Positions 1-35,415 of a stretch of DNA of 35,415 nucleotides are shown here, one piece after another. A program made the translations under genes and the position numbers. The DNA lies in the NCBI GenBank assembly GCA_030156435.1, contig JASGMM010000016.1, positions 1 through 35,415 of the forward strand, in the 5' to 3' direction. The stretch's first letter is position 1. Every line of letters begins with the position of its first letter. The notes beneath the pieces were generated by a model that was not told where the DNA came from, did not search any database, and worked only from the letters and a program-made list of their open reading frames with translations. This DNA comes from Clostridiales bacterium (lineage in GTDB: Bacteria; Bacillota; Clostridia; Mahellales; Mahellaceae).

Positions 1-375
1 GAGGTATTCCTGCAGCTTATCCATTACCTCACCGAAGCGCTGGAAATGGACTATTTCCCTCTCGCGCAGGAATTTAAGAGGTTCCATGACGTCCGGATCG
101 TCGGCGAGGTCGAGCAAGTGCTCATATGTGGCCCGGGCTTTTTGCTCGGCAGCCATATCCTCGTGAATATCAGCTATCGGATCACCTTTGGACTGTATAT
201 AGGCTGCGTTAAAGGGCACGCCTGTGCCGGTGCTGGGATATATACCCTTATCATGGTCAGTATAATAGACGCAATTATCGGTGGCTTTTATCTGTTCTAT
301 GCTGGCGTCTTTTGTGAGCTGATATACCATAGAGCCTATCATTTCGAAGTGGGCGAGCTCTTCGGTGCCGACATG
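1..375 (-). pseudogene. cotJC: C-terminal part of a CotJC-type manganese catalase, cut by a recombinase element
   Basis: Reading the minus strand from 375 down to the window edge gives 125 uninterrupted codons that match the C-terminal part of CotJC/Mn-catalase spore-coat proteins. It begins with GTEELAHFEM, continues through DHDKGIYP, GVPFNAAYIQSKGDP and EDMAAEQKARATYEHLLDL, and ends at the window edge with FLREREIVHFQRFGE. Mn-catalases bind two Mn ions through Glu and His; the EELAH pair, the AAEQ Glu and the EIVH His are present. The first metal-ligand Glu and roughly the first 60-70 residues are absent. Homology stops at codons 370-372 and an in-frame TAA follows at 376-378. The recombinase stop codon lies only 14 bases further on. 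The true C-terminus is beyond the window. Identity is confident; whether the gene can be restored by excision is unknown. Confidence 0.88.
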
Positions 376-392
376 TTATCAATGATAAACTA
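364..392. other. Probable attachment-site junction (att) between cotJC and the mobile element
   Basis: Catalase homology ends at 370-372 and the recombinase stop codon is at 390-392, so the recombination core must lie in this short interval. Large serine recombinases use a 2-bp core inside a 40-60 bp site, and the recombinase gene commonly sits at one end of the element. The exact core cannot be fixed without the other junction. Confidence 0.55.
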
Positions 393-1976
393 TCCGGGCA
401 ATTTGGGGTATAATACGAGTTCAAAATCACCGGGACTATTATGCCAACGCCCGTTAACGGTTTTTGTATAAACCACTTTGTCGAGCACCTCTTTCAAGAG
501 CTTGTTTTTAAGTACGGGGTCGTCCGTAGATTTATACAGTTGGAGGATTTTCTCGATTTTAGGTATTGCAATACTATCCTCATTCATTCTCTGGCCTGAT
601 TTTAAGTTATCGAGCAACATATCCCGATCTTTTTGTGCTTTTTCAAGCCTGTCATTGATAATCTTGGAACGCTCTAAAAATACATCTGTCGAATAAACAC
701 CTTGTTCAAGTAAGTCATACAGGCTGCTCATTTGTTTCTCTAGGGTTTTGATCTGCTTATTCAGCTTATTAACGGCAGACTTTTTGATTTCCAACTGAGT
801 GCTTTTAGCAGTTTTATTTTTATTATCTCTGTTCCACTTAATTTTATAGTTTTCAAGCCATTCTTCCAGAGATTGCAACACCCGTTCCTCAACAAGATGT
901 AACGGAGCGCTTACATTGGGGCAGGCGGTAGAATAACACATAAGGGTGTCTGCCTGCTGGCTGTTGGCATAAGGCCGACGCACCATTTTTCGGCCGCAGA
1001 AGCCGCATACCACTATACCGGCCAGTGGATTTTTAATGGGCATACCCTTAGGCGCTGGTTTAGACGGATTATTCGAAAGAAATTCCTGAGCAAGGTTCCA
1101 TGTTTGTTCATCTACGAGTGCTTCGTGGATGCCATCGGACAACAAATATTCATTAGGCCCCTTTCTGGGGCGCGTTTTTTCTATCTGCCCGTCAACCATT
1201 TTTTTAACTGTCTGGCGCCAATTCCAGCGTATTTTACCGACATATACGGGATTGCGCAATATGTTCTGAATAGAAGAAGTAACCCATATATCAGCTTTTG
1301 CAGGAGGAATATGCAAATCATTAAGTTTTCTTGCGATAAGACTGGTACCGAGGCGTTTATAGGTTCCATCCGGTTGCAATTCGCCTTTAGTATAAAGTTC
1401 AAAAATCAACCGGACAATATCAGCTTGTTCCGGAAACGGTTCCAGCGTATAGCCCTTATCATTTTGGAGTTTTTTGCGAACATAGCCATATGGTGGGACA
1501 TTCCCCATGTATTTACCTTCTTTAACAGAAGCGATACGTCCGTTTTGAAGCCTGCGGTTTATGGTCTTATACTCTCTGCGGCTCATAAACAAACCGAATT
1601 CAAAATATTCTTCATCGAATTCATTTTGAGGGTCATAAGTTTTCATAGGTGTAATGATTTTAGCGTTTGAATATTTGAATGTCTGAGCGACTATACCCTG
1701 GTCGATAGTATCACCGCGGGCAAGACGTTCTATTTCCATGACCAGTACGCCGTCCCACATTCCTTGTTCAACGTCGACAAGGAGTTGCTGCATAACAGGA
1801 CGTGCGGCGATAGTTTCGCCCGAGACGATTTCTCTGTATATTTTTGTTATGTTCAGGTTCAGCTTTTTTGCCAGTTCCAGCAATATTTGCTCATGTCTTT
1901 TAAGGGTTTCGCCCTCACCCCGGGCTTCTGCTTCAAGGTCGGCTCTTGATTTTCTAAGGTACAAACAATACTGCAT
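390..1976 (-). CDS. Large serine recombinase (SpoIVCA/phage integrase type)
   Basis: This 528-residue protein is a site-specific DNA recombinase. It has an N-terminal resolvase domain with the catalytic Ser at residue 10 in YLRKSR, and the conserved block EIERLARGD near residue 82. A recombinase domain follows at about residues 160-270 (PPYGYVRKK, NILRNPVYVGKIRW). Next comes a zinc-ribbon-like segment with CGFCGRKM and a second Cys pair, then a coiled coil at about residues 395-455 typical of large serine integrases. Length is normal (450-550) and the frame is intact. The start has the ribosome site AAGGAATGAG. The gene ends 14 bases from the cotJC remnant, which marks it as the integrase of the element inserted there. 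The B. subtilis skin element (in sigK) uses the same enzyme class in the same arrangement; a developmental role here is inference. Confidence 0.93.
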   Translation of the reverse strand: MQYCLYLRKSRADLEAEARGEGETLKRHEQILLELAKKLNLNITKIYREIVSGETIAARPVMQQLLVDVEQGMWDGVLVMEIERLARGDTIDQGIVAQTFKYSNAKIITPMKTYDPQNEFDEEYFEFGLFMSRREYKTINRRLQNGRIASVKEGKYMGNVPPYGYVRKKLQNDKGYTLEPFPEQADIVRLIFELYTKGELQPDGTYKRLGTSLIARKLNDLHIPPAKADIWVTSSIQNILRNPVYVGKIRWNWRQTVKKMVDGQIEKTRPRKGPNEYLLSDGIHEALVDEQTWNLAQEFLSNNPSKPAPKGMPIKNPLAGIVVCGFCGRKMVRRPYANSQQADTLMCYSTACPNVSAPLHLVEERVLQSLEEWLENYKIKWNRDNKNKTAKSTQLEIKKSAVNKLNKQIKTLEKQMSSLYDLLEQGVYSTDVFLERSKIINDRLEKAQKDRDMLLDNLKSGQRMNEDSIAIPKIEKILQLYKSTDDPVLKNKLLKEVLDKVVYTKTVNGRWHNSPGDFELVLYPKLPG

Positions 1977-2010
1977 ATTATCTCATTCCTTATAAATAAT
2001 GTTGTTGTCA

Positions 2011-2238
2011 TTAATATGTGTTTGGTGCGCCGGATGTTTGCCCTTCTCTGTCTTCAATAGATTTTATAAGACTAATAACAGTTTTAATATCTTTTGGAGT
2101 TAAAACACTATTATCATCCAGAGTAAGATGAAGGTAGAAATTATTTGTATTTTTTATATTATTCCAAAACTTCAGTAATTCCAGCTCATCTTTCAATGCG
2201 TTTGATACTGCACCGTAATCAAGTGAATAATCTCTCAT
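2011..2238 (-). CDS. Small hypothetical protein of the integrated element
   Basis: A 75-residue acidic soluble protein with no recognised family. It has no predicted membrane segment or Cys motif; the middle (FYLHLTLDDNSVLTPKDIK) looks like a compact alpha/beta fold. I chose the ATG at 2238 because GGAGAGGTG stands 6 bases ahead of it, whereas an in-frame ATG at 2253 overlaps this ribosome site. It lies between the ImmA-like peptidase and the recombinase, all in the same direction, so it is probably co-transcribed with the element's control module. Its role is unknown. Confidence 0.65.
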   Translation of the reverse strand: MRDYSLDYGAVSNALKDELELLKFWNNIKNTNNFYLHLTLDDNSVLTPKDIKTVISLIKSIEDREGQTSGAPNTY

Positions 2239-2252
2239 TGGGCACCTCTCCA

Positions 2253-2720
2253 TTATAATAATTTTGATCTATAACATTTACGTAAAGATTCCAGCTTATA
2301 TTCGATAAGTTGAACAGGGACATTGAAACAAGACGCAATGTCCTCGTTGCACATATTACAGAGTATGTATTCATTCAGATCTTTTTCATCGATTAACAGT
2401 TCCGCAGCAAAAATATTTGCCTGTCGTTCATACGGTCCTATGGGGAATAAAGTATATTCACGCAGGCAATATGTATCGCAGGATGAATGCAATATGGCAT
2501 GGCCGAGTTCATGAGCGGCCACTACCTCTCTGCTTACATCATCCAGCAGGCTATTTATAACTATAAACTTATTACGGAGCATTTTAACCGAGTATCCTTT
2601 GGTCTGATCGGTAAATGACCAGTAGATGACCTGTATACCGGTTTCTTTTGCAATTTTCAGCGGATTTCTCGTACCGTATTTGCGTATGAGGTTTTTCACT
2701 CGGATGTGAATATTAACCAT
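2253..2720 (-). CDS. ImmA/IrrE-family metallopeptidase
   Basis: This 155-residue protein carries the zinc-protease motif HELGH within VVAAHELGHAILH near residue 70. A downstream ERQANIFAAELL segment supplies the third Glu ligand, as in the ImmA/IrrE family (DUF955). In ICEBs1 and related elements ImmA cleaves the XRE-type repressor ImmR to induce excision. Here the gene sits directly downstream of an XRE regulator (itself broken) and upstream of the recombinase, matching that control module. The start has the ribosome site AGTGAGGTG. The gene appears intact, but its usual partner is frameshifted, so the switch may no longer work. Confidence 0.88.
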   Translation of the reverse strand: MVNIHIRVKNLIRKYGTRNPLKIAKETGIQVIYWSFTDQTKGYSVKMLRNKFIVINSLLDDVSREVVAAHELGHAILHSSCDTYCLREYTLFPIGPYERQANIFAAELLIDEKDLNEYILCNMCNEDIASCFNVPVQLIEYKLESLRKCYRSKLL

Positions 2721-2751
2721 GCGGTATACACCTCACTCTTTGTTATCTTTT

Positions 2752-3198
2752 TTATTTTTTGCCGTATTTTCCCTTATTTATTTTTTTACTGCGAAGGAAG
2801 ACTTCCATGAGACTGTACATGAGCTGCTCTTTATCTTCGTCTGAAACCTTGTCATTCATGAAAAAGGCACGTGTATGCTGCATTACGTCTTCGTATTGCT
2901 TAATATCCCGTTTCGATATCTTCTGCAGGAATAGAAGGAATATTATCGCGGCTGTTAGATGGAACAGCATCAATATAGCCCGCAGCTATCATGAAGTCCT
3001 CATACGTTACGTTATTATAACCAGCTTCTGCTAGCTTTCTGATAGTATCCGGTTCGGGGGAAACTTTGGTTACCTTTCTGAGCAGCCGTGATATATGAGC
3101 CGGACTGATTCCGCTGTCATCAGCATACTTTCTTATGCTTCTATCACCCTTTGCGGTATTTAGCAATTCGGCGAACTTTTCTTTGTCAAATTCAGCAA
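2752..3198 (-). pseudogene. XRE-family regulator, frameshifted and missing its start
   Basis: The minus strand from about 3195 encodes DKEKFAELLNTAKGDRSIR, then a helix-turn-helix (YADDSGISPAHISRLLRKV) and TIRKLAEAGYNNVTYEDFM. This is the pattern of short XRE regulators of phages and conjugative elements. The frame ends at 2900, but the next frame continues from about 2925 with KRDIKQYEDVMQHTRAFF and a Lys-rich tail ending at 2752, which is the expected C-terminal domain. A one-base shift near 2920-2930 therefore splits the gene. At the other end the natural start is gone: the open frame runs into antisense of a VirD4 scrap, so upstream codons are not native. It probably paired with the ImmA-like protease. 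Confidence 0.7.
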
Positions 3199-3406
3199 AG
3201 TAGTAATAGCCAATACAAAGATACCCGGGACAAAAGGCAGCGATCCGTTCTAGGACAGGGCGGAGCAAAACCTGCTTAAGGCGCTGCTGATGTACGTGGT
3301 CAAAGAAATGCCGATTCAGGACAGGCATCTGGCATCGGTATACAGTATGTTAGCAGCGGCTGATCCAAAACAGATAAACAAAATTGTTATAAGCCACGCG
3401 ATTTGA
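3188..3406 (+). pseudogene. Remnant of a VirD4/TraG-type coupling protein
   Basis: The plus strand reads VVIANTKIPGTKGSDPF, a TAG stop at 3251-3253, then DRAEQNLLKALLMYVVKEMP and HLASVYSMLAAADPKQINKI before TGA at 3404. This matches the part of type IV coupling ATPases where NVIANT and SDPFW precede an amphipathic helix; the expected Trp after SDPF is replaced by TAG, a one-base change from TGG. Only about 70 of several hundred codons remain. It suggests that the element was once conjugative (ICE-like), not a phage. Family assignment rests on remembered motif order. Confidence 0.6.
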
Positions 3407-3448
3407 CAGTGTATCGGCCATTGAGTTTGGCAGCAAAAGCATAACAAA

Positions 3449-3470
3449 AAGACACTGTTTCCGGTGTCTT
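3449..3470 (-). terminator. Rho-independent terminator
   Basis: On the minus strand a 7-bp perfect stem (AAGACAC / GTGTCTT) with an 8-base loop is followed by a T-rich run. It lies about 10 bases after the stop codon at 3480-3482, so it would end the transcript of the DUF6431-like gene and its extension. Confidence 0.65.
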
Positions 3471-3479
3471 AGCCAAGTT

Positions 3480-3686
3480 CTAATATATAATATCCCAACC
3501 CTCCTGCTGAATCAGCCGGTTGATATCCGGTAACCCGCCTATCCTCTGCGACCGTTCAAACCCTATCCCATCAGTCATATGCCATTTCTCACCCACATGT
3601 ATATACATAATAGACCATAATATACTGAAGAGGGGATAGAGAGGGCATAAAAAGCTACCGGTAGGTTTATATGCTAAAATTTCGGT
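3480..3686 (-). pseudogene. In-frame continuation of the DUF6431-like gene after a TAA stop
   Basis: The frame directly after the TAA at 3687-3689 stays open for about 68 codons to TAG at 3480-3482. Its last 42 codons start with an ATG at 3606-3608 and encode MYIHVGEKWHM, GIGFERSQRIGGLPDINRLI and QQEGWDIIY, which looks like real protein. The terminator lies after this second stop, not after the first. I infer a single ancestral gene broken by a nonsense mutation; a separate 42-residue protein is the alternative, but no good ribosome site precedes the internal ATG. Confidence 0.45.
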
Positions 3687-4295
3687 TTAATGCTGCCAGG
3701 GTTGTGTAGGGGGCAGGGAACATTTAATGTATTCCATCAGTTGCTTAAAAACGTCCATAAGCTGATACATATGAGCACATATACAGCCGGAAACGGATTT
3801 ATTGATGTCTGGCATAGACTGTGTTATCCTAAGATAAGAGGATGATAGATTCTCTAAGAGAGCTGCATTCTCTACCCGCGTTGCCACTCGTTTAATCCAA
3901 ACCATCAAGCTGTCTGAGCATTCGAGTATATTTTGCGGGTCATCTATATTATCCAACGGATCGGCTCCTTTGGATACGTTTTCAGTATAGAGCTGATCAA
4001 TGGTATTCAGGCCGAAAGGGCAGCGTTTCAGAGCAAAAGAGGGATAAAGGCATATATATTCCCTGTGGCCGTTGCTATCGACCTTTACCAATCGCCTTAT
4101 CATGAATACAGTCTTATACAAGACATCACCTACGGTATATATAATGGCTTTCTTGCGATAACCGTAGAACCATAGCTTATCGGTATCAGCTATACCGCTT
4201 ACGAGCTCTTTTGCCTGTTCTATATTCAAATTCTCAAAGGGATTATATGTTTCCCCAAAATATTGCTTGCATTTAATGTCGAACCATATTAACAT
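3687..4295 (-). CDS. DUF6431-like, IS-associated hypothetical protein
   Basis: From ATG at 4295 this reads 202 residues. It starts LIWFDIKCKQYFGE, then WFYGYRKKAIIYTVGD, a basic segment IRRLVKV, and YICLYPSFALKRCPF near residue 105. The layout resembles DUF6431 proteins, which are zinc-ribbon, transposon-associated proteins with a conserved LPSF-like block, but the zinc-ribbon cysteines expected in that family are not evident, so the match is tentative. No convincing ribosome site precedes the ATG; instead a 15-bp inverted repeat lies 4 bases upstream. A TTG at 4349 in the same frame would put part of that repeat inside the protein and is less likely. The following frame continues after the stop, so the gene is probably truncated. 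Confidence 0.45.
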   Translation of the reverse strand: MLIWFDIKCKQYFGETYNPFENLNIEQAKELVSGIADTDKLWFYGYRKKAIIYTVGDVLYKTVFMIRRLVKVDSNGHREYICLYPSFALKRCPFGLNTIDQLYTENVSKGADPLDNIDDPQNILECSDSLMVWIKRVATRVENAALLENLSSSYLRITQSMPDINKSVSGCICAHMYQLMDVFKQLMEYIKCSLPPTQPWQH

Positions 4296-4299
4296 AATG

Positions 4300-4340
4300 A
4301 AAGTGGTCTGTCTAAAAAATTTGTATAGACGGACCACTTT
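4300..4340. repeat. 15-bp inverted repeat just upstream of the DUF6431-like gene
   Basis: Arms at 4300-4314 (AAAGTGGTCTGTCTA) and 4326-4340 (TAGACGGACCACTTT) match at 14 of 15 positions around an 11-base AT-rich loop. It may be an insertion-sequence end, an attenuating hairpin of the minus-strand gene, or a terminator for transcription from the right. Confidence 0.6.
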
Positions 4341-4349
4341 GTTTGCCAA

Positions 4350-4765
4350 ATGATATGATATGGTTAAATTTGCTTCTGACAGTGAGATTGGCTAAACATA
4401 TCACGTTTACTGCTAAAATTCATGGCTTATAACATTATATTAACAACGTGGGATGTAAAGCACGAAGATCACATCGGGGGCATGGATACTGTAATAGGTT
4501 TATATTAACAATGTGGGATGTAAAGATATAAATTGTTAAAAGATTGAGGTGAGCAAGAATGATAAAATTTAATAAAAAAGATTATGAATTTTTTCCTGTT
4601 ACTTGATAAAGAATATCAATAGGTTTTAGTGATTATGTGTTTTGTATAATAGAATGATTGTCTTAACGGTATGGCATAAAATCATATATGCCCTATAGTG
4701 CTAATATACTGTACAGTGAGTTTCTTGAATTCGTAAGCTAAATATAAGTTGACACGAGGTCGTAT
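4350..4765. other. Non-coding, AT-rich stretch with gene remnants
   Basis: No intact gene is visible. It contains a metallo-beta-lactamase-like scrap with a 25-bp direct repeat (4436-4525). A 15-codon ORF starts at 4560 after the good ribosome site TTGAGGTGAG but stops quickly and looks like a truncated gene start. A 10-bp palindrome ACTGTACAGT lies just upstream of the ZIP transporter. The stretch marks the ragged right edge of the mobile element. Confidence 0.5.
4436..4525. repeat. 25-bp direct repeat flanking a metallo-beta-lactamase motif scrap
   Basis: Copies at 4436-4460 and 4501-4525 share 24 of 25 bases and are 65 bases apart. Between them the plus strand (4437-4508) reads ILTTWDVKHEDHIGGMDTVI followed by GLY and a stop. 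HEDHIGG is the second half of the HxHxDH zinc motif of metallo-beta-lactamase-fold hydrolases such as ComEC-like proteins. Only about 23 codons remain. Confidence 0.5.
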
Positions 4766-5506
4766 ATGAATGATATGTTGCTGTACAGTATTATAGGATC
4801 CGCTGCTGGCATCATAGGTACCGGATTGGGAGGGGCCATAACCTTGCTGCTGCGGCATCCCAGCTCGCGCTTTTTGAGTACCATAATGAACTTTTCCAGT
4901 GGGCTTATGATAGCGGTGGTAACGTTCGACCTATTGCCCGAAGCCTTCAGCATAGGAGGGCTTGGCCAGGGCTTAATCGGCTTGCTACTCGGCGTTGGCG
5001 TTATAGTCATGCTCGACGGTTTTATGCCTAAAGCGTTAAGGACGGATACAAGCGATGTACGTTCAGGATATTTGAAAGCCGGCATACTGCTGGGCATAGG
5101 CATAGCAGTGCATAATTTGCCGGAAGGTATAGCAATAGGGTCAGGCTTTACGGTATATGAACGGTATGGCCTGGCGTTAAGCATGATAATAGCGCTCCAC
5201 GATATACCCGAAGGGGTAGCTATGGCCACGCCGATGATGATGGGCGGCATATCGAAGCATCTGGTATTTGCAAGTACTGTGTTGGCCGGCATACCGACAG
5301 GCATAGGCGTTATAGCCGGATATTATCTAGGTGAGCTGTCGCCTGTATTTATAGCCGTATGCCTCGGATTTGCCGGAGGTGCCATGCTCTATATAACGTG
5401 TAGCGAGCTGCTGCCCGAATCCAGTAAATTATACAGGGGCAGAATACCCAGCATGGGTACCATAGCGGGTATCATACTGGGTATAGTGATATCATCTGTA
5501 ATATAA
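4766..5506 (+). CDS. ZIP-family divalent metal transporter
   Basis: This 246-residue membrane protein imports divalent metals (Zn, Fe or Mn) into the cytoplasm. About eight hydrophobic segments are visible. The two signature metal sites of ZIP/ZupT proteins are present: HNLPEG in the fourth segment near residue 118 and HDIPEG in the fifth near residue 147. The C-terminus carries a conserved CSELLPES segment. The variable loop between segments three and four is short and lacks the His-rich stretch of many ZIPs. The start follows the ribosome site ACGAGGT. The gene ends 2 bases from the convergent Pro-rich gene. Metal preference cannot be read from the sequence. Confidence 0.93.
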   Translation: MNDMLLYSIIGSAAGIIGTGLGGAITLLLRHPSSRFLSTIMNFSSGLMIAVVTFDLLPEAFSIGGLGQGLIGLLLGVGVIVMLDGFMPKALRTDTSDVRSGYLKAGILLGIGIAVHNLPEGIAIGSGFTVYERYGLALSMIIALHDIPEGVAMATPMMMGGISKHLVFASTVLAGIPTGIGVIAGYYLGELSPVFIAVCLGFAGGAMLYITCSELLPESSKLYRGRIPSMGTIAGIILGIVISSVI

Positions 5507-5508
5507 AC

Positions 5509-6198
5509 TCAATAACCCATATAACCCATGTCTGATGGCGGATACATAGGTGGCATATTGTCGGGTGGCATTGCTCCCGGAGGTGGGTACATTGGTGGCA
5601 TTGTTCCTGGAGGTGGGTACATGGGCGGCATCGTTCCGGCTGCCAATTGATTGAGTATATTCATAAGCTGTTGACTGAGCGCGTCATGCTGCTCGAATAA
5701 AGACATGAACTCCATGAAATCGCTGTTTTGAGCAAATCGAGGGTTGGCCTTCAAATTTTCTATATCAGCTTTAACAGCTTGATGATGTTCGTCCATCGGT
5801 TGTACATAGTTTTTCATCATCTCGTCTATGCACATGCGCGAGCAATCATGGTGTGGCATTGGAGGATAATAATACCAATCGCTGGGTGACGTATAACCGC
5901 CCGTAGATTTGCATAGCAACGCGGCAATGTAGCCGGCGGTCTTGTTGCCATAATCGCCCATTTCTCTGAAGTGCATCATCATATCCTGGAAAGTGGCATC
6001 ATTTGCCAATTCCGGCTTTTGCATCATCGCGTGTATTTTCTCATGCATCTGTTTCATGAGCGGTTCATTTCGCATAAATATATCCATTGCCTGCATCATC
6101 AGCCTTCGCTGATCGCCGCATGGTGGATAGGACATACCGGGGCCGGGATAGCATGGATTTTGACCGGGATATCCCGGAGAATATGGTGGATAAAACAT
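5509..6198 (-). CDS. Pro/Tyr/Met-rich protein, possible spore-coat component
   Basis: A 229-residue protein with low-complexity ends. The N-terminus is MFYPPYSPGYPGQNPCYPGP; the C-terminus repeats a 10-residue unit of type GTMPPMYPPP and ends SDMGYMGY. The middle is Met-rich and helical (MMQAMDIFMRNEPLMKQMHE, HDCSRMCIDEMMKNYVQPMD) and may form a helical bundle. No signal peptide or membrane segment is seen. I chose the ATG at 6198 because AGGAGG lies 9 bases ahead; an upstream in-frame ATG at 6240 lies inside a dyad and has no ribosome site. The composition resembles coat or crust proteins, and a sigma-K-like promoter lies upstream, so a coat role is plausible but not shown. I recognise no family. 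Confidence 0.7.
   Translation of the reverse strand: MFYPPYSPGYPGQNPCYPGPGMSYPPCGDQRRLMMQAMDIFMRNEPLMKQMHEKIHAMMQKPELANDATFQDMMMHFREMGDYGNKTAGYIAALLCKSTGGYTSPSDWYYYPPMPHHDCSRMCIDEMMKNYVQPMDEHHQAVKADIENLKANPRFAQNSDFMEFMSLFEQHDALSQQLMNILNQLAAGTMPPMYPPPGTMPPMYPPPGAMPPDNMPPMYPPSDMGYMGY
5567..5637 (-). repeat. 30-bp tandem repeat encoding the MPPMYPPPG unit
   Basis: Two full 30-bp units (5567-5596 and 5597-5626) and a partial third encode the repeated Pro/Tyr decapeptide in the C-terminus of the Pro-rich protein. Near-identity of the units suggests recent tandem duplication and likely length variation between strains. Confidence 0.8.
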
Positions 6199-6223
6199 AG
6201 ATTTTAACCTCCTGAATTTACTC

Positions 6224-6240
6224 TTGATTTTTAAAATCAA
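6224..6240. promoter_or_regulatory. 17-nt dyad in the 5' leader of the Pro-rich gene
   Basis: TTGATTTT-T-AAAATCAA is a perfect dyad between the candidate sigma-K -10 box and the ribosome site. It could bind a regulator or form a weak hairpin in the leader. Confidence 0.4.
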
Positions 6241-6257
6241 AGGATATAATCTATTTA

Positions 6258-6285
6258 TAAAATATGCTTTGGCCGTTTATTATGT
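6258..6285 (-). promoter_or_regulatory. Candidate sigma-K promoter of the Pro-rich gene
   Basis: On the minus strand an AC (6284-6285) is followed after exactly 17 bases by CATATTTTA (6258-6266). This fits the B. subtilis sigma-K consensus AC-N16/17-CATANNNTA, about 60 bases upstream of the start codon. The motif is short and could occur by chance in AT-rich DNA. Confidence 0.35.
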
Positions 6286-6604
6286 GATAAATTGCAAAAT
6301 ATACGACCGCGGCGTGTAATCAATCATCTCATGGGAACGACTGTTTTAAGGCCTAAGATGGGTTTGCTCTGCTTTAAAAGCCCGATTCGGATATATGTCA
6401 AGCCTATCGCAAGTTATTGATGGAGGCCGGAGGCAGGCCGCCTGAGCATGGACGCGAATTGCCGGCGCTAGCTTGCGCAAGCGAAGCGAATTGTAAGTAC
6501 GCCAGCAATATTTCAAGGTGTTCTCCGGTTTTATATCATTTGCATCGCTTTATATCGCCCGTTTCAGTCATATATTACGAATTGCAGGAAATTCTATGCT
6601 ATCC
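6286..6604. other. Intergenic stretch without a convincing gene
   Basis: This lies between the divergent Pro-rich gene and rpiB. It contains a GC-rich patch near 6420-6490 with a 12-bp palindrome GCTTGCGCAAGC (6471-6482) flanked by two copies of GCGAATTG. An open frame crosses it, but it has no ribosome site and runs out of frame into rpiB, so I do not call it. It may be a decayed gene. Confidence 0.5.
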
Positions 6605-6633
6605 TTGCGCTTTTATTGCAAATATTATAGAAT
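6605..6633 (+). promoter_or_regulatory. Probable sigma-A promoter of the rpiB-upp operon
   Basis: TTGCGC (6605-6610) and TAGAAT (6628-6633) are separated by 17 bases and end 36 bases before the rpiB start. Confidence 0.55.
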
Positions 6634-6669
6634 ATATCTGTTGTAAAACCGCGAAGGAAGGTGTATTAT

Positions 6670-7149
6670 TTGATCATTGCTTTAGGCAGCGACCACGCTG
6701 GATTTCCTCTCAAAGAGGAGATAAAAAACCATCTGCAACAAAAAGGCATAGAATATAAGGATTATGGCTGCTATAGCCTCGAATCGGTGGATTATCCAGA
6801 CATAGCCGAGACGGTGGCACTGGCTGTAGTGCAAGGCCAGTGCGATAAAGGCATATTGGTGTGTGGCACCGGTATAGGTGTATCCATAGCCGCCAACAAG
6901 GTGCCAGGCATACGCGCGGCGTTGTGCGGCGACGTATTCTCAGCCAAAGCGTCGGTGGAGCACAACGATGCCAATATACTCACTATGGGCCAGCGGGTGA
7001 CAGGTCCCGGTTTGGCTATCGAGATAGTGGACGCATGGCTGGCGGCTGCGTTTCTCGGAGGCCGACACAAACGGCGTGTGGACAAGATTACGGCATTGGA
7101 TAGAAAATACGGCCGATGCCTTAGCGAGGAGAAAATAGATGGGCAATAA
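6670..7149 (+). CDS. rpiB: Ribose-5-phosphate isomerase B
   Basis: A 159-residue cytoplasmic enzyme that interconverts ribose 5-phosphate and ribulose 5-phosphate in the pentose phosphate pathway. It shows the RpiB/LacAB hallmarks [13 protein letters not shown] at the N-terminus, the catalytic-Cys loop [20 protein letters not shown] near residue 64, and [12 protein letters not shown] near residue 98. I prefer the TTG at 6670, which stands 6 bases after AAGGAAGGTG, over the in-frame GTG at 6661 that lies within that ribosome site. The stop overlaps the start of upp by 11 bases. First gene of a block feeding sugar phosphates and pyrimidines. Confidence 0.95.
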
Positions 7150-7771
7150 TGTTATAGTGCTGGATCATCCTCTTATACAACATAAATTGACGTTGTTGCG
7201 TGATAAAAGCACCGGTTCAAAAGAGTTCCGCGAATTGCTGGATGAAATAGCTATGCTTATGGCCTATGAGGTCACGCGCGATTTACCCCTTAAGGAGGTC
7301 GAGATAGAAACACCGGTAGGTAAAGCCCGCAGCCGTGTCATATCGGGTAAAAAGCTGGCGGTCATAGCCATATTAAGGGCAGGCCTCGGTATGACCGACG
7401 GCATACTGCGCTTGGTGCCCGCCGCTAAAGTGGGGCATATAGGTCTCTACCGCGATCCGGATACACTAAGGCCGGTGGATTATTATTGCAAGCTGCCTGG
7501 GGACATACAGGAGCGCGATGTCATACTGGTTGATCCTATGCTGGCCACAGGGGGATCGGCTGATGAAGCGATTAAGCTGCTTGAACAGAAAGGCGCCAGA
7601 AGCATCAAATTGATGTGTCTGATAGCCTCGCGAGAGGGTATAGAATACATAAATCATCAGCATCCGGATGTACCTATATATACGGCGGCCATAGACGAAA
7701 AGCTAAACGAGCACGGTTATATTGTACCGGGATTAGGCGATGCGGGAGATAGATTATTTGGCACTAAATAA
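7139..7771 (+). CDS. upp: Uracil phosphoribosyltransferase
   Basis: A 210-residue salvage enzyme making UMP from uracil and PRPP. Evidence is the N-terminal [16 protein letters not shown], the central [13 protein letters not shown], the PRPP-binding loop [15 protein letters not shown] near residue 130, and the uracil-binding C-terminal [17 protein letters not shown]. Length is the usual 208-210. The start overlaps the rpiB stop, with the ribosome site GCGAGGAG, so the two genes are translationally coupled; PRPP derives from the rpiB product. Confidence 0.97.
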
Positions 7772-7803
7772 AGGCTGTAGGGGATGAGCATTGTGGGGTA
7801 GCA

Positions 7804-9087
7804 TTGACGATATTTACTGTTACCTATGCGTTGATTATCAGCGAGAAGATACATCGTTCGGTTATCGGCATTATAGGGGCACTGGTATTGATAGTTTTTG
7901 GCATACTGAGCTTTGAGCAGGCTATAGATTATATAAACTGGGAGACAATAGGCCTGCTCATGGGCATGTTTACTTTGGTGGCGCTGTTGTCGGAAGCAGG
8001 TTTTTTCTCTTTTATGGCACTATGGACGGCCAGACTGTTTCATTATAAAGCCAGATTGATATTTATAGCCTTTCCAGTGCTGGCAGCACTACTGGCGGCA
8101 TTTATGGACAGCGTTACGGTCACATTATTTCTGACGCTTTTGACATTGAGGTTATGCAGGCTATTTAAAACCGATCCGGTTCCTTTTGTTATAGCGGAGG
8201 TTATGGCTGCCAATGTAGGCGGTGCCGCTACGCTGGTAGGAGACCCCCCAAATGTTATAATAGGTACCATAATGGGTTATAGTTTCAGCGATTTTGCCAC
8301 CAATACCGGGCCTATAGCAGTAATAGCGATAGCAGTATTAATGCTCTACCTTTATTTTACGCACAGGTCTTTATTCGGTAGTGATGGCGAGGATATCGTT
8401 AATGAGGATACGAAAAGTATGAATCCGGCGGCGGCAATAAAGAGCACCTTTCTTTTGCGGCTGGGCCTTATAGCCTTTGCAGCGGCGGTAGCGGGTTTGA
8501 TACTCAAGGAACCTATAAAGGCATGGTTTGGCGTGGAATATAATTCGGCGGTAGCTGCTCTTTTACCGGCGTCCATAGCGTTGGCGTTTTTAGGGGAGCA
8601 TGCGCATAGAATTATAGATCATTTGGATTACGATATACTGCTTTTTTTCATGGCCTTATTCGTCATAGTAGGAGGTCTCGAGGCTACGGGTGCCATAGAG
8701 GTGATGGCCCAGTGGTTGGTATCATTGGCAGGCGGCAGCGCCCTGGGTATGATATTTCTGCTGCTTTTTGGAACTGGCATAACCAGTGCGGTGGTGGACA
8801 ATGTGCCGCTGGCTTTGGCCATGTCCTATATTATCAAGAGTATATCGCAGGCGGGTGGCCTGGCGCTGCCGCTTATGGTATGGACGCTGGCGCTGGGTGT
8901 GGACATAGGCGGCAACATGACGCCTATAGGGGCATCGGCCAATGTGGTAGCATATAGCCTCTTAAAGAGTAAGGATACATCGGTGAGCTGGGCATACTGG
9001 TTAAAAGAAGCCGTGATACCGACGCTGCTGGTACTGGGTGTGTGCTATGGCATGTTGTTAATCAAACTTTATACGGGATGGTACTGA
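7804..9087 (+). CDS. ArsB/NhaD/CitM-superfamily permease
   Basis: A 427-residue membrane protein with about 11-12 hydrophobic segments. The block GGAATLVGDPPNVIIG near residue 140 is the signature of the ion-transporter superfamily that contains ArsB arsenite pumps, NhaD antiporters and citrate transporters. A second repeat-half motif, DIGGNMTPIGASANVVA, lies near residue 365; the two pseudo-symmetric re-entrant loops are typical. The TTG at 7804 is the first start available, and its ribosome site is weak. Substrate cannot be decided: there is no arsR or ars gene nearby. It sits between upp and the dCMP deaminase in the same direction. Confidence 0.87.
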   Translation: MTIFTVTYALIISEKIHRSVIGIIGALVLIVFGILSFEQAIDYINWETIGLLMGMFTLVALLSEAGFFSFMALWTARLFHYKARLIFIAFPVLAALLAAFMDSVTVTLFLTLLTLRLCRLFKTDPVPFVIAEVMAANVGGAATLVGDPPNVIIGTIMGYSFSDFATNTGPIAVIAIAVLMLYLYFTHRSLFGSDGEDIVNEDTKSMNPAAAIKSTFLLRLGLIAFAAAVAGLILKEPIKAWFGVEYNSAVAALLPASIALAFLGEHAHRIIDHLDYDILLFFMALFVIVGGLEATGAIEVMAQWLVSLAGGSALGMIFLLLFGTGITSAVVDNVPLALAMSYIIKSISQAGGLALPLMVWTLALGVDIGGNMTPIGASANVVAYSLLKSKDTSVSWAYWLKEAVIPTLLVLGVCYGMLLIKLYTGWY

Positions 9088-9099
9088 GGAGGAACGAAG

Positions 9100-9612
9100 A
9101 TGAGGCCATCGTGGGATGAATATTTTATGAATATGGTGGAAATAGTGAAGACCCGCTCGACATGTTTGCGACGCCAGGTAGGCGCTATTATAGTTAAAGA
9201 TAAGCGTATGCTTGCCAGCGGTTATAACGGTGCTCCGACCGGTGTAAGGCACTGCGACGAGGTTGGCTGCCTGCGGGAGCAAATGCATATACCATCGGGT
9301 CAGCGCCAAGAGTTATGCCGCGCCATACATGCCGAACAAAATGCCATAGCTCAGGCAGCTATGATGGGCATAAGCGTAAAGGATGCCACTATTTATATCA
9401 CGACACAGCCGTGTGCCATATGCGCTAAAATGATAATAAACGCCGGCATAACCCGCATAGTATACAAGGGAGATTATCCTGACCAGTTAGCTATGGATTT
9501 GCTGCGCGAGGCGGGCGTAGAAGTGGTCCGCTTTGAAGATGGCAATCTCGTTAAGGTAAGGCTGGATCCATTACCCGATGTGGACGATGGAATGCATGAA
9601 CATGACGATTAG
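9100..9612 (+). CDS. dCMP deaminase family protein (ComEB-like)
   Basis: A 170-residue zinc deaminase that converts dCMP to dUMP, a dTMP precursor. The zinc and proton-shuttle motif HAEQNAI is near residue 76 and PCAICAKM supplies two Cys ligands near residue 106. The N-terminus [17 protein letters not shown] and [13 protein letters not shown] are typical of dCMP deaminases. Strong ribosome site GAGGAGG. In many Clostridia this gene lies between upp and wecB, as it does here. In B. subtilis the homologue is called ComEB from its position in a competence operon; competence involvement is not implied here. Confidence 0.94.
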
Positions 9613-9629
9613 AAGAAAGGGGCAATGCT

Positions 9630-10790
9630 TTGCGTAAAAAAAAGCTTAAGATTATGTCGGTTTTTGGCACGAGGCCCGAGGCTGTTAAAATGGCTCCCCT
9701 TATAAAGGAAATGGGCCGTCATCCCGACTATATAGAAAATATAGTGTGTATAACAGCTCAACACAGGGAGATGCTGGACCAGGTTTTAAGACTGTTTGAT
9801 ATAAAACCAGCTTTTGACTTAAATATAATGCAGGACAGGCAGACGTTAGCCGATATAACTGTAAGAGCTCTTCAAGGTCTGTATGATCTTTACGGACGGA
9901 CAAATCCTGATCTCGTATTGGTGCATGGAGATACCACTACCACATTTGCCGCATCGCTTGCTGCATTTTACAGGCATATAGCCGTGGGCCATGTAGAAGC
10001 AGGGCTGCGGACACATGATAAATATTTTCCGTTTCCGGAGGAGATAAATCGAAAGTTAACCGCTGCCCTAGCCGATCTGCACTTTGCGCCGACTGCTGCT
10101 GCCAAAAAAAATCTCATAAAAGAGAATATATCTGTCGATAATATATTTGTAACCGGAAACACCGTCATAGATGCTTTGCTTACCACCGTCAAGGACGAAT
10201 ATGAATTTCAAACGCCGCAGTTGCAAAGGTTGGATTTCAAAAATCAACGCATTTTGGTAGTAACGGCACACAGGCGTGAAAATATCGGTGCGCCGTTGGA
10301 AAATATATGCCTTGCATTGAAAGAAATCGTTGAAAAGTATGGCGATGTTCATATAATATATCCTGTACATTTAAACCCGTCTGTCCGCGATGCGGTATTT
10401 TCTATGCTCGGCAATATAAAACGCATAATGCTGTTGGATCCGCTGGACACCGAGGAACTGCATAATTTGATGGCCCGCTGTTATCTCGTATTGACCGATT
10501 CGGGCGGGCTTCAGGAGGAAGCACCGTCGCTCGGCAAACCGGTATTGGTGCTGCGCGATGTTACCGAAAGACCGGAGGCGGTAGAGGCCGGTACGGTAAA
10601 GATAATAGGCACCGATGTTGATGCTATAACGAAGGAAACATCACGCCTGCTCGACGATGCCGATGAATATAAGCGCATGGCAAATGCCATAAATCCATAT
10701 GGAGACGGACATGCATCCGAGCGCATAGTTCAAGCCATACTATATAAGTTCAATATATGCAATGATCGTCCTTTAGAGTTTTTACAATAG
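9630..10790 (+). CDS. wecB: UDP-N-acetylglucosamine 2-epimerase (non-hydrolysing)
   Basis: A 386-residue cytoplasmic enzyme that interconverts UDP-GlcNAc and UDP-ManNAc for cell-wall or teichoic-acid polymers. The motifs appear in order: GTRPEAVKMAPLIKEM near residue 13, HGDTTTTFAASLAAFY, VGHVEAGLRT, FPFPEEINRKL, VTAHRREN, and TDSGGLQEEAPSLGKPVLVL followed by RDVTERPEAVEAG. The start is the TTG at 9630, behind GAAAGGGG. The protein extends about 20 residues past the usual end. The following 115 bases to fba are AT-rich and probably hold the next promoter, though no clear -35/-10 pair stands out. Confidence 0.96.
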   Translation: MRKKKLKIMSVFGTRPEAVKMAPLIKEMGRHPDYIENIVCITAQHREMLDQVLRLFDIKPAFDLNIMQDRQTLADITVRALQGLYDLYGRTNPDLVLVHGDTTTTFAASLAAFYRHIAVGHVEAGLRTHDKYFPFPEEINRKLTAALADLHFAPTAAAKKNLIKENISVDNIFVTGNTVIDALLTTVKDEYEFQTPQLQRLDFKNQRILVVTAHRRENIGAPLENICLALKEIVEKYGDVHIIYPVHLNPSVRDAVFSMLGNIKRIMLLDPLDTEELHNLMARCYLVLTDSGGLQEEAPSLGKPVLVLRDVTERPEAVEAGTVKIIGTDVDAITKETSRLLDDADEYKRMANAINPYGDGHASERIVQAILYKFNICNDRPLEFLQ

Positions 10791-10905
10791 CAATTATTGT
10801 TCGGCTGTGCCATTGTGCAAAAGGCTGAAATATAATATGCCGATATGCTGCACGCTGAAACAATCATAAATAAAAATATATAATATAATTGGAGGAATTA
10901 TACAA

Positions 10906-11757
10906 ATGTTAGTAAATACTAGAGAAATGCTTGACAAAGCACGCGAGAAGGGATATGCTATAGGTGCATTCAATATGAGCAATATGGAGATTCTCCAAGC
11001 TATCGTTCAAGCAGCCGAAATCGAAAATGCACCAGTTATAGTGCAGGCCAGCCAGGCCGCATTGAAATACGCAGGAGTAGATTATATAGAAGCGATGGGC
11101 AAATTAGCCGCACAAAAAGTTTCGGTGCCGGTGGCCCTGCATTTGGATCACGGAACCGATTTTAATCTGATCATGTTGTGTATACGTCACGGATTCACTT
11201 CAGTGATGATAGATGGTTCAAAATATCAATTTGAAGAAAATATAGCTATAACCAAGAAGGTAGTAGAGATAGCTCATGCCGTAGATGTTTCGGTAGAAGC
11301 TGAATTGGGTAAGATAGGTGGTACCGAGGACCATATAACAGTTTCGGAGAAAGAAGCATTGTACACGGAGCCGGAAGAAGCGGTGCAATTTGCAAAAGAA
11401 ACAGGCGTAGATAGCCTTGCTATATCCATAGGTACCGCTCATGGCCCATATAAAGGTGAACCCAAGCTGGATTTTGATAGATTGGCTGAAATCAGGAGCA
11501 TATTGGATATTCCGATAGTATTGCACGGCGCATCGGGAGTCCCCGATGAAAGCATACGAAAGGCCGTGGAGAAAGGGGTATGCAAAATAAATATTGACAC
11601 TGAAATACGTCAATCCTTTACAAAGGCCGTAAGAGAGATTCTTGCCGATAATCCCGCAGAATATGACCCGCGTAAAATAGTGGGGGCGGCTAAAGAAGCT
11701 ATGGTAGAAACAGTAAGAGGCAAAATGCGCCTGTTCGGTTGCTCTGGACGAGCGTAA
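10906..11757 (+). CDS. fba: Class II fructose-bisphosphate aldolase
   Basis: A 283-residue zinc aldolase of glycolysis and gluconeogenesis that splits fructose 1,6-bisphosphate. The metal-binding LHLDHGTDF lies near residue 82, [10 protein letters not shown] near 131, the [13 protein letters not shown] loop near 176 and the phosphate-binding [10 protein letters not shown] near 206. The N-terminal [20 protein letters not shown] is standard. Strong ribosome site TTGGAGGAA. It starts a block with fsa and rho, spaced by short gaps. Confidence 0.97.
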
Positions 11758-11791
11758 ATACAAAAAAATATTATATCAGGAGGTATTTTCA

Positions 11792-12442
11792 ATGAAGCTT
11801 TTTATAGATACAGCAAATGTGGATGAGATAAAAGAGGCTAATGATTGGGGCGTTATATGCGGCGTTACTACAAATCCGTCGCTTGTAGCTAAAGAGGGCC
11901 GTGATTTTATGCAAGTATTGAAGGAAATATGCGGTATAGTCGATGGTCCTATAAGTGCAGAGGTTATAAGCACACAGCATGAAGGCATGGTGGAAGAGGC
12001 TAAGAAATTAGCCGCTGTGCATCCGAACGTCATAATAAAGATACCCATGCTGCCCGAAGGATTAAAGGCCGTCAAGATATTGAGCCAACAGGGCATAAAA
12101 ACCAATGTTACGCTTATATTTTCAGCGGCCCAGGCACTTTTGGCAGCCAGAGCGGGCGCTACATATGTTAGCCCGTTTGTCGGCAGATTGGATGATGTGG
12201 CCAATGAGGGTATGCAAGTAGTAAAGGATATAGCCGATATATTTTTGCTCCATGATATACCCACGCAGATAATAGCAGCCAGCATAAGGCATCCCATGCA
12301 TGTTATAGAGGCTGCTAAAGCCGGTTCGCATATAGCGACTGTACCATATAAGGTATTGCAGCAGATGTTTTCCCATCCTTTAACCGATATCGGCATAGAG
12401 CGGTTTTTAAAGGATTGGGAAGGAGTCAAATTTAAGTTTTAG
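11792..12442 (+). CDS. fsa: Transaldolase-like / fructose-6-phosphate aldolase
   Basis: A 216-residue short transaldolase of the MipB/TalC type. It begins [16 protein letters not shown], then GVTTNPSL near residue 27, the Schiff-base Lys in NVIIKIPM near residue 83, [16 protein letters not shown] and [13 protein letters not shown]. These proteins carry either transaldolase or fructose-6-phosphate aldolase activity; the sequence alone does not decide. The gene follows fba by 34 bases with the ribosome site CAGGAGG, consistent with one transcript for sugar-phosphate metabolism. Confidence 0.94.
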
Positions 12443-12458
12443 AAAGGAGAATGCATTT

Positions 12459-14174
12459 TTGGATTTTGATAATTTAGAAGAAAAGGGTATATTCGAATTA
12501 CGCGATATAGGTCGTCAGGTAGGCGTAAAAGGCGTAACTCGTTATAGAAAACAGCAGTTGCTGGATATGATAAAGCAAAAACTCGATGAGATGCGCCAAG
12601 AATATAAAAAGTCACAGCCGGAACAAGTTTCAATAGAAGAAAATAAATCAGAGCCGATTGTAGAGGAAGCAGAGCCAGAGGAGGATATCGACGAGGTCGA
12701 TACCACTATAGAACCGGAGTTTGAAGATGAAGTAGATATTGAGCCTGAGATTGAAGATGAGGTTGAGCAACCGAGGCGCGAGCAGCCCAGATATGAGCAA
12801 CCTAGGCGCGAGCAACCGCCATACGATCAACCCAGGTATGATCAACCGAGACGCGATCAATCCGGATATGATAGGCCTAATGGTCGAATCGACCGCAATT
12901 CGCCGCAAACCGGTGAGCGCTATAACCGATGGGGAGGCACGCAGACGAATCACTATCAGCGTCAGCCGTACGGTTATCAGCAAAGGTCTACAGGCGTGCC
13001 GGAATCGTTAAAGGAGCTGGAATACGGTGATGCTGAGGGAGTACTTGAGGTGTTGCCGGATGGTTACGGCTTTTTACGATCTGAAAATTATCTGCCTGGC
13101 AATAAAGACGTATATATATCGCAGTCTCAAATAAGACGTTTCGGCTTGCGAACGGGTGATCTCGTCAAAGGTAAGACTAGGCAGGCTAAAGAAGGCGAAA
13201 AATTTCAGGCGCTTCTTTATGTTACCAGCGTAAACGGTGAAGACCCAGAAACGGCTCTGAGGAGGAAACCGTTCGATGAATTGACGCCCATCTTCCCCGA
13301 CGAAAGGATAACACTGGAGGATCATGATAACCCGCAAGAGCTCTCTACGAGGCTTATAGATCTTATAGCGCCTATAGGCAAAGGCCAGCGAGGCCTTATA
13401 GTATCGCCGCCCAAAGCCGGTAAGACTATATTGCTTAAAAAGATAGCCAACAGCATAACAAAAAACTTTCCGGATATCCATGTAATAGTATTGCTCATAG
13501 ACGAGCGTCCTGAAGAAGTTACCGATATGAAACGATCTATAAAAGGAGAGGTTATATATTCCACATTCGATGAAATGCCGGAGCACCACGCCAAGGTATC
13601 GGAAATGGTGTTGGAGAGGGCCAAAAGGCTAGTGGAACATAAAAAGGACGTCGTTATATTGTTGGATAGCATCACGCGGCTGTCCAGAGCGTACAATCTT
13701 ACTATAGCACCTACCGGCAGAAGCCTATCCGGAGGATTGGATCCCGGCGCTTTATACAAACCTAAGAAATTCTTCGGCTCGGCCAGAAATATAGAAGAAG
13801 GCGGCAGCCTTACCATAATAGCCACGGCGCTCATTGAGACCGGTAGCCGCATGGATGACGTTATATTTGAGGAATTCAAGGGCACAGGCAATATGGAGAT
13901 CTATCTCGACCGCAAGTTATCAGAGAAACGTATATTCCCTGCCGTAGACATAAATCGTTCCGGCACTCGCCGTGAAGAACTGCTGCTTTCGCAGAAAGAA
14001 ATGGAATGTATATGGGCTATACGCAAAGCTTTGAGTTCTATGGGTACTTCCGAAGTGACCGAATATCTTATAAGCCGACTTATAAAAACCTCTTCCAATG
14101 AAGAATTTATCGATATGATAAAGGATGGTTTGAGCAATCTTAGCACTGAAGAAAGGGCTATCTTAGCCAGATAA
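12459..14174 (+). CDS. rho: Transcription termination factor Rho with a long disordered insert
   Basis: A 571-residue RNA-dependent ATPase that terminates transcription. An N-terminal Rho domain ([20 protein letters not shown]) covers about residues 1-45. An acidic run at about 50-105 is followed by an Arg/Gln/Pro/Tyr-rich insert to about 180. The cold-shock-type RNA-binding domain ([18 protein letters not shown]) is at about 190-260. The Walker A loop SPPKAGKT is near 316 and Walker [14 protein letters not shown] near 400. The Q-loop/R-loop region and the C-terminus are complete. Rho is usually about 420 residues, so the insert adds about 130. The TTG start follows AGAAAGGAG. It lies 16 bases after fsa, and the next gene follows by 4 bases. 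Confidence 0.97.
12766..12860 (+). repeat. Degenerate tandem repeat in rho encoding [10 protein letters not shown] units
   Basis: Short repeats of 12-24 bases encode seven or so units of type Q-P-(R/P)-(R/Y)-(E/D) in the disordered insert of Rho. The unit alternates Arg and Tyr before Glu/Asp-Gln-Pro. Confidence 0.75.
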
Positions 14175-14178
14175 GACT

Positions 14179-14748
14179 ATGGCTTTGCTAAAGCTTAAAC
14201 CCTTGATGGAAGAGGTGGCTAATTGTACCAAATGTCCATTAGCGCAGAGCCGTACGCATACAGTGTTCGGCGAAGGCAATTTAAATGCCCGCCTGATGTT
14301 TGTGGGTGAGGGGCCGGGCAAAGACGAAGACTTGCAGGGCCGGCCGTTTGTGGGGAGAGCCGGCCAGTTACTGGATAGCATGCTGGAAGCCATAGGGATA
14401 AAACGTTCTGAAGTATATATAGCCAATGTAGTCAAATGCCGTCCGCCTCAAAACCGCGTTCCCACACCGAGCGAAGCCAAAGCATGCCTGCCGTATCTGC
14501 GCAATCAGGTGGCTATAATAAAGCCGAAGATAATAGTATGCCTTGGCGCTACGGCAGCCAAACACCTAATAGATCCCGATTTTAAGATAACCCAGCAAAG
14601 GGGGCAATGGATAGAGCGCAAAGGCTATTACTTTATTGCGACCTTTCATCCGGCAGCGATATTGAGGGATCCAAGCAAAAAGAAGCCGGCGTGGGAAGAT
14701 TTTATTCTGATAAAAGAAAAATATCTTGCGGAAGGATTGGATGCATGA
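14179..14748 (+). CDS. Type-4 uracil-DNA glycosylase (4Fe-4S)
   Basis: A 189-residue DNA-repair enzyme that removes uracil from DNA. The N-terminal CTKCPLA pair (residues 16 and 19) plus Cys in VVKCRPPQNR and KACLPYL make the four-Cys iron-sulphur site of family 4. The active-site motif reads GEGPGKDEDLQGRPFVGRAG, close to the usual GEAPGxxED. The second motif HPAAILRDP is near residue 157. The start ATG lies 4 bases after the rho stop and lacks a clear ribosome site, so it probably depends on translational coupling. It overlaps the next gene by 4 bases (ATGA). Confidence 0.94.
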   Translation: MALLKLKPLMEEVANCTKCPLAQSRTHTVFGEGNLNARLMFVGEGPGKDEDLQGRPFVGRAGQLLDSMLEAIGIKRSEVYIANVVKCRPPQNRVPTPSEAKACLPYLRNQVAIIKPKIIVCLGATAAKHLIDPDFKITQQRGQWIERKGYYFIATFHPAAILRDPSKKKPAWEDFILIKEKYLAEGLDA

Positions 14749-16598
14749 GAGGGGAAAAGGATTTTTTAACAGCGCTTAAAGATAAAGCTTTATTGTGTGA
14801 CGGCGCTATGGGGACCATGTTGCGCGAGCGCGGGGCCGATAGCGAAATATGCCTTGAGTACACGAACATATCGCAGCCCGATATGGTACTGACCTTGCAC
14901 AAGGATTATATAAGTGCTGGTGCAGATATAATAGAGACTAATACGTTTGGGGCCAATAGATTTAAACTAGCTGTTTATGGCTTAGAGGATAGGGTTGCGG
15001 ACATAAACCGACAGGCTGCGAAATTGGCCAGGCAGGCGGCAGGGGATAACATTTGGGTTTTAGGTGCAGTTGGACCTATAGGCGTGCCGCTGATACCGGT
15101 GAACGAGAAGGATCGCGGCGATATTTATGAAGCTTATAGGGAGCAGATAGAGGCATTGTGCTGCGAAGGCGTGGATGCTATTATAGCCGAGACGATGGGC
15201 AGCACGCTCGAAGCTGAGATGGCTATAAAAGCCGCTAAGGACGCGGCCGATATTCCTGTGATATGTCAATTTTCTTTATTGCCTGATGGCTTTGATTCTT
15301 CTGGCGAAAGCTTGCAGAGTGTAGCGGAGTTTCTAAAGCATTGCAACGCTGATGTAGTCGGATTAAACTGTGGCAGCGGTCCGCGCGACATGGTAGAATT
15401 TATGAAATTCATTGCGGAATATATGGATGGTTCTAAATTCTTATCCATACAGCCAAACGCGGGTTTCGCTTATTATGCGCAAGGCCGGCTTCAATACAAA
15501 GCCAAAGCCGATTACTTTGCATCGTATGTAAAGGACTATATTGGACTCAAAGTAAATATAATAGGCGGTTGCTGTGGTACCACGCCGCAGCATATAGCAG
15601 CAATGCGCAGCGTATTGGATGAGAACACGAGGCTTGAAACATCGAATACGATTACCGTGGAGCCTGGTACGATTACGTCAGAAGTAAGCCGATCCGAATT
15701 GACACAGCTTGGCATTGCAAGGACCGGTAATATTTTAGAAAAGATAGAACGGAAATTTGTTGTGACGGTGGAAATGGATCCACCTAAAGGCACGGATATA
15801 GAAAAAGCATTGGAAGGTGCGCGCGCCTTGAAATCCTGCGGCGTGGATGCCGTCAATATAGCCGACAGCCCCATGGCCAGGGTAAGGGTAAGCCCTATAG
15901 CACTGGCGACGCGCATAAAACAGGAGGTAGGTCTGGATGCTATATTGCATTTCACGTGCAGGGACAGAAATCTTATAGGTATCCAATCCGAGCTTATAGG
16001 CGCAGCCGTTCTTGGCATAAACAATGTGCTGGCTTTAACAGGGGACCCGCCTTCTATCGGGGATCATCCCAAGGCCACGGGTGTTTTCGATATAACATCG
16101 GAAGGGCTGGTATACATATTGGATGCCTTGAATCGAGGCCGCGACTATATGGGTAATGCCTTGGAGGGCAGCACAAATTTTGCCATAGGCGTAGCCTTTA
16201 ACCCCAATGCCGATGATCCTGGAGCAGAGCTTGAGAAATTGGCTAAAAAAATCGAAAATGGTGCTAACTTCATACAAACACAACCCATATATGATATGCA
16301 AACCGTTGAAAAAATGGTAAAGAACATAGCTGATTATAATATACCGGTCCTTATGGGCATATTGCCGCTTAGGAGTTATAAACATGCAGAGTTTTTGCAT
16401 AATGAGGTGCCGGGTATAACTATACCACTTGACATACGCCAACGCATGAAAAATGCCGGCGATAATGCTCTGGATGAAGGCGTGGCCATAGCGGCCGAGC
16501 TGATAAAGGAATGCCGGGGCATGGTTAGCGGCGTTTATATAATGCCACCGTTTGGACGGTATGATATGGTGGAAAAGATAATGGCCGAGATAGCTTGA
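14745..16598 (+). CDS. Bifunctional homocysteine S-methyltransferase / methylenetetrahydrofolate reductase (YitJ type)
   Basis: A 617-residue fusion enzyme linking folate C1 units to methionine synthesis. Residues 1-285 are a homocysteine methyltransferase domain with LLCDGAMGTMLRERG, GLNCGSGP and the zinc Cys pair in IIGGCCGTTPQHIAAM. Residues about 335-617 are a MetF-like TIM barrel (VTVEMDPPKGTDIEKAL, GVDAVNIADSPMARVRVSP, ALTGDPPSIGDHPKATGVFD). This matches B. subtilis YitJ in size and order. An in-frame ATG at 14607 lies deep inside the preceding gene, so I use 14745, which forms an ATGA overlap with the glycosylase and follows GGAAGG. No SAM riboswitch leader is present, unlike many metF/yitJ genes, because the gene is internal to an operon. 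Confidence 0.95.
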   Translation: MRGEKDFLTALKDKALLCDGAMGTMLRERGADSEICLEYTNISQPDMVLTLHKDYISAGADIIETNTFGANRFKLAVYGLEDRVADINRQAAKLARQAAGDNIWVLGAVGPIGVPLIPVNEKDRGDIYEAYREQIEALCCEGVDAIIAETMGSTLEAEMAIKAAKDAADIPVICQFSLLPDGFDSSGESLQSVAEFLKHCNADVVGLNCGSGPRDMVEFMKFIAEYMDGSKFLSIQPNAGFAYYAQGRLQYKAKADYFASYVKDYIGLKVNIIGGCCGTTPQHIAAMRSVLDENTRLETSNTITVEPGTITSEVSRSELTQLGIARTGNILEKIERKFVVTVEMDPPKGTDIEKALEGARALKSCGVDAVNIADSPMARVRVSPIALATRIKQEVGLDAILHFTCRDRNLIGIQSELIGAAVLGINNVLALTGDPPSIGDHPKATGVFDITSEGLVYILDALNRGRDYMGNALEGSTNFAIGVAFNPNADDPGAELEKLAKKIENGANFIQTQPIYDMQTVEKMVKNIADYNIPVLMGILPLRSYKHAEFLHNEVPGITIPLDIRQRMKNAGDNALDEGVAIAAELIKECRGMVSGVYIMPPFGRYDMVEKIMAEIA

Positions 16599-17029
16599 GC
16601 AGTTAAGTTCTGTGCACCTTTTTTATTTATAGCATTTATTTTCTTGATTTTCGGTTCGTTGCTATCGTTGCTGGGTTTCTTAAAAGGAAACTAATCTTGA
16701 GGTCAATGCTTAACTAATGCAATCGAGTAGGAGGCGGCGATTAGCCGCCCTCTCATGCCACTGTACGTACCGTTTGGTATACGGCGGTTCGGTTGATAAA
16801 TATGCGTTTTAGTGGGGTGCCCTTAATATTACTCTAAAGCAAAAAATAACCAAAAAGGAACTATGTTACTATGTATTCGGAAAATAATCCTTAAAAAATA
16901 ACATACGATGTTAGAATTCAATACTAAGTTATGGAATAATAAGAGCTTATATTCGCAACCACTTTTGCTTTATTATAGGCTATAGATTTATATAGTGGTG
17001 AACTCATACTGATTAAGGGGAACAAAAGC
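16599..17029. other. Intergenic stretch with an orphan group II intron 3' end
   Basis: Other than domains V-VI described separately (minus strand), no gene is visible. The sequence becomes strongly AT-rich from about 16800, marking the change from core block to accessory region. AT-rich sequence at 16960-17000 may carry the promoter of the following gene. Confidence 0.5.
16722..16789 (-). ncRNA. Orphan group II intron domains V-VI (class C-like 3' end)
   Basis: On the minus strand, 16787-16758 folds as intron domain V. The CCGCCGTA strand pairs with TACAGTGG (one C-A mismatch), a two-base CG bulge follows, and a TACC/GGTA upper stem closes on an AAAC loop. It is followed by a domain VI-like hairpin (16754-16725) with a perfect GGCGGC/GCCGCC stem and a lower GAGAG/CTACTC stem carrying an unpaired A where the branch-point A belongs. 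No reverse transcriptase or 5' intron domains lie upstream. It is best read as the remaining 3' end of a decayed intron. Confidence 0.68.
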
Positions 17030-17476
17030 ATGAAAACGATACAAGTTCAAATGCTAGATCGTAATATTAATTCTGACTGGTGGAAAAAAATTATTCAATA
17101 TTTTGCAAAACAAGGGGATAAATTTAAAATCCGTTGCTGGAATGAAGAACACGAGGAAATTAAAAAAGCTCAATCTTATGGTCGTGTCTCTCAAAATGGG
17201 AGTGATTTTGAAACCTCAATTCAAGGTATAGTATCAGATAATATGATAAAAGAGATTTTGGCTATGCCTGAACCGCAGGACAAAACCATTTATAATAAAA
17301 TGACCGATTTTTTCACATTTTATGTCGAAAACAAGATTTCTAGTGAACATTACGGCACGGAATTGTATTTATTTAACGTGTCTGATGATGATATAGAAAC
17401 TTTTAAAAAAATCATGTCCCCATGGTGGGAAAGTTTTAGCATTTCGATAATAGAAGAAGGAAAAATGAATGATTAA
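17030..17476 (+). CDS. Hypothetical protein, AT-rich accessory gene
   Basis: A 148-residue soluble, acidic protein of no family I recognise. It begins KTIQVQMLDRNINSDWWKKI, has aromatic motifs (DFFTFYVENKISSEHYG) and ends with SPWWESFSISIIEEG. No signal peptide or membrane segment is seen. The Trp-rich, compact, acidic character and isolated accessory position recall immunity or toxin-neutralising proteins, but no toxin gene is adjacent. Ribosome site AAGGGGAA. Base composition is much more AT-rich than the core block. Its stop region overlaps a 19-codon ORF (17469-17528) starting at the second ATG of AATGAATG, perhaps the stump of a lost downstream gene. Confidence 0.7.
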   Translation: MKTIQVQMLDRNINSDWWKKIIQYFAKQGDKFKIRCWNEEHEEIKKAQSYGRVSQNGSDFETSIQGIVSDNMIKEILAMPEPQDKTIYNKMTDFFTFYVENKISSEHYGTELYLFNVSDDDIETFKKIMSPWWESFSISIIEEGKMND

Positions 17477-17569
17477 TGATATTCTTTATCGCAAATTATA
17501 CAAAACAACAATATACAGCGATAACTGAATTGGTGAATAAGTTTTTGACAAAGATACCTTATCGGTTCG

Positions 17570-17684
17570 TAGCAGATCGTTTGTTTATTCTTGGTTAATA
17601 TTAGGGCAAGCTGCTGCTATAATTTGGGGGAAAATATTATTGCCAACAACCTTGATATTGTGATATACTTCCATTGAATGGTTT
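17570..17684 (+). repeat. Promoter-module repeat, copy A
   Basis: About 113 bases align with 34083-34195 at roughly 78% identity by eye, with one single-base gap. Best-conserved blocks are AGCAGATC, GGTTAAT, GCAAG, ATAATT and the 20-base TATTGTGATATACTTCCATT. It ends about 35 bases before a small membrane-protein gene. Confidence 0.8.
17640..17669 (+). promoter_or_regulatory. Promoter inside repeat copy A
   Basis: TTGCCA (17640-17645) and TATACT (17664-17669) are separated by 18 bases. The -10 side is identical in copy B. It would drive the small membrane-protein gene at 17718. Confidence 0.6.
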
Positions 17685-17717
17685 ATAATTTACATTATTT
17701 AGGAATAAGGTGATCTA

Positions 17718-18077
17718 ATGCAAAACAAAATCCTACTTGTAAACCTATCTAAAATTGGCTATGCTCTGGTGCTTTCAGCTATAGGGGGATATCATGGCTA
17801 TTACCTGCAATATGACCATACCTTTCTCTTTCTATGGCTTAGCCTTGGGTGCTGTGGCTTAGCCCTATTAGGATATAAGAACTACAAGGTTTACCAGGCG
17901 ACCAAAAACATATTATTCTTTTTATTAGATGCTATTTTTGCTTTAATGTTTTTTTATTTGCCCTTTACTATCTCTTTACCGAGGGGGTTGTCAATTTTTC
18001 TTCCATTGGTCGTCGGCGCAGTGATTTCCGTGATATTGATAAATATAACGTTCCATCCATGGAAAAAGTCGTCGTAG
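17718..18077 (+). CDS. Small hypothetical membrane protein
   Basis: A 119-residue protein with four hydrophobic segments at about residues 8-27, 34-52, 62-81 and 90-112, and a basic C-terminal tail (HPWKKSS). No family is recognised. The ATG at 17718 follows TAAGGTGAT. It is preceded by a repeated promoter module that also precedes the TM2-domain gene at 34323, suggesting shared regulation of two unrelated small membrane proteins. The base composition is AT-rich. It could be a general membrane-stress or envelope protein; no function is assigned. Confidence 0.75.
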   Translation: MQNKILLVNLSKIGYALVLSAIGGYHGYYLQYDHTFLFLWLSLGCCGLALLGYKNYKVYQATKNILFFLLDAIFALMFFYLPFTISLPRGLSIFLPLVVGAVISVILINITFHPWKKSS

Positions 18078-18264
18078 ATACATATGATGCAGCTATAATG
18101 CTTTACGCTGCTGAAATACGAAAAAGCCACGACCGGTAGGTGGCAGAAAGAAGTATCAGCTCCCTGTAGGAAAATCGCCTGACCTTGCTAAAGAGGTGTT
18201 GGCCGCTGCTAAGAAGTTCGAGCTGAAAATATGTACAGCGCAAATAACTCTGTGGGAAATACTG

Positions 18265-18293
18265 TTGCTAAAAATGTATCTGCATGGTAAAAT
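18265..18293 (+). promoter_or_regulatory. Probable sigma-A promoter of the ABC-2 exporter pair
   Basis: TTGCTA (18265-18270) and TAAAAT (18288-18293) have a 17-base spacer and lie 34 bases before the ATPase start. Confidence 0.55.
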
Positions 18294-18327
18294 GATGTCG
18301 GCATTAATGTTGATCGAAAGGGCAGAG

Positions 18328-19059
18328 ATGAATATGGTTTTGCAAGTACGCGAACTTAAAAAGTCTTTTGGAAAGACTAAAGCGGTGGATGGTATATCAT
18401 TTGCTTTGGAGGAAGGGCAGGTTATAGGCCTGTTGGGACCTAATGGTGCCGGCAAAACCACCACCCTCAAATGCATAGCCGGTTTATTGCGCAAGGATGA
18501 TGGCAGCGTGACCATAGGAGGGCTGGATCACCGCGATGACAAGGCTCGTTTCAGGATGGCGTATATCCCGGAGGCGCCGGATATATACGATATGCTGACT
18601 GTATGGGAGCATATGAAGTTTATAGCCTTGGCCTATAACCTCGCTGATTGGGAGCAGGAAGCCGAAGCACTGCTGGAGCGGTTTGATCTCAGCGATAAAC
18701 GAGGGGGACTGGGAGCACACCTATCTAAGGGCATGAAGCAAAAAACTTCCATATGCTGTGCCTTGCTGCACCATCCTGACGTTCTGCTGTTCGACGAACC
18801 GTTGGTAGGCCTTGATCCCAGGGCAATGCGTCAGCTGAAGAACGCCTTTTTTGATCTTAAAGCCGATGGCAAAACACTGCTCATAAGCACGCATATGCTT
18901 GACACGGCGCAAAGCTTATGCGATAGGGTATTGGTGATGAAAAACGGCAGATTGATAACTGAAGGCACCGTAGAAGAACTCAGAGAGCAGATGAAAGCGT
19001 CCGCGGACAGCACGCTGGAGGATCTGTTTTTGGAGGTTATGGCCGATGAGCAGCAATAG
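18328..19059 (+). CDS. ABC transporter ATP-binding protein
   Basis: A 243-residue ATPase energising an ABC-2 type exporter at the inner face of the membrane. It has Walker A GPNGAGKTT near residue 40, the Q-loop region YIPEAPDIYDML, a signature LSKGMKQK instead of LSGGQ as in CcmA/YhaQ-type exporter ATPases, Walker B VLLFDEPLVGLDP near 160 and the switch His in LLISTHML. The ATG at 18328 follows GAAAGGG. An upstream extension to 18196 is open but contains the promoter and is not homologous. The stop overlaps the permease start by 14 bases, so the two form one unit. Substrate unknown. Confidence 0.93.
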   Translation: MNMVLQVRELKKSFGKTKAVDGISFALEEGQVIGLLGPNGAGKTTTLKCIAGLLRKDDGSVTIGGLDHRDDKARFRMAYIPEAPDIYDMLTVWEHMKFIALAYNLADWEQEAEALLERFDLSDKRGGLGAHLSKGMKQKTSICCALLHHPDVLLFDEPLVGLDPRAMRQLKNAFFDLKADGKTLLISTHMLDTAQSLCDRVLVMKNGRLITEGTVEELREQMKASADSTLEDLFLEVMADEQQ

Positions 19060-20656
19060 GGTGTGGAAAGAGCTGCGGGCTTTATTCTTTTTGGATTTCG
19101 CCAAATTTAAAAATTATCTGGTCGATGCTGCCAGGCATCCGGGAAAGCTCATAGGACTTTTACTGCAATACGGCCTACAGTTCGTCTGGCTTTTGCCCCT
19201 TTTATTTCTCCGATCGAATAAACCTACCGTACCGTGGGCTTTGAGCTTGGATGCTTTAGGGGCGGGCGTAATGGCTTTGCTCGTATTGATTTTTTTTAGT
19301 GGTATGAATAAGGCTTCGGTTAAATACGCCCCTGGCCAATACTCAATGGGCGATGTCAATTTCTTATTTCCGTCGCCTATCAGCCAGCGCACGGTATATG
19401 CATGGTCCATGCTGCGAGAGATGATCTCATCACTTTATCTAGCGCTGATTGGCGTAATATACCTGCCTTTTATATCGTTGTTGATAGGGTTGTCCATGGA
19501 CGCTTCAAAGCTGGCTTATACGGCTATAACCATAATAATCATATCGGTATTGGCGTCAGCGTTGAACTTTTTCATATATTCGGTGTCTCATCGCTTTGGT
19601 ATAGGCAAGATCATTAAAATCGCCATACGCTTGATGACCATAGGTTTATTGGCATATACGGCGTGGGGGGCATTGACAGCCGACAGCATATTGGAAGGAT
19701 TGCTTGTAACCGTCAACGGCTCGGTATTTTCGAATATACCGGTGATAGGCTGGGCAAAAACCCTGATTATGTCACCTTTTATAGCCATATCGTCGCCATT
19801 GCCGCTGCTCTTAGGATTACTTGCGACTGCAATAATTATCGTAGTATTAGCTGTTCATTTTGCAGTGGATTATTACGAGGAGGCGATCAGCGTTGCAGAA
19901 TGGGTTAAGTCTGTTTCCAGCGGAAACATTGAAACAACGGCTAGCAGCGAGGAACCAAAGAAAAAGGGCAGGCATGTGGATGTGGGTTGGAGTACCAATG
20001 GGCCTTGGGCATTTATATGGAAACAGGCAGTGGCCAATAAGCGAGCCTCGAGGTTTATGATACTAGGTTGGGATCAGTTGCTCCTGCTGATTGTCGGCAT
20101 AATATTTGGTTTTATAGCATCGGCGGATTTTAGCGAGGTAGCTGGTTACATTATAGGTTATGCGACTACGTATGTACTGTTCATAGGGAGCATACCGGTA
20201 GGCTTGCAATATGAGCTGCGAAAGCAATACATTTATACGCTGCCGGGAAGGCCGATGTATAAAATCCTGGCAATCAATACGCTCTCGTCTGCAAAGGCGG
20301 TGATCAGGGGCGCTGCGCTTGTCCTGCCCATTTGGATCCTGGCAAAGCTGAATATCTATCAAGCTTTAGCAATATGGCTGTTTTCAAGTTCAGTGGATAT
20401 AATGACCCTTTTTAGCGGTGTCCTGATAAACATAGCCCTGCCGTTCTATGATGCGAAAAATATATTGCAAACCTATTTGCGTATGGCAGTACAGGTGCTG
20501 TCCATGCTACCTGCGATATTGCCGGCCATCATAGCAGGCGTCGCCATGAACAGCATGGTTGCGCCATTTTACGCTTTTGCCGCCGGTACGCCGGTAGCAC
20601 TGGCCCTGCTGCTGTATATAGCGGAGAAACTGTTTGCGCGCATGGAGATGAAATAG
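19046..20656 (+). CDS. ABC exporter permease (ABC_export family, PF16962-like)
   Basis: A 536-residue integral membrane protein with about 12 hydrophobic segments. A hydrophilic stretch in the middle (about residues 285-320, SGNIETTASSEEPKKKGRHV) divides two membrane halves. The size and layout fit the 'putative ABC exporter' family of Firmicutes, always paired with an ATPase as here. The start ATG is internal to the ATPase gene and shows translational coupling. An intron domain V-like sequence begins at its TAG stop codon. Substrate unknown; related pairs export peptides or lipids. Confidence 0.88.
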   Translation: MSSNRVWKELRALFFLDFAKFKNYLVDAARHPGKLIGLLLQYGLQFVWLLPLLFLRSNKPTVPWALSLDALGAGVMALLVLIFFSGMNKASVKYAPGQYSMGDVNFLFPSPISQRTVYAWSMLREMISSLYLALIGVIYLPFISLLIGLSMDASKLAYTAITIIIISVLASALNFFIYSVSHRFGIGKIIKIAIRLMTIGLLAYTAWGALTADSILEGLLVTVNGSVFSNIPVIGWAKTLIMSPFIAISSPLPLLLGLLATAIIIVVLAVHFAVDYYEEAISVAEWVKSVSSGNIETTASSEEPKKKGRHVDVGWSTNGPWAFIWKQAVANKRASRFMILGWDQLLLLIVGIIFGFIASADFSEVAGYIIGYATTYVLFIGSIPVGLQYELRKQYIYTLPGRPMYKILAINTLSSAKAVIRGAALVLPIWILAKLNIYQALAIWLFSSSVDIMTLFSGVLINIALPFYDAKNILQTYLRMAVQVLSMLPAILPAIIAGVAMNSMVAPFYAFAAGTPVALALLLYIAEKLFARMEMK

Positions 20657-20716
20657 CTGTATGCGGGAAAACCGCACGTACGCTTCTGTGAGGGGAAATA
20701 GGCAATCTCCTCACAA
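20655..20716 (+). ncRNA. Orphan, degenerate group II intron domains V-VI
   Basis: AGCTGTATGCGG, a GAAAA loop, CCGCACGTACGCTTC fits the bacterial domain V pattern (consensus GAGCCGTATGCGG...CCGCACGTACGGTTC) with a perfect TGCGG/CCGCA upper stem, the CG bulge and the AGC triad. One C-C mismatch and one T-G pair in the lower stem show decay. A GTGAGG/CCTCAC hairpin (20688-20713) follows as domain VI. No intron ORF or 5' domains lie upstream; the preceding bases are the exporter permease gene, whose TAG overlaps the element. Confidence 0.62.
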
Positions 20717-20991
20717 TAACAAATTATTGGAAAGGAGTGTCGAGACTGTCTACTCGACGAGGAGCTTTATGAGTAAGCGAATGCGGAATATTTTAATAAG
20801 ATATTAATAATATATCCCATATAAAGCTATCATTTACAATTGCGGCTGCTTCTGCCGGACCACTCTCATTGCAAAAGGTCGAGGTAGGGGTAAAGGCTCA
20901 AATACTTGCGAAAGCAAGTCATATAAAGCATTACAGGTCATTAGTATATCAATACTTTTGACACTACATATATCTGACGGGGGAGAAATAA
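20717..20991. other. Intergenic stretch before the AT-rich ABC exporter
   Basis: No gene is supported. It holds a small hairpin GTCGAG/CTCGAC (20739-20758) and a short CTTGC/GCAAG hairpin near 20909. I searched for a small peptide precursor with Cys or a double-Gly leader ahead of the exporter and saw only a 12-codon ORF (20769) with neither feature. Confidence 0.5.
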
Positions 20992-22614
20992 ATGAATAAA
21001 GTTTTCAATATCATATGGGATTACATAAAAACAAAAAAAGCGACTACTTTATTCGCCATTATTTTATTTTTAATGGGAGCCGGGCTGGCTCTTGTACCAG
21101 CAAAAGTTATTCAATTAATCATCGATGACGGCTTTGGTCAAAAGAATTTTCAGAGAATTATTGTTTTATGCATGGTTCTATTGGCGGTTTACATTGGGAA
21201 AGTGATTAGCGATTATATTACTCAAAAGCTGTTTATTGATATGAGTAGTAGTTTGTTAAAAATCTTAAAGGATGAAATCTACAACAAAATATTGAGTTTG
21301 GACATGTCTTTTTTTACGAAAAATGAAGCAGGTTATATAAATGCACGGATGAATGAAGTAAATTCCATCGATAGTTTATTTTCAACTCAGACGCTAAGCT
21401 TGCTGTCAGGAATTTTTCAATTCATTTTTGCGTTCATTGTTTTAGCTTCTATAAATTTGAAGTTCTTACTTATAATGATTATCCCAATACCATTCTTTTT
21501 TATTTTAATAATAAAGGCGACTAGAGTTGTTCAAGAACAACTACAAAAAGCGCTTGATAGTAATGCAAATTACTCTGGGAAAATCAATCAATCAATTTCA
21601 GGCATGGAGATAATTAAAACGCAGTCTCTGGAAGATGCCGAAAAAAAGAAAATAGCTCATTATAACGATGCTATGATAAAAAATACAAGAAAGCAATCTA
21701 ATACTTTTAATGAATTCTCAGGGATTATAACTTTTTTAAGTTATGTATTGACTGTGGCTACATATATCGTTGGTGGATACTTTTTTGTTAGAAATGAATT
21801 GACATTGGGCAGCTTTATGGCGATATCAGCCTATATCGGCAAAATATATCAGCCTGTTTTTACTTACTCTAGTACAATCCTTATTCTTCAACCAGCGATC
21901 GTTTCATTAAAAAGAGTGGGAAATTTCTTCTTTTCTGAATTATATCAGGATCCTCCTTCTGGCAACAAATTAATTGATCGTATTGAAAATATAAAATTCG
22001 AGAATGTCTCGTTTAAATATGATGAAATGGATAATTATGTTCTGAAAAATCTCAGTTTTGAGATAAAAAAAGGAGAAAAAATTATATTGCAAGGGCCAAA
22101 TGGTAGTGGTAAAAGCACTATTGTTAGATTAATTCTCCAGCTATATCCTGTTTCTTCGGGCAATATTTATGTCAATAATATTGAAATTAGTCAAATAAAA
22201 AGAAGCTCTTTAATAAAACACATTTCATATGCGGCACAAAAAAACTTTTTATTCAATGATACTATTGAAAACAACATATTAACTGGCATAGAAAACTATG
22301 ATAAGGAGAAATATGACAGTATAATTTGCGGGTTGGGTCTCAAAGAGGTTATTGACCGGATTCAAAAAGAAAATAATGGTCTTATTGGGGAAGGAGGAAG
22401 TTATCTCTCTGGCGGGGAAATCCAAAAAATAGCCATAGCAAGAGCTATGGTTTCGCATAATGATTTTGTAATATTAGATGAAGCTACTTCAAATTTAGAT
22501 GCTAATTGTAAAAAGTACATTAAAGATTATATAAAATCCTCAGATGCTACTTTCTTAATTATCGATCATACAGGTTATTTTGATGATATTTGTACAAGAA
22601 AGATATCGATCTAA
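20992..22614 (+). CDS. ABC exporter, fused permease-ATPase
   Basis: A 540-residue half-transporter with six membrane segments in residues 1-300 and an ATPase domain at about 335-540. The latter shows Walker [10 protein letters not shown] near 369, the signature YLSGGEIQK near 467, Walker [13 protein letters not shown] near 488 and the switch His in LIIDHTG. It lacks a C39 peptidase domain. Exporters of this type carry peptides, lipids or drugs. Base composition is clearly more AT-rich than the neighbours, with AAA/ATT-rich codons, implying acquisition by transfer. It stands alone between an intron remnant and decayed sequence, with no precursor or modification gene. Good ribosome site GGGGGAG. 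Confidence 0.9.
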
Positions 22615-22811
22615 TGAAGAGTCTCAAAAAAGCAGGATTACCATTTTGATTATGGGTCGGCTTTAGGAAAGTCAAAACATTCGAGTCTTTAACATATAAC
22701 CGGTATACCGAGCTATGCGAATTAACAGGCCAACGGCCGGTGGAACTGGAAGAGCTGGGTTGATACAAGAAAGTGCAAGAACGCCGGCAACCACATAAAA
22801 CAGAAAATAGC
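22615..22811. other. Intergenic stretch with a likely coding remnant
   Basis: The plus frame at about 22677-22764 reads a plausible protein piece (RYTELCELTGQRPVELEELG) that ends in TGA and continues open for some 20 codons. It has no start or ribosome site and is probably a decayed gene of unknown family. AGAGTCTCAAAAA near 22619 partly resembles the last bases of the window. Confidence 0.35.
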
Positions 22812-22840
22812 TTGCTAAAATGAGTGATGTGAGCTATAAT
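22812..22840 (+). promoter_or_regulatory. Probable sigma-A promoter of the mgtC-like gene
   Basis: TTGCTA (22812-22817) and a consensus TATAAT (22835-22840) have a 17-base spacer and lie 29 bases before the start codon. Confidence 0.7.
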
Positions 22841-22869
22841 TCTGCTTTAAGAGGGAAGGAGGAGAAATA

Positions 22870-23550
22870 ATGTTTCCGTTAACCATATGGGAAATGTTGG
22901 TGAGGATGGCGTTGGCTTGTGTGCTGGGCGGCGTTGTTGGTTGGGAGCGTGAGGTGGTGCAAAAGCCCGCTGGCTTTAGAACGCATGTGTTGGTATGCGT
23001 TGGATCGGCACTTACAATGCTTATATCAGTTTTTATGTACAATCGCATGCAAGCCGTATCGGCCACATTACCGGATCCTGCTCGTTTGGGAGCTCAGGTG
23101 ATAAGCGGCATAGGCTTTTTGGGTGCGGGTACCATAATAAAAGAAAGCCCAAATATAAGAGGGCTTACCACAGCGGCCAGCTTGTGGGCGGTGGCGTGCA
23201 TCGGCTTGGCCATAGGCATAGGCTATTACAGTGCTGCTCTGGCTTCCACTGCATTTGTGGTTATAATATTGGATGTATTTAATAGGCTGGAGGATACCAA
23301 GATATTTGCCCCCAAACAAACTATGAGGATAGCTGTTTCTATTAAAGACCAACCGGGGCACCTCGCGATACTGGCGCAGGCACTTGGGGATATAGGCGTA
23401 TCGATTAACAATATAAAAATCGAGCGCCATGATGGGGAAGACGAGGTACTGGTATTGCTCAAACTAAAAATGACAGAGAATGTAACGCAGCAGGATATTT
23501 TCAATAAGCTCTACGATATAAAGGCGGTAGGTAAAATAGAACAGATTTGA
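22870..23550 (+). CDS. MgtC/SapB-family membrane protein
   Basis: A 226-residue protein. The N-terminal 140 residues form the MgtC/SapB membrane domain with GGVVGWEREVVQKPAGFRTH near residue 22, LVCVGSALTMLIS, QVISGIGFLGAGTI near 75 and GLTTAASLWAVACIGLAIG. The C-terminal 75 residues (AVSIKDQPGHLAILAQALGD onwards) look like an ACT-type regulatory domain. Family members influence Mg2+ homeostasis and membrane potential; many Firmicutes copies are general envelope proteins and not virulence factors. Very strong ribosome site GGAAGGAGG and its own promoter. A weak hairpin at 23551-23574 follows the stop. Confidence 0.93.
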   Translation: MFPLTIWEMLVRMALACVLGGVVGWEREVVQKPAGFRTHVLVCVGSALTMLISVFMYNRMQAVSATLPDPARLGAQVISGIGFLGAGTIIKESPNIRGLTTAASLWAVACIGLAIGIGYYSAALASTAFVVIILDVFNRLEDTKIFAPKQTMRIAVSIKDQPGHLAILAQALGDIGVSINNIKIERHDGEDEVLVLLKLKMTENVTQQDIFNKLYDIKAVGKIEQI

Positions 23551-23574
23551 CACAAAATAATTTTGAATTTTGTG
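23551..23574 (+). terminator. Weak hairpin after the mgtC-like gene
   Basis: CACAAAAT and ATTTTGTG form an 8-bp AT-rich stem directly after the stop codon. The stem is weak and the following sequence is only partly T-rich. Confidence 0.35.
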
Positions 23575-23585
23575 CAACCTTTTCG

Positions 23586-23643
23586 CCATCTTAACCATCT
23601 AATATACAAAGGAATTTTTTATATTAAGGAATGGTTAAGATGG
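23586..23643 (+). promoter_or_regulatory. Long inverted repeat covering the lipoprotein start codon
   Basis: CCATCTTAACCAT (23586-23598) is the exact reverse complement of ATGGTTAAGATGG (23631-23643). Inside it TAATATA (23600-23606) pairs with TATATTA (23620-23626). The result is a 20-bp, two-part stem with a 13-base loop. It buries both possible ATG codons of the following gene and leaves AGGA in an internal bulge. Confidence 0.7.
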
Positions 23644-23867
23644 TGAAATCCGCAATTAAATTACTCATTGCTGTATTTTTATGCCTGTTATTGGCATCGT
23701 GCGATATTGTACCAGATCGCCATATACCGCCGAGCGATATGCCTATAATTCCGCCGGAACCGGAAACCACGGCGAGCGAAAGCCTATACTATATCTTTTT
23801 AAATGACGGTTGCTGTTGTTCGAACGTAGTTACATACTTAAAGCCGGCCTCCCTGGCTATGCCATAG
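23640..23867 (+). CDS. Small lipoprotein-like ORF, probably truncated
   Basis: From the ATG at 23640 this gives 75 residues; an ATG 9 bases upstream is also in frame. The N-terminus is a classical lipoprotein signal: Lys residues, a hydrophobic core LLIAVFLCLLLA and a lipobox LASC with Cys about residue 20. The mature part is Pro-rich (RHIPPSDMPIIPPEPE). The last 26 codons are antisense to the 3' end of hisK, so the native C-terminus is probably lost or the ORF is a leftover. The ribosome site AAGGA is 9 bases before the second ATG and sits in a bulge of a long hairpin, suggesting translational control. Confidence 0.45.
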   Translation: MVKSAIKLLIAVFLCLLLASCDIVPDRHIPPSDMPIIPPEPETTASESLYYIFLNDGCCCSNVVTYLKPASLAMP

Positions 23868-24586
23868 GCAAGGTCGAATTTATAGGCTATATAATCGGTG
23901 CTATGAGCATCGGAGCCTATAGTAAGTATTTCGCCTCCCAGTTCTTTATAGCGTCGAACAAATTCCGGCGTAGGCATGGTTGAATTGAGATTATAGCGAA
24001 AGCCGGATGTATTTATCTCTATGCCCTTACCGTTTTCTATGAGCCATTTTAATATAATATCCAATATATCGGCATAATCGCCATATTTCATACTTTTATC
24101 ATCATAATTTCCATATCGGCGTATGAGGTCTATGTGACCCAGCACATTGAACATAGGGAATGATTTTATGCAATTGTACATATCTTCAAGATATCTTCTG
24201 TAAGCCTGTTCTTTGGCTTTTCCACGGCAAAAATCGCCATTGTGCAAATCAAGCTTGTCTACTACGTGCGTTGATGCTATAATATAGTCGAACTGATAAG
24301 AAGATGCTACTTCGAGCGACTGCTGCAGCGTGTGAGGCTGTAAGCCGATCTCTATGCCCTTTATGACCTTGAGGCGAGGGGCATATTTTGTACGCACTGT
24401 GTTATATTGCTCGGTGTAGAGGCTGAAGTCTATCATGAATTGATCGTCGAAATTAGGGTAATCTACATCAAGATGGTCTGTGAATGCTATCTCTTTAAGC
24501 CCGAGTTCTATGGATTGCCGACAGGCTTGGTCCATAGTCATGTTGGAGTCGGTGGAAAAATTAGAATGTATATGGTAATCGTACAT
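23789..24586 (-). CDS. hisK: Histidinol-phosphatase, PHP family
   Basis: A 265-residue enzyme that dephosphorylates L-histidinol phosphate, the step before HisD. It shows the PHP metal motif YHIHSNFSTDS at the N-terminus, FTDHLDVDYP near residue 35, KGIEIGLQ near 80, STHVVDKLD near 106, NVLGHIDLIRRY near 148 and the final metal site GSDAHSTDYIA near 230. Length fits HisK/HisJ (about 265). Ribosome site GCGGAGGA. It is transcribed away from the his operon, which lies 1.6 kb to the right beyond an aminopeptidase gene; it completes that pathway. Confidence 0.92.
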   Translation of the reverse strand: MYDYHIHSNFSTDSNMTMDQACRQSIELGLKEIAFTDHLDVDYPNFDDQFMIDFSLYTEQYNTVRTKYAPRLKVIKGIEIGLQPHTLQQSLEVASSYQFDYIIASTHVVDKLDLHNGDFCRGKAKEQAYRRYLEDMYNCIKSFPMFNVLGHIDLIRRYGNYDDKSMKYGDYADILDIILKWLIENGKGIEINTSGFRYNLNSTMPTPEFVRRYKELGGEILTIGSDAHSTDYIAYKFDLAYGIAREAGFKYVTTFEQQQPSFKKI

Positions 24587-24682
24587 AAAAAATCCTCCGC
24601 AAGTTTTGGTAGTGTCTTTTAGAATTGTATTACTGTATATGCAGAAATGTCAAGGGATATAAGAATTATGATATAAGGAGAG

Positions 24683-26125
24683 ATGATGATGGAATCGGAT
24701 ATAAAAGAATTACAGAAACATTTGACATATAAAACCGAGCTGGCCTGGGATGCCATCGGTGAACAGCGTGACGAGGTTTTTCAATTCTGTGAGGGTTATA
24801 AGGATTTTTTAAGTTATAGCAAGACCGAGCGCCGGTGTGCTAGTGAGATAAGGCGTATAGCTGAACAAAAGGGTTTTGTGCCTATAGAACAGCTAAAACA
24901 GGACAATGCCAAGCTTATGCCTGGCATGAAGGTATATTATATGCAGAGGAATAAAACGATAGCTCTGGCGGTAATAGGCAAGCAGTCGCTGGAGAGCGGT
25001 TTTAATCTTATAGGATCGCACATAGACTCGCCGCGGTTGGATTTAAAACAAAAACCGCTTTATGAAGATGAGGGGCTGGCATTCTTTGATACGCATTATT
25101 ATGGCGGCATAAAGAAATATCAGTGGGTTATAACGCCGCTGGCCATATACGGTACTATAATAAAAGCTGATGGGTCTAAAGTTGAAATAAGCGTGGGCGA
25201 TAAAGACAGCGATCCGGTCTTTTGCATCACCGATTTGCTGCCCCACCTGGCTAAATCGCAGATGGATAAAAAGATGTCGGAAGGGATAACCGGGGAAGGT
25301 CTGAATGTATTGGTTGGCAGCATGCCGCTCGATGTATCTGAAGAGGAAAAGGATAATATAAAAGAACGGGTTAAACTTGCTGTGTTACAAATGCTACAAC
25401 AGAAGTATGGTATAACCGAGGAGGACTTCATAAGTGCCGAGATAGAGTTAGTGCCTGCATTTAATGCACGTGACCTTGGCTTTGACCGCAGCATGATCAT
25501 TTCCTACGCCCAGGATGATCGCGTGTGCGCTTATACATCATTGCAAGCCCTTTTGTCGCTTAATAACCCCGATAAAACATGCGTTGCGCTATTTGCAGAT
25601 AAAGAAGAAATAGGCAGTGTAGGCAATACAGGTATGGAATCGGTGTTCTTGGATCGCTTTGTATCCGAGTTGGTGGCATTAGATGGCAAATACAATGAGC
25701 TTATGGTCAAGCGTATTCTCTTAAATACCAAGGCGTTGTCGGCCGATGTGAGCGATGGTTTAGACCCGAATTATGCTGAGGTGGAGGACAAACGCAATGC
25801 TGCGTACATAGGTAGAGGCGTCGCTATAAATAAATATACCGGTTCGAGAGGTAAATATGGTGCCAGTGACGCACATGCAGAATTCGTAGGTGAGGTCCGC
25901 AAGGTGTTTAATGATAGCAACATAGTATGGCAGGCTAGCGAACTGGGCAAGGTGGATGAAGGTGGCGGAGGCACTATAGCGATGTTTCTCGCACGCTACG
26001 GCATGGATGTGCTGGATTGCGGTGTGCCACTCTTGAGCATGCACGCACCTTTAGAGGTATCCAGCAAGGCCGATGTGTATATGACCTATAAAGCGTATAA
26101 GGCCTTTTATGAGAAGGTAAAGTAA
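24683..26125 (+). CDS. M18-family aminopeptidase
   Basis: A 480-residue zinc aminopeptidase (M18, aspartyl-aminopeptidase type) degrading peptides in the cytoplasm. Metal and catalytic motifs are GSHIDSPRLDLK near residue 111, FADKEEIGSVGNTGM near 305 (Asp and two Glu), SADVSDGLDPNY near 352 and SMHAPLEVSSKADVYM near the C-terminus with a metal His. Three consecutive ATG codons start at 24683; TAAGGAG is closest to the first, so the second or third may be used. Ends just before the hairpin that precedes the his operon. Confidence 0.93.
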   Translation: MMMESDIKELQKHLTYKTELAWDAIGEQRDEVFQFCEGYKDFLSYSKTERRCASEIRRIAEQKGFVPIEQLKQDNAKLMPGMKVYYMQRNKTIALAVIGKQSLESGFNLIGSHIDSPRLDLKQKPLYEDEGLAFFDTHYYGGIKKYQWVITPLAIYGTIIKADGSKVEISVGDKDSDPVFCITDLLPHLAKSQMDKKMSEGITGEGLNVLVGSMPLDVSEEEKDNIKERVKLAVLQMLQQKYGITEEDFISAEIELVPAFNARDLGFDRSMIISYAQDDRVCAYTSLQALLSLNNPDKTCVALFADKEEIGSVGNTGMESVFLDRFVSELVALDGKYNELMVKRILLNTKALSADVSDGLDPNYAEVEDKRNAAYIGRGVAINKYTGSRGKYGASDAHAEFVGEVRKVFNDSNIVWQASELGKVDEGGGGTIAMFLARYGMDVLDCGVPLLSMHAPLEVSSKADVYMTYKAYKAFYEKVK

Positions 26126-26130
26126 AAAGC

Positions 26131-26167
26131 AAAGGCGCAAACGGGATTTGACAACCCGATGCGCCTT
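26131..26167 (+). terminator. Terminator-like hairpin after the aminopeptidase gene
   Basis: AAGGCGC and GCGCCTT pair, followed inside by CGGG/CCCG, with a 9-base loop containing TTGACA. The stem ends in TATATT, not a clear T-run. The his promoter overlaps its right arm. Confidence 0.5.
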
Positions 26168-26177
26168 ATATTATAAT
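26148..26177 (+). promoter_or_regulatory. Probable sigma-A promoter of the his operon
   Basis: A consensus TTGACA (26148-26153) and TATAAT (26172-26177) are separated by 18 bases, 58 bases before hisZ. The -35 box lies in the loop of the upstream hairpin. No T-box leader fits in the remaining space. Confidence 0.7.
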
Positions 26178-26188
26178 ATATGTACTTT

Positions 26189-26202
26189 AGTGATTTATCA
26201 CT
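26189..26202. promoter_or_regulatory. 14-bp palindrome just downstream of the his promoter
   Basis: AGTGATTTATCACT is a perfect palindrome 11 bases after the -10 box, a position suited to an operator. A further half-site TATCAC follows at 26204. Confidence 0.4.
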
Positions 26203-26235
26203 TTATCACAATAAAGCGATTAGAGTGGAGAATGG

Positions 26236-27420
26236 ATGGAAAGCTGGAAATTGCATATACCGGAGGGTACTCAGGATTATCTGATCGATGAGTGCTATAA
26301 TAAAGAAGAATTAGAGCATAAACTTACCGATCTATTTCACCGTTGGGGATACAGATCTGTGGAAACGCCCATATATGAATACTACGATGTCTTCAGTGAC
26401 AGCAGCAAATACAGGCATCAGGAAGAGATATTGAAGTTTGTCGACCGCAACGGCCGTATAGCGGCGCTGAGACCGGATATGACGGTGCCAGTGGCACGCA
26501 TGGTGGCCACAAAGATGGCATCGGAGCCTATACCGCTAAGATTATGCTATTGCGGCGATGTATTCCGCTACGATGATCTGCAGGCAGGACGCCAGAGGCA
26601 ATTCACACAGGTTGGCGTCGAATTGGTTGGCAGCACTTCAGTACTAGCCGACGCTGAGCTCATAGCGCTGACCATAACCGCCCTTAAATGTGCCGGATTG
26701 GATAATCCTCATATAGTCATAGGTCAGGTCGGTGTATTTAAATCCATAATAGAAGAAAGCGGCGTCGATCAGCCGTATGCTCAGCGCATAAGCCAGCTTA
26801 TAGACCAAAAGAATATACCGGCGCTCGCGGCTTTGCTGGATGGGGCTGATATCGATGACAATTATAAGGAAATATTGCTCGGTTTGCCTCAATGGTTCGG
26901 TGACGTGGACATTCTCGATAAAGCTGAGGTGATGGTAAAAGAGCCGACCATTATGGCAGGGCTGGATAACATATATGGAATATACGATGCGCTGGTCCGG
27001 TGGGGGCTGGATGACTTAGTATCGGTGGATTTAAGCATAATACCCGACCTCGATTATTATACGGGCATGGTGTTCAATGCTTTTGTAGCTGAACTGGGTT
27101 ATTCCATATGCGGCGGCGGTCGATACGATAATCTGTTGGCCAACTTTGGTACTGCATTGCCCGCTACTGGATTTGCCATAGGCATAAAGCGCCTTATGCT
27201 GGCATTGGAAAGGCAGGGTAAGCTGAGACCTGCTCCGCCGTGCGCCTATCTAATAGTTTATGATGAAAGCGGCATGAAGAAAGCCTTTGAGCGTGCCGCA
27301 CAATTGCGACAGCAGGGCTTTGACGTGATTGCAGAGGCCGTAGAAGATGTGGGAGATGCTGCCGCCTATGCGTCAGAGAGAGGGATAAAGAATGTATTGC
27401 ATTTTTGCAGGGAGGATTGA
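26236..27420 (+). CDS. hisZ: ATP phosphoribosyltransferase regulatory subunit
   Basis: A 394-residue HisRS-like protein that lacks tRNA charging and forms a complex with short HisG, required for its activity and histidine feedback. Class II synthetase motifs are visible: PEGTQDYLIDE at the start, motif 2 PLRLCYCGDVFRYDDLQAGR with RQFTQVGVELVG near residue 100, and motif 3 in ATGFAIGIKRLMLALER near 315. Ribosome site GTGGAG. First gene of the operon, 3 bases before hisG, a normal arrangement for the HisZ-HisG pair. Confidence 0.95.
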   Translation: MESWKLHIPEGTQDYLIDECYNKEELEHKLTDLFHRWGYRSVETPIYEYYDVFSDSSKYRHQEEILKFVDRNGRIAALRPDMTVPVARMVATKMASEPIPLRLCYCGDVFRYDDLQAGRQRQFTQVGVELVGSTSVLADAELIALTITALKCAGLDNPHIVIGQVGVFKSIIEESGVDQPYAQRISQLIDQKNIPALAALLDGADIDDNYKEILLGLPQWFGDVDILDKAEVMVKEPTIMAGLDNIYGIYDALVRWGLDDLVSVDLSIIPDLDYYTGMVFNAFVAELGYSICGGGRYDNLLANFGTALPATGFAIGIKRLMLALERQGKLRPAPPCAYLIVYDESGMKKAFERAAQLRQQGFDVIAEAVEDVGDAAAYASERGIKNVLHFCRED

Positions 27421-27423
27421 AGT

Positions 27424-28062
27424 TTGAGCTATATAACTATAGCGCTGGCAAAGGGCCGGCTGGCTGATTTATCTATGGATCTTTTAGAACACTGCGGCAT
27501 AGACTGCAGCGAGGCGCGCTCATCCTCGCGCAAGCTCATATTCGATGATGACAATAGTGGCATCCGTCTGATACTAGTCAAGCCGGTGGACGTGCCTACG
27601 TATGTCGATCACGGCGCTGCCGATATAGGTATAGCCGGTAGCGACACCATTATGGAATATGGTGGTTCGCTTTACGAGATGCTGGATCTCGGTTTTGGCC
27701 GCTGCCGCATGGTGGTGGCAGGCCCCGATGATAAGAATGGCGGCATCATAAAAGCCAATATGCGTGTGGCTACAAAATATCCCAATATAGCGGCTGATTA
27801 TTTCAGGCGCAGGGGTCAAACGGTGGATATAATAAAACTTAACGGTTCGGTGGAGCTGGGCCCGCTGGTAGGCTTATCTGACGTTATAGTGGACCTGGTC
27901 GAAACAGGCAGCACGCTGAAGGAGAATGGTTTACATGTGATAGATGAGGTTTGCCAAGTCAGCGCCCGCCTTATAGTAAACCGCGCCAGCCTCAAGACCA
28001 AGCATCGGACCATTATGAATATTGTAGAAGCTGTAAAAGCATTCGTACAAAAAGGAGAGTGA
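27424..28062 (+). CDS. hisG: ATP phosphoribosyltransferase, short form
   Basis: A 212-residue enzyme catalysing the first step of histidine synthesis, ATP plus PRPP to phosphoribosyl-ATP. It begins with ITIALAKGRLADLSMDLL and has HGAADIGIAGSDTIMEYG near residue 62 and the PRPP loop VDLVETGSTLKENGL near 160. The length shows the short form, which lacks the C-terminal regulatory domain and therefore needs HisZ, encoded just upstream. TTG start behind GGGAGGATTG. Confidence 0.96.
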   Translation: MSYITIALAKGRLADLSMDLLEHCGIDCSEARSSSRKLIFDDDNSGIRLILVKPVDVPTYVDHGAADIGIAGSDTIMEYGGSLYEMLDLGFGRCRMVVAGPDDKNGGIIKANMRVATKYPNIAADYFRRRGQTVDIIKLNGSVELGPLVGLSDVIVDLVETGSTLKENGLHVIDEVCQVSARLIVNRASLKTKHRTIMNIVEAVKAFVQKGE

Positions 28063-28068
28063 AACGGA

Positions 28069-29361
28069 TTGATAAACTTCATAGATTTGAGAAAGCAGAA
28101 TAAAAACGACTTCATAGCCCGTTTGCGTTCGCGCTCGCAGCTTAGCCGCGATGACATAAAAGCCTTGGTCGAGCTCATAGTGCAGGATATACGCGACAGG
28201 GGCGATAATGCGCTGCTGGAATACGAGAAGCGCTTTGACCACGTGGACATGTTACCTGATTCGATCAAAGTGGCGCAGCATGAAATAGACGATGCTTACG
28301 CTAAGGTAGAACAGCGTTTTATAGAGGTCATAAAAAAAGCCGCTGAAAATATAAGGGCATTTCACAGCAAACAACTCGATAAATCGTGGATGGTAAATGG
28401 CGAGAACGGTACTATAATGGGCCAGATCTATCGTCCATTGGAATGCGCAGGCATATATGTACCGGGCGGCCGCGCGGCCTATCCGTCATCAGTGCTCATG
28501 AACGCCATACCGGCGCAGGTGGCAGGAGTGCAGCGTATAATAATGGCCACGCCACCTATGGAGGACGGCAGCGTGTATCCATATACGCTGGTGGCCGCTA
28601 AAGAGGCTGGCGTAAATGAGGTATACCGCATGGGCGGGGCGCAGGCCGTAGCCGCTATGGCATTTGGTACCGACGCTGTGCCCAGGGTGGATAAGATAGT
28701 AGGGCCGGGCAATATATATGTTGCCATGGCCAAGCGCGCAGTATATGGATATGTCGATATAGACATGATAGCCGGGCCGAGTGAAATACTTATAATAGCC
28801 GACAGCAGCGCCGACCCTGCGTTTATAGCGGCCGATCTGCTGTCGCAGAGTGAGCACGACCCCATGGCATCGTCGATACTCATAACCGACGACGATGGAT
28901 TGGCTGCCAAGGTGGCTGACGAGGTGGAAAAACAAAGCGCTGAGCTCTCGCGCTGCGATATCATAGCGCAATCCCTGTCCGATTATGGCTATATAATACT
29001 GGTGCGAGATATGAGGGAGGCAGTGCGATTGGCCAATGATATTGCGCCCGAGCATATAGAGCTTATGGTCAGCCAACCGTTTGAAATGCTGAGCGGTATA
29101 AAAAACGCTGGTTCGATATTTTTAGGCCGATATTCCCCCGAGCCGCTGGGCGATTATATGGCAGGGCCCAATCATGTGTTGCCTACCGGCGGTACAGCGA
29201 GGTTTTATTCCCCGCTCAGCGTCGACGACTTTATAAAGAAATCCAGCTTTATATATTATTCCGAAGGTGCGTTATCCACTATAAAGGATGATATAATAGA
29301 TTTGGCACAATTTGAAGGGCTTACAGCTCATGCCAATTCGGTGAGGGTGAGGTTTGAATGA
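28069..29361 (+). CDS. hisD: Histidinol dehydrogenase
   Basis: A 430-residue zinc enzyme that performs the last two steps, histidinol to histidine with NAD+. Motifs: YVPGGRAAYPSSVLMNAIPA near residue 130, KIVGPGNIYVAMAKR, DMIAGPSEILIIAD near 234, the zinc/catalytic SQSEHDPMASS near 260 and GPNHVLPTGGTARFYSPLSV near 365. TTG start behind AAGGAGAGTG. Its stop overlaps the hisB start by 4 bases. Confidence 0.97.
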   Translation: MINFIDLRKQNKNDFIARLRSRSQLSRDDIKALVELIVQDIRDRGDNALLEYEKRFDHVDMLPDSIKVAQHEIDDAYAKVEQRFIEVIKKAAENIRAFHSKQLDKSWMVNGENGTIMGQIYRPLECAGIYVPGGRAAYPSSVLMNAIPAQVAGVQRIIMATPPMEDGSVYPYTLVAAKEAGVNEVYRMGGAQAVAAMAFGTDAVPRVDKIVGPGNIYVAMAKRAVYGYVDIDMIAGPSEILIIADSSADPAFIAADLLSQSEHDPMASSILITDDDGLAAKVADEVEKQSAELSRCDIIAQSLSDYGYIILVRDMREAVRLANDIAPEHIELMVSQPFEMLSGIKNAGSIFLGRYSPEPLGDYMAGPNHVLPTGGTARFYSPLSVDDFIKKSSFIYYSEGALSTIKDDIIDLAQFEGLTAHANSVRVRFE

Positions 29362-29954
29362 TGGAAATGCAGCGTATAGGCGAGGTAACGCGGTGTACGG
29401 CCGAGACCGACATACATGTCAAATGGGTGTTGGATGGTGCCGGTACGGCGCGTGTGGATACCGGTATTGGCTTTCTGGATCATATGTTGACGCTTATGGC
29501 AAAGCATGGCCTGTTCGATATAGAGGTGTCGTGTAAAGGGGACCTTTACGTTGATGGCCATCACAGCGTTGAAGATATAGGCATTTGCATGGGGCTGGCT
29601 TTTGCCAGGGCTATAGGCGATAAGGCTGGCATAAAGCGTTTTGGTATATTTTATGTGCCCATGGATGAAGCATTGGTTATGGTATCGTTGGATATAAGCG
29701 GCAGGCCTTATCTGCATTACGATGTGGCGTTGGACGTGCCGTCCATAGGCCATATGGATGCCCAGCTTTTTGAGGAATTTTTCCGCGCGCTGGCTTTTAA
29801 TGCCGGCATAACGCTGCATATAAATTGTTTGTATGGACACAATGCGCATCATATCATAGAAGCGGCGTTTAAGGCACTGGGTCGGGCTCTGGATGCGGCT
29901 GTAGGAAAAGACCCCCGCATAAAAGGCGTACCCTCTACCAAGGGGGTGCTGTAA
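29358..29954 (+). CDS. hisB: Imidazoleglycerol-phosphate dehydratase
   Basis: A 198-residue single-domain enzyme (no phosphatase fusion, consistent with the separate hisK). Motifs are GFLDHMLTLMAKHGLFDI near residue 38, DGHHSVEDIGICMG near 66, and the second repeat set EFFRALAFNAGITLHI and GHNAHHIIEAAFKALGRAL near 160-180, which supply the Mn-binding His residues. Starts within the hisD stop (ATGA) and ends TAATG with hisH. Confidence 0.97.
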   Translation: MMEMQRIGEVTRCTAETDIHVKWVLDGAGTARVDTGIGFLDHMLTLMAKHGLFDIEVSCKGDLYVDGHHSVEDIGICMGLAFARAIGDKAGIKRFGIFYVPMDEALVMVSLDISGRPYLHYDVALDVPSIGHMDAQLFEEFFRALAFNAGITLHINCLYGHNAHHIIEAAFKALGRALDAAVGKDPRIKGVPSTKGVL

Positions 29955-30556
29955 TGATAGCTGTCATAGATTATGGCATGGGCAATCTGCGCAGCGTGGA
30001 GAAGGCGTTTCAATATATAGGATTCGATGCTGTTATAACCGATGATCCCGCTGCCATAGCCGAAGCCGATAAGGCGGTGCTGCCCGGCGTAGGGGCCTTT
30101 GCTGATGCCATGTCTACCCTGACAGATCGCGGTTTGGATAAGGCCATATACAGCTTTATAAATAGTGGAAAGCCTTTTTTAGGTATATGCCTTGGGCTGC
30201 AGCTACTTATGGATACCAGCTATGAAAGCGGTGTTTATAAGGGGCTGGGCATATTTAAGGGTACGGTGGAGCATATACCGCCGGGCCTTAAAGTGCCACA
30301 TATGGGCTGGAACGACCTAGAGCATAAGGAGGACGCACTATTTAATCGGTTGAGCCGGCATCCTTACGTGTATTTCGTGCATTCGTACTATGTCAATCCC
30401 ATCGATGCCTCTATAGTGACAGCTACGGCGCATTATGGCATAGATATACCGGTGGCCGTACACAAAGACAATATATTTGCGGTACAGTTCCATCCCGAGA
30501 AAAGCAGCTCGGTAGGATTGAATATATTAAGGAATTTCGGGAGGTTAGAGGCATGA
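29954..30556 (+). CDS. hisH: Imidazole glycerol phosphate synthase, glutaminase subunit
   Basis: A 200-residue class I glutamine amidotransferase that feeds ammonia to HisF. It begins IAVIDYGMGNLRSVEKAF; the nucleophile Cys is in FLGICLGLQLLMD near residue 80, and His/Glu of the triad are in AVQFHPEKSSSVG near 180. One-base overlap with hisB, four-base overlap with hisA. Confidence 0.97.
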   Translation: MIAVIDYGMGNLRSVEKAFQYIGFDAVITDDPAAIAEADKAVLPGVGAFADAMSTLTDRGLDKAIYSFINSGKPFLGICLGLQLLMDTSYESGVYKGLGIFKGTVEHIPPGLKVPHMGWNDLEHKEDALFNRLSRHPYVYFVHSYYVNPIDASIVTATAHYGIDIPVAVHKDNIFAVQFHPEKSSSVGLNILRNFGRLEA

Positions 30557-31269
30557 TGATATATCCCGCGATAGATATAAAAGGCGGCAAGTGCGTGCGA
30601 CTGGTACAAGGCGATGCTGGGCGCCAAACAGTATATGAGGATGACCCGCTAGCAGCGGCGCTGCGCTGGCAATCGGCCGGCGCACGATGGCTGCACGTAG
30701 TGGACTTGGACGGCGCTTTTGCCGGCGCATCTGCCAATATGGAGGCTATAAAGAGCATAGTGCTGTCGGTGGATATACCGGTGCAACTGGGCGGCGGCAT
30801 GCGCAGCATGGATGTTATAAGCTATATGCTGGATGAGGTAGGCGTAAGCCGGGTTGTCATAGGCACGGCCGCCATCGAGCAGCCATCTTTGGTGGAGCAA
30901 GCCGTGCGGCGTTACGATAACCGAATAGCGGTGGGTATAGATGCGAAAGGCGGCATGGTGGCTGTGCGGGGTTGGGTGGATATAACTGGCGTATCGGCCT
31001 GCGATCTGGCCGGGCAGATGAGCGCAATGGGTGTTAAAACCATAATATACACCGACATATCAAAAGATGGTATGCTGGCCGGTCCCAATGTGAAGGCCAT
31101 CGCTGATATGGTAAAATCATTTGCCGGAGACGTAATAGCGTCGGGAGGCGTATCGGATTTGGACGATATAAAGCGGCTAAAGGAGGCCGGCGCGGCGGGC
31201 GTTATAATAGGCAAAGCCTTATACGACGGCCGCATAAACCTTGAAGATGCATTGGAATTGGAGGAATAA
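30553..31269 (+). CDS. hisA: Phosphoribosylformimino-5-aminoimidazole carboxamide ribotide isomerase
   Basis: A 238-residue TIM-barrel enzyme for the Amadori rearrangement preceding HisF. Motifs are [18 protein letters not shown] with the catalytic Asp near residue 8, [37 protein letters not shown] with the second catalytic Asp near 168, and [12 protein letters not shown] for phosphate binding. The start overlaps hisH by 4 bases. Confidence 0.97.
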
Positions 31270-31271
31270 TC

Positions 31272-32042
31272 ATGCTCACAAAGCGTATAATACCATGTTT
31301 GGATGTTACCGGCGGTCGCGTGGTAAAAGGGGTGAATTTCGTAAACCTGAGGGATGCCGGAGATCCTGTCGAGATAGCGGCATATTATGACAAAGCCGGG
31401 GCCGACGAGCTGGTGTTCCTGGATATAACGGCATCATCGGATGACCGCGCCATAATGCGCGATGTGGTGGCGCGCACGGCCGAGCAGGTATTCATACCAT
31501 TTACGGTAGGCGGCGGCATACGCGGCATAGAGGATTTTCGCGACATATTGAAATTAGGAGCCGATAAGATATCGGTTAATTCGGCGGCATTGAAAAGGCC
31601 TGAGCTCATATCCGAAGCGGCGTGGCGTTTCGGCAGCCAGTGCGTCGTCGTGGCTATAGATGCAAAGCACAGGGATGATGGTAGCGGTTGGGATGTTTAC
31701 CTGAATGGCGGCCGCGTTAATACTGGCCGCGATGCGCTGGAGTGGGCCGTTGAGGCCGAACGCATGGGAGCCGGCGAGATACTGCTTACCAGCATGGATG
31801 CCGACGGTACAAAGGACGGATACGATATAGAGCTGACCAAGGCGGTGGCGCAATCGGTGAATATACCGGTTATAGCATCGGGGGGCGCGGGTAAACTGGA
31901 GCATTTCTACGATGCTATAGCAGAGGGTATGGCTGATGCTGTGTTGGCCGCATCGCTCTTTCATTATAAGGAATTGGAGATAATGCAGGTGAAACGATAT
32001 CTTGCTGATAAAGGCATACCGGTGAGAATGGAGGAAGAATAA
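31272..32042 (+). CDS. hisF: Imidazole glycerol phosphate synthase, cyclase subunit
   Basis: A 256-residue TIM barrel that forms imidazole glycerol phosphate and AICAR. It begins [20 protein letters not shown] with the catalytic Asp near residue 11; [33 protein letters not shown] and [17 protein letters not shown] with the second Asp near 178 follow, then [11 protein letters not shown]. Two bases after hisA. Confidence 0.97.
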
Positions 32043-32043
32043 A

Positions 32044-32664
32044 ATGGACGATTTTATAAGCAAGCTTAAATTCGATGATAAGGGCCTTATACCGGCCATA
32101 ATACAGGATTATACGAATGGGCAGGTGCTCATGCTGGCCTATATGAACGAACAGTCGCTGCGTAAAACGATGGAAACAGGCCAGACTTATTTTTATAGCC
32201 GCAGCCGCGATGAACTATGGCATAAAGGCGAGACATCGGGACATTTCCAAAATGTAAAGGGCATGAGCTATGACTGCGACGCTGACGCCCTGCTTATAGA
32301 GGTCGAGCAGAAGGGAGCAGCCTGTCATACGGGACATCGTTCGTGTTTTTTCAATACCGTTATAGAGCAGCCCGATATCGCCAAAGAGGACGTGTTGGCC
32401 GAGTTGTACGATGTTATAGTGGATAGGAAGAATAACCCCAAAGAGGGTTCATATACCGATTATCTGTTTGAAAAGGGTATAGACAAGATACTGAAAAAGG
32501 TAGGCGAGGAATCGGCAGAGGTCATAATAGCGGCCAAAAATGGCGTGTACGACGAAGTGCGCTGGGAGGTGGCCGACTTATTCTATCATGTGCTGGTACT
32601 GCTAGTGCAGCAGGGTATGACGCTGGACGATATATACGCCGAATTGAAAGGGCGCAGGCATTGA
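32044..32664 (+). CDS. hisI: Phosphoribosyl-AMP cyclohydrolase / phosphoribosyl-ATP pyrophosphatase
   Basis: A 206-residue bifunctional HisIE protein for steps two and three. The N-terminal cyclohydrolase domain (about 1-110) carries [19 protein letters not shown], the Mg site [12 protein letters not shown] and the Zn Cys/His in CHTGHRSCF. The C-terminal pyrophosphatase domain (about 115-206) carries [15 protein letters not shown] and [10 protein letters not shown]. One base after hisF. The stop overlaps the TTG start of ttcA by 4 bases. Confidence 0.96.
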
Positions 32665-33383
32665 TAGACGGGGAGTATGTGCAGCGCATATTGGGAAGGG
32701 TTAGAAAGGCCGTACAGGATTTTGATATGATAGATGAGGGCGACAGGATAGCTGTCGGGGTGTCGGCAGGCAAGGACAGCCTGACGCTGCTGTATGCTAT
32801 GAGCCGCCTGGCTTCATTCTATCCTAAAAGATTCGAAGCAATAGGCATAACCGTGGACCAGGGATTTCCGGGCGCCGATTTTGCACTTATACAGGAATTT
32901 TGCGATAGACTTGGCGTGGAATACCATGTTGTGCCATCCAACATAAAAGAGGTCGTGTTCGATATAAAAAAAGAGCATAATCCATGCTCATTGTGCGCCA
33001 ATCTGAGGCGTGGCATGCTGAATACCGCCGCCCGCCGGCTTGGGTGCAATAAAGTGGCGCTGGCGCATCACAAGGATGATGCCGTTGAAACCTTTTTCCT
33101 CAGCCTATTTTATGAGGGGAGGATATACTGCTTCGATCCCAAGGTTTATCTTACACGCAGCGGCATAACGGTCATAAGGCCGCTTATATATATAAAAGAG
33201 GCTGAAACTAAAGGAATGGCCAGAAGGCTGCAGTTTCCGGTGATAACCAATCCATGCCCGGCAAACGGCAAGACCCAGCGCGAGGAGATGAAACGCTTTA
33301 TCGATGGGCTATCGGCTTTTGGCCCGCAGACCAAAGATCTGGTATTCAACGCCATACGAAGAAAGCTGTGGATGGGGCAGTAA
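32661..33383 (+). CDS. ttcA: TtcA-like tRNA 2-thiolation protein (PP-loop ATPase)
   Basis: A 240-residue N-type ATP pyrophosphatase. It has the PP-loop [12 protein letters not shown] near residue 32, a CSLC pair near residue 111 and an additional Cys in [11 protein letters not shown] near 205, which together fit the iron-sulphur-binding TtcA family that thiolates tRNA, typically cytidine 32. [20 protein letters not shown] is also typical. It starts at a TTG overlapping the hisI stop (TTGA), so it is translationally coupled to the his operon although it has no histidine role. Exact tRNA target is not provable here. Confidence 0.88.
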
Positions 33384-33432
33384 AACGTGTGATTTGGTGC
33401 TATAATATATTAAAAAGGGATGTGATGATTTC

Positions 33433-33678
33433 ATGATGGATAGATGGGGGCCGGTGAGCGGCATCAGCCTTATCGCCATACTGTGGTTTATCTTTGAGAT
33501 AGCGCTCATCGTAGCCGTAATAGTAGGTATTATATACCTTATAAAGCATTTATCGGGCAATGAAGGCCGCGGGACATCCGGGCATGACCAAGCCATGGAG
33601 ATATTGAGGCAGAGATTTGCGCGCGGTGAGATAACCGAGCAGGAATATGAAGAAATGAAAGAAAAACTTAAAAGATAG
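33433..33678 (+). CDS. Small SHOCT-domain membrane protein
   Basis: An 81-residue protein with one membrane segment at about residues 12-40 (LIAILWFIFEIALIVAVIVG) and a C-terminal SHOCT motif at about 53-80 (AMEILRQRFARGEITEQEYE followed by EMKEKLKR). SHOCT is a short oligomerisation element found at the end of many small envelope proteins. The start follows AAAAAGGGATGTG; a TATAAT-like box lies at 33402-33407. It is 12 bases before the CsoR gene and probably co-transcribed. Confidence 0.88.
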   Translation: MMDRWGPVSGISLIAILWFIFEIALIVAVIVGIIYLIKHLSGNEGRGTSGHDQAMEILRQRFARGEITEQEYEEMKEKLKR

Positions 33679-33690
33679 GGGCGAGGTATA

Positions 33691-33957
33691 TTGGCGACGG
33701 ATTCGAGACAAGATATGCTAAACCGCCTTAAAACAATAAAGGGCCACATAGGCGGTATAGAGCGCATGATAGAAGATGGCAAAGGATGCCAGGAAGTCTT
33801 GCTTCAGATAGCGGCGGTCAAAGCTTCTTTGGAGAAGGTGGGTTATTCCTTACTGGAGGAACATGCCGTACAGTGCCTGGTTAAAGATAATAGCGGCAAG
33901 GTCGATGCCGATGAAGTGACCGAGTTGATCAATACCATATTGAAATTTGCGAAATGA
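33691..33957 (+). CDS. csoR: CsoR/RcnR-family metal-sensing repressor
   Basis: An 88-residue all-helical DNA-binding repressor. It begins with RLKTIKGHIGGIERMIEDGK and has the metal ligand set Cys33, His58, Cys62 (spacing 25 and 4), the C-H-C pattern of copper-sensing CsoR; RcnR/FrmR proteins differ by extra His or N-terminal ligands. The usual partners copZ and copA are not adjacent, so the target is elsewhere or is the SHOCT gene upstream. TTG start behind GGGGCGAGG. The Cu(I) assignment follows from the ligand pattern and is not proven. Confidence 0.88.
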   Translation: MATDSRQDMLNRLKTIKGHIGGIERMIEDGKGCQEVLLQIAAVKASLEKVGYSLLEEHAVQCLVKDNSGKVDADEVTELINTILKFAK

Positions 33958-34051
33958 GCTGTCAATAGCCTATGAAAATGTCACTATGAGCTTTAAAATA
34001 TTGCAGGAGGTTGCCCTTCATATTAATGTTCTTTGATGAGATTTTATCCAT

Positions 34052-34072
34052 GAAAGCAAGAAGGCTTTCTTT
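34052..34072 (+). terminator. Possible terminator after csoR
   Basis: A 6-bp perfect stem GAAAGC/GCTTTC with a 6-base loop and a short T-run, about 95 bases after the csoR stop. Confidence 0.35.
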
Positions 34073-34082
34073 GACAGCTTAC

Positions 34083-34195
34083 AGCAGATCATTTATTTGT
34101 TGTCGGTTAATGTTAGAGCAAGTTACTGCCATAATTCGGAGCTAAATGTTCTTGTCAATGACTTAGTATTGTGATATACTTCCATTAAGAGGTTC
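34083..34195 (+). repeat. Promoter-module repeat, copy B
   Basis: Matches 17571-17683 at roughly 78% by eye over 113 bases. Shared blocks include AGCAGATC, GGTTAAT, GCAAG and TATTGTGATATACTTCCATT. Flanking sequences are unrelated apart from a short TTTGACA upstream of both. Confidence 0.8.
34152..34180 (+). promoter_or_regulatory. Promoter inside repeat copy B
   Basis: TTGTCA (34152-34157) and TATACT (34175-34180) have a 17-base spacer. It would drive the TM2-domain gene, leaving a leader of about 135 bases. Confidence 0.62.
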
Positions 34196-34322
34196 CTTCT
34201 CCAATTTTGTTTTATTGTATAGAGGTAGGAACTGCCGATCTAAATTCCACGGATTTTTGGACATTTTCTGGGCACTGCTTTTTATATAAGCTAAAAAATT
34301 AAAAAATGGAGGTAAATAAACT

Positions 34323-34703
34323 ATGTCAATCGAGCAAAAACAGCAATTAAGCCAACAGCAGCTTGCCGTGCTGACAACTGAGATGGAAAAGCGCAAGAAA
34401 AGCATCGGACTTGCCTACTTTTTATGGCTTATTCTGGGCACTTTGGGGATACATAAGTTTTATATCGGTCAAAAAACTTGGGGTATCGTCTATCTGATAC
34501 TGGGCATACTGGGCTGGCCTACTGTTCTGATACTGGCTATACAGGGCCATGGTCTTGTCTGGATGAGTATAGGTTTGGTATTCGTCGCAGTGCTGGGGAT
34601 ACTGCTACTAATCGATGTGTTCACTATATCAAAACAAGTAAGAGAAGCTAACGAGAGGGAAGAAGCAGCAATAGTCAATAGGTTGCTCAAACAGCAGAGC
34701 TGA
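34323..34703 (+). CDS. TM2-domain membrane protein
   Basis: A 126-residue protein with a charged, Gln-rich N-terminus (residues 1-28) and a TM2 domain at about 30-75. The latter shows the family pattern FLWLILGTLGIHKFYIGQKT, then a second hydrophobic helix; a third membrane segment (MSIGLVFVAVLGILLLIDVF) is at about 83-103. The tail is charged (QVREANEREEAAIVNRLLKQ). TM2 proteins are widespread and of unclear function. Strong ribosome site ATGGAGGT. Followed by a good terminator. Preceded by the promoter module also found before the gene at 17718. Confidence 0.9.
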   Translation: MSIEQKQQLSQQQLAVLTTEMEKRKKSIGLAYFLWLILGTLGIHKFYIGQKTWGIVYLILGILGWPTVLILAIQGHGLVWMSIGLVFVAVLGILLLIDVFTISKQVREANEREEAAIVNRLLKQQS

Positions 34704-34765
34704 AAGAAGGCGATAGGATTCATTATTGTTATTAATCAATTTAATCGAAAGATCGCTTGGTTCCG

Positions 34766-34792
34766 AAAAGGCTAGCTTATAGCTGGCCTTTT
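34766..34792 (+). terminator. Strong terminator after the TM2 gene
   Basis: AAAAGGCTAGC (34766-34776) pairs along its full 11 bases, with one T-G pair, with GCTGGCCTTTT (34782-34792) around a 5-base loop. The A-rich and T-rich arms make it bidirectional. Confidence 0.85.
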
Positions 34793-34832
34793 GCTATATT
34801 ATTAGCGATAAAAAAGAAATGCGTGATATTTT

Positions 34833-34889
34833 ATGTGGATTGCTGCACTGGTGGTGGTTTTGATAACAGCTTATCTCACATGGCTGTGA
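34833..34889 (+). CDS. Possible 18-residue membrane micropeptide
   Basis: The ORF reads MWIAALVVVLITAYLTWL, one hydrophobic helix with Trp near both ends, a layout seen in real membrane micropeptides. The ribosome site is poor and no promoter is evident after the terminator. It may equally be a chance ORF or the start of a lost gene. Confidence 0.25.
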   Translation: MWIAALVVVLITAYLTWL

Positions 34890-35293
34890 ATTTGGTGAAC
34901 TAATTGCGCTGTCTTAAAAGGCAGATAAATAGCACCTTAGCGGGCATAGAAGAAAATATTTTACCCCATATACATGCCTGAAAATAGGGCATTCTTGAAA
35001 AGCAGAAAAGAGGCGCAAACCTTGAAATTTCAATGTTTATTGCCTATTTTAAATTCTTCAACTGTCAAAATTGGGATTTTATCAATATCAAACATACTGG
35101 ATAAAAACGCCATACAACATAGTATTTCAAAATATGAACAAAATATTGGCCGAAAATCGGCTTGCTTAAAGTATTTCCCGGCTTCTATGGATCCTAAATT
35201 TTCAGCTGTTAAATCTCGAAACCCCGTTTATAAAAATGCCAAAATATATCTTTAGATATATTGCAAATATTTGTTTAGAAAGGTAAAATAAAG

Positions 35294-35415
35294 ATGGCCA
35301 GTAAGAGTGTCTCAGCGTTGTTTATTATAAGGGAAATAGTGATGATATTTTTCTTTATAAATAACGGCTTTATTGAATATAATCATTACTACAATAAAAG
35401 ACTCTCAAAAACTGA
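35294..35415 (+). CDS. Possible partial ORF running off the window
   Basis: The ATG at 35294 follows GAAAGGTAAAATAAAG, and the frame stays open for 40 codons to the edge, with a hydrophobic middle (LFIIREIVMIFFFINNGF). It is too short to judge and no family is recognised. Confidence 0.25.
   Translation, partial: MASKSVSALFIIREIVMIFFFINNGFIEYNHYYNKRLSKT

Follow-up and report, generated by a model that had tools for sequence, protein, structure and literature searches.

The spore-coat gene cotJC of Clostridia appears to host a class of sporulation-gene intervening elements, in which large serine recombinases (LSRs) dedicated to three sites in the gene would act with a directionality factor (RDF) to excise the inserted DNA late in sporulation and so rejoin cotJC, an account that we hold to be quite probable. 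Only a handful of sporulation genes, mostly in Bacillus and Clostridioides difficile, are known to host DNA that is excised during development, and a search of the literature outside subscription found no published report of an interrupted cotJC. Among Clostridia genomes with a cotJC, about one sixth carry it split, with three insertion sites and several integrase lineages, and these split genes form a large natural data set on phages becoming tied to host development. The sets of LSR, att sites and RDF could be used as tools, and the promoter rule described below is testable.

The window (the whole stretch of DNA analysed, 35,415 bases) is the whole of contig C54 of a 2.19 Mb genome in 104 contigs, here called G000. 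By comparison with two genomes of the same genus, G001 and G002, it contains the attR junction of an LSR element that has entered cotJC at the codons of the DIGTEELAH motif, with the C-terminal cotJC piece beside it. Its features are as follows.

1-360, minus strand: C-terminal part of cotJC, which encodes a manganese-catalase-like spore coat protein; the contig edge truncates it at base 1.
358-390, minus strand: attR, comprising the crossover region GAAGAG (358-363) and the attP-left arm (364-390).
390-1976, minus strand: intact LSR P0001 of 528 amino acids, its 3' end abutting attR, with Resolvase, Recombinase and Zn-ribbon domains.
2011-2253, minus strand: ORF of 80 amino acids, function unassigned, conserved in G002 inside a 93% identical stretch.
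2253-2720, minus strand: ImmA/IrrE-type metallopeptidase (PF06114, E=8e-22).
2900-3328, minus strand: HTH_3 regulator, disrupted relative to G002 (a 177-amino-acid ORF there), with about 1 kb lost at 3190-3196.
3190-3384, minus strand: final segment with homology to the G002 element, 93% identical and about 1 kb off the expected G002 position.

The cotJC piece matches PF05067 at window 7-375 on the minus strand (profile positions 61-196, E=6e-34) and its reading frame is uninterrupted between the junction and the contig edge. An intact recombinase of 528 residues had been noted beside the junction from the sequence alone, and its assignment to the LSR class holds, with PF00239, PF07508 and PF13408 all above cut-off and an integrase family of PHROG matched at E=4e-104. 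Inspection by eye showed no conserved mother-cell promoter ahead of this LSR, where a sigma-E or sigma-K promoter had been suggested as something to look for. The 80-amino-acid ORF at 2011-2253 has no match in Pfam or PHROG; it was considered as an RDF and set aside, being without a family match and distinct from the family-wide small ORF discussed below. Rfam and tRNA scans over the window were empty. A short REP-like sequence at about 6420-6590 recurs in dozens of copies, in either orientation, in G001 and G002, and window positions 17571-17683 and 34052-34268 share 75-79% similarity with a single place in the G002 element.

In G002, which is a single contig, the N-terminal piece of cotJC lies at 2,541,492 and the C-terminal piece at 2,698,414, on the same strand and 157 kb apart, with an LSR in the same place that is 92% identical to that of the window. 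The sequence CCGACATGTTATCAATGATA (window 368-387, plus strand) is an attachment arm that also adjoins the N-piece in G002; the junction arms TTATCATTGATAACATATCGG and CCGACATGTTATCAATGATA are near-palindromic and the core common to both junctions is AAGA. When the G002 pieces are joined in silico at this shared core they give a CotJC of 190 amino acids that is gap-free against the family, and in G001 cotJC is uninterrupted and so represents the empty site. The split gene, the att arms and the empty site of a skin-like element are thus all found, and the PF05067 C-piece together with the G002 split and the G001 empty site confirms the earlier note's proposal of a serine-recombinase element inside cotJC. 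Homology to intact cotJC ends at the junction because window 361-390 is the attachment arm of the element. The earlier note had recognised this stop but set the boundary slightly off, at the codons GTC-GGC (367-372); the crossover region shared by the junctions lies within GAAGAG (~358-363), and GTC-GGC, before the crossover, lies in an attP segment similar to the gene. No tRNA was found in the 157-kb element of G002. ORFs with a ParM-like, CpaE/TadA-like, primase-like, transposase or Cas7-like appearance were noted by eye between 2,541,700 and 2,696,800 (L035, L054-L061 and L036), and on this inspection the insert looks like a mobile element.

Homology of the window to the G002 element runs from 1 to 3196 and, after the loss of about 1 kb, from 3190 to 3384, where it ends, in agreement with the view that the neighbouring element genes are decayed; from about 4.7 kb the window consists of ordinary chromosomal DNA whose G002 counterpart is at 271-284 kb, a long way from cotJC. 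The N-piece is absent from the window, as had been observed before, and a search of the G000 genome for an orphan copy recovered 100 bp of it at the end of contig C3, where it runs straight into a znuB-like start codon without an attP arm. In this contig (L034) the N-piece continues in frame into the beginning of a znuB-like permease; the junction was tried as attL and rejected for the missing attP arm. Both C3 ends (16380-16487 and 3-103) match the cotJC-element region of G002 over about 100 bp, which looks like an assembly-graph overlap, with rearrangement as the alternative. The G000 N-piece ends ...GGTACTGAAGAA and the C-piece begins GAGCTCGCC..., and the two are consistent in frame, with an attL that is not intact. 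No candidate RDF of the window's LSR family was found in the G000 assembly. A working switch in G000 is doubtful because the element is rearranged and without a candidate RDF, and the switch has probably been lost.

For G000 only, and compatibly with the general explanation, the copy may therefore be a dead remnant, an element broken by chromosomal rearrangement whose cotJC is no longer reassembled. We think this somewhat likely, given an element that gives way to host chromosome about 3.4 kb from the junction, the RDF that was not found and the fusion of the N-piece to the znuB-like gene. Set against it are a C-piece with w of about 0.05 relative to G002, an N-piece with zero amino-acid changes in 31 codons in the same comparison, and the fragmented state of the assembly, in which the C3 ends resemble overlaps.

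The wider occurrence of split cotJC was assessed in a sample of 393 genomes of the class Clostridia, 259 of which had a CotJC-type match, with a breakpoint follow-up of the 47 genomes that had weak or multiple matches. About 43 of the 259 carry cotJC in two to four pieces (a hand count, in which weaker matches beside an intact paralogue were unlisted). Three breakpoints recur, at profile positions ~29-33, 61-67 and 146-152, around the codons for GGPDGE (GE(L)), GTEELAH (EELAH) and AAEQKA respectively. CotJC aligns to the Lactobacillus plantarum manganese catalase 1JKU, and the three sites are presumably metal-ligand positions of manganese catalases. The gene is in three pieces in G127, G161, G390, G291, G027 and G243 and in four in G147. 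Each LSR lineage keeps to one site: site 1 has two lineages, site 2 no fewer than two and site 3 one main lineage. An LSR lies inside the element in all 25 split genes that were fetched, its 3' end at the junction in nearly all; the minimal elements are about 3 kb. In 24 of these 25, in silico joining produced a CotJC match that covers the profile from end to end, and in 21 the aligned lengths were equal, with small differences or partial genes otherwise. The joined pieces are in frame at about 190 amino acids, so that the frame restoration of a skin-like element is reproduced in silico. Junctions on the same contig are collinear and in one orientation in 27 of 28 cases (p ~1e-7). The exception is G355 (G355:C1, 198620 and 873266; L086 and L087), alone among the complete genomes with a split cotJC in having its pieces in a non-excisable order. 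In two others (L074 in G236 and L075 in G065) the N- and C-parts are directly adjacent at site 2, apparently in different frames, and these may be scars left by an imprecise loss or by frameshifts.

The split pieces are under strong purifying selection, judging by the substitutions that separate related copies. The C-pieces of G000 and G002 differ by 26 synonymous and 6 nonsynonymous changes (w=0.05); between the split pieces of G005 and G299 there are 13 nonsynonymous differences where neutrality would predict 203, and between the doubly split genes of G127 and G390 there are 22 where it would predict 167. Divergent pairs, with dS above ~1, have w of 0.13-0.6 and are uninformative. Between G000 and G002 dS is 0.33 for the LSR and 0.46 for the cotJC piece, and for two Caproiciproducens loci (L138 and L143) it is 0.80 and 0.84 respectively, with w=0.08. 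Because dS of the cotJC piece and of the LSR is comparable, these values suggest that the insertion was inherited by descent and that selection continued afterwards; to independent recent insertions we leave a small residual chance.

Named genomes scanned with the family alignment of the window's LSR yielded 80 loci, and a cotJC piece lies directly beyond the LSR in 51 of them, with something else there in 25 and too short a flank in 4. The loci flanked by cotJC include Clostridium methylpentosum DSM 5476, Caproiciproducens galactitolivorans BS-1, Tissierella sp. P1, Anaeromonas frigoriresistens, Anaerovorax odorimutans DSM 5092, Intestinibacillus massiliensis, Paenibacillus sp. 598K and P. 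lacisoli. In a separate set of 80 viral contigs, 16 also carry cotJC pieces, and some of the cotJC insertions are viral contigs of prophage size. The LSR tree clusters by target yet requires about 20 changes, which we read as a signal blurred by target switching or missing flanks. Relatives of the LSR were also seen in LysM/GH18 (YaaH/SleL-like) or asparagine synthase genes (L159, L184, L171, L186, L126, L185 and L180), which probably represent additional sporulation genes that are split.

A small ORF (median 62 amino acids) accompanies the LSR in about 128 loci of the window's LSR family, nearly always divergent from it, and has no match to any Pfam or PHROG family; in G002 it is found at the element end opposite the LSR, some 100 bp from the N-piece. 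This LSR partner protein of about 60 amino acids, not previously described, is a candidate RDF. Many copies carry the motif ATAGGACA-N12-(A/C)ATAnAnT 45-57 nt before the start codon of the candidate, a pattern noticed by inspecting the very sequences used for the counts and then tested against shuffles and relatives. ATAGGACA is present in 28 of 113 upstream sequences (0.4 expected). A relaxed motif occurs in 32 of 47 cotJC-inserted copies (3.9 expected), leaving roughly a third without it; it is found in 4/4 copies at yaaH or asparagine synthase genes and in 3/11 at other targets, one of these three (L174) having a cotJC piece about 3 kb off. A second relaxed pattern separates cotJC-inserted copies (28/49) from others (3/36; Fisher p=3e-6). 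The upstream region of the G002 candidate, as delimited, has no clear motif, and a scan of the RDF upstream regions with a loose sigma-E/sigma-K consensus found little. Promoters read by sigma-E consist of an 8-nt -35 element, a 12-bp spacer and a 10-nt -10 element (PMC517825). The layout of the candidate-RDF motif fits such promoters. The consensus of SpoIIID is WWRRACARNY, and we take the ACA box of the motif to resemble SpoIIID sites. The motif may thus be read by sigma-E and SpoIIID.

In the explanation that we propose, each LSR would place its element, be it a phage, a large mobile element or a shrunken remnant, at one fixed site in cotJC. Where the element is intact, sigma-E with SpoIIID would turn on the candidate RDF in the mother cell, in the presence of which the LSR would reverse and the element be excised late in sporulation; cotJC would be restored in frame before the coat is made and the spore chromosome would keep the element. 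A cotJC with several elements would need several excisions, and it seems reasonably likely that one to three independent LSR elements, each on a conserved active-site codon, need removal in the mother cell through RDFs under sigma-E/SpoIIID. Excision of the cotJC elements is what we infer from the sequences compared. The earlier note's idea of cotJC as a host of skin-like elements is well supported once relatives are included, through fixed-site recurrence, dedicated LSR families, in-frame joining, purifying selection and the putative mother-cell-type promoter of the RDF candidate, but not as regards a working switch in G000 itself.

Alternatively, cotJC might merely be a convenient attachment site, chosen for its conserved codons, with the gene lost on insertion and no regulated excision. 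LSRs often choose conserved genes, and the full-size prophage contigs and the 157-kb element found there would fit such a reading, which we nevertheless judge unlikely: anciently split pieces remain under strong purifying selection, genes with two or three insertions keep all pieces open and in frame, the same-contig junctions are collinear, and the putative mother-cell-type promoter of the RDF candidate is enriched in cotJC-inserted copies. That the junction is an assembly or binning artefact at 372-390, as a fragment of a 104-contig assembly that starts inside a gene might lead one to suspect and as had been raised before, is scarcely credible and is refuted by G002, whose single contig has this junction at 93% identity over 3.2 kb, with analogous junctions in more single-contig genomes (G174, G127, G390 and G027).

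Regulated excision from cotJC would have its closest parallel in the skin element of C. difficile (sigK; LSR CD1231, RDF CD1234), likewise an LSR element in a mother-cell sporulation gene. Its RDF, of 72 amino acids and encoded inside the element, is under sigma-E and SpoIIID with a transcription start 14 bp before the start codon (PMC5025042), and the candidate RDF described here is of similar size, with a putative promoter of similar type. In contrast to skin, the target is a structural coat/catalase gene and not a sigma factor, several LSR lineages, three sites and up to three elements per gene are involved, and excision is predicted. SP-beta in spsM of Bacillus subtilis (SprA/SprB) is a full prophage in a mother-cell gene, with an LSR and a small RDF whose promoter is controlled by sporulation (PMC4191935); some cotJC insertions are likewise prophage-size, whereas the gene is different, the sites are multiple and the system is known here from sequence alone. 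The intervening elements vfbin (spoVFB), vrin (spoVR), gin (gerE) and yin (yabG) interrupt sporulation genes and are prophage-derived or not (PMC4191935, PMC5595907, PMC10747680), and the ~3-kb minimal cotJC elements resemble shrunken forms of this kind.

A further likeness is to the integrase of Paenibacillus phage phiIBB_P123, an LSR 58% identical to that of the window. A viral contig of 41,294 bases (L231), the same length as this phage, carries the same small candidate RDF, and related LSRs lie in cotJC of two Paenibacillus genomes (L145 and L166).
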